From Allobosea sp. AAP35 (lineage in GTDB: Bacteria; Pseudomonadota; Alphaproteobacteria; Rhizobiales; Beijerinckiaceae), in contig NZ_LJHQ01000022.1 in assembly GCF_001295925.1 (NCBI RefSeq), forward strand, positions 1-64,000: 64,000 nucleotides of DNA, in the 5' to 3' direction. Shown here in pieces: positions 1 to 64,000 of the stretch. Each line of letters starts with the position of its first letter. Positions within the stretch are counted from its first letter, which is position 1. Under the pieces are notes generated by a model. It did no database searches and was not told the origin of the DNA. It was given only the letters and a program-made list of their open reading frames with translations. Made by a program: the position numbers and the translations under genes.

Positions 1-16
1 GGGGGGGGGGGGGGGG
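1..16. other. Homopolymer run of 16 G at window edge
   Basis: The window opens with sixteen consecutive G residues followed by CCCC. No run like it occurs elsewhere here. It is most simply read as an assembly or sequencing artefact at a contig end, since poly-G is typical of two-colour sequencing chemistry, rather than as real sequence. Confidence 0.7.
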
Positions 17-50
17 CCCCTGCCGCTATTTCATTCTGCAGCGTCCGGCC

Positions 51-95
51 CTCACCCCTGCCCCTCTCCCATACGGGAGAGGGGTTCCTCGCGCC
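51..95. repeat. Palindromic intergenic element with perfect 10-bp hairpin
   Basis: Positions 61-70 (CCCCTCTCCC) and 75-84 (GGGAGAGGGG) form a perfect 10-bp stem closed by the loop ATAC, flanked by C-rich sequence. It lies just before the first permease gene. It looks like a short dispersed hairpin element and, unlike the other repeats here, lacks GTCAT/ATGAC ends. Confidence 0.6.
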
Positions 96-115
96 TTTTC
101 CTGCGAGCGGGCACG

Positions 116-1216
116 GTGACCGCCGCGCCCATCGAACTGCCGCGCTGGGCCGATAACGCGCTCGTGCCGCTGGTGTCGGTCTCGGCCGCGCTCGTCATCG
201 CAGGCCTCGTCGTGCTGGGCATTGGCGAGAGCCCGCTGGAGGCGACCGCGCTGCTGCTGCGCGGCGCGCTGGGCTCGGCCGAGGGCATCAGCTTCACGCT
301 CTACTACACCACGAACTTCATCTTCACGGGGCTCGCGGTCGCCGTCGCCTTCCATGCGGGGCTGTTCAATATCGGCGGCGAGGGGCAGGCGACGATCGCC
401 GGCATCTTCGCGGCGCTGGCCTGCCTCTGGCTCGCGCCGCTGCCGGGTTTCCTGCTGGTGCCGCTGGCGGTGCTGGCGGCGGCCGGTGGTGGGGCGCTCT
501 ACGGGCTCATCCCCGGCTGGCTGCAGGCGACCCGCGGCAGCCATGTCGTCATCACCACGATCATGTTCAATTTCCTGGCCGCGATCCTGACCGTGTATCT
601 CCTCGTCGAGATCATCGGGAAGCCCGGCTCGATGCAGCCGGAAACCGCCGAGTTCGCCTCGCATGCTATACTGACCCCGATGCACCGGCTGCTCGCGCCG
701 CTCGGCATCAAGCTGCCGTCGACGCCGCTGAATACAGCCTTCCTGCTGGCGCTCGCCGCCCTCGTCGCGGTCTGGGCGCTGATCTTCCGCTCGCGGCTGG
801 GCTATGCGATCCGCACCGTCGGGGCCAACCCGAGGGCCGCGACCTATGCCGGCATCTCGCCGGCGCGCATCACGATGGTGGCCATGGCGATCTCGGGGGC
901 GTTGGCGGGCGGGCTTGCGGTCAACGAGGTGATGGGCGTGCAGCATCGTCTGCTGCTGGATTTCTCCGCCGGCTACGGTTTCGTCGGCATCGCCGTGGCG
1001 CTGATGGGGCGTGGCCATCCGGTCGGCGTCGGGCTCGCCGCGCTGCTCTTCGGCGTGCTCTACCAGGGTGGAGCGGAGCTCTCCTTCGATAAACCGAGCA
1101 TCACCCGCGACATGGTCGTGGTGATCGGCGGGGTGATCATCCTGTTCGCGGGTGCGCTCGACGGGCTGTTCCGCCAGGTGGTGGCGAGCGTTCTGCGGAT
1201 CGGGCGGGCAAGGTGA
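116..1216 (+). CDS. Nucleoside-type ABC transporter permease (first subunit)
   Basis: This 366-residue, strongly hydrophobic protein has about ten membrane segments and belongs to the BPD_transp_2 (RbsC/NupB-like) permease family, which forms the inner-membrane channel of simple-sugar and nucleoside importers. The family region 'FNIGGEGQ' near residue 85 and the glycine-rich C-terminal half fit the nucleoside (BmpA-system) branch. The start is GTG at 116 with no strong ribosome site, so a slightly different start is possible. A paralogous permease and four nucleoside-catabolic genes follow, which supports nucleoside uptake. The partner ATPase and binding protein would lie left of the window. 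The exact substrate is inferred from context. Confidence 0.85.
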   Translation: MTAAPIELPRWADNALVPLVSVSAALVIAGLVVLGIGESPLEATALLLRGALGSAEGISFTLYYTTNFIFTGLAVAVAFHAGLFNIGGEGQATIAGIFAALACLWLAPLPGFLLVPLAVLAAAGGGALYGLIPGWLQATRGSHVVITTIMFNFLAAILTVYLLVEIIGKPGSMQPETAEFASHAILTPMHRLLAPLGIKLPSTPLNTAFLLALAALVAVWALIFRSRLGYAIRTVGANPRAATYAGISPARITMVAMAISGALAGGLAVNEVMGVQHRLLLDFSAGYGFVGIAVALMGRGHPVGVGLAALLFGVLYQGGAELSFDKPSITRDMVVVIGGVIILFAGALDGLFRQVVASVLRIGRAR

Positions 1217-1230
1217 TGATACGCCCCCTC

Positions 1231-1363
1231 CTGTCATTCCGGGGCGGCCCGCAGGGCCGAACCCGGAACCCACGACCGGGTGAGCCCGGCTGCAATGGCT
1301 TCAAGCGTTTTTACCCCGTCGTGGGTTCCGGGTTCGCACCTTCGGTGCGCCCCGGAATGACAG
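1231..1363. repeat. Long inverted repeat, GTCATTCC...GGAATGAC type
   Basis: The arms 1231-1275 and 1318-1363 are near-perfect reverse complements: each outer end reads CTGTCATTCCGGGGCG on its own strand, and each inner end carries CCCGGAACCCACGAC. The arms enclose about 42 bp. The element lies between the two permease genes of one transport operon and would fold into a long RNA hairpin. It shares GTCAT...ATGAC termini with the other repeats in the window. Confidence 0.85.
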
Positions 1364-1379
1364 GGAGGGGCCGCTGACC

Positions 1380-2354
1380 ATGGACGCGCTCGCCACCCTC
1401 TCCGTCATCCTCGATTCCGCGATCCGGCTGTCCGTGCCGCTGCTCTGCGCCGCGATGGCCGGCCTCTGGTCGGAGCGAGCGGGCGTCGTCGATATCGGGC
1501 TCGAGGGCAAGATGCTGATCGCCGCCTTCGCCTCGGCGGTCATCGCCGCGCAGAGCGGTTCGGCCTGGGCCGGGCTCGGCGCGGGCATCCTCGCCTCGGT
1601 GATGCTGTCGCTGGTCCACGGCTTCGCCGCGATCACCTGGCGCGGCAACCAGATCGTCTCCGGCGTCGCCATCAACATGCTGGCGGCGGGGCTGACCGTG
1701 GTCGTCGGCAACGCCTGGTTCGGCCAGGGCGGGCGCACGCCGACGCTCGAAGGCGCAGCGCGCTTCGGCGAGATCACCCTGCCCTTCGCCGCGACGCTGC
1801 GCACCCATCTTCCGGGGCTCGGCCTAGTCTATGACGAGGTGATCTCGGGCCATTCCGCGCCGGCCTATCTTGCCGTGCTCGCCCTGGTGCTGACGGCGCT
1901 CGTGCTGAAGCGCACGCGCTTCGGCCTGCGCCTGCGCGCAGTCGGCGAAAATCCGGCGGCGGTCGACACCGCCGGTATTTCGGTCGCCGGTCTGCGCTAC
2001 AGCGCCGTCATCATCTGCGGCGTGCTGTGCGGGTTGGGCGGGACCTATCTCGCCGTTTCGCAATCGGCCGGTTTCCTGCCGCATATGACCGCCGGCAAGG
2101 GCTTCATCGCGCTGGCCGCCGTGATCTTCGCCAATTGGCGGCCCTGGCCGACGCTGTGGGCCTGCCTTCTGTTCGGCGGGCTGGACGCGGTGGCGATCCG
2201 ACTGCAGGGCGTGGCGCTGCCCGGCATCGGGCAGGTGCCGGTGCAGGCGATCCAGGCGCTGCCTTATCTGATGACGGTGATCCTGCTCGCGGGCTTCATC
2301 GGCAAATCGACGCCGCCCAAGGCCGCCGGCCTGCCATATGTGAAGGAGCGCTGA
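1380..2354 (+). CDS. Nucleoside-type ABC transporter permease (second subunit)
   Basis: This 324-residue inner-membrane permease of the BPD_transp_2 family is paralogous to the upstream gene and would be the second half of the heterodimeric channel. The N-terminal region containing 'RAGVVDIGLEGKM' (about residues 30-43) is characteristic of the second permease of nucleoside/BmpA-type importers. It is separated from its partner by a long inverted repeat and followed after 3 bp by cytidine deaminase, so uptake and salvage are probably cotranscribed. The ATG at 1380 is the first start after the repeat. The family is secure and the substrate inferred. Confidence 0.87.
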   Translation: MDALATLSVILDSAIRLSVPLLCAAMAGLWSERAGVVDIGLEGKMLIAAFASAVIAAQSGSAWAGLGAGILASVMLSLVHGFAAITWRGNQIVSGVAINMLAAGLTVVVGNAWFGQGGRTPTLEGAARFGEITLPFAATLRTHLPGLGLVYDEVISGHSAPAYLAVLALVLTALVLKRTRFGLRLRAVGENPAAVDTAGISVAGLRYSAVIICGVLCGLGGTYLAVSQSAGFLPHMTAGKGFIALAAVIFANWRPWPTLWACLLFGGLDAVAIRLQGVALPGIGQVPVQAIQALPYLMTVILLAGFIGKSTPPKAAGLPYVKER

Positions 2355-2357
2355 GCC

Positions 2358-2777
2358 ATGGCCGGAAGCACCGAGGCGATCGATTTCGAGGCGCTGTTTG
2401 CGGCCGCCGCGCGGGTGCAGACCTTCGCCTACGCCCCCTATTCGCGCTTTCGCGTCGGTGCCGCGATCCTCGGCGACGACGGCGTCGTCTATCCCGGCTG
2501 CAATGTCGAGAACGCGGCCTATCCTTCGGGAAGCTGCGCCGAACAAGGCGCGATCTCGGCCATGATCGCGGGCGGCGGCCGTCGTATCATGGCCATTCTC
2601 GTGGTCGGCGATGGCGAGGCGCTGGTCACGCCCTGCGGCGCCTGCCGCCAGCGCATCCGCGAGTTCGCCAGCCCGGACTTAGCCGTCGCGATCGCTGGAC
2701 CGGACGGCATCAGGCAGCGCTTTTCGTTGGACGGCCTGTTGCCAGCATCCTTCGGACCAGACAATTTGCGCCGGTGA
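2358..2777 (+). CDS. cdd: Cytidine deaminase
   Basis: This 139-residue cytosolic enzyme hydrolyses cytidine and deoxycytidine to uridine and deoxyuridine with release of ammonia. The zinc site is complete: Cys60 and the proton-shuttling Glu62 in SGSCAEQ, and Cys93 and Cys96 in PCGACRQ. The substrate-binding CNVENA motif is at 48-53. Length fits the short tetrameric class. The ATG lies 3 bp after the permease stop, placing it within the nucleoside operon ahead of purine nucleoside phosphorylase, deoC and deoA. Its job would be feeding imported pyrimidine nucleosides into the phosphorylase step. Confidence 0.95.
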   Translation: MAGSTEAIDFEALFAAAARVQTFAYAPYSRFRVGAAILGDDGVVYPGCNVENAAYPSGSCAEQGAISAMIAGGGRRIMAILVVGDGEALVTPCGACRQRIREFASPDLAVAIAGPDGIRQRFSLDGLLPASFGPDNLRR

Positions 2778-2833
2778 TTTGCTTTTCCGGACCTCCTGCC
2801 GGGGCGGGTGATTGCGCGACCGGGAGACAAGCC

Positions 2834-3646
2834 ATGGCGGCCGATCCAGTATTCGACAACGCGGCATCGACCTTGATCGACCGCGGTGTCGATGGCGTGA
2901 TCGATTGCGCGATCGTGCTCGGCACGGGGCTTGGCCGGATCGCAGAGGAGATGCTGGACAGGGTCACGATCCCTTTCGCCGAGATTCCGGGATTTCCCGA
3001 AGGCGTCGTCTCCGGCCATGCCAAGCAACTGAGCTACGGCACCCTGCATGGCAAAAAGGTGCTGATTTTCGAGGGGCGGGCGCACTACTACGAAAGCGGC
3101 AATCCGGCCGTGATGCGCGTGCCGATCGGCATGCTGGCCGCGTTTGGCTCGCCGCCGCTGATCCTGACCAACGCCGCCGGCTCGCTGAAGCCCGACCTGA
3201 GACCCGGCGGGCTCGCCTTGATAACCGACCATATCAACCTGAACGGTCCAAATCCCCTCATCGGCGACATCGGCGACGGTCGATTCGTGCCGATGGTCGA
3301 TGCCTATGACGTGAACCTGCGCGGACGCTTGACGCGTGCAGCGGCGAGTTCCGGCGCGCATCTCGGCGAGGGTGTCTATATGTGGTTCTCGGGCCCGAGC
3401 TTCGAGACGCCGGCCGAGATCAAAATGGCCAAGCTGCTGGGCGCCGATCTGGTCGGCATGTCGACGGTTCCGGAGGTGATTCTGGCGCGACGCTTCGGCA
3501 TCCGCGTCGCCGCCATCTCGGTCATCACCAATATGGGCGCCGGCCTGCTCGGCGGCACGCCGAGCCACAGCGAGACGCGAGACGTTGCCACAGGCGCGAC
3601 GACCGGGCTGCGCCGGCTCCTTCGCGCCTTCCTGTCGGAGCTCTAG
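2834..3646 (+). CDS. Purine-nucleoside phosphorylase (trimeric class)
   Basis: This 270-residue protein splits purine nucleosides with phosphate to a free base and (deoxy)ribose 1-phosphate. It shows the trimeric PNP signatures: GTGLG (30-34) for phosphate, GRAHYYE (81-87), TNAAGS (112-117), GPSFETPAEIKM (187-198) and GMSTVPE (208-214). Asn233 in TNMGAG matches the position that favours 6-oxopurines such as inosine and guanosine. The reading frame is open far upstream, but the ATG at 2834 gives the normal N-terminus. It sits between cdd and deoC, whose substrate (deoxyribose phosphate) derives from this reaction. Catalytic class is certain and purine preference is family inference. Confidence 0.93.
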   Translation: MAADPVFDNAASTLIDRGVDGVIDCAIVLGTGLGRIAEEMLDRVTIPFAEIPGFPEGVVSGHAKQLSYGTLHGKKVLIFEGRAHYYESGNPAVMRVPIGMLAAFGSPPLILTNAAGSLKPDLRPGGLALITDHINLNGPNPLIGDIGDGRFVPMVDAYDVNLRGRLTRAAASSGAHLGEGVYMWFSGPSFETPAEIKMAKLLGADLVGMSTVPEVILARRFGIRVAAISVITNMGAGLLGGTPSHSETRDVATGATTGLRRLLRAFLSEL

Positions 3647-3649
3647 GCC

Positions 3650-4408
3650 ATGTCGGACGTGGCGATCGCAAAACGGGCGTTGGCGCTGCTCGATCTCACC
3701 GATCTGGCGGAGGATTCCAGCACGGCCAGCGTGCAGGCGCTGTGCCAGCGTGCCGTCGGCGGACCGGCGCCCGTCGCCGCGATCTGCATCTGGCCGCGCT
3801 TCATCAGCGCGGCCAAAGAAGCGCTCGGCACCTGGTCCATGCGCATCGCCACGGTGGCCAATTTTCCGGCCGGCGGCACGGATGTCGTCGCAGTCACGGA
3901 CGAGACGCAGGCCGCACTCGGCGCGGGGGCCGACGAGATCGACCTCGTCCTGCCCTGGCGGGCTTTCCTGGTCGGCGATGACGCGGCGGCCGATGCCATG
4001 GTTCGCGCCGTCAGGGAGGCCTGCGGCGGCAAGACCCTCAAGGTCATCCTCGAAACCGGGGAGTATCCCGATCTCGACCGGGTGCGGGCCGCTTCCGAAC
4101 TCGCCATCGCGGCCGGGGCGGATTTCATCAAAACCTCGACCGGCAAGACGGCCAACTCAGCCAGCCTGGCGGCAGCCCGTACGATGCTGGAGGTGATTGC
4201 AGCCGCGGGGCGGCCGGTCGGGCTGAAGCCTTCGGGCGGCATCCGCACGCTCGCCGACGCGGCAGCCTATCTCGCGCTAGCCGACGAGATCATGGGCCCG
4301 GGCTGGGCAAAGCCGGAGGCCTTCCGTTTCGGCGCGAGCGGGCTGCATCAGGTGCTGGTCGATGTGATCGCGGGCGGGGCGGCGGGACGCGCAAGCGGAC
4401 CTTATTGA
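3650..4408 (+). CDS. deoC: Deoxyribose-phosphate aldolase
   Basis: This 252-residue class I aldolase cleaves 2-deoxyribose 5-phosphate to acetaldehyde and glyceraldehyde 3-phosphate, the exit to central metabolism. The Schiff-base lysine Lys161 lies in [10 protein letters not shown], the second active-site lysine Lys193 in [10 protein letters not shown], and the acidic partner Asp98 in EIDLVLP, all as in the E. coli enzyme. It begins 3 bp after the phosphorylase stop and ends 1 bp before deoA, so it is part of the operon. No phosphopentomutase gene (deoB) is visible in the window, although this step needs one. Confidence 0.95.
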
Positions 4409-4409
4409 G

Positions 4410-5738
4410 ATGAAACTGACGCAGGAAATCATCGCGGCCAAGCGCGACGGCACTGAACTGCCCGAGGCCGACATCCGCCAGATCGTCGCCGGCATCGCCG
4501 ACGGCACGGTCAGCGAGGGACAGGCCGCCGCCTTCGCCATGGCGATCTTCTTCCGCGACATGACCGTCAAGGAGCGCGTCGCGCTGACGCTTTCCATGCG
4601 CGATTCCGGCACGGTGCTGAACTGGGACGATCTGCCCGGCCCGGCGCTCGACAAGCATTCGACCGGCGGCGTCGGCGATACGGTGAGCCTGCCGCTGGCG
4701 GCTGCGGTCGCGGCCTGCGGCGGCTATGTGCCGATGATTTCGGGGCGCGGCCTCGGCCACACCGGCGGTACGCTCGACAAGCTCGACGCTGTGCCCGGCT
4801 ATGTGACGCAGCCGGACAACGACCTCTTCCGCAAGGTGGTTCGCGAGCAGGGCTGCGCCATCATCGGCCAGACGGCCGATCTGGCGCCGGCCGACAAGAG
4901 GCTCTACGCGATCCGCGACGTCACCGCGACGGTGGAGACGATTCCGCTGATCACCTCCTCGATCCTGTCGAAAAAGCTCGCGGCCGGGCTGCACGGCTTG
5001 GTGATGGATGTGAAATACGGTTCGGGCGCCTTCCTGCCGGACTATGCGAAGGCGCGTGCGCTGGCCGATGCGTTGGTCGACGTCGCCAATGGCGCTGGGC
5101 TACCGACCACGGCGCTGATGACCGACATGGACGAGCCGCTGGCGAGCGCCGCCGGCAACGCCCTGGAAGTCGCCTACGCCATCGATCACCTGACGGGTCA
5201 GCGGCGCGAGCCGCGCTTCCACGAGGTTACGGTCACGCTCGGCGCCGAGATGCTGCTGCTGGGACGGCTCGCGGCCGATATCGACGAGGCCAGGGCGAAG
5301 ATCGAAGCGGCCTTCGCCAGTGGGGCGGCGGCCGAGCGCTTCACGCGCATGGTCGTGGCGCTGGGCGGGCCGGCCGACCTGTTGGAGCAGCCCGGGAACC
5401 ATCTCGCCGCCGCGCCGATCGCCAGGCCGGTCTTTGCCGCTGCGCCCGGCACGGTCCAGGCCATCGATACGCGCGGCGTCGGCCAGGCCGTCGTGGCGCT
5501 CGGCGGCGGACGAACGCGGCCGCAGGATGCGATCGACCACGCCGTCGGCATCGTCGCACTGGCGGAACTGGGCGACGCTGTCGGACCCGATCATCCGCTC
5601 GGCATCGTCCATGCCCGCGACGAGGCCGGTTTCGCCAAAGCGGAGGCACGCTTGCGCGATGCCTATCGCCTGGGAGAGGGTACGCCGCAGCGCGGCCGCC
5701 TGATCGCGGACCGCATCACGGAGAGATCGCACGCATGA
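4410..5738 (+). CDS. deoA: Thymidine phosphorylase
   Basis: This 442-residue protein belongs to the glycosyltransferase family 3 pyrimidine-nucleoside phosphorylases and converts thymidine or deoxyuridine plus phosphate to base plus deoxyribose 1-phosphate. The phosphate and sugar-binding signature KHSTGGVGD is at residues 82-90, and [15 protein letters not shown] (about 111-125) is also intact. The C-terminal PYNP domain is present. It starts one base after deoC and its stop overlaps the next ATG, so translation is probably coupled. Together with cdd, the PNP and deoC it gives a nearly complete deoxynucleoside degradation route. Confidence 0.94.
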
Positions 5739-6679
5739 GCCTGCTTCTGGCAATGACCGGCTGGCATGTCGAGGATTGGCGCGCACGCTTCCAGGCGCTG
5801 CTGCCGGAGATGCCGATCGTGACGCTCGGAGAGCCCTTCGACCGGCGCTCGGTGCATTACGTCGCGAGCTGGAAGCATCCCGAGGGCAGCCTCGCGGGTC
5901 TGCCGAACCTGGCGGCCGTGTTTTCGCTGGGCGCCGGCGTCGACCATCTCTTCGCCGATACCCGCCTGCCCGAGGTGCCGATCGCCCGCGTCGTCGATCC
6001 AGACCTGACGACGCGGATGAGCGAATATGTCGTGCTGCACTGCCTGCGCTATCTGCGCCAGCAGCCGCGCTACGACCGCCAGCAGACCGAGAAGAGCTGG
6101 GAGGACGACCGCAACCAGCCGGCCGCGCGCTCGGTGCGCGTCGGCATCATGGGGCTGGGCGAACTCGGCCTCGATGCGGCCCGCAAGCTCCAGGTGATGG
6201 GCTTCGATGTCGCCGGCTGGAGCCGTTCGCCCAAGACGATCGAAGGGCTTTCGACCTTCGCCGGCTCAGAGGGCATGACGACCTTCCTCGCCCGCACCGA
6301 CATTCTGGTGAGCCTGCTGCCGCTGACGCCGGAGACGCGCGGGACGATCAACGCCACGCTGCTCGCCGGTCTCGCGCAGGATGGCCGGCTCGGCGGGCCC
6401 TTCCTGATCAATGCCGGCCGCGGCGGACTTCAGGTCGAGGCCGACATTCTGGCCGCGCTGGAGGCCGGCACGCTGGAGGGGGCGACGCTCGACGTGTTCG
6501 AGACTGAGCCGCTGCCAACGGAGTCCCCGCTCTGGACTCACCCGGCCGTGACGGTCACGCCCCACAACGCGGCGATGTCGGAGCCCGAAGCGATCGCGAC
6601 GCTGATCGCGGCCCAGATCCGCCGGCTAGAGGCGGGCGAGCCGCTGGAGCATGTCGTCGATCCGGCGCGGGGCTACTGA
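5735..6679 (+). CDS. 2-hydroxyacid dehydrogenase, glyoxylate/hydroxypyruvate reductase A type
   Basis: This 314-residue NAD(P)-dependent D-2-hydroxyacid dehydrogenase most resembles GhrA, which reduces glyoxylate and hydroxypyruvate. It has the Rossmann motif GLGELG (140-145), the catalytic arginine in NAGRGG, the glutamate in FETEPLP and the histidine in TPHNAA. Its start overlaps the deoA stop by 4 bp (ATGA), so it is the last gene of the nucleoside operon. Why it sits there is not evident. A role in handling aldehyde or C2-C3 products of deoxyribose breakdown is only a guess. Confidence 0.88.
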
Positions 6680-6682
6680 GCC

Positions 6683-7528
6683 TCAAGTCTCGCGGGAGAC
6701 ATAGGCCTTGAACGCCTCGGCATGATCGGGGTGCCAGCGCGACAAAGGTGGCCGGTTCTCGATGATGTCGCCCATCGCCCAGGCCATGCGCTTCTCGTCG
6801 AGTTCGCGCGGCGTGTCGGCATCGGGGCACAGGATGTAGAAATCGCCCTGCTCCAGCCGCTCCAGCATGAAGGCGACCGTCTGCTCCGGCGTCCAGGCGC
6901 CGGCGGGCTTCTCGGTGCGGCCCCGCGCCGTCAGGCCGGTGAAGACGAAGCCGGGGATCAGCAGATGGGCGCTGATCCGAGAGCCTTCCCGTCCACGCAA
7001 TTCATGTTGCAGCGCCTCGGTGAAGGTTTTCACCGCCGTCTTGGAGACGTTGTAGGCCGGGTCTCCTGGCGGCGTCGTGATGCCCTGCTTTGAGCCGGTG
7101 TTGATGATCAGGCCGGGCTGGCCTGCTTCGATCATGGCCGGCGCAAAGACCTGGCAGCCATGGATCACGCCCCAGAGATTGACCGCCAGAATGCGCTGCC
7201 AGTCCTCCCAGGGCGAGAAGACCGCACTGCCCGGCTGAATGCCGGCATTGTTCATTACAACATGAACGGCCCCGAAGCGGCCCATCACCTCGTCGCGCAA
7301 AGCCTCCAGCGCGGCGCGGTCGGCGACGTCGAGCGGCCGGATCAACACCTCGGCCCCGGACTCGCCGAGGTCTCCCGCTGCCTGCTCGAGCGCGGCCGCG
7401 TCGCGATCGACCAGGACGAGCTTCAGGCCCTGACGCGAGAAGGCACGGGCGGCCGCCAGCCCGATGCCGGAGGCGGCGCCCGTGACCAGCGCGACATGGC
7501 CGGGGGCGAGGGCTTCGATCGCTGTCAT
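6683..7528 (-). CDS. SDR family NAD(P)-dependent oxidoreductase
   Basis: This 281-residue classical short-chain dehydrogenase has the cofactor motif TGAASGIG (16-23), NNAG (93-96), and the catalytic triad Ser146, Tyr159 and Lys163 (YNVSK). The acidic residue Asp41 after the second strand suggests NAD rather than NADP. The frame is open far upstream, but the ATG at 7528 gives the normal N-terminus. It converges on the nucleoside operon with only 3 bp between stops. The substrate cannot be told from the sequence. Confidence 0.88.
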   Translation of the reverse strand: MTAIEALAPGHVALVTGAASGIGLAAARAFSRQGLKLVLVDRDAAALEQAAGDLGESGAEVLIRPLDVADRAALEALRDEVMGRFGAVHVVMNNAGIQPGSAVFSPWEDWQRILAVNLWGVIHGCQVFAPAMIEAGQPGLIINTGSKQGITTPPGDPAYNVSKTAVKTFTEALQHELRGREGSRISAHLLIPGFVFTGLTARGRTEKPAGAWTPEQTVAFMLERLEQGDFYILCPDADTPRELDEKRMAWAMGDIIENRPPLSRWHPDHAEAFKAYVSRET

Positions 7529-7723
7529 CGGGCTTGGACCTTTCAGAGCGCGCCATCGCGTCAGGAGGTCTGGTTGCCACCCGACGGGGGCATGAGCAAG
7601 GCAGGGCCCCGTCGCTGGCTTGGGAGCGGTCGGACGCGGCTTCATCCGATCGTTACCGATCCGTCTTGGCCCTGCAATTCGGGACGGCGCAGATGCGCGC
7701 AACCTGCCAACCCGGAGCCTCCC

Positions 7724-9082
7724 ATGCGCCTTTCCCTGATCGCAGCCCTGCTGCTGTCCTCCACCATCCTCGCCGGCGCTCAGGATGCGCCGAAGGAATT
7801 TCCGGCCAAGCTGCTGGGCCATGCCCTGTTGCCGGCCAACACCATGGTCGCGGCCCCCGCCGATGCACCGGCCGATCTCAAGGTCTCCGGCAAGTTCGTC
7901 GCGCCCGGCAAGCGCAATGAGGCGATCGGCAGCGTGATGGGTCTGTCGGGCGGCCGCCCGACCGGGCTCTCCACACCGTTCCAGGGTCAGCCGGTGCAGG
8001 GCTTTTCGGGCATCCGCTCGCTCGGCAATGGCGAATTCCTGGTGCTGACCGATAACGGCTTCGGCTCCAAGGCCAATTCGCCCGACGCGATGCTGTTCTT
8101 CCACCGCATCAAGGCCGATTTCGCCGGCGGCAAGATCGAGCGGACCGCCACCACCTTCCTGCACGACCCCGATAAGAAGGTGCCGTTCCGCATCGCCAAT
8201 GAAGGCACCGAGAAGCGCTACCTCACCGGCGCGGATTTCGATCCCGAGTCGATCCAGCCGATCGGAGGCAAGTTCTGGATCGGTGAGGAGTTCGGCCCCT
8301 ATCTGATGCGCGTCGACGCCACCGGCAAGGTCGAGGCCGTGTTCGAGACCATGGTCGATGGCAAGCCCGCACGCTCGCCCGACCATTTTGCCGTCACCAC
8401 GCCGGCGGCCCCCAACCTGCCGGTCGCGTTCAATGTCCGCCGCTCCAAGGGCTATGAGGGCATGGCGCAGTCGCCGGACGGGCGCTTCTTGTATCCGTTG
8501 CTGGAAGGCCCGCTCTGGAACGCCGAAACCAAGGGCAATGAGGAGGTCGACGGCAAGGAAGTCCTGCGCATCCTCGAATTCGACGTCGCGGCTGAAAAAT
8601 GGACCGGGCGCTCCTGGTTCTTCCCGCTGGAGCAGAAGGGCCTCGCCATCGGCGACTTCAACATGATCGATGCGACGACGGCGCTGATCATCGAGCGCGA
8701 CAACGGCGAGGGCACCGCCGACCGCGCCTGCGCCACCGGACAACGAGGCCCGGACTGCTTCCACGACCTCGCCAAGTTCAAGCGGATCGTGAAGATCGAG
8801 ATGACCGACGCCAATGTCGGCAAGTCGGTCCGCAAGATCGGCTTCATCGATCTGATGAAGATCGCCGACCCGGACAAGAAGGCCGTCCAGGGCGCCATCG
8901 ACGGCGTGCTGCCCTTCCCCTTCTTCACCATCGAGAATGTCGACGTCGTCGATCGCGCCAACGGCGTCATCGTCGTCGGCAACGACAACAACCTGCCCTT
9001 CTCCTCCTCACGCGACCCGAAGAAGGCCGATGACAACGAGCTCGTTCTGCTGTCGGTGAAGGAGTTGCTCGACGCGAAGTGA
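7724..9082 (+). CDS. Secreted esterase-like phytase family protein
   Basis: This 452-residue protein starts with a signal peptide (MRLSLIAALLLSSTILAGA, cleavage near 19-20) and continues as a beta-propeller of the 'esterase-like activity of phytase' family (PF13449 type). Visible family features include GFSGIRSLGNGEFLVLTDNGFG near residue 87, 'FDPESIQPI' and 'GYEGMAQSPDGR'. It is expected in the periplasm or outside the cell and may act on phosphate esters or other esters, but members are poorly characterised. The long in-frame extension upstream overlaps the divergent SDR, so the ATG followed by the signal peptide was chosen. A larger paralogue is encoded at 30673-32874. Confidence 0.85.
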   Translation: MRLSLIAALLLSSTILAGAQDAPKEFPAKLLGHALLPANTMVAAPADAPADLKVSGKFVAPGKRNEAIGSVMGLSGGRPTGLSTPFQGQPVQGFSGIRSLGNGEFLVLTDNGFGSKANSPDAMLFFHRIKADFAGGKIERTATTFLHDPDKKVPFRIANEGTEKRYLTGADFDPESIQPIGGKFWIGEEFGPYLMRVDATGKVEAVFETMVDGKPARSPDHFAVTTPAAPNLPVAFNVRRSKGYEGMAQSPDGRFLYPLLEGPLWNAETKGNEEVDGKEVLRILEFDVAAEKWTGRSWFFPLEQKGLAIGDFNMIDATTALIIERDNGEGTADRACATGQRGPDCFHDLAKFKRIVKIEMTDANVGKSVRKIGFIDLMKIADPDKKAVQGAIDGVLPFPFFTIENVDVVDRANGVIVVGNDNNLPFSSSRDPKKADDNELVLLSVKELLDAK

Positions 9083-9095
9083 GGACGACGGACAC

Positions 9096-9178
9096 TCGAG
9101 ATGCTCGGGCTTGACCCGAGCATCTCATAACGATCGCCCTGGTTTCCGAGATGGTCGGGTCAAGCCCGACCCTGACGG
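9096..9178. repeat. Pair of palindromic repeats (CTCGGG-CTTGA-CCCGAG type)
   Basis: Two hairpin units lie back to back between convergent genes. At 9098-9126 GAGATGCTCGGG and CCCGAGCATCTC pair across a short CTTGA loop. At 9148-9178 a related unit GGTCGGG...CCCGACC ends in CTGACGG. The same units recur at 18190, 21132 and 32888. Between two converging stops the hairpins could help end transcription in both directions. Confidence 0.85.
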
Positions 9179-9184
9179 CTCGAT

Positions 9185-9898
9185 TTAACTGATTCGCTTG
9201 TCTGGCGAATCGCAGAGATCGTTCTGGATGCAGCGCCCGCATTCCGGTCTCAGCGCCTTGCAGGTGTAGCGGCCGTGCAGGATGAGCCAATGATGCGCGT
9301 GGCGGCCGAACGCGGCCGGCACGGCCTTTTCCAGGCCCAGTTCGACCTCAAGCACGTTCCTGCCCGGCGCGATGCGCAGGCGGTTGCCGACGCGGAAGAC
9401 ATGGGTGTCGACGGCGTGGGTGATCTCGCCGAAGGCGATGTTGAGCACGACATTGGCGGTCTTGCGGCCGACGCCCGGCAGGCTTTCCAGCTCGGCGCGG
9501 GTCGTCGGCACCTCGCCGCCGAATTCGGCGATCAGCTTCTCGCAGAGCGCGATGACATTCTTCGCCTTGGTGCGGAACAGGCCGATCGTGCGGACATGCT
9601 CGCGCACGACCTCTTCGCCGAGCGCGAGCATCTTTTGCGGCGTATCGGCGATCTCGAAGAGTTTGCGCGTCGCCTTGTTGACGCCGACATCCGTCGCCTG
9701 GGCCGAGAGCACGACGGCCACCAGCAAGGTGAAGGCGTTGACGTAGTCGAGCTCGCCCTTGGGCTCGGGATTGGCGGCCTCGAAGCGGGTGAAGATCTCG
9801 CGGACGCCGGCGGCGCTGCGCGCACGCGGTTTCGTGATCGGCTTGGGCGCAGGGGCGCGGCGCTTTGGCCCAGGCTTGGCCCTGTTTTCTTGCGTCAT
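9185..9898 (-). CDS. nth: Endonuclease III (base-excision DNA glycosylase/AP lyase)
   Basis: This 237-residue enzyme removes oxidised pyrimidines and nicks the abasic site. The helix-hairpin-helix LPGVGRKTANVVL carries the catalytic Lys146, and the catalytic Asp164 lies in HAVDTHVFRV. The C-terminal cysteines 213, 220, 223 and 229 have the exact C-x6-C-x2-C-x5-C spacing of the [4Fe-4S] cluster. A basic, proline-rich N-terminal tail of about 30 residues precedes the fold. It is divergent from a DUF2244 membrane protein with 20 bp between starts, a pairing seen in many Alphaproteobacteria. Confidence 0.96.
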   Translation of the reverse strand: MTQENRAKPGPKRRAPAPKPITKPRARSAAGVREIFTRFEAANPEPKGELDYVNAFTLLVAVVLSAQATDVGVNKATRKLFEIADTPQKMLALGEEVVREHVRTIGLFRTKAKNVIALCEKLIAEFGGEVPTTRAELESLPGVGRKTANVVLNIAFGEITHAVDTHVFRVGNRLRIAPGRNVLEVELGLEKAVPAAFGRHAHHWLILHGRYTCKALRPECGRCIQNDLCDSPDKRIS

Positions 9899-9918
9899 GG
9901 GGGCGTTATAGTCGGCAC

Positions 9919-10458
9919 ATGGACCTCGGCAAGCGCGTTTCGACGGAGCCGGAAGACGACGCTCCGGCTCGCGCCGAGCGGCCGGTCTTCGACGCCACGA
10001 TCACGCCGCATCGCTCGCTGGACCGCAATGCCTTCCGCATCGTGATGACGCTGGTCTGCCTTGCAGCCATTGCCTCCTCGATCCCGTTCATGGTGCTCGG
10101 CGCCTGGCCCGTGGCTGGCTTCATGGGGCTGGATGTGGTTGCGCTCTTTATCGCCTTCCAGGTGAACTTCCGTCATGCACGGGCCTTCGAGCGCATCGTC
10201 GTGACTCCGCTGGAGGTCCAACTGCGGAAGGTCTCGCATCAGGGGCAGGAGGCCGTCTGGCGCTCGAACCCGGCCTGGACGAAGCTGGAGCGGCAGGACG
10301 ACGAGGATTACGGGCTGCTGCGGCTCAGTCTCGTTTCGCGCGGACGCAGCGTGGCGGTTGCCGCGGCCTTGTCGCCGGCCGAGCGCGAAGGCTTCGCCGA
10401 CGCGCTCGGTACCGCGCTGGCGAAGGCGCGGCGCGGGCCAGATCACGGGACGGCGTAA
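9919..10458 (+). CDS. DUF2244 family membrane protein
   Basis: This 179-residue protein has two membrane helices (about residues 45-65 and 70-88), separated by a short turn, and a soluble C-terminal domain. This matches DUF2244, an uncharacterised alphaproteobacterial inner-membrane family. An upstream in-frame start at 9865 would overlap the divergent nth coding region, so the ATG at 9919 is preferred. The function is unknown. The conserved position beside nth is the only contextual clue. Confidence 0.85.
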   Translation: MDLGKRVSTEPEDDAPARAERPVFDATITPHRSLDRNAFRIVMTLVCLAAIASSIPFMVLGAWPVAGFMGLDVVALFIAFQVNFRHARAFERIVVTPLEVQLRKVSHQGQEAVWRSNPAWTKLERQDDEDYGLLRLSLVSRGRSVAVAAALSPAEREGFADALGTALAKARRGPDHGTA

Positions 10459-10527
10459 AGCGCGGGACCGCATGAGCTTGCCAGCTTTCGGGTGGAGTCG
10501 GCAGGCCGCGCTCCCTAGTTTCGCCTC

Positions 10528-11532
10528 ATGATCGATGATGCGAAGGTGACGGCGATGACCGCTCATATCCAGAAGCTCGGCGTGATGACGCCGACCCGTT
10601 TTTCCAATGCCGTGCTGGCCCGCGCCGTCGAGGCCATGCCGACCGAGGCGGATTTTCCGTCTGTCGCGCCGGGCTCCGATTACGACACGGTGCGGCGCAT
10701 CCTCGCTTTCATCACCGAGAACTGGCGCGCGCAGCCGACGATCGAGGCGATCGCGGAAGCGGCCGGGGCGACGCCGACCGATGTCCACCACCTGTTCCGG
10801 CGCTGGTGCGGGCTGACGCCGAAGGCCTTCCTGCAGGCGATCACGCTCGACCACGCCAAGGGTTTGCTCGGCGCATCCGTCAGCGTGCTCGACACCGCGC
10901 TGGAGGTCGGATTATCGGGGCCAGGCCGGCTGCACGATCTCTTCGTGACGCATGAGGCGATGTCGCCCGGCGAATGGAAGGCTGGCGGCGGCGGGCTTGT
11001 GCTCTCCTATGGCTTCCACGCCTCCCCGTTCGGCGAGGCGCTGGTCGTCACGACGGAGCGCGGACTCGCCGGGCTCGGCTGGGTGTCGGACAAGCTCGAC
11101 GGCGGCAAGGTCGTCGGTGGGCGGGCGGAGGCGCTGGCCGACATGATGCGGCGCTGGCCCCATGCGGACTATCGCTTCGACCCGCAGGCGACCGCGCCCT
11201 ATGCGGGGCGCATCTTCGATCCCAAGGCCTGGGCAGCCGAGACGCCGCTGCGCGTCGTGCTGATCGGCACGGATTTCGAGGTCCGGGTCTGGGAGACACT
11301 GCTGCGGATTCCGGTCGGTCGGGCCACGACCTATGGCGACGTGGCCTGCCGGATCGGCAAGCCGACAGCCGCGCGCGCGGTCGGCATGGCGGTCGGCCGG
11401 AACCCGATCTCCTTCGTCGTGCCCTGCCACCGTGTCATCGGCAAATCCGGCGCGCTGACCGGCTATCACTGGGGCCTGACGCGCAAGCGCGCCATCCTCG
11501 GCTGGGAGGCCGGGCAGATCGCGGCCGGCTGA
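10528..11532 (+). CDS. Bifunctional AraC-type HTH / methylated-DNA-protein cysteine methyltransferase
   Basis: This 334-residue protein resembles Ada without its N-terminal zinc/phosphotriester domain. Residues about 53-150 form an AraC-type DNA-binding domain (TIEAIAEAAGATPTDVHHLFRR). Residues about 160-330 form the O6-alkylguanine transferase domain, with the active-site Cys300 in VPCHRVIG and the preceding RAVGMAVGRNP segment. It would transfer a methyl group from O6-methylguanine to Cys300 irreversibly. Lacking the Cys-cluster domain, it cannot use Ada's usual phosphotriester-methylation switch, so whether it regulates transcription is open. Confidence 0.9.
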   Translation: MIDDAKVTAMTAHIQKLGVMTPTRFSNAVLARAVEAMPTEADFPSVAPGSDYDTVRRILAFITENWRAQPTIEAIAEAAGATPTDVHHLFRRWCGLTPKAFLQAITLDHAKGLLGASVSVLDTALEVGLSGPGRLHDLFVTHEAMSPGEWKAGGGGLVLSYGFHASPFGEALVVTTERGLAGLGWVSDKLDGGKVVGGRAEALADMMRRWPHADYRFDPQATAPYAGRIFDPKAWAAETPLRVVLIGTDFEVRVWETLLRIPVGRATTYGDVACRIGKPTAARAVGMAVGRNPISFVVPCHRVIGKSGALTGYHWGLTRKRAILGWEAGQIAAG

Positions 11533-11554
11533 GCCGCCCGTTTCGTTTTTCGGC

Positions 11555-13261
11555 TCAATCCTTCAGGTACATGTCCCAACAGGGCGAGAGCGCGACCAGC
11601 TTTCGTCCGCGCAAAGCGTCCTCGAAATGCTGGCGGATGGAGTCGCGCGCTGCGGTTGGAGGGCATTTCGGCGCGAGGATCGCGTCCGTCTGAGCCAGTT
11701 CCGCGAGGGTGTCGGGTTCCAGCGCCGGCGTGCTGCGTCCGGGATCCATGCCGATCGGGACATGGCGCGGCGGCGTCCGGTCGAGCAGGCGATTGAAGGG
11801 GTCGACGAAGTCGAGCGTCAGGAAGCCGTTGAGCCTGCGGCCATGGGCGACTTCCCAGGCGCGAATGGCGTCGACGCCTTGGCGGACCTCAAGCAGCCAG
11901 GTCGCCTGATAGTCGATCTCGGAATAGAGGATGTAGGAGGGTGGGAGATCACGCCGCGCGAGATCGCGATAGCTTTCCTGCTGTGTCGCGTAGTGCTCCA
12001 GCATCCCGGCGGCGCGCGCGGCCATGTCGGCTTTCAGGCTGACGCGACCGAGCGGGCCGAGTTCAGGTGCGTCGAGCGCGACATGGCCGACCGTGCCCAG
12101 CATGGCGCGGGCGCTGCGCTCGACGAAGATCACCGCGCTCGGCAGCGCGACAGCGAGCGCGAGCACCAGCACCGCCGGCTTCAAGGTATCTTGCCGCCCG
12201 CGCCAGTCGAGCAGGATGAGCAGCAGGATCGGCCACAGCCCGATATATTCGAGCGAGCCGGTGTTCTGCGTCTCGAAGAAGGTCAGCGCCATGAGCGCCG
12301 CCGCCAGCCAGCCGAGATTCGAGGCCAGCAGCTTGCGCAGGCCAGCGAGCGAAAATGTCAGGCCCTCGCGCCAGGACGCCAGCGCCAGCGCGCCGAGCAG
12401 GAGCAGGCAAGGCCCGACGACGTTGAACTTGACCGAGGCGACGGTGAGGAAGCGCGGCAGCAGCGCGCCGGTGTTGAGCGCCAGCAGTGCCAGGATGTCG
12501 GCGATATAGGCGCGCACCAGCCCGGTCGCGAGATCGAGCGCGCCGAGCGCGGCGAGGACCAGCCCAGCGGCGACAACCGCATCGCGCAGGCGCAGGCGGC
12601 CGGCGAGGATGGCGTAGCCGACCAGAAGCGCGCCAGTCACGGCGCCGGTGATCTTGACCAGCACCAGCGTCAGCATCAGCGCCGCTACCAGCCCGGTCGT
12701 CAGGCGGCGATCCTGCATGAACAGCAGCGTCGCGATCAGCAGATAGAGCAGCAGGGCGACATGGCGATTGTAATGCCCGTAGCCGTCAAAACCGGGCATC
12801 GGGTAGAGGCTATGCAGGTTGATCGGCAACGAAGCGAACAGCAGGAACGGCAGCAACAGCGCCAGCGCCAAAGGGCGCGACTTTGCCGAAACGGAGCCGC
12901 AGATGATGGCCGCGACCGGCAGCAGCACGGGCAGCAGCGCCCAGTTCACCAGCAGCATCGGCTGGGCACGCGGGAAGAGCGCATCCAGCAGCGCCGCGCC
13001 GTAATAGCCGAGCGGACCGACCGGGGCGAAGAAATCGAGGCTCGGGACCTGACCCATGCGGATGCGCTGGACGGCGTCGAGATAAACGGTCGTGTCCCAG
13101 GCGTTGGGTCCGAGCGGCAGGCGAAGCGGCAGGCTCAGCGCCGCAGCGGCCACGAGCGCAAAGGCCACGACCCAGAAAGCGGGCGTGCCGATGAGTTGGG
13201 TGAGCCGGGCGGAAGGCCGCTGCGATGCGGCAAGCGGCGCACCGAGATTTCCAACCGACAT
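11555..13261 (-). CDS. Polytopic membrane protein, possible GT-C glycosyltransferase
   Basis: This 568-residue protein has roughly ten to twelve membrane segments in its first 400 residues and a soluble C-terminal region of about 170 residues. The first periplasmic loop begins 'AWDTTVYLDAVQRIRMGQ' near residue 55. Its early acidic residue after TM1 is typical of GT-C (PMT/ArnT-like) lipid-linked sugar transferases. No specific family could be named. The gene stands alone, converging on the Ada-like gene. A role in envelope glycan modification is only inferred from the fold. Confidence 0.7.
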   Translation of the reverse strand: MSVGNLGAPLAASQRPSARLTQLIGTPAFWVVAFALVAAAALSLPLRLPLGPNAWDTTVYLDAVQRIRMGQVPSLDFFAPVGPLGYYGAALLDALFPRAQPMLLVNWALLPVLLPVAAIICGSVSAKSRPLALALLLPFLLFASLPINLHSLYPMPGFDGYGHYNRHVALLLYLLIATLLFMQDRRLTTGLVAALMLTLVLVKITGAVTGALLVGYAILAGRLRLRDAVVAAGLVLAALGALDLATGLVRAYIADILALLALNTGALLPRFLTVASVKFNVVGPCLLLLGALALASWREGLTFSLAGLRKLLASNLGWLAAALMALTFFETQNTGSLEYIGLWPILLLILLDWRGRQDTLKPAVLVLALAVALPSAVIFVERSARAMLGTVGHVALDAPELGPLGRVSLKADMAARAAGMLEHYATQQESYRDLARRDLPPSYILYSEIDYQATWLLEVRQGVDAIRAWEVAHGRRLNGFLTLDFVDPFNRLLDRTPPRHVPIGMDPGRSTPALEPDTLAELAQTDAILAPKCPPTAARDSIRQHFEDALRGRKLVALSPCWDMYLKD

Positions 13262-13393
13262 GCCGCCTCCACCGCCCGATGATGCGCGCGACCTTGCGGG
13301 GTAATCGTTACCCCAAGCCTGCGCCGATCCTCGAAAAGCTGGGATTTCGCGGCGTCGTCCAGACGAATCGCTGAAACTGGTTTCCGGGTGGGG

Positions 13394-14413
13394 TTAACCG
13401 CGCGCGATCTCGGCAAAGCGTCCGGGCAGCATAAAGCCATGGCGCAGCGGGTCGTCGGCCTCGATGGCGAAGGTGCCCTCGCCCGCGAAATAGCCCGTCC
13501 CGCCCACAGCGATGGTGACCGCGCCTGGCGCGCGGCCATCCGCGCCGCCCAGCACGCGGCCGGTGAAGCTGCCGCCCGTGATGCTGCGGAAACGCCGCGT
13601 CTCCCCCGTCGCGACGAGCCCCTTGGCATGGTCCAGCGCCATCCGCGCGGTGACGCCGGAGCCGGTCGGCGAGCGGTCGATCTGGCGCTCGGCAAAGATG
13701 CAGAGATTGAAGCTCGTCTCGCCGGGCTGAGCCTCGTCCGTGATGATCGTGCCATAGAGGAAGCTCAGATCAGGCTCGGTTGGATGCGTGATCGAAAGCG
13801 TCGCGCGGACCTTGTCGGTGAGGGCGGCGGCCGCTTCGGTCAGTGCCGCGACGGGCGTGTCGAACAGATCGAGCCCGAAGCGGGAGGCCGGCAGGATGCA
13901 GTAGAAGGCGCCGCCATAGGCGATGTCGGTGGTGATCGCGCCGAAGGCCGGCACCTCGACGACGAGATCGCGGGCGAAGACGAAGGCCGGCACGCTTTCG
14001 AAGACGACGCTTTCGACCTTGCCGTCATGGAGCGTACATTCCAGCCACAGCAGGCCGCAGGGCGCCTCGATGGCGAAACGCGTCACCGGCTCGACCGCCG
14101 GCACCAGACCATGCTCGACCGCATAACGGCCCAGCGCGATGGTCGCGTGGCCACACATGGTCGAGTAGCCCTCGTTATGGGTGAACAGAACGCCGAAGGC
14201 GGCGTCAGGATGGGAGGCCGTGACCGGGATCACGCCATACATGCCGGCATGGCCGCGCGGCTCCAGCATCATCGCGCGGCGCAGATGATCGTGGTTCTCG
14301 CGCGCGTCGCGGCGCTTGTCGAGGATCGTCGCGCCCTTGAGCTCGGGATAGCCTGATGTGACGATGCGAACCGGCTCGCCGCAGGTGTGATAGTCGAGAT
14401 AGCTCAGGCGCAT
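13394..14413 (-). CDS. Proline racemase family enzyme, probable trans-3-hydroxy-L-proline dehydratase
   Basis: This 339-residue member of the proline racemase/4-hydroxyproline epimerase fold has its first catalytic residue at Cys87 in TMCGHAT. At the second site the usual cysteine (SPCG) is replaced by Thr250 in DRSPTGSG. In this family the Cys/Thr pair marks trans-3-hydroxy-L-proline dehydratase, which forms a pyrroline-2-carboxylate, while Cys/Cys marks racemases and epimerases. No pyrroline reductase gene is nearby. It is followed by a repeat and then a PfkB kinase on the same strand. Confidence 0.85.
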   Translation of the reverse strand: MRLSYLDYHTCGEPVRIVTSGYPELKGATILDKRRDARENHDHLRRAMMLEPRGHAGMYGVIPVTASHPDAAFGVLFTHNEGYSTMCGHATIALGRYAVEHGLVPAVEPVTRFAIEAPCGLLWLECTLHDGKVESVVFESVPAFVFARDLVVEVPAFGAITTDIAYGGAFYCILPASRFGLDLFDTPVAALTEAAAALTDKVRATLSITHPTEPDLSFLYGTIITDEAQPGETSFNLCIFAERQIDRSPTGSGVTARMALDHAKGLVATGETRRFRSITGGSFTGRVLGGADGRAPGAVTIAVGGTGYFAGEGTFAIEADDPLRHGFMLPGRFAEIARG

Positions 14414-14426
14414 CTGTCTTCTCCAA

Positions 14427-14502
14427 CGTCATTGCGAGCGCAGCGAAGCAATCCAGCGTCTCGCGCAGTCCCCTGGATTGCTTCGCTTCGCTCGCAATGA
14501 CG
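14427..14502. repeat. Palindromic repeat, GTCATTGCGAGCG type
   Basis: The element reads CGTCATTGCGAGCGcagCGAAGCAATCC... and closes with GGATTGCTTCG...CTCGCAATGACG, giving two long complementary arms around a centre of roughly 20 bp. It sits between the proline-racemase-like gene and the PfkB kinase. A decayed copy of the same subtype lies at 28701-28779. Confidence 0.85.
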
Positions 14503-14511
14503 ACAATCCGC

Positions 14512-15447
14512 TCATACTTGTTCGGCTTGCCGGCGCGGCGGATCGCAGCCCGGCCTGGTGCAGCTATCGGCTGCAGCTTCGCAGGCGAAGGCCAGCGCGG
14601 CTCGCAAATCCTCGCCGGTCGCGTCCTTCAAGCCCGGCCCAAGCCTGCCGCGCGCGGCCAGCACGGCGAGGAAGCCGCCGATGAAGGTGTCGCCCGCGCC
14701 GACCGTATCAACAACAACGACCGGCGGCGCGGTGGCAGCAAGAGCGCCCTCCGGGCCGTAACAGACGGCGCCATCTGGCCCTCGCGTGACGAGGACGAGA
14801 CGGGCGCCAAGACCGTGCCAGCGTCGGGCAATCTTATCGGCCGGCTCGCCCGGATATAGCCAGGAGAGGTCGTCGAGGCTCGCCTTGACGATGTCGACTT
14901 GGCCGATGCGGGCCTCGATCAGGGGCAGGACAAGATCCCGCTCCGGCAGGACAGAGGCGCGGATGTTGATGTCGTAGCTGATCGTCGCGCCTTGATGGCG
15001 GGCGCTCGCGGCGAGAGAGGTCACGGCTTCACCCGAGGGACCGACAGTCGCGCCGAAGGAGGCGGCATGGAGATGGACCGCGCTGGGCGGCATGTGGCGG
15101 GGTGTGCCATTCGGCTCGGCATGGGCCGTGCCGGCGAGATGCAGCGCGAATTCCGGCACGCCATCGGGGCCGAGCGGCGAGACGATCGCGACGGCCGTCG
15201 GCAGGGGGCTGTCATGGATCAGCGCCATGCCGATGCCTTCGGCCATCAGCGCTGCGCGGAAGCGGCGACCAAGCGCGTCGGTGGAGAGCGGGCCGGCATA
15301 GGTTGGCTTCGCGCCGAAACGGGCGAGTGCCAGCGCGGCATTGAAGCCGGAGCCGCCGAGCACGGCTTCATAGTGCCGGCCGTCCGCGTCGCGCGGGATG
15401 AAGTCGCCGATCGCCTCGCCGACGACGAGGATGTCGGCTGTGCTCAC
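14512..15447 (-). CDS. PfkB/ribokinase family carbohydrate kinase
   Basis: This 311-residue cytosolic sugar kinase has the family signature DTVGAGDTF with catalytic base Asp253 and the anion-hole glycines GAGD. The N-terminal GGSGFNAALALARFG motif (31-45) matches fructokinase and 2-keto-3-deoxygluconate kinase members. Its start overlaps the stop of the upstream FAH-family gene by 4 bp, so the two are cotranscribed and probably serve one sugar or sugar-acid pathway. The substrate cannot be assigned from sequence alone. Confidence 0.88.
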   Translation of the reverse strand: MSTADILVVGEAIGDFIPRDADGRHYEAVLGGSGFNAALALARFGAKPTYAGPLSTDALGRRFRAALMAEGIGMALIHDSPLPTAVAIVSPLGPDGVPEFALHLAGTAHAEPNGTPRHMPPSAVHLHAASFGATVGPSGEAVTSLAASARHQGATISYDINIRASVLPERDLVLPLIEARIGQVDIVKASLDDLSWLYPGEPADKIARRWHGLGARLVLVTRGPDGAVCYGPEGALAATAPPVVVVDTVGAGDTFIGGFLAVLAARGRLGPGLKDATGEDLRAALAFACEAAADSCTRPGCDPPRRQAEQV

Positions 15448-16622
15448 AGCAGGCCGCGCTTCGCCAGGCTCCGCATCAGATGGGAGGTGCCGAAGGTCCA
15501 GGGCTCACATTCGTCGGTGCGCTTCATGCGATTGACCAGGGCGCCGAGCTCGGGCGCGGCGATCGTGACGATGTCGCCGTATTTATGCGTGAAGCCACCG
15601 CCGACCGTGTCGCGGTCCTTGATCGGCGCGAACATGGTGCCGAGATAGAGCGCCGCGCCGTCGGGATATTGGTGATGCGGTCCGATCATCTGGCTGGCGA
15701 GATCGGCGGGGTCGCGGCTGATCTTGGCGATCGAGGACGAGCCCTCCAGGGTGAAGCCGTCCTCACCCTCGACCGTCAGCGTGACAGTGGTGTTGCGGAC
15801 ATGGTCGAGCGTGAAGCCTGCATCAAACAGGCGGATGAACGGGCCGACCGCGGCGGCGGCGTTGTTGTCCTTGGCCTTGCCGAGCAGGAGCGCGGAGCGG
15901 CCCTCGACATCGCGCAGATTGACGTCGTTGCCGAGCGTGGCTCCGACGATGCGGCCGTCGGAGGCCACGACCAGCACGATCTCCGGCTCGGGGTTGTTCC
16001 AGGTCGAGGACGGGTGCAGGCCGGCGTCGAAGCCGGTGCCGACGGAGGACATCGGCGCCGCCTTGGTGAAGATCTCGGCATCGGGGCCGATGCCGACCTC
16101 GAGATACTGGCTCCAGGCGCCCTGCCCGATCAGCACCTCCTTGAGATGCATCGCCTCGGGCGAGCCCGGCTTGAGCTTGGAGAGATCGTCGCCGATGAGC
16201 TTGCCGATTTCCTCGCGGATCGTCACGGCGGCGGCCGGGTTGCCGCGCGCCTTCTCCTCGATGACGCGCTCCAGCATCGAGACCGCAAAGGTGACGCCGG
16301 CCGCCTTGACCACCTGCAGATCGAGCGGCGAGAGCAGCCAGGGTTTCTCCGCGTCGCGACCGTCGGCGGGGGTGTTGGTGAGGATGTCCGCGAGCGAGCC
16401 CAGCGGCTCGCCGGGGGCCGCGCGCAGCGCAGCCGCCGCATCGGGCGTCTCGCAAAGATCGCGGCTGGTCGGGAAGGTGCGGGTGACGTCGATGAGCATG
16501 CCGTCGCGCAGGGTCACGATCGCGGGACCCGCGACATCGGGTCGCCAGACGCGGCCGAGCAGGGCGGCATCGGCCGCGTCCTTCGGCAGGGTCTGGTCTG
16601 GCGTCAGCGTGAGGCTCGGCAT
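15444..16622 (-). CDS. Fumarylacetoacetate hydrolase family protein (AraD1-like)
   Basis: This 392-residue protein carries a C-terminal FAH fold (about residues 110-385) with the metal-binding segment 'NPEPEIVLVV' and 'GNDVNLRDVEGRS'. Long FAH-family members of this type act in sugar-acid breakdown as dehydratases or hydrolases of 2-keto-3-deoxy acids. It lies upstream of, and overlaps, a PfkB kinase. It is divergent from the ugp operon, with a 206-bp shared control region. The exact reaction is unknown. Confidence 0.82.
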   Translation of the reverse strand: MPSLTLTPDQTLPKDAADAALLGRVWRPDVAGPAIVTLRDGMLIDVTRTFPTSRDLCETPDAAAALRAAPGEPLGSLADILTNTPADGRDAEKPWLLSPLDLQVVKAAGVTFAVSMLERVIEEKARGNPAAAVTIREEIGKLIGDDLSKLKPGSPEAMHLKEVLIGQGAWSQYLEVGIGPDAEIFTKAAPMSSVGTGFDAGLHPSSTWNNPEPEIVLVVASDGRIVGATLGNDVNLRDVEGRSALLLGKAKDNNAAAAVGPFIRLFDAGFTLDHVRNTTVTLTVEGEDGFTLEGSSSIAKISRDPADLASQMIGPHHQYPDGAALYLGTMFAPIKDRDTVGGGFTHKYGDIVTIAAPELGALVNRMKRTDECEPWTFGTSHLMRSLAKRGLL

Positions 16623-16725
16623 GGCTGTTATCCGTCTGAGGGCTGAGTTGGGCGGGGGAGAACAGCGCCTTCCGAGCGATTGCGCAAGAGGCCTCCGGAT
16701 CGAGGGGCCTCGGCGCGGTACATGA

Positions 16726-16743
16726 CTGTCATCATTTTGTCAT
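16726..16743 (+). promoter_or_regulatory. Pho box (predicted PhoB site) upstream of ugpB
   Basis: Two direct heptamers, CTGTCAT (16726-16732) and TTGTCAT (16737-16743), are separated by exactly 4 bp. The Pho-box consensus is two CTGTCAT-like repeats at 11-bp spacing, and only one of 14 positions differs. The site lies 86 bp before the ugpB start. It predicts induction of the glycerol-3-phosphate importer under phosphate starvation. No -35 element is obvious next to it, as expected for PhoB-activated promoters. Confidence 0.85.
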
Positions 16744-16828
16744 TGAAACGTCGCCTGTCCTTCATGCTAGCTTGCGCACCAACAAGAACAGTGGCTCCGC
16801 CCATTGCGGGGCCGAAAGGGAGAGAACG

Positions 16829-18151
16829 ATGACCGTGAAATCTCGCATTCTGATGTCCGTCGCCGCCGTCGTGCTGGCGGGCGCCACACCGGCTGCGGCG
16901 CAGACCGAGCTGCAGTGGTGGCATGCCATGACCGGCGCCAACAACGACGTCGTCGTCAAGCTCGCCGAGGAATTCAACGCCTCGCAGAAGGACTTCAAGG
17001 TCGTTCCGGCTTATAAGGGTTCCTATGCCGACACGCTGAACGCCGGCATCGCCGCCTTCCGCGCCGGCAATGCGCCGCACATCATGCAGGTCTTCGAAGT
17101 CGGCACCGCGACGATGATGTCCGCCAAGGGCGCCATCAAGCCGGTCCAGGATTTGATGAAGGAAGCCGGCGAAACATTCGATCCGAAGAGCTATCTGCCG
17201 GCCATCACCGGCTACTACTCGACCACCAAGGGCGAGATGCTCTCCTTCCCCTTCAACTCGTCCTCCACCGTGATGTGGTACAACAAGGACGCGCTGAAGA
17301 AGGCCGGCCTCAATGCCGACGCGCCGCCCAAGACCTGGCCGGAGGTGTTCGACGCCGCCAAGAAGCTGAAGGCTGCCGGCTACGACAAGTGCGGCTTCTC
17401 GAATGGCTGGGTGACCTGGGTCAACATCGAGCAGCTCGGCGCCTGGCATAACGAGGCCGTCGGCACCAAGGCCAATGGCTTCGACGGCTTCGATACCGAA
17501 TTCGTCTTCAACAAGGGCGTCTTCCTGAAGCACCTGACCAATCTGGTCGAGATGCAGAAGGACAAGACCTATGACTATTCCGGCCGCACCAACACCGGCG
17601 AGGGCCGCTTCACCTCGGGCGAATGCCCGATCTTCCTGACCTCTTCGGCCTTCTTCGGCAATGTCCGCGCCAACGCCAAGTTCGAATGGGCGAACGCGCC
17701 GATGCCGTATTATCCGGATGTGGCGGGCGCGCCGCAGAACTCGATCATCGGCGGCGCCTCGCTGTGGGTGATGGGCGGCAAGAAGTCGGATGAGTACAAG
17801 GGCGTGGCCAAGTTCTTCTCCTTCCTGTCGAATGTCGACCGCCAGGTGAAGCTGCACACCGAGTCGGGCTATCTGCCGATCACCAAGGCCGCCTATGAGA
17901 AGGTCAAGGCGTCGGGCTTCTACAAGGACAAGCCGTTCCTCGAGACCCCGATCCTGGAGCTCAACAACAAGGAGCCGACGGCGAATTCGCGTGGCGTGCG
18001 CTTCGGCAGCCTGGTCCAGATCCGCGACATCTGGGCTGAGGAAATCGAGGCGGCCCTGAACGGCCAGAAGACCCCGAAGGCGGCGCTTGACGCAGCCGTC
18101 GAGCGCGGCAACCAGACGCTGCGCCAGTTCGAGCGGACGGCTGGTCGCTAA
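16829..18151 (+). CDS. ugpB: sn-Glycerol-3-phosphate ABC transporter, substrate-binding protein
   Basis: This 440-residue periplasmic binding protein has an N-terminal signal peptide ending at PAAAQ near residue 24. The mature protein begins TELQWWHAM, typical of UgpB. It captures glycerol 3-phosphate and glycerophosphodiesters for import. The ATG at 16829 follows an AGGGAGAG ribosome site. The 19-residue in-frame extension upstream lacks a signal sequence and was rejected. A Pho box lies upstream, and ugpA, ugpE and ugpC follow on the same strand. The 163-bp gap to ugpA contains a palindromic repeat. Confidence 0.93.
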   Translation: MTVKSRILMSVAAVVLAGATPAAAQTELQWWHAMTGANNDVVVKLAEEFNASQKDFKVVPAYKGSYADTLNAGIAAFRAGNAPHIMQVFEVGTATMMSAKGAIKPVQDLMKEAGETFDPKSYLPAITGYYSTTKGEMLSFPFNSSSTVMWYNKDALKKAGLNADAPPKTWPEVFDAAKKLKAAGYDKCGFSNGWVTWVNIEQLGAWHNEAVGTKANGFDGFDTEFVFNKGVFLKHLTNLVEMQKDKTYDYSGRTNTGEGRFTSGECPIFLTSSAFFGNVRANAKFEWANAPMPYYPDVAGAPQNSIIGGASLWVMGGKKSDEYKGVAKFFSFLSNVDRQVKLHTESGYLPITKAAYEKVKASGFYKDKPFLETPILELNNKEPTANSRGVRFGSLVQIRDIWAEEIEAALNGQKTPKAALDAAVERGNQTLRQFERTAGR

Positions 18152-18189
18152 GTCGGAATAGACACGCGCGGCGGCGCTTTGGATCGCGA

Positions 18190-18273
18190 CGTCATGGTCG
18201 GGCTTGACCCGACCATCTCGGAAACCAGACATAACTGGTCATGAGATTCTCGGGTCAAGCCCGAGAATGACGG
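18190..18273. repeat. Palindromic repeat pair between ugpB and ugpA
   Basis: It starts GTCATGGTCGGG-CTTGA-CCCGACCATC and ends GAGATTCTCGGG-TCAAG-CCCGAGAATGACGG, so there are two hairpin units joined by a linker and bounded by GTCAT/ATGAC. Lying after the binding-protein gene and before the permeases, it could stabilise the ugpB part of the mRNA or reduce read-through, as the REP elements between malE and malF do in enteric bacteria. Confidence 0.85.
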
Positions 18274-18314
18274 CGAGGCCCAGGCGCCGCTGCGATTTTT
18301 CACCAGGTTCGACG

Positions 18315-19196
18315 ATGCAGAAGAACGCCTATTTCACCGGCCTGACCGTGCCGTTGCTGCTGCTGTTGCCGCAGCTCGTCATCACGGTGCTGTTCTTCTA
18401 CTGGCCGGCGAGCCAGGCGGTGTGGCAGAGCTTCCTGCTGCAGGACGCCTTCGGCATCTCGACCGATTTCGTCTGGTTCGAGAACTACGTCACGCTGTTC
18501 TCCAACCCCGGCTACTACAAGGCCCTGGTCAACACCGCGGTCTTTTCGAGCTTCGTCTGCGTTTTGTCCTTGTCGATCGCGCTGCTGTTTGCGGTGATGG
18601 CCGACCGGCAGCTGCGCGGCGGCGAGATCTACAAGACGCTGCTGATCTGGCCCTATGCGGTGGCGCCGGCGATTGCCGGCGTGCTCTGGCTGTTCATGTT
18701 CGATCCGTCGCTCGGCATGCTGGCGCGCGGGCTGCAGTCGCTGGGCATCGCCTGGAACCCGCGCCTCAACGGCAATGACGCCATGGCGCTGGTGATCCTG
18801 GCGGCGACCTGGAAGCAGATCAGCTACAATTTCCTGTTCTTTCTCGCCGGGCTGCAATCGATCCCCAAGAGCGTGATCGAGGCCGCCGTGATCGACGGTG
18901 CCGGCCCCTGGCGGCGGTTCTGGACGATCGTGTTCCCGCTGCTCTCGCCGACGACCTTCTTCCTGCTGGTCGTCAACATCGTCTACGTCTTCTTCGACAC
19001 CTTCGGCATCATCGACACCGTCACCGGCGGCGGGCCTTCGGGCGCGACCGAGACGCTGGTCTACAAGGTCTATTCCGACGGCAAGGGCGGCTCGGATCTC
19101 GGCGGCTCGGCGGCCCAATCTGTCATCCTGCTGATCATGGTGATCGCGATGACGGCGGTGCAGTTCCGCTTCATCGAGCGCAAGGTGAGCTACTGA
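18315..19196 (+). CDS. ugpA: sn-Glycerol-3-phosphate ABC transporter permease
   Basis: This 293-residue inner-membrane permease has six membrane segments and the MalF/UgpA-type binding-protein-dependent transport domain. The cytoplasmic EAA loop that docks on the ATPase is visible as '[20 protein letters not shown]' near residues 190-209. The ATG at 18315 follows the ugpB-ugpA repeat. The in-frame upstream extension is the translated repeat and was discarded. The stop overlaps the ugpE start by one base (TGATG), indicating translational coupling. Confidence 0.93.
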
Positions 19197-20044
19197 TGGT
19201 CGAGGACCGCCGCCTGGGCGATGCGATCGCCTATTTCGTCCTGTCGATCGGCGTGCTGATCGTCGCGTTTCCGGTGTGGCTGACCTTCGTCGCCTCGAGC
19301 TGGGACAACGCCACCATTATCAACGGCCAACTCCCGCTCTATCCGGGCCCTTATCTGTTCGACAATTACTACCGCATCCTGTTCGTCGGCACCGCCGGCT
19401 CGACGCGGGAACCCGTCGCCAGCATGATGCTGAACTCCTTCGTCATGGCGATGGCGATCGCGATCGGAAAGATCGTGATCTCGGTGCTCTCGGCCTATGC
19501 GGTGGTGTATTACCGCTTCCGGTTCCGGATGGCGGCGTTCTGGATTATCTTCGTCACGCTGATGCTGCCCGTCGAGGTCCGCATCTTCCCGACCTTCAAG
19601 GTCGTGTCCGAACTCAACATGCTCGACACCTATCAGGGCCTTGCGATCCCGCTGATCGCGTCGGCCACCGGCACGCTTCTGTTTCGCCAGTTCTTCATGA
19701 CGATCCCCGACGAGCTGCTCGAGGCCTCGCGGATCGACGGCGCCGGGCCGTTCCGCTTCTTCAAGGACACGGTCCTGCCGCTGTCGATCACCACGATCGC
19801 GGCTCTGTTCGTGATCCAGTTCATCTATGGCTGGAACCAGTATCTCTGGCCGCTGCTGATCACCACCAAGGATTCGATGCAGACCATCGTCATCGGCATC
19901 CGCAAGATGATCGTCACCTCCGACGCCTTGACCGAGTGGCCGCTGGCCATGGCCACCGCCATGCTGGCGATGCTGCCGCCGGTGCTGGTCGTCATTCTGA
20001 TGCAAAGGCTCTTCGTGAAGGGCCTGGTCGAAACCGAGAAATAA
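19196..20044 (+). CDS. ugpE: sn-Glycerol-3-phosphate ABC transporter permease
   Basis: This 282-residue partner permease of the MalG/UgpE type has six predicted membrane segments and an EAA loop '[20 protein letters not shown]' near residues 178-197. It would form the channel as a heterodimer with UgpA. The protein ends in a short basic, acidic tail typical of UgpE. Its ATG overlaps the ugpA stop and the ATPase gene starts 7 bp after its own stop. Confidence 0.93.
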
Positions 20045-20051
20045 GCGCCCG

Positions 20052-21128
20052 ATGGCCCAGGTCACACTCACCAACGTCAAGAAGATCTATCCCGGCGGCG
20101 TCGAGGCCGTGAAGGGCGTGTCGTTCGACATTCCCGATGGCGGCTTCTGCGTGCTCGTCGGCCCCTCCGGCTGCGGCAAGTCCACGCTACTGCGCATGGT
20201 GGCGGGGCTGGAGACGATCTCGGCCGGCGAGGTCTCGATCGGGTCGCGGGTGGTCAACCAGATCGGCCCCGCCGAGCGCGACATCGCGATGGTGTTCCAG
20301 AATTACGCGCTCTATCCGCATATGAGCGTCTATGAGAATATGTCCTACGGCCTGCGCAACCTTGGCACGCCCAAGGACGAGATCGACCGGCGCGTGAAGG
20401 AAGCCGCGCGCATCCTCGCCATCGAGCCGTTGCTCGACCGGCGGCCCAAGCAGCTTTCGGGCGGCCAGCGCCAGCGCGTCGCCATGGGCCGCGCCATCGT
20501 GCGCAAGCCGCAGGTCTTCCTGTTCGACGAGCCGCTGTCCAATCTCGACGCCAAGCTGCGCGTGCAGATGCGCGTCGAGATCAAGAAGCTGCAGCGCGCG
20601 CTCGGCGTCACCGCGATCTATGTCACCCATGACCAGGTCGAGGCGATGACGCTGTCGGACAAGCTCGTGGTGATGAATGCCGGGCAGGTCGAGCAGATCG
20701 GCCTGCCGGCCGATGTCTACAAGAAGCCGGCGAGCAAGTTCGTCGCGACCTTCATTGGCTCGCCGCCGATGAACATCCTGCCCGGCACGATCGATGGGCC
20801 GGGAATCGTCGCGCTGGGCGATGCGATCCTCGAGGCGCGCGACCTGCGCGAGGACCTGGCCGAGCAGACGCCGGTGGAAGTGGGCCTGCGGCCCGAGGAT
20901 GTCGAGATCGCCTCGGAAGGTGAGGCCGGCTCGCTGCCCTTCGACGTCGAGTTCATCGAGGAACTGGGCGCAACGCAGCTCTTCCACGGCCAACTCGCCG
21001 GCCTGCCCTTCGTGATGCAGGCCGCGACGGACGCGGTCGCGGCGGTCGCGGGACGCATCTGGATCACGGTCGACCCCGACCGCGTGCATGTCTTCGACGT
21101 GGCGACGGGCGCGCGGCTGGGGCGTTAG
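20052..21128 (+). CDS. ugpC: sn-Glycerol-3-phosphate ABC transporter ATP-binding protein
   Basis: This 358-residue ATPase of the MalK/UgpC class has Walker [10 protein letters not shown] (37-45), signature LSGGQRQR, Walker [13 protein letters not shown] and the H-loop in [12 protein letters not shown]-terminal TOBE-type regulatory domain spans about residues 240-355. It powers UgpAE. As the last gene of the ugp operon it is followed by a palindromic repeat. In E. coli the C-terminal domain mediates inhibition by internal phosphate. Whether that holds here is not visible. Confidence 0.94.
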
Positions 21129-21131
21129 GAC

Positions 21132-21244
21132 ACGTCATTCTCGGGCGAAGCGGAGCGCAGACCCGAGAATCTCTTGCAAGACGAGAATCTCTTGCAGGAC
21201 GAACACTGGTTTACGAGATGCTCGGGTCGAGCCCGAGCATGACG
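21132..21244. repeat. Palindromic repeat after ugpC
   Basis: Bounded by CGTCATTCTCGGG and CCCGAGCATGACG, with an internal direct duplication of an approximately 15-bp unit (GACGAGAATCTCTTGCA-like) at 21166-21200. It sits between the convergent ugpC and redoxin genes. The two outer hairpin units match those at 18190 and 32888. Confidence 0.85.
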
Positions 21245-21258
21245 CTGGGTGTCGCCCC

Positions 21259-21900
21259 TCAACTCACCGGCGCGTACTTCACTGCGCAGCCATAGGCCTT
21301 GGTGCTCGCTTCCGAGACCGGCTTGCCGGCCTTGAGCTCGGCCACCGCCTGGCGGACATAGCTCTTGGCGCCGGTGAGGCTGGCGGCGCTCGCCGAGGGC
21401 TTGTCGTCGATGGCGCCCATATAGGCCAGCGTACCCTTGGGATCGACGATGTACATATGCGGCGTGGTGGTGGCGCCATAGGCACGGGCCATCCTGCTGT
21501 TGGGATCGAGCAGGACGGCGGCCGGGGCGGCGTCGCGGCTCTTGGTCAGCTCATTGGCCTTGGCGCCCTCGACATGGCCCTGTTCGCCGACCGGCGAGGA
21601 GATGACCGAGAGCCAGACGACGCCTTCCTTGGCCATGTCCTTCTGCAGGGTCTGCATGGTGGCGCTGGTATAGTGCTTCCGCACATAGGGGCAGTCGTGA
21701 TTGGTCCATTCGAGGATCACGGTCTTGCCGGCGAATTCGGAGAGCTTGCGCGGCTTGCCATCGGCATCGAGCGCCTCGAAAGCGGGGGCCGGCGCGCCGA
21801 CCTTGGCAGAGACCTGGGCCGGGGCCGAGCCGGCGGCGAGAGAGAAACCGGCGATGGCAAGGCCGGCGATGAAAGTCTGGCGGGTCAGGTTGGCTTTCAC
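21259..21900 (-). CDS. Exported thioredoxin-fold protein (AhpC/TSA/redoxin type)
   Basis: This 213-residue protein has a signal peptide (cleavage near APAQ, residue 29) and a redoxin domain. The redox site is NHDCPYV, with a single cysteine followed by Pro-Tyr rather than a CxxC pair, and another cysteine near the C-terminus (YGCAVKY). It is expected in the periplasm as a peroxiredoxin-like or thiol-dependent protein. It starts 41 bp after the stop of the DsbD-like reductase on the same strand, so that reductase may supply its electrons. Confidence 0.85.
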   Translation of the reverse strand: MKANLTRQTFIAGLAIAGFSLAAGSAPAQVSAKVGAPAPAFEALDADGKPRKLSEFAGKTVILEWTNHDCPYVRKHYTSATMQTLQKDMAKEGVVWLSVISSPVGEQGHVEGAKANELTKSRDAAPAAVLLDPNSRMARAYGATTTPHMYIVDPKGTLAYMGAIDDKPSASAASLTGAKSYVRQAVAELKAGKPVSEASTKAYGCAVKYAPVS

Positions 21901-21941
21901 GTCTGTCTCCTGTCTTCGGATTGCTTCATGGGTGAACGGGT

Positions 21942-24131
21942 TCAGCGGCCGAGTGCCGTCTTCAGATCCTTGCCGGCGGCGCGCTGCGCGGCGGTGACGA
22001 TCATGTCCGGCGTCAGCAATTGCGGCAGCACCTCGGGCTGGGCGCCCTTCTGGCCCGGATAGAACAGATAGAGCGGCACCCCGGCGCGGCCCTGCTCGGC
22101 CAGGGCGAAGGCGATCTGGCTGTCGCGATTGGTCCAGTCGGCCTTGAGATAGACCACCTTGAGTTCGGAAAAGGCGTCCTTGACCTCCTGCCGCGACAGC
22201 GCAACGCGCTCATTGGCGAGGCAGGTGATGCACCAGGCCGCGGTGAAATTGACGAAGACCGGCCGCCCTTCGGCCTGCAGCGCGGCCACGCGCTCCGGGG
22301 TCCAGGCCTGGCTATCGCCGGCGCGGGCCTGCGTGGTCACCTGCGGAACGGCGCTCTGGAGGACGAACCACCCGGCCGTGAAGACGATCAGGACTGCGAA
22401 GGCTGAGGAGATGATGCGGCCGCGCCCCGTCCCCCGCGTCACGCCGACAAGCCAGACGACGAAGCCTGCCGCCAGCACCGCCACCAGCGCCGCCAGCACG
22501 CCGCCCGGACCGGCCTGGACCGAGGCGACCCATATCAGCCAGATCGCGGTGGCAAACATCGGAAAGGCGAAGGCCTGCTTCAGGATCAGCATCCAGCGGC
22601 CGGGCTTCGGCAGCAGGCGCAGGAGGCCCGGCGCGAAGGACAAGGCCACGACTGGCAGCGCGAAACCCAAGGCCAGCGACAGGAAGACGGACAGGCCGAG
22701 CGCGGGCGGCTGCGTCACCGCATAGCCGATCGCCGCGCCCATGAAGGGCGCCGTGCAGGGCGTCGCGACGACCACCGCGAGCGCGCCGGTCATGAAGGCG
22801 CCGAGCCGGCCGCCGCGCGTGGCGAGGCCATGGCCGACGCCGACAGCCGAGGTTCCGACCTCGAAGGCGCCGAGCAGGTTGAGGCCGATCAGCGTCATCA
22901 CCACCGCGAGCGCGATCACCAAAGGCGGCGATTGCAGCTGGAAGCCCCAGCCGACGCTGGCGCCCAGCGCGCCAAGCACGATGACCATGCCGGCCAGCGC
23001 CATGAAGGTGACGACGACGCCCGCTAGGAAGAGCAGGCCCTGCTCGCGCACCTGCGTGCGGCTCGCCTGGGCGAGTTGCGCAAAGCCGAGTGCCTTGATG
23101 AACAGGACCGGCAGCACGCAGGGCATGAGATTGAGGATCAGCCCGCCCGCGAAGGCGAAGAGCAAAGCCGCCCACAGCGTGAGATCGGCGCCCTCGACCG
23201 GCAGGGGGATGCGAACGGCCGGGGGCGGTGTAGCGGCCGTCGCTGTTGCGCCCACGAGGGCGGGATCGACAGCGGCGGTCAGGGTGAAGGCGCGCGGCGC
23301 GCCGGCTTCAGTGAAGGTCACGACGCCGGTCGTCTCGCCGTCCGCGACCTTGAAGGCGCTGGAGCGGGTCAGCCGGAGACGCGTGCCGTCCGATGACGAC
23401 GTCGCCTCCTGCTTCGCGGCATGGTCGATCAGCGTATCCGACAGCGGGAAGAAGCGCAGATCAGCCGGCGCCGCGGACAGGCCCGGCAGCGTCAGCGCCA
23501 GCCCCTCGCCATCGGCGTCGAGGCGCCCCTTGAACGCGGCGGGCGTCGGCAGCAGTGCGCGCGTGGCGTCAATACGCGCCTGCGCCGCATCGTCGACAAT
23601 CGCGGCAGTCGCGACCGGCAGTTCGAGCGTAAAGGCGGCTTCTTCTGGAATGCAGATCTTCTCGCAGACCAGCCAGGTCGCGGCCGCCTGCAGCGTCAGG
23701 CGCTCGCCGGGCTTTGCCTCGGCCGGGACGATGATCTCGACCGGCAGGACGACCGTGCCCTCGAAGCCGAAATTGACCAGCGGCTCGACGGGGATCGCCT
23801 TTGGCGCCGGCCACTGGATGTCACCGGCCGTGGCGCCTTGCGACAGCGTCCAGGCGATGCGGGTCGGCTCGCCGGAATCGCCGGGATTGGCCCAGTAGGT
23901 GTGCCAGCCCGGCGCGATCTTCTGCACCAGTGCGACCTGGAAGCGCTCGCCGGGAGCCACCGCATCACGGCTGGAGAGCAGCGTCGCCGCCACGCGGGGC
24001 GTCGATACGGCGGCCGTCTCTGCAGCATTGGCCATACCCGGCGCAAGCAGCGCCAAGGCGACCGCCGCCCGGCGCCAGAAGCGTCGGGTGAGCGTGGAAG
24101 ACATCATCGTCGTCGTCATCGTTGCCAGCAT
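21942..24131 (-). CDS. DsbD/ScsB-family protein-disulfide reductase
   Basis: This 729-residue envelope protein moves electrons across the inner membrane. In order it shows a signal peptide (ending near ANAAE, residue 37), a periplasmic DsbD-alpha-like domain with the pair VCEKIC, and a DsbD membrane domain of about eight helices. That domain carries the redox cysteines in NLMPCVLPVL and VATPCTAPFMG. A C-terminal thioredoxin domain follows with WCITC. Several ATG codons are clustered at the start, so the first residue is uncertain by up to ten. It is followed by the exported redoxin, a likely client. Confidence 0.92.
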   Translation of the reverse strand: MLATMTTTMMSSTLTRRFWRRAAVALALLAPGMANAAETAAVSTPRVAATLLSSRDAVAPGERFQVALVQKIAPGWHTYWANPGDSGEPTRIAWTLSQGATAGDIQWPAPKAIPVEPLVNFGFEGTVVLPVEIIVPAEAKPGERLTLQAAATWLVCEKICIPEEAAFTLELPVATAAIVDDAAQARIDATRALLPTPAAFKGRLDADGEGLALTLPGLSAAPADLRFFPLSDTLIDHAAKQEATSSSDGTRLRLTRSSAFKVADGETTGVVTFTEAGAPRAFTLTAAVDPALVGATATAATPPPAVRIPLPVEGADLTLWAALLFAFAGGLILNLMPCVLPVLFIKALGFAQLAQASRTQVREQGLLFLAGVVVTFMALAGMVIVLGALGASVGWGFQLQSPPLVIALAVVMTLIGLNLLGAFEVGTSAVGVGHGLATRGGRLGAFMTGALAVVVATPCTAPFMGAAIGYAVTQPPALGLSVFLSLALGFALPVVALSFAPGLLRLLPKPGRWMLILKQAFAFPMFATAIWLIWVASVQAGPGGVLAALVAVLAAGFVVWLVGVTRGTGRGRIISSAFAVLIVFTAGWFVLQSAVPQVTTQARAGDSQAWTPERVAALQAEGRPVFVNFTAAWCITCLANERVALSRQEVKDAFSELKVVYLKADWTNRDSQIAFALAEQGRAGVPLYLFYPGQKGAQPEVLPQLLTPDMIVTAAQRAAGKDLKTALGR

Positions 24132-24246
24132 GCCAGACCCAGTGCCTGATCATAGCACGGGACGCCAATGACAAGGCAGTGAGGCCGGCCTCACTGCCAG
24201 GCGCCCCGTCAGGCGCGCGGGCCCGACAGCTTGCGAATTCAGCGAT

Positions 24247-25143
24247 TCACTGCGGCGTCAGCGGCAGCGGACCCGATCCGGAGGTGGGCGCGGCCGGACG
24301 CGGCGGCCTTGGCTTGGCCGGCGCCTTGGCCGGTTCATTCGACAAGCCGAGCCTGGCTCGGATCGAGGCGGCGCGAGCCTCGGTCATTCGGGCGCCGCAG
24401 AAGCCGAGCTGCCCCTCCCGCAGGAAGGACCGGCAGACCAGTTCGCGCTCGGCGGAGAAGCTCGCCTGCTCGCGTGCGATTGCCCGCTGCTCGACCGCAT
24501 CGGCCTTGGCGGTCAGCACACGGTAGCCCTCTCGCACGGCGCGCTCGGCGACACCACGGGCGCTCTCGATCTCCTTGGCGCGGGCAGGCAGCGTGCGGGC
24601 ATCGGGCCCCCACAATCCGCGCGGATCAATCCGGCAGGCAGCAGCCTCGACGATGCAGGGCTGCGCGGGCTCGACGACCAGAAAGGCGCCGTCGAGCACA
24701 TCGAAGACGATGGGACAGATCGAGGCCTCAAGCCGGTAGCGCGGGACGCCGGCCGGGCGCCCAAGCGAGGTGACGGGCACGGGTGTCTCTCCAAAAGACA
24801 CCGCACAGGACTCAACGAGGTTGCTCGACTGGAAACCATTGGCGGTGAGCTTCAATCCAAAGCCCGTCGCGGTCTTCTCAAAAACCGCCTCGCCGAGCCC
24901 ACCGTTCTGGAGCAGCACGCGCCCGAGGATGGCCTCCTCGCCCGCGACCCTGATGGCAGGCATCGAGGGCGCACGCGGCGCAGGAGCCGGCGCGCCAGAG
25001 GCCGGCGGCGCGGCCTGCTGCGTGCCGGGCGCATTGAAGGGCTGCGCTCCAGGCAGTTGCAGCGGCTGCGCGAGCGCGGCCGACGATGCTCCGGCGAAAC
25101 CCAGCTGGGCGAGGCAGAAAGCAAGATGGACCTGTCGGATCAC
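24247..25143 (-). CDS. Exported conserved hypothetical protein
   Basis: This protein of about 298 residues has no recognised domain. From the GTG at 25143 it begins with a textbook signal peptide (IRQVHLAFCLAQLGF..., cleavage near SAALAQP), then a proline/alanine-rich linker. A cysteine-containing core follows, then an Ala/Arg-rich, probably helical segment and a Pro-rich tail. The frame is open to 25269, with alternative ATG starts at 25176 and 25269. None has a clear ribosome site, and the signal peptide decides in favour of 25143. It precedes the DsbD-like gene, which suits a disulfide-bonded periplasmic protein. Confidence 0.7.
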   Translation of the reverse strand: MIRQVHLAFCLAQLGFAGASSAALAQPLQLPGAQPFNAPGTQQAAPPASGAPAPAPRAPSMPAIRVAGEEAILGRVLLQNGGLGEAVFEKTATGFGLKLTANGFQSSNLVESCAVSFGETPVPVTSLGRPAGVPRYRLEASICPIVFDVLDGAFLVVEPAQPCIVEAAACRIDPRGLWGPDARTLPARAKEIESARGVAERAVREGYRVLTAKADAVEQRAIAREQASFSAERELVCRSFLREGQLGFCGARMTEARAASIRARLGLSNEPAKAPAKPRPPRPAAPTSGSGPLPLTPQ

Positions 25144-25298
25144 CAAATGACCATTTTCGAACGGGAACAGCCGCATTTGCATGAAATGTCGAGACGCGGC
25201 ACGCAAGGGCACATCCGCAACACTCGCCGGCAATGAGCACGCATCAACCTTGATGCCGGAAACCGGCACGGGCGCGAGTTCTTAATCGGCTCGCCTGT

Positions 25299-25329
25299 CT
25301 TGCAAGGGCAGGAACACCCTCCCTATATA
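25299..25329 (+). promoter_or_regulatory. Predicted heat-shock (sigma-32/RpoH) promoter of dnaK
   Basis: CTTGCAA at 25299-25305 and CCCTATATA at 25321-25329 are separated by 15 bp. This fits the alphaproteobacterial RpoH pattern CTTG...CCCTATAT. It would start transcription about 140 bp before the dnaK ATG. The upstream gene is divergent, so this is the only plausible dnaK promoter region. Confidence 0.75.
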
Positions 25330-25477
25330 CGCCGCCAAGGGGTGGTTTCACGACCGCCCGACGTGGAATGCCGGTTTCGTTCGCCGCACCAAGTGGGGGC
25401 GAGCCGGTCCATGGGCCGGAATGTGGCGGTTGTCGTCGCAGGCCGGCGATCTGCTCAATTCAAAAGGGATCCCCTCC

Positions 25478-27403
25478 ATGGGTAAAGTCATCGGTATCGA
25501 CCTTGGCACGACCAACTCCTGCGTCGCGGTCATGGAAGGCTCTACGCCTAAAGTCATCGAGAATTCGGAAGGCGCCCGCACCACGCCGTCGATCGTCGCG
25601 ATCACCGACGATGGCGAGCGTCTCGTCGGCCAGCCGGCCAAGCGCCAGGCGGTCACCAACCCCGAGCGCACCTTCTTTGCGATCAAGCGCCTGATCGGCC
25701 GGACCTTCGACGATCCGATGACGCAAAAGGACATGCATCTCGTCCCCTACAAGATCAAGAAGGCTGCCGCCGGCGACGCCTGGGTCGAGGCCGACGGCAC
25801 CGACTACTCGCCCTCGCAGATCTCGGCCTTCACGCTGACCAAGATGAAGGAGACCGCAGAGGCCTATCTCGGCTCCTCCGTGACCCAGGCCGTCATCACG
25901 GTCCCCGCCTATTTCAACGACGCCCAGCGCCAGGCGACGAAGGATGCCGGTCGCATCGCCGGCCTCGAAGTGCTGCGCATCATCAACGAGCCGACGGCCG
26001 CCGCGCTGGCCTATGGCCTCGACAAGAAGCAGGCCGGCACGATCGCGGTCTATGACCTCGGCGGCGGCACCTTCGACGTCTCGATCCTCGAGATCGGCGA
26101 TGGCGTCTTCGAGGTGAAGTCGACCAATGGCGACACCTTCCTCGGCGGCGAAGACTTCGACATGCGCCTGGTCGAGTATCTCGCCGACGAGTTCAAGCGC
26201 GAGCAGGGCATCGACCTCAAGAAGGACAAGCTCGCGCTGCAGCGCCTGAAGGAAGCCGCTGAGAAGGCCAAGATCGAGCTCTCGACCACGGCCCAGACCG
26301 AAATCAACCTGCCCTACATCACGGCCGATGCCTCGGGTCCGAAGCATCTGGCCATCAAGCTCTCGCGCGCCAAGTTCGAGAGCCTGGTCGACGATCTCGT
26401 CCAGCGCACGATCGAGCCCTGCAAGAAGGCGCTCAAGGATGCCGGGCTGTCGGCAGGCCAGATCGACGAAGTGGTCCTGGTCGGCGGCATGACCCGCATG
26501 CCCAAGGTCCAGGAGGTCGTGAAGCAGTTCTTCGGCAAGGAGCCGCATAAGGGCGTCAACCCCGACGAGGTCGTCGCCATCGGTGCGGCGATCCAGGCCG
26601 GCGTCCTCCAGGGCGACGTCAAGGACGTGCTGCTGCTCGACGTGACCCCGCTGTCGCTAGGCATCGAGACGCTGGGCGGCGTGTTCACCCGCCTGATCGA
26701 CCGCAACACCACGATCCCGACCAAGAAGAGCCAGGTCTTCTCGACCGCGGAAGACAACCAGAACGCGGTGACCATCCGCGTCTTCCAGGGCGAGCGCGAG
26801 ATGGCGGCCGACAACAAGATGCTCGGCCAGTTCGACCTGATGGGCATTCCGCCGTCCCCGCGCGGCATGCCGCAGATCGAGGTGACCTTCGACATCGACG
26901 CCAACGGCATCGTCTCCGTGACCGCCAAGGACAAGGCCACCAACAAGGAGCAGCAGATCCGGATCCAGGCATCCGGCGGGCTGTCGGAGGCCGACATCCA
27001 GAAGATGGTCAAGGATGCCGAGGCCAACGCCACCGAGGACAAGAAGCGTCGCGAACTGGTCGAGGCGAAGAACCAGGGCGAAAGCCTTGTCCATTCGACC
27101 GAGAAGTCGCTGAAGGACTACGGCGACAAGGTCTCCGCCGCCGATAAGACGGCGATCGAGACCGCGCTCGACGCGCTGAAGGCCGCGCTGACCGAGGACG
27201 ATGCCGAGGCCATCACCTCGCGCACCACCGACGTGATGCAGGCTTCGATGAAGCTCGGCGAGGCCATGTATGCGGCGAGCCAGACGGAAGGCGCCGCCGA
27301 TGCGGATGCGCCTGCCGCTGAGGCCAAGAAGGAAGACGACGTCATCGACGCCGACTTCAAGGATGTCAGCGACGACAAGGGCGACAAGAAGAAGAGCGCC
27401 TGA
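25478..27403 (+). CDS. dnaK: Molecular chaperone DnaK (Hsp70)
   Basis: This 641-residue chaperone has an N-terminal ATPase domain beginning [16 protein letters not shown] and containing [15 protein letters not shown] substrate-binding beta domain (about 390-505) and a helical lid follow, ending in an acidic tail with the signature 'DADFKDV'. It binds unfolded polypeptides in an ATP-dependent cycle with DnaJ and GrpE. The ATG at 25478 gives the canonical N-terminus. A 19-residue upstream extension was rejected. It lies in the usual dnaK-dnaJ order behind an RpoH-type promoter. Confidence 0.97.
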
Positions 27404-27424
27404 GCCCTCTTCTCTTTCATGGAT

Positions 27425-27457
27425 GACGTCATGGCCGGGCTTGACCCGGCCATCGCG
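27425..27457. repeat. Single palindromic unit between dnaK and dnaJ
   Basis: GACGTCATGGCCGGG and CCCGGCCATCGCG pair around CTTGA, a single unit of the GTCAT family. It follows the dnaK stop by 21 bp and could act as a partial terminator or mRNA-stabilising hairpin, giving more DnaK than DnaJ. Confidence 0.75.
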
Positions 27458-27563
27458 TTACGGGAATGCGTCGTGACGCAACAATCTCGTTCTTGCTGCG
27501 GTCTCGCGACGGGGTCTTAGGGACCCGCCGCGCGCCGACGAAGAACGAAGGGGCCGCTGTTTG

Positions 27564-28694
27564 ATGTCCAAGCGCGACTATTACGAAATCCTCGGCGTCT
27601 CGAAGACGGCCAGCGAGGCGGAACTGAAAAGCGCGTTCCGCAAGCTTGCGATGGGCTGCCACCCTGATCGCCACCCCGGCGACACGGCGGCAGAGGCCAA
27701 GTTCAAGGAATTGAACGAGGCCTATCAGGTTCTGTCCGACGCCCAGAAGCGCAGTGCTTATGACCGATACGGCCATCAGGCCTTCGAACATGGCGGCGGT
27801 GGCCAGCAGGGGCCGGAATTCTCCGACTTCATGTCGGACATCTTCGATTCCTTCTTCGGCGACGCCCGTCGCGGCGGGCCGCGCAGCGCGAACGGCCGCG
27901 AGCGTGGCGCCGATCTGCGTTACAATCTCGAAATCGGGCTTGAGGACGCTTTTTCCGGCAAGAACGCCTCGATCCGGGTGCCGACATCGATCGCCTGCGA
28001 AGTCTGCTCGGGCAGCGGCGCGAAGCCGGGCTCGAAATCGCGTCAGTGCCCAACCTGCGGCGGCCACGGCAAGGTGCGCGCAAACCAGGGTTTCTTCTCG
28101 GTGGAGCGGACCTGTCCGACCTGCGCGGGGCGCGGCGAGATCATCGACGACCCGTGCAAGAACTGCCAGGGCGCCGGTCGCGTCACCCGTGAGCGCACGC
28201 TGTCGGTGAATATCCCCGCCGGCGTCGAGGACGGCACGCGCATCCGGCTCGCCGGCGAGGGCGAGGCCGGCCTGCGTGGCGGTCCAGCCGGCGACCTCTA
28301 CATCTTCCTGTCGATCCAGCCGCATGCGATCTTCCAGCGCGACGGCGCCGATCTGTTCTGCCGCGTGCCGCTGGGCCTGACATCGGCTGCGCTCGGGGGC
28401 GAAATCGAGGTGCCGACGCTCACCGGCGAGCAGGCCCGGGTCAAGGTGCCCGAGGGCACGCAGACCGGCAAGCAGTTCCGCCTCAAGGGCAAGGGCATGA
28501 GCGTCCTGCGCTCGCGCGAGTTCGGCGATCTCTACATCCAGGTCGTCGTCGAGACGCCGCAGAAGCTCACGGCGCGCCAGCGTGAACTGCTGATGGAATT
28601 CGAGCGCGAAAGCTCAGGCGCAACGCATCCCGAGGCGGCCGGGTTCTTCGGCCGGGTCAAGGATTTCCTCGGCGGCATCGGCGGGGCGGCCTGA
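27564..28694 (+). CDS. dnaJ: Co-chaperone DnaJ (Hsp40)
   Basis: This 376-residue type I Hsp40 has a J domain with the HPD tripeptide at 33-35 that stimulates DnaK ATPase. A Gly/Phe-rich linker comes next, then a zinc-binding region with four CxxCxGxG repeats ([32 protein letters not shown]). The C-terminal substrate-binding domain is complete. A TTG codon immediately precedes the ATG at 27564, and the ATG is preferred. It follows dnaK by 160 bp that include one palindromic repeat. Confidence 0.97.
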
Positions 28695-28700
28695 ACCCCA

Positions 28701-28779
28701 GCCTCATGTGAGCGCAGCGAAGCCATCCAGGATTCCGTCGCTGGTCTATTCGATTGCTTCGCTGCACGCGCAATGACGA
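28701..28779. repeat. Degenerate palindromic repeat after dnaJ
   Basis: This is an eroded copy of the GTCATTGCGAGCG subtype: CTCATGTGAGCGCAGCGAAGCCATCC on the left and GATTGCTTCGCTGCACGCGCAATGACG on the right. The arms still pair over much of their length but carry several mismatches, suggesting an old copy. Confidence 0.7.
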
Positions 28780-28793
28780 ATAGGCATACCGCA

Positions 28794-28829
28794 CAAAAAA
28801 AACGGGCCGCCTTGCGGCGACCCGTTCTT
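28794..28829 (-). terminator. Intrinsic terminator of csbD-like gene
   Basis: On the minus strand CGGGTCGCC and GGCGGCCCG pair around a short GCAA loop, with one G.T-type mismatch, and are followed by eight T residues (A run at 28795-28802 on the + strand). It lies 20 bp after the csbD-like stop and is a textbook Rho-independent terminator. Confidence 0.9.
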
Positions 28830-28848
28830 GGTCTGGCTCTGATCGAAA

Positions 28849-29040
28849 TCAGGCCTTGTCGACCACTTTCTTGACAGTTTCCTTGCCTTCGCCGAGCGCC
28901 TGCTGGGCTTCGCCCTTGCGCTCCTGCACGAAGCCCTCTGCCTCGAGCTCAGGCTTGTCCAGCGCCTTGCCGGCGGCCTGCTTGACGTTGCCGGTGGCCT
29001 CGTTGGCCATGCCCTTGACCTTGTCCATGGTGCTGCCCAT
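28849..29040 (-). CDS. CsbD family stress-response protein
   Basis: This 63-residue, highly charged, Ala/Lys/Glu-rich protein begins 'MGSTMDKVKGMANEATGNVKQ', the CsbD-family signature. Members are small, probably partly disordered proteins induced by general stress. In Alphaproteobacteria they are often under the EcfG general stress sigma factor, although no such promoter was confirmed here. The gene is monocistronic with its own terminator. Confidence 0.9.
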   Translation of the reverse strand: MGSTMDKVKGMANEATGNVKQAAGKALDKPELEAEGFVQERKGEAQQALGEGKETVKKVVDKA

Positions 29041-29133
29041 CGTGGTGCTCCTTGCTTTGAATCACGTGCCGCCCTTGCGGCTTGCGAGAAAGAAACGGGC
29101 AGCCCGCGCGAAGGTTCCGATTAAATTTTGGAC

Positions 29134-29973
29134 CTAGCCCGCAGCGCCTGAAGGCTCGCAAGAGGCCGCAGCCATGGCATGCAGCGCCTGCGCGGTTGCC
29201 GCATCTTCCGGGAAGAACGTCTCCAGCGCCAGCTCCGACAAGGTGATGTCGACCGGCGTGCCAAACACCGTCGTTGTCGAGATGAAGGACAGTGTCACCT
29301 CGCCGACACGCAGGCGCAGTGGCACCACGATGGCCGGCTCGGCTTCGACAGGCTGGGTGTGCGCCTTCCGCGCGGGCGCGATCGGGGCGTCATAGGACAA
29401 TAGCTCGGCCAGCAGCTCTGCCAGGACAGGATCGGCCGTCGCTCTGACCTGCTGGCGCAGGCGCGCCAGCAGGTGGGATCGCCATTCCTCCAGATTGATG
29501 ATCGCGGCGGCGAGACCGCCCGGATGCAGCGCGAGCCGCAGCACGTTGACTGGCGGGCGCAGCAGATCGGGATCGGCGACGAGGCTCAGCAGGGGCGCGA
29601 CGGCGGCATTGGCGGCGAGCATGATCCAGTGACGATCCACCGCGAGCGCCGGATAGGGCTCATGCCCCTTCAGAACGAGGTCGATGGCAGATTTCGCGGC
29701 TTGGAGGCCGGGGTCCTCCAATGCGCGCTCCAGATAGACCGGCGCGTAGCCCGCCGCGAGCAAAAGCGCGTTGCGCTCACGCAGCGGCACGCCGAGATGC
29801 TCGGCCAGCAGCAGGACCATGTCGCGGCTCGGCTGCGAACGCCCGCTCTCGACGAAGGAGAGATGCTTCTGCGAGATCTCGGCTTCGAGCGCGAGGTCGA
29901 GCTGGCTGAGCCGGCGCAGCTGCCGCCAGTCGCGGATGAGGTGGCCGACGCTGGGTTGCTGATGTCTGTTCAT
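29134..29973 (-). CDS. XRE-family transcriptional regulator with MmyB-like ligand-binding domain
   Basis: This 279-residue regulator has an N-terminal helix-turn-helix (about 8-65, including LSQLDLALEAEISQKHLSFVE) and a C-terminal MmyB-type domain (about 100-265). That domain in related proteins binds small hydrophobic ligands and has a PAS-like fold. It is transcribed divergently from a small four-helix membrane protein with 132 bp between starts, so that gene is its likely target. The inducer is unknown. Confidence 0.88.
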   Translation of the reverse strand: MNRHQQPSVGHLIRDWRQLRRLSQLDLALEAEISQKHLSFVESGRSQPSRDMVLLLAEHLGVPLRERNALLLAAGYAPVYLERALEDPGLQAAKSAIDLVLKGHEPYPALAVDRHWIMLAANAAVAPLLSLVADPDLLRPPVNVLRLALHPGGLAAAIINLEEWRSHLLARLRQQVRATADPVLAELLAELLSYDAPIAPARKAHTQPVEAEPAIVVPLRLRVGEVTLSFISTTTVFGTPVDITLSELALETFFPEDAATAQALHAMAAASCEPSGAAG

Positions 29974-30105
29974 GGGACAAACCTAGCCGGCGCCTGAGCC
30001 CGTTCCAATTACCTGCCGCTTAATCGACCGGCCTGCCCGATCTCGTCAGCATGCCCTCCATCGACACCGAGGCATCTCAAGCCTCCCAGCCAATGGAGAC
30101 CGACC

Positions 30106-30525
30106 ATGTCCATGATCCAGTCCTCGCGCTTCCTGCGGAATGCTCTCGCCCTCGACGCCGCCGCCTGCGCCGCCACCGGTCTGTTGCTTTCGCTCGCTGC
30201 CGGTCCCCTCGCGGGCCCGCTCGGCCTCCCCGAAAGCTTTCTGCGCGGAGCGGGGCTCGTCCTGCTGCCCTGCGCGGCCGTCCTCGCCTTGTTCGCCAAC
30301 CGAGAGACACTGCCAAGGCTTGCCGTCTTTGCCGTGATCGGCCTCAACCTGCTCTGGATCGCCGACAGCATCGCAATCCTGATGGCGGGTTGGTTTTCGC
30401 CAACGGGACTTGGCATCGCCTTCGTCCTGGCTCAGGCTGGAGCGGTTGCGGTGGTCACCGAGCTTGAGGTGATCGGCCTGAAGCGCTCGGCTCGCATCGA
30501 CGGCATGGCGCCCGCCAGCGGCTGA
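30106..30525 (+). CDS. Small four-helix membrane protein
   Basis: This 139-residue hydrophobic protein has four predicted membrane helices (about 12-35, 47-65, 72-95 and 100-122) and no recognised catalytic motif. It is divergent from the MmyB-type regulator, and this regulator/membrane-protein pairing suggests a ligand-induced membrane function. The ATG at 30106 is preceded by GGAGACCGACC, an acceptable ribosome site. Confidence 0.8.
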   Translation: MSMIQSSRFLRNALALDAAACAATGLLLSLAAGPLAGPLGLPESFLRGAGLVLLPCAAVLALFANRETLPRLAVFAVIGLNLLWIADSIAILMAGWFSPTGLGIAFVLAQAGAVAVVTELEVIGLKRSARIDGMAPASG

Positions 30526-30596
30526 TCGCGGGCGTTGAGAGCCGTGCCACTCGCTGCCGCGGGTGGTGCGGCCTTCGTGTTGCTCCAGCCGGCAAA

Positions 30597-30614
30597 CTGT
30601 CACGAAACCGTCGT
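30597..30614 (+). promoter_or_regulatory. Weak Pho-box-like site before the large phytase-like gene
   Basis: CTGTCAC (30597-30603) and CCGTCGT (30608-30614) are separated by 4 bp. The first half fits the Pho-box heptamer well and the second matches at 5 of 7 positions. It lies 59 bp before the ATG of the phytase-like protein. It may be a weak PhoB site, but a chance match is possible. Confidence 0.35.
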
Positions 30615-30672
30615 GCGCGCTCACTAGCCGTCCGGATGTCAGTTTCATGCTCCAGCCGGTCAGGATCGCCCC

Positions 30673-32874
30673 ATGCGCAACCCCTTCGTTCTCGCGGCTC
30701 TCGCATCCGTTCTGCTCGGCGGCACCGCGCTCGCCGAGCCGATGTTCAACCGCATCGCGACCTTCTCCGTGCCGCTGAACCTGCCGGCCGACCGTGATGC
30801 GTCGAAGAAGACGGTCGCCGAGATCATCGCCGCCAATGAGGATGGCACGCTACTCGCCTATACCGATGGCGAGCAGAAGGCTGTCGGGCTCATCGACCTC
30901 ACCGATCCCGCTCAGCCCAAGCCGGCCGGTATCGTCGCGCTCGGCGGCGAATCGACCTCGGTCGTGATCCTTGGGAGCAGGGCCTTCGTGGCCGTCGTCA
31001 CCTCCGGCGACAACTATAAGGAGCCGGCCGGGCACCTCGCGACCGTCGATCTCAAGTCGAAGCAGGTCGTGGCGACCTGCGATCTCGGCGGCCAGCCGGA
31101 TTCGATCACGCTGAGCAAGGACAAGACGAAGCTCGTCATCGCGATCGAGAACGAGCGCGACGAATCCCTGAACAAGGGCGCGCTGCCCCAGCTCCCGGCA
31201 GGCAACCTCACCCTGATCGGCATCAAGGATGGCGGCGTCGACTGCGCTTCCCGCCAGGTCGTCGACATGACCGGCATCGCCGCGGTGGAGCCGACCGATC
31301 CGGAGCCGGAATTCGTCGACGTCAACCAGGATGGGCTTGCAGTGATTACCCTGCAGGAGAATAACCACATCGCCATCGTCGATACCAAATCCGGCAGGCT
31401 GGTGGCGCATTTCCCGGCGGGCACTGTCGATCTCAAGGGCATCGACAAGACCCGCGACGGCCAGATCCGGCCGGTCGAGGAGCTCAAGGGCGTGCCGCGC
31501 GAGCCCGATTCGGTGCGCTGGCTCGACAATGATCGCTTCGTCACCGCCAATGAGGGCGACTGGAAGGGCGGCTCGCGCGGCTTCACGATCTTCCGCAAGG
31601 ACGGCACGGTCGAGTTTGATTCCGGCGCGACCACCGACCATCTCGCGATCAGCCTCGGCCATTATCCGGAGCGCCGCTCGGCCGCCAAGGGCAGCGAGCC
31701 CGAAGGCATCGAGGTCGGAACCTATGGAAACGACCGCTTGATCTTCGTCGGGCTGGAGCGCGCCTCGCTGGTGCTCGTTTACAAGGACGAAGGCCCCGGC
31801 AAGCTCCCGCGCTATCTCCAGGCGCTGCCGGGCGGCATCGCGCCGGAGGGTCTGCTGGCGATCCCGCAGCGCAATCTTTTCGTCTCGGCCTCCGAGGCCG
31901 ATCTCGTCGCCAAGGGCGGCCCGCGCTCGGCCGTGACGATCTACCAGCGCAGCGAGGCGCCGGCCGCCTATCCGACGCTCGTTTCCGCAGAGGTCGAAGG
32001 CGCCCCGATCGGCTGGGGCGCGTTGTCGGGCCTGTCGGCGCATCCGACGCTACCGGGCCGGCTGCACGCGGTCACCGACAGCGCCTATTCGCCCTCGCGC
32101 ATCCTTGAGATCGACCCGACCCAGAAGCCGGCCAAGATCACCGGCGCTATCACCGTGACCAAGGCCGGCAAGCCTGTGGCTTACGACCTCGAAGGCATCG
32201 CCGCCCGTGCGGGCGGCGGCTTCTGGCTGGCCTCCGAGGGCAACCCGGAAGCCAAGGACAAGCCGACATCCAACATTCTGCTGCGGGTTTCGGCCGCGGG
32301 CGAGGTCGAGGAGGAGATCATGCTGCCGGAAGAGCTGGCGAAGCAGGCGACCCGATTCGGCTTCGAGGGCGTCGCTGTGACCGGCTCCGGCGCCGAGGAG
32401 ACGATCTGGCTCGCGGTGCAGCGGGAATGGAAGGACGATCCCAAGGGGAAGGCCAAGATCCTGGCCTACAAGCCCGTGACCAAGTCCTGGGGCGTGCTGC
32501 ATTATCCCCTGACCGCCCCCACTGCGGGCGCCTGGATGGGGCTGTCCGAGCTGACCGCGCTTGGCGATGACCGATTCGCCGTGATCGAGCGCGACAACCT
32601 CTTCGGCGCGAAGGCGGTGAAGACGCTGGCGACCTTCTCGGTCAAGGGCCTGACGCCGGCGCCGATTGGTTCCACGACGATCCCGACCGTCGAAAAAAAG
32701 CTGCTGCGCGACCTGACGCCCGACCTGATGGCCAAGGGCGGCTACGGCCTCGACAAGGTCGAGGGCATGGCGGTCGACCGCGACGGTGGCGTCTTCGTCG
32801 TCACCGACAATGACGGCGTCGACGATTCGTCGGGCGAGACGCAGTTCTTCGCTTTCGGGAAGATCGCGAACTGA
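30673..32874 (+). CDS. Large secreted esterase-like phytase/beta-propeller protein
   Basis: This 733-residue protein has a signal peptide (MRNPFVLAALASVLLGGTALA, cleavage after ~21). The first half (about 40-420) looks like a seven-bladed propeller of the alkaline-phosphatase-associated 'choice-of-anchor I' type, with TVDLKSKQVV and IAIVDTKSGRLVAHF blades. The C-terminal half (about 435-730) is the phytase-like esterase domain shared with the protein at 7724-9082, including 'GYGLDKVEGMAVDRDGG'. It is probably periplasmic or secreted. The catalytic activity is not established, and the two-domain layout is what is seen. Confidence 0.8.
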   Translation: MRNPFVLAALASVLLGGTALAEPMFNRIATFSVPLNLPADRDASKKTVAEIIAANEDGTLLAYTDGEQKAVGLIDLTDPAQPKPAGIVALGGESTSVVILGSRAFVAVVTSGDNYKEPAGHLATVDLKSKQVVATCDLGGQPDSITLSKDKTKLVIAIENERDESLNKGALPQLPAGNLTLIGIKDGGVDCASRQVVDMTGIAAVEPTDPEPEFVDVNQDGLAVITLQENNHIAIVDTKSGRLVAHFPAGTVDLKGIDKTRDGQIRPVEELKGVPREPDSVRWLDNDRFVTANEGDWKGGSRGFTIFRKDGTVEFDSGATTDHLAISLGHYPERRSAAKGSEPEGIEVGTYGNDRLIFVGLERASLVLVYKDEGPGKLPRYLQALPGGIAPEGLLAIPQRNLFVSASEADLVAKGGPRSAVTIYQRSEAPAAYPTLVSAEVEGAPIGWGALSGLSAHPTLPGRLHAVTDSAYSPSRILEIDPTQKPAKITGAITVTKAGKPVAYDLEGIAARAGGGFWLASEGNPEAKDKPTSNILLRVSAAGEVEEEIMLPEELAKQATRFGFEGVAVTGSGAEETIWLAVQREWKDDPKGKAKILAYKPVTKSWGVLHYPLTAPTAGAWMGLSELTALGDDRFAVIERDNLFGAKAVKTLATFSVKGLTPAPIGSTTIPTVEKKLLRDLTPDLMAKGGYGLDKVEGMAVDRDGGVFVVTDNDGVDDSSGETQFFAFGKIAN

Positions 32875-32887
32875 GGATGGGCAGGCA

Positions 32888-32992
32888 CGTCATTCTCGGG
32901 CGGCGCGAAGCGCCGACCCGAGAATCTCAGGCAGGTCGGGTTATCGATGCCATCTGGTCATGAGATGCTCGGGTCGAGCCCGAGCATGACGC
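32888..32992. repeat. Palindromic repeat pair (CTCGGG type)
   Basis: It begins CGTCATTCTCGGGCGGCGCGAAGC and ends GATGCTCGGG-TCGAG-CCCGAGCATGACGCG. It is almost identical in design to the element at 21132-21244 and lies between the convergent phytase-like gene and metQ. Confidence 0.85.
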
Positions 32993-33000
32993 GCGTCTCT

Positions 33001-33067
33001 GAAAAAAGCCCCGGATGCGCGTCGCATCCGGGTCAGTCGCCCGACCCGGCCAGCGACCGGGTCGGGA
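33001..33067 (-). terminator. Tandem hairpins terminating the methionine transporter operon
   Basis: Read on the minus strand, metQ is followed by CCCGACCCGG/CCGGGTCGGG (33040-33066, 10-bp stem). Then comes CCCGGATGCG/CGCATCCGGG (about 33010-33032, 10-bp stem) followed by GCTTTTTTC. The second hairpin with its T run is a clear intrinsic terminator, and the first is a strong additional stem. Confidence 0.88.
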
Positions 33068-33074
33068 CAACAGA

Positions 33075-33875
33075 TCACCAGCCGGCGAGCACGTTGCCCT
33101 TGAAGCGCTCGGCCACGAAGGCCTTGATCTCGGGCGACTGATAGGTCTCGACCAGCGTCTTCACCCAGGGCTTGTCCTTGTCGGCGGTGCGCACCGCGAT
33201 GACGTTCACGTAAGGCCCCTTGGGGTCCTCGCGCAGGATCGCCGAGGTCGGCTCGATCTTGGCGTCGACGGCGTAGTTGGTGTTGATCGCGGCTGCGGCG
33301 ACATCAGCCAGTGTGCGCGGGGTCTGCGCCGCCTCGACCTCGACGATCTTCAGCTTCTTGGGGTTGGAGACGATGTCGATCGGCCCCGGCTTGAAGCCAA
33401 CGCCGTCCTTCAGCTTGATCACGCCCTTGTCCTGCAGCAGCAGCAGCGCCCGGCCGCCATTGGTCGGGTCGTTCATGATCGCGATGGACGAACCGTCGGG
33501 CACCTCGGCCCAGCTCTTGTACTTCGACGAGTAGATGCCGAGCGGGAAGTTCACGGTCAGGCCGACGCTGACCAGCTTGAAGCCGCGATCCTTCACCTGG
33601 TTGTCGAGATAGGGCTGGTTCTGGAAGGAATTGGCCTCTAGTTCGCCGGCGTCCAGCGCCTGGTTGGGCACGACATAGTCGGAGAACTCGGTGATCTTGA
33701 GGTCGATGCCCTTCTTGGCCAGAAGCGGCTTCACCTGTTCGAGGATCTCGGCATGGGGGCCCGGCGAGACGCCGATGCGGACGATCTGCGGCGCCTGGGC
33801 GAGCGCGGGGACGGACAGGGCGAGCGCGGCAAGCGCCGTGGCGGCGAGCGCGGTGCGGCGGGTGATGATGGTCAT
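33075..33875 (-). CDS. metQ: Methionine ABC transporter substrate-binding protein
   Basis: This 266-residue NlpA/MetQ-family periplasmic protein binds methionine. The signal peptide ends at VPALAQ (about residue 27) without a lipobox cysteine, so it is probably soluble rather than a lipoprotein. The family core 'EFSDYVVPNQALDAGELEANSFQ' and 'IAIMNDPTNGGRALLLL' is intact. It lies downstream of metI on the same strand, separated by 178 bp containing a GTCAT-type repeat, and ends at a tandem terminator. Confidence 0.92.
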   Translation of the reverse strand: MTIITRRTALAATALAALALSVPALAQAPQIVRIGVSPGPHAEILEQVKPLLAKKGIDLKITEFSDYVVPNQALDAGELEANSFQNQPYLDNQVKDRGFKLVSVGLTVNFPLGIYSSKYKSWAEVPDGSSIAIMNDPTNGGRALLLLQDKGVIKLKDGVGFKPGPIDIVSNPKKLKIVEVEAAQTPRTLADVAAAAINTNYAVDAKIEPTSAILREDPKGPYVNVIAVRTADKDKPWVKTLVETYQSPEIKAFVAERFKGNVLAGW

Positions 33876-33929
33876 GGGGTGGTTCCTTCAGTTCGATTTG
33901 GTTTGGAAAGACAAAAGAAATCCGCGCGC

Positions 33930-34036
33930 CGTCATCCCGGGCGACCGCAGGGAGACCCGGGATCCATGCCTGAGCCTCTCAGGTCAGCGTTCCGGCATGG
34001 ATCCCGGGTCTGCGCTTCGCTTCGCCCGGGATGACA
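33930..34036. repeat. Palindromic repeat between metI and metQ (GTCATCCCGGG type)
   Basis: It begins GTCATCCCGGGCGACCGCAG, contains ACCCGGGATCCATGCC...GGCATGGATCCCGGGT as an internal inverted pair, and closes with CGCCCGGGATGACA. It is a four-armed element resembling the one at 47734-47842. Its location separates the transporter core genes from the binding-protein gene. Confidence 0.88.
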
Positions 34037-34053
34037 ATGCGTTGGGATGAAAC

Positions 34054-34734
34054 TCAGGCGTGGCGCAGGCGCTTGTTGAGCCGGCGGGCGAGATGGTCGC
34101 CGATGGTCTGGACTGTCTGGACCAGCACGATCAGCACGGCGACGACGGCGGCCATGACCTCGGGCATGAAGCGCTGATAGCCATAGCGGATGCCGAGATC
34201 GCCCAGGCCCCCGCCGCCGACCGCGCCGACCATGGCCGAGAAGCCGATCAGGCTGACGATGGCGAGCGTGAGACCCAGCGCGATCGCCGGTAGCGCCTCG
34301 GGCACCAGCACCTTGCGAACGATCTGCAGCGGCGTCGCGCCCATCGACCGGGCGGCCTCGACCAGCCCCTGATCGACCTCGCGGATGGCGCCCTCGATCA
34401 GCCTGGCGATAAAGGGCGTCGCCGCCACCGTCAGCGGCACGATCGCGGCATTGGTGCCGATCGAGGTGCCCGCAATGAGGCGGGTGAAGGGGATGATCGC
34501 GACGACGAGGATGATGAAGGGCGTCGAGCGCGTGGCGTTGACCAGCGTGCCGAGCAGCGTGTTGACGAGGGGCGCGGCAAACAATTCGCCGCGCTTGCTG
34601 GTGGCGAGAAAGACGCCGAGCGGCAGGCCGAGAACCGTGCCGAGCCCGGCGGCAACCGCCACCATCTGCAGCGTGTCGAGCGTGGCCTGCGCGATCAGCG
34701 CCACGATCTGGGGCGAGATGATCTCAGGAAACAT
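34054..34734 (-). CDS. metI: Methionine ABC transporter permease
   Basis: This 226-residue inner-membrane permease has five predicted helices and the ATPase-docking loop 'EAARSMGATPLQIVRKVLVPEALP' near residues 128-150, typical of MetI. It forms a homodimeric channel with MetN. Its first codons overlap the end of metN by 11 bp, indicating coupled translation. Confidence 0.93.
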   Translation of the reverse strand: MFPEIISPQIVALIAQATLDTLQMVAVAAGLGTVLGLPLGVFLATSKRGELFAAPLVNTLLGTLVNATRSTPFIILVVAIIPFTRLIAGTSIGTNAAIVPLTVAATPFIARLIEGAIREVDQGLVEAARSMGATPLQIVRKVLVPEALPAIALGLTLAIVSLIGFSAMVGAVGGGGLGDLGIRYGYQRFMPEVMAAVVAVLIVLVQTVQTIGDHLARRLNKRLRHA

Positions 34735-35833
34735 GGCCGATGACCTCCGCCTTGAGTTCGAGGCTGTTGAGCGCGCCGAGCACGGCAGCCAGTTCCGGCT
34801 CGCGCGTCGGGACCGAGACCAGCAGGCTGCCGAAGGGCTTGCCCGCGATGGCGTCGATGCGGCCGGCGAGGATGTTGACGTCGACGCCGATGGTCGAGCT
34901 GAGCCGGCTGATGACCGGCGCGGTGGCGTTCTGCCCGGTGAAGGTGATGCGCAGCACGGTGTCGTCGCCCGGCTGAGCGTCCTTGCGGATTCGGCCGGCG
35001 AGATAGGCCGGCAGCTCGACGCCGGTCACCGCCTCGACGAAGCGCGCCGTGGTCGGGTGCTGGGGACGCGTCAGCACCGAGAAGACGTCGCCCTCCTCGA
35101 CGATGCGGCCGTCCTCGATCACCGCGACGCGGTCGCAGATCTCCTTGATGACGGGAATCTCGTGGGTGATCAGCAGGATGGTGATGCCTAGATCGCGGTT
35201 GACCTGCTTCAGCAGGGCCAGGATCGACTTCGTCGTCTCGGGATCGAGCGCCGAGGTGGCCTCGTCGCAGAGCAGCACCTTGGGGTCTGTCGCCAAAGCG
35301 CGGGCGATGCCGACGCGCTGCTTCTGGCCGCCGGAGAGTTCGGCCGGGTAGCGCTCGCGCTTGTCGGCGAGACCGACCAGATCGAGCAGGCGCGCGACCT
35401 TGTCCTCGATCTGCAGTCTCGGCGTGCTCGCGATTTCCAGCGGCAGGGCGACATTGTCGAAGACCGTGCGCGAGGAGAGCAGGTTGAAGTGCTGGAAGAT
35501 CATGCCCGTGGCGCGGCGGCGGGCGCGCCAGCCGGCCTCGGTGAGTCCCGTGACGTCCTCACCCTCGATCAGGAGGCGGCCGGAGGTGGCGCGCTCCAGC
35601 CCGTTGACGAGGCGGATCAGCGTCGATTTGCCGGCACCCGAGCGGCCGATGACGCCGACGATCGCGCCCTTGGGCACGTCGAGATCAATGCCCGACAGGG
35701 CCGTGACCGACCCTTGCGCACCACGGGCGGCATAGGTCTTGCCGATCCGTTCGAAGCGGATGATCGGATCGGGCTGGTTCGGCGCTGGGCCGGGTTCGAC
35801 GCGGAAGGCGTCGGGCTTTGCAGGAGCGTTCAT
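34724..35833 (-). CDS. metN: Methionine ABC transporter ATP-binding protein
   Basis: This 369-residue ATPase shows Walker A GRSGAGKST, signature LSGGQKQR, Walker B VLLCDEATSALD and H-loop LLITHEIPV. A C-terminal NIL domain (about 285-365) follows, which in MetN binds methionine and inhibits transport when internal methionine is high. The ATG at 35833 lies 7 bp after the stop of a small ORF. Longer in-frame starts would overlap that ORF and were rejected. It is part of a leader-small ORF-metN-metI-metQ transcript. Confidence 0.94.
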   Translation of the reverse strand: MNAPAKPDAFRVEPGPAPNQPDPIIRFERIGKTYAARGAQGSVTALSGIDLDVPKGAIVGVIGRSGAGKSTLIRLVNGLERATSGRLLIEGEDVTGLTEAGWRARRRATGMIFQHFNLLSSRTVFDNVALPLEIASTPRLQIEDKVARLLDLVGLADKRERYPAELSGGQKQRVGIARALATDPKVLLCDEATSALDPETTKSILALLKQVNRDLGITILLITHEIPVIKEICDRVAVIEDGRIVEEGDVFSVLTRPQHPTTARFVEAVTGVELPAYLAGRIRKDAQPGDDTVLRITFTGQNATAPVISRLSSTIGVDVNILAGRIDAIAGKPFGSLLVSVPTREPELAAVLGALNSLELKAEVIGHVS

Positions 35834-35840
35834 GGTGACC

Positions 35841-36101
35841 TCAGGACGAAATCGGGGCGCGGCTGCGCCGGTGCGAAGCCAGCTGCCGGGCCGCGCGCTC
35901 GGCCGCGCCCGGCGTGGCGAAGCGATGGCCTTCGAGCGCGTCGAAGGCGGACGCGGCGGAAATGAAGGTGAAGACGCGCTCGCCGCCGCGACGGCTGACA
36001 AGGCCGGCCTGGGTCTCGCCGATCTCGATGACATAGGCCTGGTCACTGCGCAGCGGCAGGCCCTGATCGGGCCGGCCGGCGCCGGAGGAAAGAATGTTCA
36101 T
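35841..36101 (-). CDS. Small hypothetical protein upstream of metN
   Basis: This 86-residue protein has no recognised family. Its middle (about 20-60: 'AYVIEIGETQAGLVSRRGGERVFTFISAASAFDALEGHRF') reads like a compact beta-rich domain followed by a helix, and the ends are basic. It has a good ribosome site (GGGAGG) and its stop lies 7 bp before the metN ATG, so it is probably expressed with the transporter. The frame stays open upstream to a TGA at 36183. A short 21-codon ORF in the same frame ends at that TGA. Confidence 0.65.
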   Translation of the reverse strand: MNILSSGAGRPDQGLPLRSDQAYVIEIGETQAGLVSRRGGERVFTFISAASAFDALEGHRFATPGAAERAARQLASHRRSRAPISS

Positions 36102-36182
36102 GGCTGGCCTCCCGCCGCATCGCGGCGCTGATAGACATCTGATCGGGCTTGAGGAGGCTCGCCGATGCGAGCGCCGGAACCG

Positions 36183-36248
36183 TCAGAGTCGACAGCGACA
36201 GGCTGTGGGGCGGGACGGGAGGGCGCGGAATGGGGTGGCTTCGATCAT
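36183..36248 (-). CDS. 21-codon leader ORF behind the SAM-II-like element
   Basis: The ATG at 36248 follows CAGGAGACGACC, one of the strongest Shine-Dalgarno sequences in the window. The ORF encodes 21 residues ending in Cys-Arg-Cys-Arg-Leu. Its Shine-Dalgarno can be trapped in a hairpin directly below the predicted aptamer. After its TGA, a GCTCGC/GCGAGC hairpin is followed by GCCTCC, which can pair with the ribosome site (GGGAGGC) of the next gene. It looks like a regulatory leader peptide rather than a functional protein. No homologue is known to me. Confidence 0.45.
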   Translation of the reverse strand: MIEATPFRALPSRPTACRCRL

Positions 36249-36288
36249 GGTCGTCTCCTGTCGATTGGAGCCCACGACCGCGTCGTGG
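36246..36288 (-). promoter_or_regulatory. Predicted switchable hairpin controlling a Shine-Dalgarno
   Basis: Two mutually exclusive stems are seen on the minus strand. The first is CCACGAC-GCG-GTCGTGG (36272-36288), overlapping the tail of the aptamer. The second pairs GGTCGT+CTCC (36274-36279 and 36267-36270, GGG bulged) with GGAGACGACC (36249-36258), which hides the Shine-Dalgarno and stops right before the ATG. If ligand binding holds the aptamer tail, the second stem would be free to form and translation would be off. Confidence 0.6.
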
Positions 36289-36343
36289 CGCTTTAGCGTT
36301 TGGTGACGCGGCGCAAGCTGCTCGCTCAAATCCCCGCGGCCTT
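36284..36343 (-). ncRNA. SAM-II-like riboswitch aptamer, methionine transporter leader
   Basis: The minus strand shows the order of conserved SAM-II blocks: P1 5' strand CGCGG (36338-36334), GATTTGA (36332-36326), GCTTGC (36318-36313), P1 3' strand CCGCG (36311-36307), then AAACGCTAAAG (about 36301-36291). The P1 strands pair perfectly. SAM-II aptamers are known from Alphaproteobacteria upstream of methionine genes, and this one precedes metN-metI-metQ. The P2 pseudoknot is not convincing by eye (only 3-4 pairs), so this may be a variant. Confidence 0.6.
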
Positions 36344-36359
36344 TCGGCGTAGCCGAATG

Positions 36360-36514
36360 ACGAAGTCCAATGTGGCGGACGAAATCCTTTTTGTCAACGC
36401 GATCGTTCTTTTAAAGAAACGAAACTCGCAGGATTGCTCATCCCCGCACTGCCTTTGGCGGAGAAGGATCCTCCGGGTCGATGCGAAGCGGCCCATGACA
36501 GGCCGGCCCGCGCG
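36360..36514. promoter_or_regulatory. Divergent promoter region, methionine transporter and coaBC
   Basis: This AT-richer stretch contains CGATCGTTCTTTTAAAG at about 36401-36417 and lies between the SAM-II-like leader (minus) and coaBC (plus). Both transcripts must start here. A short TTCGGC/GCCGAA hairpin followed by ATGACG at 36343-36362 looks like a remnant of a GTCAT-family repeat. No specific operator was recognised. Confidence 0.4.
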
Positions 36515-37831
36515 ATGCTAGGAAACAGCGCCTCAGCTTCAGGAACGCTTGCCTTGTCCGCCTCCCGCTCCATCCTGCTGATCATCGGTGGTGGCATCGC
36601 CGCCTATAAATGTCTGGAGCTGATCCGCCGGTTGAAGGATCGCGGCATCGCCGCGCGCTGCATCCTGACCCAGGCGGGCGAGCAGTTCGTGACGCCGCTC
36701 GCCGTCTCCTCGCTTGCCGGCGAGCGCTGCTTCACCGACCTGTTCTCGCTGACGGACGAGGCCGATATCGGCCATATCGCGCTGTCACGCTCGACAGACC
36801 TCCTGGTCGTGGCGCCAGCCACCGCCGATCTGATCGCCAAGATGGCCAATGGGCTCGCCAACGATCTCGCCTCGACGGCGCTGCTGGCGACCGACAAGCG
36901 CGTGCTGATCGCGCCCGCGATGAACCCGCGGATGTGGCTGCACCCGGCCACGCGCCGCAACATGGCGCAGCTCCAGAAGGACGGCGTGCTCGTCGTCGGG
37001 CCCAATGCCGGCGCGATGGCCGAGCGGGGCGAAAGCGGCGTGGGCCGGATGGCGGAGCCCGCCGAGATCCTGGCGGCGATCGAGGCCACGCTCGCTGGCG
37101 AAGCGCCCTCCCCGCAGCGTGCGATCGGATTTCTCGGCCGGTTGCCCGGAGGCGGCCCGGATTCACAGGGTCCGCTGGCCGGCCGGCATGTGCTGGTGAC
37201 CTCGGGCCCGACGCATGAGGCGATCGACCCCGTGCGCTACATCGCCAACCGCTCCTCGGGCAAGCAGGGGCACGCGATCGCGGCTGCGGCCGCCGCCGCC
37301 GGGGCGCGCGTGACGCTGGTGTCTGGCCCCGTCGCCATCCCCGATCCGGCCGGCGTCGAGACGGTGCATGTCGAATCGGCGCGACAGATGCTGGCCGCGG
37401 TCGAGGCGGCGCTGCCGGCGCAGATCGCGATCTTCACCGCCGCGGTCGCCGATTGGCGGGTGGCCGATGCCGCGCCCGAAAAGATGAAGAAGGATGGCGG
37501 CGGCCTGCCGCCTCTGGCCCTGGTCGAGAACCCCGACATCCTTGCCACCATCGCGCAGCGGGCGAGCGGCCGTCCCGAGCTCGTCGTCGGCTTTGCCGCC
37601 GAGACGCAGAATGTCGTTGCCTATGCACAGGCGAAGCTCGCCAAGAAGGGCTGCGATCTGATCGTCGCCAACGATGTCGGCGGCACGGGGGTGATGGGCG
37701 GCGACGTCAACACCGTGCATCTGGTGACGCGGGAGGGGGTCGAGAGCTGGCCGACGCTGGCCAAGTCGGAGGTCGCCAATCGTCTCGTCGATCATCTGAC
37801 GCGGCTGCTCGGCTCGCAGGGCGGCAGGTAA
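36515..37831 (+). CDS. coaBC: Bifunctional phosphopantothenoylcysteine decarboxylase / phosphopantothenate-cysteine ligase
   Basis: This protein of about 438 residues makes 4'-phosphopantetheine for coenzyme A. The CoaC part (about 14-200) has GGGIAAYK, the active-site histidine in [10 protein letters not shown] and the FMN/substrate motif PAMNPRMW. The usual ACGD/E cysteine segment reads [15 protein letters not shown] instead, so the classic cysteine is absent. The CoaB part (about 220-435) has [15 protein letters not shown] and GGDVNTVH. The chosen ATG at 36515 gives a normal N-terminus. Longer or shorter starts are possible. dut follows after 5 bp. Confidence 0.92.
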
Positions 37832-37836
37832 GCGTC

Positions 37837-38337
37837 ATGGTCAAGATTGCTTGTCTTCGCCTGCCGCATGGCGCCGGCCTGTCCCTGCCGGCTTATCAGA
37901 GCGCGGGCGCCGCCGGCATGGATCTGCGCGCCGCATTGCCTGCCGGGGCCGTGCTGGAACTGGCGCCCGGCGCGCGCGCGCTTGTGCCGACCGGGCTTTG
38001 CCTGCAACTGCCGGACGGATACGAAGCGCAGGTGCGGCCGCGTTCGGGGCTGGCCGCCACGCACGGCGTCACCGTGCTGAACGCTCCCGGAACGATCGAC
38101 AGCGATTATCGCGGCGAGGTCAAGGTCATCCTGATCAACCATGGGCAGGAGACGTTCGCGATCGGGCGCGGCGACCGGATCGCACAGCTGGTCGTCGCGC
38201 CGGTGACGCGCGCCATGATGGCCGAGGCGCTGACGCTCGACGAGACCGAGCGTGGCCCCGGCGGCTTCGGCTCGACCGGCGTGCTGGATGCAGGCTTGCA
38301 GCCTGGGGATGCGAACCCGGAAGGAGCCGTCGCGTGA
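37837..38337 (+). CDS. dut: dUTP diphosphatase
   Basis: This 166-residue trimeric dUTPase hydrolyses dUTP to dUMP and pyrophosphate, keeping uracil out of DNA. All five family motifs are visible: [28 protein letters not shown] with the catalytic aspartate, RGDRIAQLV, and the flexible C-terminal [11 protein letters not shown]. It starts 5 bp after coaBC, a common alphaproteobacterial neighbour, and its stop overlaps the Rrf2 regulator's GTG start (GTGA). Confidence 0.95.
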
Positions 38338-38786
38338 ACCTGTTGTCGCGACGCAGCCAGCTTGCCATCGCGGCGGTGGTGGACATCGCCCTGCATGCCC
38401 GGCCCTCGCCGGTCGCGGCCAAGCTCCTGGCGGCGCGCCACGATCTGCCACCGCGCCATCTGGAGACGTTGCTGCAGGCGCTGGTGAGGGTCGGCATTCT
38501 CAAGGGCGTGCGCGGCCCGCGCGGCGGCTACGAACTGGCACGCGAGCGCCGCAGGATCACCGCCGGCGACATCGCGCGCGCCGCCATGCAGGAAACTGGC
38601 GACGAAAGCCTTGGGCCCGCGCCGCAGTCCCGCCTCGTCGATGATGTGATCGGGCCTGAGGTGATGCGCGCCTCGCAGGCCTTCCTTTCCGTGCTCGACG
38701 CGATCAGCGTCGAGGAACTCTGTCGCCGGGCGCAAACCCTGTCCGGCGTCGACCAGGACAGAGCCGGCGCCGATTTCACCATCTAA
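38334..38786 (+). CDS. Rrf2 family transcriptional regulator
   Basis: This 150-residue winged-helix regulator of the Rrf2 family has a helix-turn-helix (about 25-65, [21 protein letters not shown]) and wing [11 protein letters not shown]. It has only one cysteine and lacks the three-cysteine [Fe-S] ligand set of IscR and NsrR. That places it nearer CymR-type members that sense cysteine-synthesis status through CysK. The GTG start has a strong AAGGAG site and overlaps dut by 4 bp. cysK is the next gene, which supports a role in sulfur regulation. The signal is inferred. Confidence 0.87.
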
Positions 38787-38884
38787 TTCTGTGATTAATC
38801 GAATTCATCGACAGCGCATGTGAATAAGTCTAGGCTTATGCATGAAGCGTCGGGTTCGAACACCGATCGCACAAGGAGCATGTC
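38787..38884 (+). promoter_or_regulatory. cysK promoter region with candidate operator
   Basis: The 98-bp gap between the Rrf2 gene and cysK is notably AT-rich for this genome. It includes an imperfect palindrome around TGATTAATCGAATTCA (about 38792-38807) and later TAGGCTTATGCAT. An Rrf2-type operator for the upstream regulator is plausible but not matched to a known consensus. The ribosome site AAGGAG lies 6 bp before the cysK ATG. Confidence 0.4.
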
Positions 38885-39871
<987 letters not shown>

Positions 39872-39910
39872 AACAAGCCCGGCAGGGCCGTCACCACCGA
39901 AAGAAGTCCA

Positions 39911-39947
39911 CCAGGCCCGATCGACCGATCGGGCCTGGTTCGTTTTC
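39911..39947 (+). terminator. Intrinsic terminator of cysK
   Basis: ACCAGGCCCGATCG and CGATCGGGCCTGGT form a perfect 14-bp inverted repeat with a two-base centre, followed by TCGTTTTCG. It lies 40 bp after the cysK stop, between cysK and the convergent histidine kinase, and is the most regular hairpin in the window. Confidence 0.85.
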
Positions 39948-39967
39948 GGGTCGAGAGTTGCGCCCGT

Positions 39968-41338
39968 TCAGTCCCGCCGGGGGAAGATCAGCTTCACACA
40001 GGTGCCGGGTCGGTCGGCGCCCGGAGTGAGCGGGGTCGAGGTCATCGTCGCCTTCATGCTCCGGAGCAGGCTCGCGATGACGGTCTGACCCAGGCCCTTG
40101 GCCTCGATCTCGGCGGGCATGCCGACGCCGTCATCCTCCACCGAGAGAGCCAGCGCAGGGACGCCCTGCATCGCCGTTTCCTCGAAGCGAATGACGATCT
40201 TGCCCGACAGGCCGTCGGGAAAGGCGTGCTTGATCGCGTTCGTGACCAATTCGTTGACGATGACAACGAAGGACACCGCGTCGCGGCCCGGCAGCCGGAT
40301 CGCGCTCATCGCCAGCGAGAGTTCGATCGGACGGCCCTCGGCAGCCTTGCCGATCTCGGCCAGCAGATCCTCCATATAGGGACGGGCCTCGATCTCGTCG
40401 GTCTCGAGGTCGAGCCGCAGGCGGCGTTGTCCGGCGGCGATTGCCTGGATGCGTGACTGCGCCTGCTGCAAAGCGAGGCGCACCGCCGGCTCGCGACTCT
40501 GCCGGCTCTGGACGTTGAGCAGCGCCGAGACCATCGCCAGATTGTTGCCGACACGGTGGCTCACATCACGCAGCAGCGCCTCCATGCGCAAGCGCTCGTT
40601 TTCGAGTTCGCTGGTCCGTTCGCCGACGATACCTTCCAGCCGGGCGTTGCTTGCGGCCAGCGAGACGCTCCGGCGCTGGCGAATGCGGAACTGCTGCCAG
40701 GCGGCGAAGGCGAGAGCGGCCAGCGCCACCACGATCCCGATGCTTGCCAGAAGGCGGCGCCGTTCCTCATTGCGATTGAGCGATATGAGGCGAACGTTCT
40801 CGGCGAGCTGGACCTGCTGGATGCCATCGCGCACATCCTCCATCGCGCCTATGCCGTCGCCTTTGAGGATGACCGCGAGGGCCTCGCTTTGGCGACCATC
40901 GCGCGCAAGAGCCACCGTCGCATCGAGTTCGGCGAGCTTTCGGTCGATCGGCTCCACCAATGAGGCGACCCGCGACTTCTGCTGCGGATCGTCCGTCACC
41001 AACTGCTGCAGCGCCTCCAAAGCAGGCAGGGCGGCACCGCGTCCGCTCTCGAACGGATCGAGATAGCTGGCCGTGCCGGTGAGCATGTACCCGCGCTGGC
41101 CTGTTTCGGCATCGCGCAAATGGCCGAGCAAACGTTCGGCGCTCTCCCGAACAGCGATGGCGCGCGAAACCTGGGCAGCAGTAATCTGCGCCTGGAAATT
41201 GATCCAGGCTGCCAGCACCACGGCAACCGCCACGACGCCCATGGCCACGACAGCGACCGTCGCGGCACTGAGACGCTCCCAGAAAGCCGGGACCGCGGGA
41301 ATAATCGCGCGTGCGCGAGGCCTCGGCTGATTCTGCAT
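39968..41338 (-). CDS. CHASE3-domain sensor histidine kinase (HisKA_2 type)
   Basis: This 456-residue membrane sensor has TM1 (about 28-50), a periplasmic CHASE3 domain with 'DAETGQRGYMLTG' near residue 78, TM2 (about 195-215), a coiled linker (ERTSELENERLRMEALL), a HisKA_2 dimerisation helix and a HATPase domain. The phospho-acceptor histidine is in RDVSHRVGNN, and the ATP-binding residues include NELVTNAIKHA and DDGVGMP. No response regulator is encoded nearby, so it is an orphan kinase. Such kinases often feed the alphaproteobacterial general stress response, which is only an inference here. Confidence 0.9.
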   Translation of the reverse strand: MQNQPRPRARAIIPAVPAFWERLSAATVAVVAMGVVAVAVVLAAWINFQAQITAAQVSRAIAVRESAERLLGHLRDAETGQRGYMLTGTASYLDPFESGRGAALPALEALQQLVTDDPQQKSRVASLVEPIDRKLAELDATVALARDGRQSEALAVILKGDGIGAMEDVRDGIQQVQLAENVRLISLNRNEERRRLLASIGIVVALAALAFAAWQQFRIRQRRSVSLAASNARLEGIVGERTSELENERLRMEALLRDVSHRVGNNLAMVSALLNVQSRQSREPAVRLALQQAQSRIQAIAAGQRRLRLDLETDEIEARPYMEDLLAEIGKAAEGRPIELSLAMSAIRLPGRDAVSFVVIVNELVTNAIKHAFPDGLSGKIVIRFEETAMQGVPALALSVEDDGVGMPAEIEAKGLGQTVIASLLRSMKATMTSTPLTPGADRPGTCVKLIFPRRD

Positions 41339-41429
41339 CCACCCGTGTTACAGGCGGATGGCGGCGGCGCTTATGTAAAATGACAGGCGCATTCTCACGT
41401 TTTCGCAGCAAATGTGGCGCTGCGCCCGT

Positions 41430-41861
41430 TCAGGCCTCGTCTTCCCCACCACCGGTGAAGAACTGTCGTCCAAGCAGGGCGCCCAGGACCACGACGCCGC
41501 CGACCATGGCGATGCGCCACTTGCTGCGCGACCTCATGCCCGAGCCGAGAAGCTTGGCGGCGAACGGCGCCGCGACCAGCGCGGTCGCCGCCATCGGTCG
41601 GCCGGGACGCGGACGGTTCTTGAGATACATCGCACCGCCGAGCGCCAGCAGGGCCGTCACCAGCAGACCACCCGCGACGAACAGGCTTGCCTCGACCATC
41701 CCGTATCGGAACGAGAGCATCGTGTGCAGCGCGCTTAGCGCGTAGCCACCGGCGCAGACCACAAGCAGGCCCGCAAAGCCCATGAGACCGTAGATGGTGA
41801 GGTTGCGCCTGACCGCCCCGGATATCTCCGAGGTGATATAGCCTCCGATTCCCCCAAGCAT
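41430..41861 (-). CDS. Phage holin-like / DUF1469-type membrane protein
   Basis: This 143-residue protein has three to four hydrophobic helices. The first two (about 22-45 and 58-80) match the actinobacterial/proteobacterial holin-3-like (Phage_holin_3_6) fold. Despite the family name there are no other phage genes around. It lies 4 bp downstream of a DUF883 gene, a common pairing with membrane-stress or ribosome-hibernation functions in the related YqjD/YqjE cluster of E. coli. Confidence 0.8.
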   Translation of the reverse strand: MLGGIGGYITSEISGAVRRNLTIYGLMGFAGLLVVCAGGYALSALHTMLSFRYGMVEASLFVAGGLLVTALLALGGAMYLKNRPRPGRPMAATALVAAPFAAKLLGSGMRSRSKWRIAMVGGVVVLGALLGRQFFTGGGEDEA

Positions 41862-41865
41862 CGGT

Positions 41866-42228
41866 TCACCGTGCCGAAAGGAAGCCGACGAACAGGCCGA
41901 CTGCCGCCGCCAGCCCCAATGCGCGCAGCGGGCGCTCGCGGATTTCGTCCTCGATCAGCCGCTGAAGATCGGTTGCCTGTTCCTTCGCGACATCGACCAT
42001 CCGGTCCGTGTCGACCCCGACCGAGCGCAGCGTCTCGCTGACCGTGGCCACCAGTTCCTCGGCCCCGCGCGTCAGGCTGTCCTCGAGCGCACCGGCCTCG
42101 CGCTTGACGCGATCTGCAGTGTCCCTGGCGCCGTCGGCCACCTTTTCGCTACCGGAGACGATGTCATCCTTGACGTTTTTGATGGCCGTTTCGGCCTCGC
42201 GTTTCGCGGAAGTCGTGGTGGTTGGCAT
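41866..42228 (-). CDS. DUF883 (ElaB/YqjD-like) membrane-anchored protein
   Basis: This 120-residue protein is a long charged amphipathic helix followed by one C-terminal membrane segment (IRERPLRALGLAAAVGLFVGFLSAR), the ElaB/YqjD/DUF883 layout. In E. coli YqjD binds stationary-phase ribosomes and anchors them at the membrane. The start is set at 42228 because AAGGA lies just ahead of it. An upstream in-frame ATG at 42258 is possible. It is cotranscribed with the holin-like gene. Confidence 0.85.
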   Translation of the reverse strand: MPTTTTSAKREAETAIKNVKDDIVSGSEKVADGARDTADRVKREAGALEDSLTRGAEELVATVSETLRSVGVDTDRMVDVAKEQATDLQRLIEDEIRERPLRALGLAAAVGLFVGFLSAR

Positions 42229-42356
42229 GTCGCTGGTTCCTTGCATCGATCGGTTCAATTAGCGTTTCTCGTCAGCGGTTATGACCTGCTGATCACAGTC
42301 GGACGTGCTTTGCGAGGCAACGCCGGTGGACCGTGCGGGGTTCCGTCGCAGGGCTA

Positions 42357-43511
42357 TCAGGCCGGCACTGGCGCCGCCTGAGCTGTGTCCTGCTGCCCCG
42401 GGTCCTGTGCCTCCGCCGCCTGGGCCGCGCGGTAACGGGCAAACTCCTCCTGCGCCACCATGGCAACGAGCAGGATCGGAGTCGAGAGAACAGCGCCAAG
42501 CGGTCCCCAAAGCCAGAGCCAGAAGATGAAGCCAATGAAGACGAGAAAGGGCGAGACCGTCAGCCGGTTTCCGACGAAGACCGGGGTGACAACATTGCCT
42601 TCGATCATGTTGACGAAGAAATAGGCCAAAGCAGGCCACAGCGCCGTCAGCAGGAACGGCGCATCGATCAGGGCTCCGGCGAACAGCATCACCGTGACGA
42701 TCATCGGCCCGATGAAGGCAAGGTAGTTCAGAACGAAGGCGAGCGCGCCCCAGAAGATCGGAAAGGGCAGACCTGCCATCCAGGCGATGGTCATGGTCAC
42801 GACGCCCATGCCCAGATTGATCAGCGTGACCAGCCCGAAATAGCGCGCGACACGCGTCTCGATCTCCTGAAAAAAGGCGCCGGCGGACTTGCGAGCACCG
42901 CGGCCGAGACAGAAGCGCAGCGCGCGCGCCTTGAGATGACGGCGGGTCGCCAGCCAGAAATAGACGGTCGCGACGAAGACCAGCATGCCGCCGGCAACCG
43001 CCGAGGAGGAGACGGCGATGTCGATCAGCGGGTTGCCCTGGGAGATGCTGAGCTCGGCGCCGCTCTTGCCGGTCAGCGCACCAATGGCAGCCTTGGCCTG
43101 ATCCATCACCGCCACGACGCCGACGAGCTTGGTCTTCATCGCCGCCATCATCGCCGGACCCTGATCGCTCCATGCCGCCATCGGCACGGCGAGCACGGTG
43201 ATCGCGGACCCGATCACGCCGAGAAAGAGCAGAACGATGATTGCCGCCGCCAGATGCTGCGGGACGTTGCGACGGACCATCCAGTCGACGGCAGGCCCGA
43301 GCACGAGCCCGAAGATGATACCGGCCACGATCGGCAAGGTAATGGCCTGCGTCAGATGCAACGCGGCGGTCGCCAGGATGACGAAGATGCCGATGATCGT
43401 GTAGCGGACGATCAGATCATGTTCGGACGGCGTCACGTCCTCATGCAGATCCTCGACCTCCGGTTCCGCCATGTAACGCGGAAAGGGTTTCCAGACGGAT
43501 GAGCTGAGCAT
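42357..43511 (-). CDS. AI-2E family transporter (PerM/TqsA-like)
   Basis: This 384-residue inner-membrane protein has about eight helices and the family's C-terminal signature region 'NMIEGNVVTPVFVGNRLTVSP' near residues 300-320. Members export diverse small molecules. The 'AI-2 exporter' name does not prove quorum-signal transport. It has an acidic cytoplasmic N-terminus and an Ala/Gln-rich tail. It lies upstream of the DUF883 and holin-like genes on the same strand, separated by 128 bp. Confidence 0.85.
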   Translation of the reverse strand: MLSSSVWKPFPRYMAEPEVEDLHEDVTPSEHDLIVRYTIIGIFVILATAALHLTQAITLPIVAGIIFGLVLGPAVDWMVRRNVPQHLAAAIIVLLFLGVIGSAITVLAVPMAAWSDQGPAMMAAMKTKLVGVVAVMDQAKAAIGALTGKSGAELSISQGNPLIDIAVSSSAVAGGMLVFVATVYFWLATRRHLKARALRFCLGRGARKSAGAFFQEIETRVARYFGLVTLINLGMGVVTMTIAWMAGLPFPIFWGALAFVLNYLAFIGPMIVTVMLFAGALIDAPFLLTALWPALAYFFVNMIEGNVVTPVFVGNRLTVSPFLVFIGFIFWLWLWGPLGAVLSTPILLVAMVAQEEFARYRAAQAAEAQDPGQQDTAQAAPVPA

Positions 43512-43589
43512 GAGTTCGGATCCAACGCGCGAACCGCGCCCCCCCGGCGCGTCGCCAGCGATAACGTCGGCTTGCCGGCGAAGGTTCCG

Positions 43590-46500
43590 CTAATGCGCCT
43601 CGTCCCAATTGCCCGCCGCACGGGCGTCGACCTGGAGCGGCACCCGCAGCTGGACGGCCGGATGCGGCGCCTCGACCATCACCCGCCTGATCACCGGCAG
43701 CGCCGCTTCGACCTGATGGTCGGGCACTTCGAAGACCAGTTCGTCATGGACCTGCAGGAGCATGCGGACATCGAGCCTGGCTGCTTCCAGCGCGTCTTCC
43801 ATGCGGATCATGGCCCGGCGGATGATGTCGGCGGCAGAGCCTTGAATCGGCGCGTTGATCGCCTGACGCTCGACGAAGGCGCGCTCGGAGGGGTTCTTCG
43901 AGGCCACCGCCGGGAAATGGCAGATGCGCCCGAAGATCGTCTCGACATGGCCGTTGGCGCGCACGAAAGTCTTGGTCTGATCCATATAGTCGCGGATGCC
44001 CGGGAAGCGCTCGAAATATTTGCGGATATAGGCGCTGGCCTCCTCGCGGCCGATGCCGAGCTGGTTGGCGAGGCCGAAGGCCGAAATGCCGTAGATGATG
44101 CCGAAATTGATCGCCTTGGCGCGGCGACGCACCTCGCTCGGCATGCCCAGAACGGGGACGCCGAACATTTCGGACGCCGTCATCGCATGGATGTCGATGC
44201 CATCGGCGAAGGCTTGGCGGAGCTGCGGGATCTCTGCGATATGGGCGAGCAGCCGCAGCTCGATCTGGCTGTAATCGGCCGAGACCAGCTTGTAGCCCTT
44301 CTCGGGGATGAAGGCGGTCCGGATCTTGCGGCCGGCTTCGGTGCGGATCGGGATGTTCTGGAGATTGGGCTCGGAGGAGGACAGCCGGCCCGTCGTGGTG
44401 GCCGCCAGCGCAAAGGAGGTGTGCACGCGCTGCGTCTGCGGGTTCACATAGGCCGGCAGCGAGTCGGTATAGGTCGATTTCAGCTTCGAGAGCTGGCGCC
44501 ATTCCAGGATTTTCGAGGGCAAAGGATGGCCCTGCTCGGCCAGTTCCTCGAGCACGCCGGCGCCTGTCGCCCATTGGCCGGTCGCGGTCTTCTTGGCGCC
44601 AGCAAGGCCCATCTTGCCGAACAGGATGTCGCCGAGCTGCTTGGGCGAGCCGATGGTGAATTTCTCGCCGGCGATCTCGTGGATCTCGTCCTCCAGCCGC
44701 GCCAGCGACTGGGCGAATTCGCCCGAGAGCCGCGACAGGATCTGCCGGTCGATCGCGATGCCGCGCGCCTCCATGCGGGCCAGTACGGCGATCAGCGGCC
44801 GCTCCAGCGTCTCATAGACCGTCGTGCGACCCTCCGCCGCCAGGCGCGGTTTGAGCGCGAGCCAGAGCCGCAGCGTCACGTCGGCGTCCTCGGCGGCATA
44901 GTCCGTCGCCTTGTCGAGCGCGACCTTGTCGAAGGTGACCTGCGCCTTGCCGGTGCCGGCGACCTGCCCGAAGGTGATCGTCTCATGGCCGAGATGCAGC
45001 TCGGAGAGGCGATCCATGCCATGCGTGTTGTTGCCGGCATCGAGCGCGTAGGAAATCAGCATCGTGTCCTCGATCGGGGCGACGTCGAGGCCGTAGCGCT
45101 TGAGGAGCACGAGGTCGTATTTCAGGTTCTGGCCGATCTTGAGCACGCCGGGATCGGCGAGCACGGGCTTGAGCGCGGCCAGCGCCTGGTCGAGCGGGAT
45201 CTGACCCTCCAGCATGCCGCCGCCGAAGAGATCGCTGCCGCCGCGATGCTGAAGCGGGATGTAGCAGGCCTTGTTCGGCGCAACGGCCATGGAGACGCCG
45301 ACGAGATCGGCCTGCATCGGGTCGATGGCGCTGGTCTCGGTGTCGATCGCGACCTGGCCGGCCTCGTAGGCGGCGGCGATCCAGCGATGGAGCGTGTCGA
45401 GATCGCGCACGCATTCATAGGCGCTCCGATCGATCTTGGCCGCGATCGCCTGGTTCTTCCGGGACGCCGCGAGATCGGCGGGCCTGAGCCAGCCATCGCC
45501 CTGGGCCGTCGCCGGCTGGGTGACGGCGGCGCTCGCCACCTGACCCAGCGAGGGCTGTCCCTCGCCGGCATCGCCACCGACATAAAGCGCCTTCAGCTCA
45601 GCCGCGCGCGCGCCGCCGGGCGCCAGATCGGCATCGGCGTCGATCGCCGCGACATCGGCGTCATAGGCCTCGCCGACCCGCTTGGTGATGGTGGTGAACT
45701 CCATCGCCTTGAGAAAGGCGACGAGGCGCACCGGATCGGGCTGGCCGAGCGTCAGATGCGACAGCGGCGTCTCGACCGCGACGTCGTCGACCAGCGTGAC
45801 GAGCTTGTGCGAGATGCGGATCTTCTCGACGATCTCGGGATTGGTCAGCGTCTCCCGGCGCTTGGGCTGCTTGATCTCGGAGGCGCGGGCGAGCAGCGTG
45901 TCGAGATCGCCATATTCGCCGATGAGCTGGGCCGCCGTCTTGATGCCGATGCCCGGCGCGCCCGGCACATTGTCGGTCGCGTCGCCGGCCAATGCCTGCA
46001 CATCGGTGACCCTGTCGGGCATCACGCCGAAATATTCGACGACCTCGGGCTCGCCGATCTTGCGCTCGGCGCGGAACCCCGCGCCCTTCTTGGCGTCGCC
46101 GGAGGCGGGGTCGTACATCGCCACGCCAGGCCGCACGAGCTGCATCAGATCCTTGTCGGCGGAGACGATCAGCACATCGGCGCCGGCCTCGCGCGCTTGT
46201 CTCGCATAGGTCGCGATCAGATCGTCGGCCTCGTAGACATCCTGCTCGACCGGCAGCAGGCCGAAGGCGCGCACCGCCTCGCGCATCAGCGGGAACTGCG
46301 GGATCAAATCCGGCGGCGGATCGGAGCGGTTGCCCTTATAGGCAGGGTAGATCGCCTTGCGGAACGAGTTCTCCGACTTGTCGAAGACGATGGCGAGATG
46401 GGTCGGGCGCACGCCGAGCACGCCCTCACGCACGAACTGGAACAGCTTGGTGGCGAAGAGCCGGACTGCGCCGGAGGGCAACCCATCGGAACGGGCATTG

Positions 46501-46634
46501 TATTTCCGGTCCTGATTGATCGACTGGAAATAGGCCCGGAAGATGAAGTTCGAGCCATCGACCAGGAAGAGATGGTCGCCGGGCTTGAGGTCCGGGGCGG
46601 CTGCCTCAGGGGCTATCTTGGCTGTCTCGCTCAT
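43590..46634 (-). CDS. polA: DNA polymerase I
   Basis: This 1014-residue repair and replication polymerase is complete. A 5'-3' exonuclease domain (about 1-300) starts FLVDGSNFIFRAYF. A 3'-5' exonuclease domain (about 375-570) retains the metal-binding pair in VAIDTETSAIDP and the tyrosine/aspartate motif YAAEDADVT, so proofreading is probably active. The polymerase domain has motif A SADYSQIELR, motif B RRRAKAINFGIIYG and motif C QVHDELVFEV. The ATG at 46634 is preferred over 46646. Length is slightly above E. coli Pol I because of a linker near residue 330. Confidence 0.96.
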   Translation of the reverse strand: MSETAKIAPEAAAPDLKPGDHLFLVDGSNFIFRAYFQSINQDRKYNARSDGLPSGAVRLFATKLFQFVREGVLGVRPTHLAIVFDKSENSFRKAIYPAYKGNRSDPPPDLIPQFPLMREAVRAFGLLPVEQDVYEADDLIATYARQAREAGADVLIVSADKDLMQLVRPGVAMYDPASGDAKKGAGFRAERKIGEPEVVEYFGVMPDRVTDVQALAGDATDNVPGAPGIGIKTAAQLIGEYGDLDTLLARASEIKQPKRRETLTNPEIVEKIRISHKLVTLVDDVAVETPLSHLTLGQPDPVRLVAFLKAMEFTTITKRVGEAYDADVAAIDADADLAPGGARAAELKALYVGGDAGEGQPSLGQVASAAVTQPATAQGDGWLRPADLAASRKNQAIAAKIDRSAYECVRDLDTLHRWIAAAYEAGQVAIDTETSAIDPMQADLVGVSMAVAPNKACYIPLQHRGGSDLFGGGMLEGQIPLDQALAALKPVLADPGVLKIGQNLKYDLVLLKRYGLDVAPIEDTMLISYALDAGNNTHGMDRLSELHLGHETITFGQVAGTGKAQVTFDKVALDKATDYAAEDADVTLRLWLALKPRLAAEGRTTVYETLERPLIAVLARMEARGIAIDRQILSRLSGEFAQSLARLEDEIHEIAGEKFTIGSPKQLGDILFGKMGLAGAKKTATGQWATGAGVLEELAEQGHPLPSKILEWRQLSKLKSTYTDSLPAYVNPQTQRVHTSFALAATTTGRLSSSEPNLQNIPIRTEAGRKIRTAFIPEKGYKLVSADYSQIELRLLAHIAEIPQLRQAFADGIDIHAMTASEMFGVPVLGMPSEVRRRAKAINFGIIYGISAFGLANQLGIGREEASAYIRKYFERFPGIRDYMDQTKTFVRANGHVETIFGRICHFPAVASKNPSERAFVERQAINAPIQGSAADIIRRAMIRMEDALEAARLDVRMLLQVHDELVFEVPDHQVEAALPVIRRVMVEAPHPAVQLRVPLQVDARAAGNWDEAH

Positions 46635-46669
46635 GGCGCGGACCATAGTGGGCCCGCGCCGGCAATGTC

Positions 46670-46738
46670 CATCGGCCGCAGCGGCCGATGTCGCAAGAAG
46701 CTGTCAGCAGCCAAACCGCCGGCCCGGAGACCGGCGGC
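46670..46738. repeat. Two hairpins between polA and the DHDPS-like gene
   Basis: CATCGGCCGC and GCGGCCGATG (46670-46690) form a nearly perfect palindrome. CCGCCGG...CCGGCGG (46717-46738) forms a 7-bp stem 10 bp beyond the DHDPS-like stop. The second may act as a terminator on the minus strand but lacks a T run. Confidence 0.6.
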
Positions 46739-46747
46739 AGCGCCGCT

Positions 46748-47677
46748 TCAGAGCGCGGCGCGCTTGTCGGTCCGGGCGACGCGGGCGAGCAGATAATCGA
46801 CCTCGGCGCGGGCGGTGGCGCTGATCGCGGAGCCCGGCTTGCGCTGCGCGTCGCTCTTGAGGATGCCGCGCTTCATCAGCGTATATTTGCGGACCGCGAG
46901 GCCGACGCCCTGCTGCTGCTCGTAGCGCATCAGCGGCAGATGCGCGTCGAAGATGTCATGCGCCTCGTCGCGCTGGCCGGCCTGCTGCAGCTTGACGACA
47001 TCGATTAGCAGCTCCGGGAAGGCATAGCCGGTCATCGCACCGTCGGCACCGCGCTCCATCTCGAAATCGAGGAACAGCCCGCCATTGCCGGTGAGGATCG
47101 AGATCGGCCGCAATGAGCCATCCGCCTGGAACTTGCGGAGCGCCGTGATCTTCTCCAGCCCCGGCCAGTCCTCGTGCTTGAGCATCACGCAGGAGGGGTT
47201 GTCGGTGACGATCTTGCGGATCACGGCCGGCGTCATCACCACCGAGAGCGTCAGCGGGTAGTCCTGGATGACGAAGGGGATGTCCGTCCCGATCGCCTCG
47301 ACGGCCTGGGCATAATAGCCGGTGATCTGGTCGTCGGTGCGCAAGGAGGGCGGCGGCGCGATCATCACGGCGGCGGCGCCCAGTTCCATCGACTGGCGGG
47401 CGAGCGAACGCATGGCGGCAAAGCCCGGCGCCGAGACGCCGACGATCACCGGCTTGCCCGGCATGCCCGCCACCGCCGTCTTGACGATGCGCAGCGATTC
47501 CTCCGGCTCCAGCTTGGGCGCCTCGCCCATGATGCCGAGCACCGTCGTGCCGTCCGAACCAATCTCGTCATAGAACGAAAAGAGCTTCTCGGTGGAGGCC
47601 CAGTCGAGCGTGCCGTCGGGGTTGAACGCGGTCGGGGCAATCGGGAAGACGCCCTTGGCGTCGGCGGTGAGGGTCAT
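46748..47677 (-). CDS. Dihydrodipicolinate synthase family aldolase/lyase
   Basis: This 309-residue TIM-barrel member of the DapA/NAL family has the Schiff-base lysine in CVMLKHEDWPG (about residue 168) and the tyrosine in IQDYPLT (about 140). The substrate-defining residues do not match DapA, so it is more likely a keto-acid lyase or dehydratase of sugar-acid or hydroxy-amino-acid catabolism. The ATG at 47677 follows GGGAG. The longer frame upstream is the translated GTCAT repeat. It shares strand with an FAH-family gene 183 bp upstream. Confidence 0.85.
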   Translation of the reverse strand: MTLTADAKGVFPIAPTAFNPDGTLDWASTEKLFSFYDEIGSDGTTVLGIMGEAPKLEPEESLRIVKTAVAGMPGKPVIVGVSAPGFAAMRSLARQSMELGAAAVMIAPPPSLRTDDQITGYYAQAVEAIGTDIPFVIQDYPLTLSVVMTPAVIRKIVTDNPSCVMLKHEDWPGLEKITALRKFQADGSLRPISILTGNGGLFLDFEMERGADGAMTGYAFPELLIDVVKLQQAGQRDEAHDIFDAHLPLMRYEQQQGVGLAVRKYTLMKRGILKSDAQRKPGSAISATARAEVDYLLARVARTDKRAAL

Positions 47678-47733
47678 GGATGGGGCTCCCGTCTGGGGTG
47701 GTTTTTCGACATTGACGTTGACGACGCCCTCCC

Positions 47734-47842
47734 CGTCATCCCGGACGCAGCGAAGCGGAGCTCCGGGATCCATCATGGAGCCCTGTCGAGCCCTGTGATG
47801 GATCCCGGATCGGCGCCGCTACGCGGCTTGTCCGGGATGACG
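47734..47842. repeat. Palindromic repeat (GTCATCCCGGA type)
   Basis: It begins CGTCATCCCGGACGCAGCG, has an internal inverted pair CCGGGATCCATCA/TGATGGATCCCGG, and ends TTGTCCGGGATGACGG. It has the same four-armed architecture as 33930-34036 and sits between the FAH-family and DHDPS-family genes. Confidence 0.88.
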
Positions 47843-47859
47843 GCGGAGGTTCATGCGTC

Positions 47860-48546
47860 TCAGATAATTCGGGTGCGCACCGTGCCGACGCCGGCGATCT
47901 CGCCTTCGAGGACGTCGCCGCTGACGACGGCGGCGACACCCTCGGGCGTGCCGGTGAAGATCAGGTCACCCGGTGCGAGTTCGACCAGGCCCGACAGATA
48001 GGCGATCGTCTCGGGCACGTTCCAGATCTGCTTGATCAGATCCGAACTCTGGCGGGCGACGCCATTGACGAGGAGCTCGATCTTGCCCGCGCTGGGATGG
48101 CCGATATGGCTCGCGGGCGCGATCTCGCCGACCGGGCCGGAACAATCGAAGCCCTTGCCCATATCCCAGGGCTTGCCGCCCTTCTTGGCCGCGGCCTGCA
48201 GATCGCGGCGGGTCATGTCGAGGCCGGCGGCATAGCCAAAGACATGGCTGAGCGCATCGGCCTCGGCGATGTCCTTGCCGCCGGTGCCGATCGCCACGAC
48301 CAGTTCCATCTCGTGATGGAGATCGCCGGTCTTGGGCGGATAGGGCATGTCGGCGCCGTTGATCAGCAGCGCGTCGGCCGGCTTGGTGAAGAAGAACGGC
48401 TCCTCGCGGTCGGGGTCGCCACCCATTTCGCGGGTGTGTTCGGCATAGTTGCGGCCGACGCAGAAGACGCGCCGCACCGGGAAGAGCCCGCCACCGGCCA
48501 CCGGAACCGCCGTCACGGCCGGCGGGTCGATCACATAGTTGGTCAT
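47860..48546 (-). CDS. Fumarylacetoacetate hydrolase family protein (short form)
   Basis: This 228-residue single-domain FAH enzyme has 'FCVGRNYAEHTREMG', the metal-binding HHEMELVV and 'GYAAGLDMTRRDLQ', typical of acylpyruvate hydrolases and 2-keto-3-deoxy-acid processing enzymes. It is predicted to cleave a C-C bond in a diketo-acid with a divalent metal. It heads the two-gene group with the DHDPS-like enzyme and is divergent from cspA. Confidence 0.88.
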   Translation of the reverse strand: MTNYVIDPPAVTAVPVAGGGLFPVRRVFCVGRNYAEHTREMGGDPDREEPFFFTKPADALLINGADMPYPPKTGDLHHEMELVVAIGTGGKDIAEADALSHVFGYAAGLDMTRRDLQAAAKKGGKPWDMGKGFDCSGPVGEIAPASHIGHPSAGKIELLVNGVARQSSDLIKQIWNVPETIAYLSGLVELAPGDLIFTGTPEGVAAVVSGDVLEGEIAGVGTVRTRII

Positions 48547-48732
48547 GCGGAAGCTCTCCTGAAACGATTATTGAAACGGTTTCCCGCGCCGTTCATGCGC
48601 GAGGCCGTGTCCCTCGGCAAGACCCGCCCGTGCTGCCAGCGTTGTTCCTGCGGCATGCCGCGACATCGCCCGAAAGACCGTTGTGCGCCGCGTCATTGCA
48701 ACCTGAGCGATTTGCACCATACAGTAGAGCCG

Positions 48733-48750
48733 GGCCGGCATGAGCCGGCC
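48733..48750 (+). promoter_or_regulatory. 5'UTR hairpin of cold-shock gene
   Basis: GGCCGGC-ATGA-GCCGGCC is a perfect 7-bp stem with a four-base loop, ending 25 bp before the GTG start and just upstream of the GAAGGAAC ribosome site. Structured leaders of this kind are common regulators of cold-shock mRNAs. Whether it is thermosensitive is unknown. Confidence 0.5.
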
Positions 48751-48775
48751 TGAACAGAGACTGAAGGAACAGCAC

Positions 48776-48985
48776 GTGAGCACGGGTACCGTGAAGTGGT
48801 TCAACGAGACCAAGGGCTATGGATTCATCACGCCGGACCAGGGCGGCCAGGATGTGTTCGTGCATATCAGCGCTGTCGAGCGCTCGGGCATGCGCGGCCT
48901 GAACGAAGGTCAGAAGATCAGCTATGATCTCGAGGCCGATCGCAAGACCGGCAAGTCCTCGGCGGTCAATCTCAAGACGGCCTGA
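48776..48985 (+). CDS. Cold-shock protein (CspA family)
   Basis: This 69-residue single cold-shock domain has the RNA-binding motifs RNP1 KGYGFITP and RNP2 DVFVHIS and the early TVKWFN strand. It binds single-stranded RNA or DNA as an RNA chaperone. The GTG at 48776 follows GAAGGAAC. The ATG at 48740 lies inside the leader hairpin and would add a non-family extension, so it was rejected. A CGGGAAGC/GCTTCCCG stem after the stop (about 49000-49029) may be its terminator. Confidence 0.93.
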   Translation: MSTGTVKWFNETKGYGFITPDQGGQDVFVHISAVERSGMRGLNEGQKISYDLEADRKTGKSSAVNLKTA

Positions 48986-49268
48986 TCCGACACCTAGACG
49001 GGAAGCCGATCGGCGGCGTCGCTTCCCGAGCCAATGCGAATCTCTATCGATCTATCCGGACTGAAGACGATTCCCGGCATGCCCGTCGCCAAGAAGGCGG
49101 CGGTCGAGGGCCCGAGAGCCTCGGGCCCCACCAAGCGCTACAAGCGCGGTCCCGCCTTAGGCGATGGCTTCCCTTTAATCTTTCGATTTGCCTTTCGGCT
49201 TCGGCTGGCCCCCCTGCCAATCCGAGGCATGCTGGCCTGCGCATCGGGTCGGAAACGCTGCCTTCGGT
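48986..49268. other. Intergenic region after cspA, no confident gene
   Basis: The 283 bp between the convergent cspA and MFS genes hold a hairpin after cspA and a second perfect 9-bp stem GGGCCCGAG/CTCGGGCCC at 49109-49129. An open frame from 49034 (133 codons) starts plausibly but becomes Arg/Pro-rich and overlaps the end of the MFS gene, so it is not called. Confidence 0.5.
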
Positions 49269-50507
49269 TCAGACGCGCCCAGGCGCGGGCCGAAACAGCC
49301 GGCCATTTTCCGCCACCAGCACGATCGCCAACGCAGCCAGTCCGCACAGGGCAAAGCCCAACGTCAACGGCACGACCGTGCCGTCGAAATGCTGCCCAAT
49401 ATAGAAGCCGAGCGAGGCGCCGCCGACCGTGGTGACGAAACCCTGCACCGAGGAGGCCGTACCCGCGACATGGCCGAGCGGGTCCATCGCCATGGCGCCG
49501 AAATTGGGCGCGACGAGACCGAAGCAGAACATCGCCCCGGCCTGGAAGGCGGCAAAGCTCCACAGCGATTCATGGCCCGACAGCGCCAGCAGCGCATGGG
49601 CGACGGTCAGGGCGATATAGACCAGCAGCGCGCCATGCGAGACGCGGCGCATGCCCAGGCGCCCGACGATGCGCGAATTCAAAAGCGAGGCCGCCGCCAT
49701 GAACATCGCGATCAGCGCGAAGATGGTGGTGAACCATTCCGGTGCCTGGAAGACATCGACGAAGACCTGCTGCGCCGAGTTGATGAAGCCAAACAAACCG
49801 CCAAGCACGAAGGCCATCGCCAGCATGTAGCCGACGGCGAGCCGCGTCGTCAGCGTGGTGCGGAAGGCGGCGACGACGGCGCCGAACGCAAGCGGCTTGC
49901 GGTCCTCGAGCGCTTGCGTTTCGCGCAGGCTGAGGATGACCCAGAGCATCACCAGCGCGCCGAAGATCGTCAGCACGCCAAAAATCCAGCGCCAGGGCGC
50001 GAACCACAGGATCGCCTGGCCAACCGATGGCGCCAGGATCGGAACCGCCAGGAAGACGATCATCGCCAGCGACATGACACGGGCCATGTCGCGGCCGGAA
50101 TAGCAATCGCGCACGATCGAGACGACCAGCACGCGCGTCGCCGCCGCGCCGACGCCCTGGATGACGCGCGCCAGCATCATCGTCTCGAAGGAACCGGCGA
50201 AGGCGGCCGCGACGCTGGCGGCGACATAGACGACGAGCCCAAACAGCAGCACCGGCCTGCGCCCGAATCGATCCGCCAGCGTGCCGTAGACGATCTGCGC
50301 GCCACCGAAGCCGAGCAGATAGGCGGTGATGATCCATTGCCGCTCATTGGCCTCGGCGATGCCGAGCGCCTCCGCCATCTGCGGCAGGGCCGGCAGCATC
50401 GCATCGATGGCCAGCGCATTGCACGCCATCAGCGCCGCCATCAGCATCACGAAGGGACGAAAGCTCATGCCGTGGCGGGGCTCAGCCGGCTGGGAAGCGT
50501 CTGTCAT
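49269..50507 (-). CDS. MFS drug-resistance transporter, Bcr/CflA type
   Basis: This 412-residue inner-membrane antiporter has twelve helices. The loop motif A between TM2 and TM3 reads YGTLADRFGRRPVLL, and the motif in TM5, 'PSVGQAI', is typical of the DHA1 Bcr/CflA exporters (bicyclomycin, chloramphenicol). It lies alone, converging on cspA. The drug range cannot be read from sequence. Confidence 0.9.
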   Translation of the reverse strand: MTDASQPAEPRHGMSFRPFVMLMAALMACNALAIDAMLPALPQMAEALGIAEANERQWIITAYLLGFGGAQIVYGTLADRFGRRPVLLFGLVVYVAASVAAAFAGSFETMMLARVIQGVGAAATRVLVVSIVRDCYSGRDMARVMSLAMIVFLAVPILAPSVGQAILWFAPWRWIFGVLTIFGALVMLWVILSLRETQALEDRKPLAFGAVVAAFRTTLTTRLAVGYMLAMAFVLGGLFGFINSAQQVFVDVFQAPEWFTTIFALIAMFMAAASLLNSRIVGRLGMRRVSHGALLVYIALTVAHALLALSGHESLWSFAAFQAGAMFCFGLVAPNFGAMAMDPLGHVAGTASSVQGFVTTVGGASLGFYIGQHFDGTVVPLTLGFALCGLAALAIVLVAENGRLFRPAPGRV

Positions 50508-50687
50508 GGCAGCCTGTCTGCGGGTGCGTCGCTGGCAGCGGACGCGCGGTTATTGCCCCTCGGGAGCGATCTAGACCCTCTTGAAACGCATGACAACCCG
50601 GCTTTTTCAGCTTCGGTCATGCGTCAAGCGGTGGTCAACCGGGAGCAATCCAACCGCTTTGGCGTGGGGCTTCTGCCTGCCGAAGCG

Positions 50688-51668
50688 TCAGCGTTCGCGC
50701 TGCCGGATCCGCCGGACCATCTCGTTGAGCGCCAGCAGCACCAGGGCGAGAACGAAGGGCAGGATGTAGTAGATGATCCGGAAGATCAGCAGCGCCCCGA
50801 GCACGGGCTCGAAGGGCAGGCGGCTGAGCGCGACCAGCATCGTCGCCTCGAACACGCCGAGCCCGCCGGGCGCATGGCTGGCGATGCCGACGAGGCAGGC
50901 GAAGACATAGACCGCCAGGAAGCTCGGATAGTCGATGCCATGGCCACCCGGCAGCAGCACGAACAGCACCGCGGCCGCGGCGCAGACCTCGGCCGCGCCG
51001 AGGAACATCTGGCCCAGCGTGATGGCGAGCCCCGGCAGGGGCAGGTTCCAGCCGCGCATGCGGATGGTGCGCTCCCCGGTCGCGACCCAGGCGAGATAAC
51101 CGAGCGTGCCGGCCGCGACCGCCGCGCCGACAGCCTGCACGACCAGCGGCGTGGTCCGCGCCAGCGCGGCGACGGAAGGCGTCGAATAGAACAGGCTGGC
51201 ACACAGGATCGCGCCCAGGCCCAGCCAGAAGGTCAGGCCGGCGATGACGGTCAGGCTCGCAACCTCCGACGCACGCACGCCCTTGGGAGAATAGATCCAG
51301 TAGCGCACCGTACCGCCAGTCACGATCGGGAAGCCCAGCGTGAAGGACACCGAATAGCTGGTGAATGAGGCGAGCGCGGTCGTGCGATAGGGGATCGAGA
51401 GACCCAGCCGCTTCAGCGCCAGCGCGTCATAGCCGGTGAGCAGCAGATAACTCAGCGCCGTGAAGGCGAGGGCCAGGCCAAGTTGCCGCTGGCTGGCATT
51501 GGCGAAGGCGCTGGCCAGTTCGCCCGGCTCGATCTCCTGCAGGATGTACCAGAGCACCACCAGCGAGGCGCCGAAGATGACGATGCTGGCGAGCGGCCCC
51601 AGCCACCACCAGCGGCTGCGCTTGCGGGGCGGCATTCCCGGCTCTGACTGGCCAAACGACATACGCAC
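50688..51668 (-). CDS. YbhN/lysylphosphatidylglycerol-synthase TM-region family protein
   Basis: This 326-residue protein has about eight membrane helices and the UPF0104/AglD-like membrane fold found in the flippase half of MprF. The family signature 'SHAPGGLGVFEATMLVAL' near residues 262-279 is clear. There is no synthetase domain, so it probably moves a lipid or lipid-linked molecule. Start at 51668 or two codons later (ATG of MSFGQ). Confidence 0.87.
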   Translation of the reverse strand: MRMSFGQSEPGMPPRKRSRWWWLGPLASIVIFGASLVVLWYILQEIEPGELASAFANASQRQLGLALAFTALSYLLLTGYDALALKRLGLSIPYRTTALASFTSYSVSFTLGFPIVTGGTVRYWIYSPKGVRASEVASLTVIAGLTFWLGLGAILCASLFYSTPSVAALARTTPLVVQAVGAAVAAGTLGYLAWVATGERTIRMRGWNLPLPGLAITLGQMFLGAAEVCAAAAVLFVLLPGGHGIDYPSFLAVYVFACLVGIASHAPGGLGVFEATMLVALSRLPFEPVLGALLIFRIIYYILPFVLALVLLALNEMVRRIRQRER

Positions 51669-51822
51669 TCATCGTCGGTTGAGCGCAGGAGGCGGGAGCC
51701 AGCGGCGCCGATTGCAGGCGAGAGCCACGCGCGGCCCTGGCCGCAGACATAACGTTTGCGCGCTGATGCACAAGGCGGCCCGGCGCGACGAATGCGCGCC
51801 AGGCAGCCGGAACCCCCTGCGA

Positions 51823-52431
51823 TCAGACGATTTTCCTGAACACGCGCAATGTCTTGAAGGTAGCAACCTCCTCGACGGGGGCCGTCTTCGCCCAGTCAGC
51901 GATGATCGGCTCGGCGGTCGCATAGGCAAACGAGCCGGTGTAGAACATCAGGTATCCGCCGGCGTCGGTCTGGTCCGTGAACAGGTCGATCACCTCGCGA
52001 TCGGTGAGCGCGCCATAGGCATCGTTGGCTTCAGTCCTGAACTCGCAGGCGTGAAACAGGGTCACGATGTCGAAGCGCGGCAGCAGCCTCGCATTGCTGG
52101 TGTAGATATCGCCGAAATAGGCGCTGTAGGTCCTGGTGATCGTCGGGTTGCCGGTCGCGAGCTTGACGAAGGCATCATATTCCTTCGGCGAGGCGGTAAT
52201 GCTCAGCACGGTGCAGTCGAGTTCGGGTTCCGCACAACGGATGCCGACATAATGATGCCCGCCGCTGCCAAAATGGTAGATGCGCTTGCCGGTGATCCCT
52301 TCCTCTTCCAGCCATTCGACGAAATGGACGTCGCAGGGACATTGCTCGACGCGCAGCCCCCAGTAAACGTCCCAGATGTTCATCGCGGCGGTGGTCATGA
52401 TCGTCGGCTCCAGAAGGGTGGTCGTGGTCAT
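51823..52431 (-). CDS. Methyltransferase-like protein of unknown function
   Basis: This 202-residue soluble protein has a possible class I methyltransferase core: 'IYHFGSGGHHYVGI' (about 50-63) resembles motif I with an extra histidine pair, and 'RFDIVTLFHACEF' (about 119-131) resembles motif IV. The motif I glycines are atypical (FGSGGHH), so SAM binding is uncertain. Its ATG overlaps the stop of the ABC protein by 4 bp, so the two are translationally coupled. I do not recognise a named family. Confidence 0.7.
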   Translation of the reverse strand: MTTTTLLEPTIMTTAAMNIWDVYWGLRVEQCPCDVHFVEWLEEEGITGKRIYHFGSGGHHYVGIRCAEPELDCTVLSITASPKEYDAFVKLATGNPTITRTYSAYFGDIYTSNARLLPRFDIVTLFHACEFRTEANDAYGALTDREVIDLFTDQTDAGGYLMFYTGSFAYATAEPIIADWAKTAPVEEVATFKTLRVFRKIV

Positions 52432-54242
52432 TCAGCGGGTTCGGACTGCGCGGGCAATCCTGCCGGCAGGGCGGACATGTCGGGCCCGGCCTGACGCAGG
52501 GCCATGCGCACGACGCCGCCGGCGCGCTTGAGCAGCAGGCGGTGAGTCGCGGCCTCGGCGAAGCCCGCGCCCTGGCCGAGCGCGATGATGATCGCATCGG
52601 GGCGCGCCGCCCGCAGTTGTGTCAGGAGTTCGAGCGCGACATCGGTGTCGAAGGCGCTCGTCGCCTCGTCGAGCAGGATGACGTCGGGATGTTCAAGCTC
52701 GGCCCTTGCCAACGCCAGGCGCTGGCGGTCACCGGTGGCCAGTTCCTTGTCCCAGTCGCGGCTTTCGTCGAGCAGCGGCGCCAGGGCCGACAGGCCATAG
52801 CGGCGTAAAGCGCCTTCGAGTTCGTCCTGCGGCAGAGCCCTGCCCGTCTCCAGCACGGCACGCAGGCTGCCTTCCGAGAGATGCAGCTTTTGCGGCACGG
52901 CGGTGACGAAGGCGCCCTGCGGCAGCGTGATCGCGCCTCGTCCCCAGGGCCAGAGCCCGGCGATCGCCTGGATCAGCGCCGCCTTGCCGAGGCCGAGTTC
53001 GCCCGAGACATGCAGGGTCGCGCCCGTCGGCAGGCAGCAGGCGATATCGGCAACCAGGGTGCGGCCATCGCGGTCGATCAGCGTGACCTCGTCCAGACGG
53101 AACCGACCGTCCGGGCTGGCGGCGATGACCAGATGCTCGCCCGGCGGCTCGCCATCGACGCGCTCCAGCGCATCGGCCAGTTCATTGACCCGCCGCGCCG
53201 CCGCGAGCCATTCGGCGATGCGCATGAAGTTGTCGAGCACCCAGTTGAAGGCGTTCTGCACGGCGACAAAAGCTGCCGCGACCTGAACGACGCCGCCCAG
53301 CGACATCTCGCCGGAGAGATATTTCGGCGCGGCCAGCAGCAAGGGCACGACCGGGACCAGCGCGCCGCTGCCATTGGTGATCCAGGTCAGACGACCGCGC
53401 TGGCGGATCATCGCCAGCCAGCGCCCGACCAGCCCGTCATAGGTGCGCGCCACGGTGCGGCGCTCGCCGGCCTCGGTGCGGGCGAGCGCGATCGTCTCGC
53501 CATGGTCGCGAATGCGCATCAGCGAGAAACGCAGCCGCGCCTCGCCCTCGTTGCGCGCCGCGATCAGGCTCGGCAGGCGTCGCCCGACGATGGTGACGAG
53601 CAGCGACACCAGGATGGCATAGACGATCGCTGCCAGCACAAGATATGCCGGGATGATGATGGTGGCTTCGCCCGAGTGCAGCGTCAGAGCCCCGCCGATC
53701 GTCCAGAGGATCTCGATGAAGGTGATGATGGTGATCACCGCCGAGAGCAGGCCGATGGCAAAGTCGACCACCGGCTCGGTCGCCCAGCGGACATCGTCGG
53801 CGATGCGGTATTCGGGGTTGGCGGGTTCGTAACCCGAGAGGCTGAGCCGGAAGAAGCGACGCTGGCCGATCCAGCCATCGGCAAGCCTGGCGGTGACCCA
53901 TTGGCGCCAATGCACCTGAAAGGTTTCGCGCGAGACCAGGATGATCACGCCGAGCCCCGCCACGATCAGGACCAGGACCGGGAACACCGCCATCGCGATC
54001 AGCGCGCTCTCGCTGTCACGCTTTTCCAGCGCGTCGAAGAACCAGCCGTTCCAGCGGTTGACCGTGACGTTGGCGAAGACCGAGAGAATGATCGCGCCCG
54101 CCAGCAGCAGCGACCAGAACCAGGCGCGGCCTGCCCCCTCGCCCCGCCAGAAACCGCCAGTGAGATGAGCGAATCGCAGCGCGACCTGCCCGTCGCCGGG
54201 CGCAGCCATCTTCTCGCCCGCCATCTCGCTGGCCGCCTGCAC
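52428..54242 (-). CDS. YddA/SbmA-like ABC transporter, membrane and degenerate nucleotide-binding domains fused
   Basis: This 604-residue fusion has a six-helix membrane domain (about 30-330) of the SbmA/BacA-YddA type ('SRETFQVHWRQWVTARL'). The C-terminal nucleotide-binding domain (about 370-580) aligns with YddA around 'AGLWPWGRGAI'. Key residues are altered: Walker A reads GELGLGKA with Ala421 where Ser/Thr is needed, the signature is ATGDRQR rather than SGGEQQR, and the H-loop histidine is Gln557. Walker B (ILLDEATSAFD) is kept. ATP hydrolysis is doubtful. The coupled downstream gene is methyltransferase-like. Confidence 0.85.
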   Translation of the reverse strand: MQAASEMAGEKMAAPGDGQVALRFAHLTGGFWRGEGAGRAWFWSLLLAGAIILSVFANVTVNRWNGWFFDALEKRDSESALIAMAVFPVLVLIVAGLGVIILVSRETFQVHWRQWVTARLADGWIGQRRFFRLSLSGYEPANPEYRIADDVRWATEPVVDFAIGLLSAVITIITFIEILWTIGGALTLHSGEATIIIPAYLVLAAIVYAILVSLLVTIVGRRLPSLIAARNEGEARLRFSLMRIRDHGETIALARTEAGERRTVARTYDGLVGRWLAMIRQRGRLTWITNGSGALVPVVPLLLAAPKYLSGEMSLGGVVQVAAAFVAVQNAFNWVLDNFMRIAEWLAAARRVNELADALERVDGEPPGEHLVIAASPDGRFRLDEVTLIDRDGRTLVADIACCLPTGATLHVSGELGLGKAALIQAIAGLWPWGRGAITLPQGAFVTAVPQKLHLSEGSLRAVLETGRALPQDELEGALRRYGLSALAPLLDESRDWDKELATGDRQRLALARAELEHPDVILLDEATSAFDTDVALELLTQLRAARPDAIIIALGQGAGFAEAATHRLLLKRAGGVVRMALRQAGPDMSALPAGLPAQSEPAE

Positions 54243-54357
54243 GACTTCGCCCGTCCCCGCCGACCGGTTGAACCGGCTCTGGCATCAGGCTGAAGGGTCG
54301 AGAATGAACTCGGTATGAACGAGAGCGGCGAAGGCCGCCGCCCTCATGGATCGCGCT

Positions 54358-56643
54358 TTAGCCGCCGATGTTGAACGCCGCCAGGGCCGCCATGTTGACG
54401 ATGTCACTGTCCTTGGCGCCGAGCGGCACGATCTGGACCGGCTTGTCGAGGCCGACGATCAGCGGGCCGATCACGGTCGCGCCGCCGAGTTCCTGCAGCA
54501 TCTTGGTCGAGATCGAGGCGGAGTGGAATGCGGGCATGACCAGCACATTGGCCGGCCCGCTCAGGCGGCAGAACGGATACTGCGCCATCAGATCGCGGTT
54601 GAGCGCGACGTCGGCGGCCATCTCGCCATCATACTCGAAATCCACGCGCTGGCCGTCGAGCAGCTTGACCGCCTCGCGCACCTTCTCGGAGCGTTCGCCG
54701 GCCGGGTGGCCGAAGGTCGAGAAGGCGAGCATCGCGACCTTGGGCTCGTAGCCGAGGCGACGCGCCACGCCGGCGGCCTCGATCGCGATCTCGGAGAGTT
54801 GCTGCGCGGTCGGCATCTCGGTGATGGCGGTGTCGGCGACGAGCACGGTGCGCTCGCGCGAGAGCACGATCGAGACGCCGATCAGCCGGTGGCCGGGCTT
54901 CTCGTCGATGACGCGGCGAACCTCCTCCAGCGCGATCGAGTAGTTGCGGGTCACGCCCGTCACCATCGCGTCGGCATCGCCGAGCGCGACCATGGCCGCG
55001 GCGAAATGGTTGCGGTCCTGATTGATCAGGCGCTGGCAGTCGCGGAAGAGGTAGCCGTGCCGCTGCAGCCGCTCGTAGAGATACTGCGCATAGGCCGCGT
55101 TGCGCTTCGACAGCCGGGCGTTCTGGACCGAGATGCCCTTGGCCTCGAGATCGACGCCCAGCGCGGAGGCGGTCTCGAGGACGCGCTCCTCGCGGCCGAC
55201 AAGGATGGCGTGGCCCAGGCCCTGGTTGACGAACGAAACCGCGGCGCGGATGACCTGCTCCTCCTCGCCCTCGGCGAAGACGACGCGCTTGGGATAGCGC
55301 CGGACGCGCTCGAAGATGCGGTTGAGCGTGCCCGCGACAGGATCGCGCCGCGCCGAAAGCTGCGCCTTGTAGGCGGGGATGTCGACGATCGGCTTGCCGG
55401 CGACGCCGGTTTCCATCGCCGCCTTGGCCACCGCCACGGGCACGACATGGATCAGCCGCGGGTCGAAGGGCACGGGGATGATGTATTCGCGACCATAGCG
55501 CGGGCGCGATCCCTGATAGGCGGCGGCGACCTCGTCGGGCACGTCCTCGCGGGCCAGCAGCGCCAGCGCCTCGGCTGCGGCGATCTTCATCTCCATGTTG
55601 ATCGTCTTGGCGCGGACATCGAGCGCGCCGCGGAAGATGTAGGGAAAGCCCAGCACGTTGTTGACCTGGTTGGGATAATCCGAGCGCCCCGTGGCCATGA
55701 TCGCGTCGTCGCGGACGGCATGGACCTCCTCGGGCGTGATCTCCGGATCGGGATTGGCCATCGCGAAGATGATCGGGTTCTTGGCCATCGAGGCGACCAT
55801 CTGCGGCGTCACCGCGCCTTTCTGGGAGAGGCCAAAAAAGGCGTCGGCCCCGTCCAGCGCCTGCGCCAGGGTGCGCCGATCGGTCACCGCCGCATGGCCC
55901 GACTTCCACTGGTTCATGCCCTCGGTGCGGCCCTGATAGATCACGCCCTTGGTGTCGCAGAGGATGACGTTGTCGGGCTTGAAGCCCATCGCCTTGAGCA
56001 GTTCGGTGCAGGCGATGGCGGCCGCGCCCGCCCCGTTGATGACGAGGCGGGTCGATTTGATGTCGCGGTCGGTCAGGTCGAGCGCGTTGATCAGGCCGGC
56101 TGCGGCGATGATGGCTGTGCCGTGCTGATCGTCATGGAAGACGGGAATGTCCATCAGCTCGCGCAGGCGCTGCTCGATGATGAAGCATTCGGGGGCCTTG
56201 ATGTCCTCAAGGTTGATACCGCCGAAGGAGGGGCCGAGATAGCGCACCGCCTCGATGAACTTGTCGGCGTCCTCGGTATCGACCTCGAGATCGATCGAAT
56301 CGACGTCGGCGAAGCGCTTGAACAGGACCGCCTTGCCTTCCATCACCGGCTTGGAGGCGAGCGCCCCGAGATTGCCGAGCCCAAGAATGGCGGTGCCGTT
56401 CGAGATCACCGCGACGAGGTTGCCGCGCGCCGTGTAGTCGTAGGAGCGGGTCGGATCTTCCGCGATCGCCAGCACCGGCACGGCGACGCCCGGCGAATAG
56501 GCCAGCGACAGATCGCGCTGCGTCGCCATCGGCACGGTGGCGACGATTTCGAGCTTGCCCGGCCGACCCTCGGAGTGGAACAGCAGCGCCTCCTGATCGG
56601 TGAAGGTCGGGCGGGTGCGTTTGAGCGGCGGCTGGTCGGTCAT
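54358..56643 (-). CDS. maeB: NADP-dependent malic enzyme with phosphotransacetylase-like domain
   Basis: This 761-residue MaeB-type protein has an N-terminal malic enzyme domain (about 1-430), beginning '[14 protein letters not shown]' and with NAD(P) motif [11 protein letters not shown]-terminal phosphate acetyltransferase-like domain (about 435-755) lacks proven activity and in MaeB has a regulatory role. It decarboxylates malate to pyruvate with NADP. The ATG at 56643 gives the usual N-terminus. The 23-residue upstream extension was rejected. It precedes no operon partner on its strand. Confidence 0.93.
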
Positions 56644-56835
56644 GGCGAATATTCTTTTTGAGAGCGTTTCCTGAAGGACGCGGACCATAGGCAAGCGCCC
56701 GCGCGGCCACAAGCCGCCGCGCGGTCAGGACATCCCGACGTCCGGGTGGCTGCGTTGCCGCTCAGCCACCGGGGGATGGCAACCGCCGATGCGCTTCATG
56801 CGGACCACGGGGCCCAACACTGCGAACGCATTGTC

Positions 56836-58671
56836 CTACAAGCGTCGGCGCAGGCTGCCCACAAACTCGCCGACATAGCGGTCGACCGAGGCCGTCTGCT
56901 CATCGACCTTGCGGGCGACATCGAGAACGCGCTCGGCCGCGCCGCCGGTGATGGAGACTTCCGCGGCCACCGATCCGACGCTGGCGGTCACGGCGCTGGT
57001 GCTGCCTGCGACGGCCTGGGCATCGGCCGTGATGGACGAGGCGATATCAGCCTGTCGGCTGACGACCTCGGCGATGGCGCCTGAGGTCTGCTCGATCGTC
57101 GTCATCGTGCCCTCGATATGGGCAACCGCATCGGAGGCGGTCGCGGCTGCGCTGCGGATGTCCTGCAGCGTCGCGGCGATGTCGCGGGTTGCCTTCTGGG
57201 TCTGTTCCGCGAGATTTTTCACCTCGCCCGCGACGACGGCAAAGCCGCGCCCGGCAGCCCCGGCGCGAGCGGCCTCGATCGTGGCGTTCAGAGCCAGAAG
57301 GTTGGTGCGCGAGGCGATGTCCTCGATGAAGTCGAGCACGGAGCTGACCTTGTCGGCGGCTTCTCCGAGACCCGCGACATCCCGGCGGGTGGAGCGAACA
57401 TAGCTCGCCGCCTCGCGCACCGTCTGATCGGCATGGGCGGTCTGGCGGGTCAGTTCGCGGATCGAAGCTTCGATCTCCTCGGCTGCAACCGCCACGCTGC
57501 CAACCCGGCGTGAAGCCTCATCGGCTTCTCGCATCACCTCGCTGGCGCGGTGCGTGGTGGTGTTGGCGCTGCCCGCCATGGCATTGGCCGCGTCATGCAT
57601 GCCGCGTACCGAGGTCGCGACCTCCTGCAGGGCCTTGCCGACCGTGACCTCGAGTTGCATGGCCAGGTCTTCAAGCGCGCCCTTGCGGTCGACGTCCATT
57701 TGCTGCTGCCGCTGGGCGAGCGTCCGCTCCGCCGTGACATCCGTGATGATGCCATCCCAGCAGATCGAGCCATCCGCGAGTCGACGCGCCGCGGCATCGG
57801 TCCTCAGCCAGACCAGGGTCCCATCATCGCGGCGATGTCGCGCTTCAAAACGCCAAGGCTTGAGTGTCCGTTCGGCGGCCGCGGCGGCATTGGCTTTCTT
57901 CAGAAACTCCCGGTCTTCGGGCAGCATCCAGCGCAGCCAGCTCTCCGGGTCGCGCTCCACCTCCTCGCGCGTCACGTCGAGCAACTGCTCGATCCTGGAA
58001 TTGGCCAGCTTGTGCTCGATCGTCCCGTCCGGCCGCAGGATCTTGCGGTAGAGAACCCCAGGCATGTTCGCCGTGCAGGCCTCGAGTTGCAGCAGCGCGT
58101 CCACCCGCTGCTGATCGCTTGTGATGATCAGGCCGATCAGGACCGCGCCCAGCATGTTGACCAAGGTCGCGGCAGGCCCCGAGAGGCTCACCATCAGCTC
58201 AAAGGCGAGCGGGAACGGCGCAAAGGCCAGGATCAGCGCAACGGGCATCCAGGCGGCGACGAGACTCAACCCGACGAGGCCCCCGATGGATGCCGTCCGT
58301 CCCTTGCGCCGCAGCCGGACGGCATAGCTCATGCCGATGATCGAGCAGAGCAGAATTCCGGCGACGCCAGCCTCTGCGGCCATACCGCCGAGAGACAGCC
58401 GAAACGCCGACAGGACCAGGGCTGTGATACAGGCGGCAACGGGCCCTCCCAGGGGACCCGCGAAGGCCGCCGCGATGTTGCGGAAATCGAGCTGGACGCC
58501 GGGCTGCACGGCAATGGGATCGAGCATGCTGGCGCAGCCGCCTGCTGCGAAGATCAGCCCTATGGCGATCTGGCGCAGCAAGTGACGCTCGCCAAGCCGG
58601 GTCGTTGCGAGTGGCACCAGAACCGCCGCGACGATCAGGTAACCAAGACCTCGGGTCAGTTCCAGTAGCAT
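56836..58671 (-). CDS. 5TM-PAS-MCP chemoreceptor-like protein
   Basis: This protein of about 611 residues starts with a 5TMR-LYT-type membrane sensor (about 5-190) and then a PAS/PAC domain (about 205-330). A methyl-accepting signalling domain ends it, with the tip hairpin '[33 protein letters not shown]' near residues 460-490, broken here only for description. There is no periplasmic ligand domain, so it likely senses a membrane or cytoplasmic cue. The ATG at 58671 fits the first membrane helix. 58764 is an alternative start. It sits between maeB and divergent mutS. Confidence 0.85.
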
Positions 58672-58837
58672 GGGGCACTTGCCTGCTGCGCCAAAGACGG
58701 CCTTCTGTCCGACATCTACAGGAATGGCTGCTAACGAATCCTGAACCTTTGTGCGTTGCGACATCGCTATCTGGCATCCACACCAAAAAGTCGTCGATAT
58801 CGCGCACGCCCGGCTGCGCGGTTTGCAAACCAGCGTC

Positions 58838-58853
58838 AAAACGCTAGCGTTTG
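58838..58853. promoter_or_regulatory. Perfect palindrome before mutS
   Basis: AAACGCTAGCGTTT is a perfect 14-bp palindrome ending about 8 bp before the mutS ATG, in the 188-bp region between divergent mutS and the chemoreceptor gene. It could be an operator or could block the ribosome site as an RNA hairpin. No matching regulator consensus is known to me. Confidence 0.45.
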
Positions 58854-58859
58854 GGCAAG

Positions 58860-61601
58860 ATGCACAACGCCAGCCAGTCTCTCTCCGAGCGGGTCGATCC
58901 GCCCGCTCCCGCGGCCGTTCTCCCGGCGGACCTAGCGCGCGTCACGCCGATGATGGCGCAATATGTCGAGATCAAAGCCGCCAATCCCGACTGCCTGCTG
59001 TTCTACAGGATGGGCGATTTCTACGAATTGTTCTTTGCAGATGCCGAGATCGCCTCGCGGACGCTGGGCATCGTGCTGACCAAGCGCGGCAAGCACCAGG
59101 GCGACGACATCCCGATGTGCGGCGTGCCGGTGGACCGCGCCGACGACTATCTGCAGAGACTGATCGCGGCCGGCCACCGTGTCGCGGTCTGCGAGCAGAT
59201 CGAGGATCCCGCCGAGGCGAAAAAGCGCGGGCCGAAATCGGTGGTGCGGCGCGACGTGGTTCGCCTCGTCACGCCCGGTACGATTACCGAGGAGCGCCTG
59301 CTCGAACCCGGCCGCGCCAGCCTGCTGGTTGCCGTGGCGCGGCGAAAGCTCGGCGATGCGAGCGCGCTCTACGGCATCGCCGCGATCGACATCTCGACTG
59401 GGCGGTTCAGCGTGATGGAAGCGCCGCAGGAGCGGCTCGCCATCGAGTTTGCCCGGCTGGAACCGCGCGAGATCGTCTGCCCCGACGCAATCCATGACGA
59501 TCCGGATCTGAAATCGTTCTGGCGCGAGATCGGCGTGCCGGTGACGCCGCTGGCGCGCGAGGGGCTGGATGCCGCATCCGCCGAGCGCCGGCTACAGGCC
59601 TTTTTCGGCGTCGCCACGCTCGACGCCTTCGGCCATTTCAGCCGGGCGGAGGTCGCGGCGGCAGGTGCCGCGCTCGCTTATGTCGAGCGCACGCAGTTCG
59701 GCGCGCGTCCGCCCCTCTCGCCGCCCGTGCGCGATGCCGGCTCCGACACGATGCTCATCGACGCGGCGACGCGGGCCAATCTCGAGCTGACGCGGACCTT
59801 GTCGGGCGAACGCGGCGGCAGCCTGCTGGCGACAATCGACCGGACCGTGACGCCCGGCGGAGCGCGGCTTCTGGCGGAGCGACTGGCGGGGCCGCTGACC
59901 GATCCGCAGGCGATCGCGCAGCGCCATGATGCCGTCGAGGCGCTGGTCGCAGACGGCGCGCTGCGCGAAGACCTGCAGGCCATGCTCGCGAAGGTGCCCG
60001 ATATCGCGCGGGCGCTGGCGCGGCTCTCGCTCGACCGCGGCGGACCGCGTGACCTCGCCGCGCTGGGCGCGGGGCTCATCGCCGCACGCGCCATCGTCGG
60101 TATGCTGCTCGGCCGGGCTGCGTTACCGGCTGAACTCGTCAAAGCCTCGCGTGCCTTGTCCGAGGTCGACCCCGATCTGCCGGCCCGGCTTGCGACGACG
60201 CTCGCCGACGAACTGCCGCTCAACCGTCGCGACGGGCGCTTCGTGCGCGAAGGCCACGATCCCGCCCTCGACGAATTACGGCTGCTGCAGGTCGATTCCC
60301 GCAAGGTGATCGCGCAGCTGCAGGCGCGCTACGCCGCCGAGACCGCCTGCCGCACCCTGCGGATCAAGCACAATTCGATGCTGGGCTATTTCGTCGAGGT
60401 GCCGCAGGCCATTGGCGAGGATTTCCTGAAGGAGCCCTGGCGGGCGGTCTTCGTGCATCGCCAGACGATGTCGGATGCGATGCGCTTCTCCTCGGTCGAG
60501 CTCGGCGGCCTGGAGGCGAAGATCGCCTCGGCCGCCGACCGCGCTCTCAAACTTGAACTCGGCGTTTTCGCCAACCTGTGCGAGGCCGTGCTGGCCCATG
60601 GCGAACCGATCAAGCGCGCGGCCGCCGCGCTTGCCGAGATCGATGTCGCGGCGGGCCTGGCCGAACTCGCCGCGCGCGAGGGCTGGTGCCGCCCTTTGAT
60701 CGACGCCAGCGAGGCCTTCACCATCCAGGCCGGCCGCCACCCCGTGGTCGAGGCTGCGCTGAAGCGCGACGGCAAGCCCTTCGTTGCCAACGAAACCGAA
60801 TTGTCGCCGCCCGATCCCACTGCAAAGGGTGGCCGGATCTGCCTGATCACCGGCCCCAACATGGCCGGTAAATCGACCTTCCTGCGCCAGAATGCGCTGA
60901 TCGCCGTGCTGGCGCAGATGGGCGCCTTCGTGCCTGCGGCGAGCGCCCATATCGGCATCGTCGACCGGCTGTTCTCGCGCGTGGGCGCGGCCGACGATCT
61001 GGCGCGCGGACGCTCGACCTTCATGGTCGAAATGGTCGAGACCGCCGCCATCCTGAACCAGGCCGGCCCGCGCGCGCTCGTCATCCTTGACGAGATCGGA
61101 CGCGGCACCGCGACATTCGACGGGCTCTCGATCGCCTGGGCGGCGATCGAGCATCTGCATGAGGTCAATCGCTGCCGCGGGCTTTTCGCGACGCATTATC
61201 ACGAATTGACCGCGCTTGGTGACCGACTCGAGCGCGTCAGCAACGCGACGGTGCGCGTCACCGAATGGAATGGCGAGGTCATCTTCCTGCACGAAGTCGT
61301 GCCGGGCGCGGCGGATCGCTCCTACGGCATCCAGGTCGCCAAGCTCGCCGGCCTGCCGCCGGCCGTGGTCGAACGCGCGAGAGCCATCCTGAGCGAGCTG
61401 GAGAAGAGCGAGCGCGAGAAGCCGGCCGCCTCGCTGGTCGACGATCTGCCGCTGTTTGCCGCCCCGCAAAGGCGAGCGGCGCCGGTGCCGTCACAGCCGG
61501 CCGAAGATCCGCTGCGGTTGGCCTTGGGGGGGCTGGACCTCGACGAGATGACGCCGCGCGAGGCGCTGGAGGCGTTGTATCGGCTGAAGGGGCTGGGCTA
61601 G
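58860..61601 (+). CDS. mutS: DNA mismatch repair protein MutS
   Basis: This 913-residue mismatch-recognition ATPase has the N-terminal mismatch-binding motif GDFYELF with the intercalating phenylalanine. Connector and lever domains follow, then the ATPase with Walker [10 protein letters not shown] (about 665-673), Walker [11 protein letters not shown] and the THYHEL segment. The C-terminal tail ends with the helix typical of tetramerising MutS. The ATG at 58860 is 9 bp inside a TTG alternative. Its stop overlaps the convergent NlpC/P60 gene by 4 bp. Confidence 0.95.
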
Positions 61602-62470
61602 CGAGGCCGCCGGATGCCCGTGATCGCGCCGAAGCTCCTGGCCTGGATGCGGTCGCGGGCGGTGCGCAGCGGCTCGCGCGTCACGGTCATCGAAGAGGCG
61701 GTGGCGTGGAGCAAGGTGTCGGGATCGGTCAGGATGCCGACATGGCCCTTCCAGAAGACGAGATCACCGCGCTGCAAGCCGCGCAGGGCGTCGTCGAAGG
61801 GGACGGGCTGGCCGATGTCGCGTTCCAGCATATCGGAATCGCGTGGGGAGACGATGCCTGCGGCCGCCAGCGCGAGCTGGGTCAGGCCAGAACAGTCGAG
61901 ACCGAGGCTGGTCTTGCCGCCCCAGAGATAGGGCACATTCAGGAAGAGCTCGGCAACGGCGACGAAATCGGCCTCCGGCGTCGCCAGCGGCGCCACATGG
62001 CCGGCGAAGACAAAGCCGGTCGCGTAGCGACCGAATTCAGACAGGGTGGCAAACTCGCCGGTTTCGCCCGTGACCGTCACGCCCGCCCCCAGCGACAGTG
62101 CCGCCAGGGGCGGCAACTTCATCGAGGGGCCGGGATAGACGAAACTCCGCAAGGCGCTGACGCGGTGGGTCGGAACCAGCGCATCGGCGCGCAGGGCATC
62201 GTCGGGGACATAGCCGACATAGCCGTCCGAACGGAGCTGGACCCAGGCCCAGCCCTCGAACCGCTCATATACGTCGACCGCCTCGCCGCAGAGTGCCTCG
62301 GTGTCGAGCGGGGCATCGGGGCGTGGTTCGCGGCGCACGGGCGCGGAGGGGGCAGCAACGCGCATCGGCACGGGATCGACAAAGGCGCGCGCCTCAACGA
62401 GGCCCTCGAGATGGCGGGCGGCGAGATCGGCGCGGGCAGGCGTCAGGCGGCGGTCGAGAATCGCATTCAT
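61598..62470 (-). CDS. NlpC/P60 family cell-wall peptidase with SH3 domain
   Basis: This 290-residue protein has one or two bacterial SH3-like domains (about 45-160) and a C-terminal NlpC/P60 domain (about 170-288). The catalytic cysteine lies in LDCSGLTQ and the histidine in KGHVGIL, with 'LLHATA' completing the site. It should cut the stem peptide of peptidoglycan (a gamma-D-Glu-type bond). No signal peptide is seen, as in many alphaproteobacterial relatives. It is encoded near a leucyl aminopeptidase, a common pairing. Confidence 0.9.
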
Positions 62471-62508
62471 TGCGGTATTCTACCCGCCCCGCGCCGGAAC
62501 GGGAACGT

Positions 62509-62862
62509 TCAGCCGCCGCCCATCTCGCGGGCGCGCTCGACCACAAGATCCGCCAGCCGCTCGACCGCGAGCGCGCCGGCCACCGTGCGCTGGATCACGA
62601 CGTTGCGCCGGTCGAAATCGTCCCGCTTGCGGCTGACGAGGCCAAGCTTGCCCATGGTGTCGAGCGCGCGGGTGATCACCGGCTTGGTCACGCCGAGCTG
62701 GGCCGCCAGGCCCCGGACCGTATGGGGCGGCAGCTCCAGATAGATCGTCAGCAGGATCGCGGTCTGCCGTGCCGACAGATCAGCCTGCCCGTCCCGCACG
62801 AGATCGAGATGGACCTGCCGCCAGAGCCTGAGCGCCTGCGAGGGCTTGATCTCCAAGGGCAT
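62509..62862 (-). CDS. MarR-type transcriptional regulator
   Basis: This 117-residue winged-helix protein of the MarR family has a recognition helix around 'TVRGLAAQLGVTKPVITRALD' (about 48-68) and wing KRDDFDRRNVVI. It lies between the NlpC/P60 and aminopeptidase genes on the same strand, with 38 and 80 bp gaps. It may regulate the peptidase neighbours, but the target is not known. Confidence 0.85.
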   Translation of the reverse strand: MPLEIKPSQALRLWRQVHLDLVRDGQADLSARQTAILLTIYLELPPHTVRGLAAQLGVTKPVITRALDTMGKLGLVSRKRDDFDRRNVVIQRTVAGALAVERLADLVVERAREMGGG

Positions 62863-62942
62863 GAGTGGCGCGGTCCCGATCGTTACGGGTCCGTATCATT
62901 AGCCTGCGCGCGCAGGGACGCAATCGGGATGCGCCAACAGGA

Positions 62943-64000
62943 TTAACCGGCCGGGTAGAATTGCCTCACCAGCGCATAGGTCAGCCGCGCCGCCTGGCAT
63001 TCGCCGCCCTCTGGTCGTCCGGGCTTCGAGGAGGGATTCCAGGCATAGATGTCGAAATGGGCGTAGGAGGCGGTCTTGTCGACGAAGCGATTGAGGAAGA
63101 GCGCCGCCGTCACTGAGCCGGCGAAGCTGCCGCCTGAGACATGGTTGAGATCGGCAATGCGCGAATCGAGCATGCGCTCATAGGGCGGCCAGAGCGGCAG
63201 GCGCCAGACCGGATCGTTGACCACCTCGCCAAGCCGCGCGATCTCGGCCGCCAGCCCGTCGTCCTGGGTGTAGAAGGCCGGCAGGTCCGGGCCGAGCGCT
63301 GTGCGGGCGGCGCCGGTCAGAGTTGCGAAGTCGATCAGGAGTTCGGGGGCCTCTTCATCGGCCAGTGTCAGCGCGTCGGCGAGGATCAGCCGACCTTCCG
63401 CATCGGTGTTGCCGATCTCGACAGTGAGGCCCTTGCGGCTGGGCAGCACGTCGCCCGGTCGGAAGGACGCGCCCGACACGGCATTCTCGACTGCGGGCAC
63501 GAGCAGGCGCAGCCGCACCGGGAGCTTGGCCAGCATGATCATGCGGGCGGCTGCGATCGCGGCCGCTGCCCCGCCCATGTCCTTCTTCATCAGCAACATG
63601 CCGGCAGAGGTTTTGAGATCGAGCCCGCCGGTATCGAAGGCGACGCCCTTTCCGACGAGCGTGACCTTGGGATGGGCCGGATCGCCCCAGACCAGATCGA
63701 CAAGCCGCGGCGCGCGCGTCGAGGCGCGACCGACCGCATGGATCATCGGGAAATTGCGGGCAATGAGGTCGTCGCCGACGATCGCGGCGACGACCGCCCC
63801 CGTCTCGCCCGCCAAAGCGCGGATCGCCGCCTCGATCTCGGCCGGCCCCATGTCGTTGGCCGGGGTGTTGACGAGATCGCGGGCGAGCACGACGGAGCTT
63901 GCGATCCGCAGAAGCTCTTCGCCGTCCAAGCCCTCGGGCAACACGAGGCGCGCCTTTGCCGGGGCGGGCTTGCGATAGCGCTCGAAGCGATAACCCTGCA
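62943..64000 (-). CDS. Leucyl aminopeptidase (M17), 5' end missing
   Basis: The 352 visible codons run open to the right edge, so the N-terminal domain is cut off by the window. The catalytic domain is complete, with the metal-binding GKGVAFDTGGLDLK and the M17 signature NTDAEGRLILADAL that carries two metal ligands and the catalytic arginine. It releases N-terminal residues from peptides in the cytosol using two divalent metals. It is likely cotranscribed with the MarR regulator and NlpC/P60 peptidase. Confidence 0.9.
   Translation of the reverse strand, partial: QGYRFERYRKPAPAKARLVLPEGLDGEELLRIASSVVLARDLVNTPANDMGPAEIEAAIRALAGETGAVVAAIVGDDLIARNFPMIHAVGRASTRAPRLVDLVWGDPAHPKVTLVGKGVAFDTGGLDLKTSAGMLLMKKDMGGAAAAIAAARMIMLAKLPVRLRLLVPAVENAVSGASFRPGDVLPSRKGLTVEIGNTDAEGRLILADALTLADEEAPELLIDFATLTGAARTALGPDLPAFYTQDDGLAAEIARLGEVVNDPVWRLPLWPPYERMLDSRIADLNHVSGGSFAGSVTAALFLNRFVDKTASYAHFDIYAWNPSSKPGRPEGGECQAARLTYALVRQFYPAG

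Follow-up and report, generated by a model that had tools for sequence, protein, structure and literature searches.

Does the methionine transporter operon of Allobosea sp. AAP35 stand under a SAM-II riboswitch, and if so, what does that riboswitch control? SAM-II was first described 5' of methionine genes and binds SAM while rejecting SAH (PMC1273637). In a regulon study based on Rfam profiles, metY was the core target of SAM_alpha, with metA, metX, metC, hom and metW as further targets; no transporter was included and metNIQ was absent (PMC4239095). We analysed a window of 64,000 nucleotides, that is, the whole stretch taken from contig NZ_LJHQ01000022.1, in which an initial annotation had placed a SAM-II-like aptamer ahead of metN-metI-metQ. 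All features of the window given below lie on the minus strand unless stated otherwise.

The SAM-II blocks do follow one another as that annotation had described: the P1 5' strand CGCGG (36334-36338), GATTTG of L1 (36327-36332), AGCTTGC (36313-36319, its GCTTGC at 36318-36313), the P1 3' strand CCGCG (36307-36311) and GCTAAAG (36291-36297). The two P1 strands pair perfectly around the middle blocks (36338-36334 with 36311-36307), and AUUUG, GCUUGC and GCUAAA have the order and spacing of the Rfam SAM-II family RF00521 (SAM_alpha). This family was the top Rfam match for the element, aligned over its full length at 36273-36347 with 28.2 bits and an E-value of 1.1e-4 in a permissive cmscan of 281 bases. 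The score above gathering that the initial annotation had proposed as a check was not reached, 28.2 bits being below the 36 of RF00521, a curated cut-off and not a biochemical property; the element is nevertheless real. Because of this shortfall it carries no Rfam annotation, and a scan of the window at gathering thresholds reported no match. The long-loop SAM-II family RF01726 gave 13.4 bits against a gathering score of 44. At loose E-values background RF00521 matches also appear in control genomes, and the weight of the case therefore lies on conservation and not on the Rfam score alone.

In the 4.46-Mb genome just one RF00521 match outscores the metN leader (E 4e-4). It is another SAM-II-like element, with 32.3 bits (locus L065 939-1016; G000:C73:17438-17515), located before an SsuA-like ABC substrate-binding protein. 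A third SAM-II-like element occurs in several Bosea genomes, about 3 kb from the SsuA-type one and before another gene.

RF00521 matches were present in 58 of 61 relatives, within the genus mostly under the cut-off, and nearly every Bosea genome examined has the element before metN. The core changes hardly or not at all among the approximately 30 Bosea metN leaders that were read, in contrast to the 5' flank and the sequence beyond the start codon, both of which vary freely. The compact core of this variant reads CGCGG-nATTTG-nnnn-AGCUUGC-n-CCGCG-UCACCAA-nn-GCUAAAGCG and is followed by a hairpin, P3 (CCACGnn...nnCGUGG). Across an alignment of 54 variant elements TTTG is invariant, and AGCTTGC and GCTAAA occur in all 54. 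P1 is paired in 100% of them, with one compensatory U-A; being nearly constant within the variant, it says little for or against its own pairing, and between subgroups its sequence varies with pairing kept. The P2 pseudoknot is as weak as had been noted by eye, with at most two or three G-C pairs (P2/P2a, GCG 36325-36323 with CGC 36290-36288) in a register that varies between lineages, so that it lacks independent support. Taken together, the comparison of sequences confirms a genuine divergent SAM-II-type aptamer, as the initial annotation had suspected, for which SAM would be the ligand.

The variant extends well beyond Bosea. A composite pattern, GCTAAAGCGCCACG-N-CGTGGGCTCC, was found in 19 of 397 genomes of the order, distributed over five genera, and in none when reversed; metN or a sulfur-type binding protein lies downstream in most of these loci. 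A covariance model built from the 19 composite sequences matched 72 of the 385 genomes drawn from Alphaproteobacteria, representing 49 of 277 genera, and, at family level, 46 of 149 genomes. The genes that follow are metN, metQ, SsuA-like and sulfate-binding proteins, a MetX-like hydrolase, metZ, cysG and a rhodanese; where the gene is metX-like or metZ, its own start can lie directly 3' of the element. In line with the initial annotation, metNIQ is missing from the published list of targets (PMC4239095), and the element is not confined to this locus. Wider relatives, many with GCGCC/GGGCGC stems, were found in alpha-, beta- and gammaproteobacteria before metY, metZ, metK, metH, metE, hom, cysH-like and SsuA-like genes, contexts that fit SAM as the signal; the search that retrieved them fixed the core letters and for this reason they were not used for covariation. 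Since some wider relatives precede NMT1-like proteins, an NMT1/xanthine riboswitch identity was suspected, and rejected: ten loci gave no Rfam NMT1 match and several match SAM_alpha.

The high conservation of core and P3 beside a reduced P2a, a SAM_alpha gathering score reached by only one of 20 fetched variant loci (L236), and the many targets that are sulfur importers and not methionine enzymes might also indicate that the SAM-II fold here binds another sulfur metabolite, such as SAH or a derivative of methionine or cysteine. We regard such a change of specificity as very unlikely, given that AUUUG, UUGC and GCUAAA are all kept, that relatives stand at metX and metZ, and that L236 does pass the SAM_alpha threshold.

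Some loci merit mention in their own right. In a gammaproteobacterial MAG (L104 541-700) metN is preceded by a SAM-II-like element and, between the two, a terminator-like hairpin, whose loop GCTTTAGC is complementary to GCTAAAGC of the aptamer; judged by its sequence, this is a separate link between SAM-II and methionine import. Locus L283 has the composite element twice on the same strand (629-704 and 1501-1576), about 870 bases apart, a possible case of tandem regulation. SAM-II-like elements also precede a PAPS-reductase-domain (cysH-like) gene in L120 and in L179, the latter from a Kiloniellaceae MAG and with the classical type of P1 (CGTGG/CCACG). Three Bosea relatives (L056, L057 and L063) have an aptamer-P3-GCTCC-SD module before short ORFs without Cys and genes other than metN; L059 is an SsuA-type locus and L064 is not an element.

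The region flanking the core is likewise organized. Read 5' to 3', it presents a near-palindrome, TTGACA, a -10-like hexamer, a hairpin that we call P0, P1, the conserved blocks, P3, CTCC, GGAG and ATG. The near-palindrome CGTTTCTTTAAAAGAACG (36404-36421) recurs before TTGACA in most Bosea metN leaders and is possibly a binding site for a transcription factor. The predicted promoter, a likely one, spans 36369-36397, with TTGACA at 36397-36392, a 17-base spacer and CACATT at 36374-36369; it was absent from the output of a strict sigma-70 scan. Every true Bosea metN leader that was read has TTGACA 54-63 bases 5' of P1, and in most a hexamer resembling (C/T)A(G/A)ATT comes after it.

P0 (36339-36361; GTCATTCGG / CCGAAAGGC) directly abuts P1. 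Over 26 Bosea leaders it forms on average 7.65 of nine pairs, compared with 6.55 +/- 0.15 when 3' arms were swapped between species (maximum 7.00; 0 of 2000 swaps reach the observed mean). P3, CCACGAC-GCG-GTCGTGG (36272-36288), belongs to the expression platform; 97.9% of its cells are paired among the 54 elements, with many double changes in the distal pairs. Over the whole structure there are 31 doubly changed cells (0 of 500 shuffles), in an alignment that had been fitted to the structure, and slid controls collapse. Pair-preserving change in the sequences thus supports both hairpins. The extent first assigned to the element, 36284-36343, accordingly includes the core and is too short on both sides, with P0 reaching 36361 and P3 and the proposed anti-Shine-Dalgarno (anti-SD) continuing down to 36267.

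That anti-SD is CTCC (36267-36270), complementary to the Shine-Dalgarno (SD) GGAG at 36255-36258, itself conserved, and kept in P3-bearing Bosea leaders. In three Bosea loci (L060, L062 and L072) P3 and CTCC are both missing and the SD abuts GCTAAAGCG in the layout GCTAAAGCGGAG, which reads as a simpler, direct-occlusion arrangement; this joint loss fits CTCC as the partner of the SD. Folding predictions agree: with the aptamer locked, mean SD accessibility in 27 P3-bearing leaders (26 from Bosea and one other) went from 0.34 to 0.09, a drop of 0.253, compared with 0.021 +/- 0.030 for shuffled expression platforms (maximum 0.126 of 25), in a model without pseudoknots that represents P2 solely by blocking its strands. 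SAM-dependent masking of the leader SD is therefore likely in Bosea, as modelled. In 45 leaders of other lineages the drop was 0.022, against -0.003 +/- 0.026 in shuffles, with 13 loci outside Bosea going down and 10 up, so the platform mechanism, in its modelled form, is not general. A helix of AGCUUGCG with CGUGGGCU, present in the unconstrained fold of the leader in our window, was rejected as a general anti-sequestor because its mean pairing probability in other lineages is 0.04.

Which start codon does this SD serve? The first ORF after the aptamer is not metN but a leader ORF of 21 codons (36183-36248; MIEATPFRALPSRPTACRCRL followed by a stop), recognizable by its position, its near-constant length in Bosea and its codon enrichment. 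The metN start lies 415 bases 3' of the leader-ORF start, with an ORF of 86 aa in between. The link from SAM to methionine uptake proposed at the outset thus holds in so far as metNIQ lies downstream, and has to be modified in that the SD adjoining the element belongs to the short ORF. Bosea leader ORFs have mostly 21-22 and up to 26 codons; their N-terminal parts vary freely, and their C-termini are usually (C)CCRR or CRCR(R/L), for example CCCRR, GCCRR and CRCRL. At the composite-pattern loci, too, the next SD-preceded ATG is mostly the start of a short ORF, and clustered Cys codons are frequent in these ORFs. The arrangement also occurs in Labrys (Labrys okinawensis) and in further lineages, where the peptides, for example MIVVSGMDIEKPDGKMCCGCCCC and MTSHYCCP, are unrelated, and 33 of 38 short ORFs contain Cys, the rest having none.

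We counted codons in three sets (Bosea, an order set and a class/family set, the last two overlapping slightly), picking starts by SD and ATG only and ignoring content. In frame there were 70, 56 and 78 Cys codons, compared with 18, 20 and 27 expected from base shuffling (maxima 35, 38 and 42), and 29, 21 and 33 Met codons, compared with 4, 5 and 7 (maxima 12, 13 and 18). Both enrichments drop in the other two frames, and Trp codons showed none in the short leader ORFs of the three sets. Common descent links the sets, and two of them overlap slightly, so the counts do not represent independent events; the leader peptides are nonetheless very different between families. Our best reading of these sequences is a leader peptide with sulfur-amino-acid codons, which would be translated and would stall ribosomes. 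A scan for a second Cys leader elsewhere in the genome returned other TGYYGYTGYCGNCKNTGA matches, all without a suitable start with an SD, and none was retained.

Instead of encoding a leader peptide, the Cys-rich ORF could specify a small functional protein or simply result from a conserved RNA motif, TGTTGTCGACGCTGA. In favour of this, the last codons in Bosea are conserved as nucleotides too (TGT CGA); against it, outside Bosea the nucleotides differ and Cys richness persists (CCGCCCC, CCRRF, YCCP), and the N-terminal parts vary freely. We consider this explanation highly improbable. A plain SAM-II riboswitch that masks the first ribosome-binding site, with the short ORF as a translated entry point of irrelevant codon content, deserves somewhat more credit and is still unlikely. 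It accommodates the aptamer match and the gene contexts and has a precedent in Sinorhizobium meliloti metA, where SAM-II controls an SD with the product start 74 nt downstream (PMC9373788). It does not account for the strong in-frame enrichment of Cys and Met over unrelated peptides, and variant relatives at metX and metZ begin the gene directly, without a short ORF.

The operon behind the leader ORF begins with the small conserved ORF of 86 aa (35841-36101; QAYVIEIGETQAGLV...), found in 28 Bosea metN loci, with relatives in several genera. Its Pfam matches are all sub-threshold, no family exceeding its cut-off, and the names they offered were rejected accordingly. Profile matches identify the next three genes as the initial annotation had named them: metN (34724-35833), the transporter ATPase, whose top match is TIGR02314 (E 7.7e-118, yet under its own curated cut-off), with MetN of PDB 3dhw/3tui at E ~1e-99; metI, the permease (34054-34734; NF008049, 231.9 bits, cut-off 212); and metQ, a substrate-binding lipoprotein of the MetQ/NlpA family (33075-33875; TIGR00363, 233.6 bits, cut-off 228.85). 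Many Bosea have an additional ORF of about 60 aa, ending in ...HWSCHTHF, ahead of metN. A few genes away, past coaBC and on the plus strand, lies cysK (cysteine synthase A; 38885-39871).

From these elements we propose that the Bosea metNIQ leader is a two-input sulfur sensor that joins a SAM-II-type aptamer to a Cys/Met-codon leader peptide, a reading that we consider probable. With SAM plentiful, the P1/P2 fold would close over AUUUG, UUGC and GCUAAA, P3 would form, and the CUCC directly 3' of it would pair with the GGAG Shine-Dalgarno, leaving the leader ORF untranslated; the switch would thus work in the OFF direction. With SAM low, the leader ORF would be translated, and uncharged tRNA would slow ribosomes at its Cys codons and, in many species, at Met codons too. 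Such slowing may alter the fold or accessibility of the intergenic hairpins, and thereby the expression of both the 86-aa ORF and metNIQ. Hairpins are visible 3' of the leader-ORF stop, and no intrinsic terminator or terminator-like site was found between the leader ORF and the 86-aa ORF. Given these hairpins, the coupling to metN that we infer is suggested to be translational or Rho-linked.

With RF00521 the leader shares P1, the AUUUG/UUGC/GCUAAA order, a site just after the promoter and sulfur/methionine genes downstream. It differs in its 28.2 bits (below 36), very short P2a, transporter target and leader ORF, in an extra P3 with CCACG/CGUGG ends and, in Bosea, in the CUCC anti-SD. The Salmonella mgtA leader with MgtL likewise joins an RNA that senses a small ligand to a leader peptide whose codon content is read; its ligand, codons (Pro), genes and lineage are all different from those of the Bosea metN leader. 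In the metA leader of S. meliloti, SAM-II acts on translation at a distance, as described by Scheuer and others, controlling an SD apart from the real gene start; AUG1 and AUG2 of that leader share a frame and have a terminator between them, whereas here a separate short ORF with its own stop is followed by a second small ORF and metN (PMC9373788). Leaders with Cys codons were proposed before cysS in Rhodobacterales, where the uORFC-8-2 motif likewise contains a tandem-Cys short ORF in a structured leader, for which ribosome-mediated attenuation was proposed, as for the leader ORF here; unlike the Bosea metN leader, that motif lacks a SAM aptamer, has an intrinsic terminator at its end and targets cysS (PMC8632094). 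We found no paper combining a SAM-II aptamer with a Cys-codon leader in a search that left subscription papers and preprints mostly outside, so an earlier description is possible.

A methionine transporter adds to SAM-II a kind of target that was not assigned in the regulon study (PMC4239095), and the variant covariance model would annotate elements that the current Rfam model mostly misses. The position of the leader ORF also makes it possible to ask directly whether a single mRNA leader can unite a metabolite aptamer with the sensing of sulfur amino acids through codons. As the pair of aptamer and leader ORF recurs across many Alphaproteobacteria, sulfur uptake in these bacteria may read two signals at once; there is about an even chance that a widespread, largely unannotated alphaproteobacterial subclass of SAM-II controls sulfur uptake through a leader peptide, integrating SAM with the charging of tRNA-Cys and tRNA-Met.
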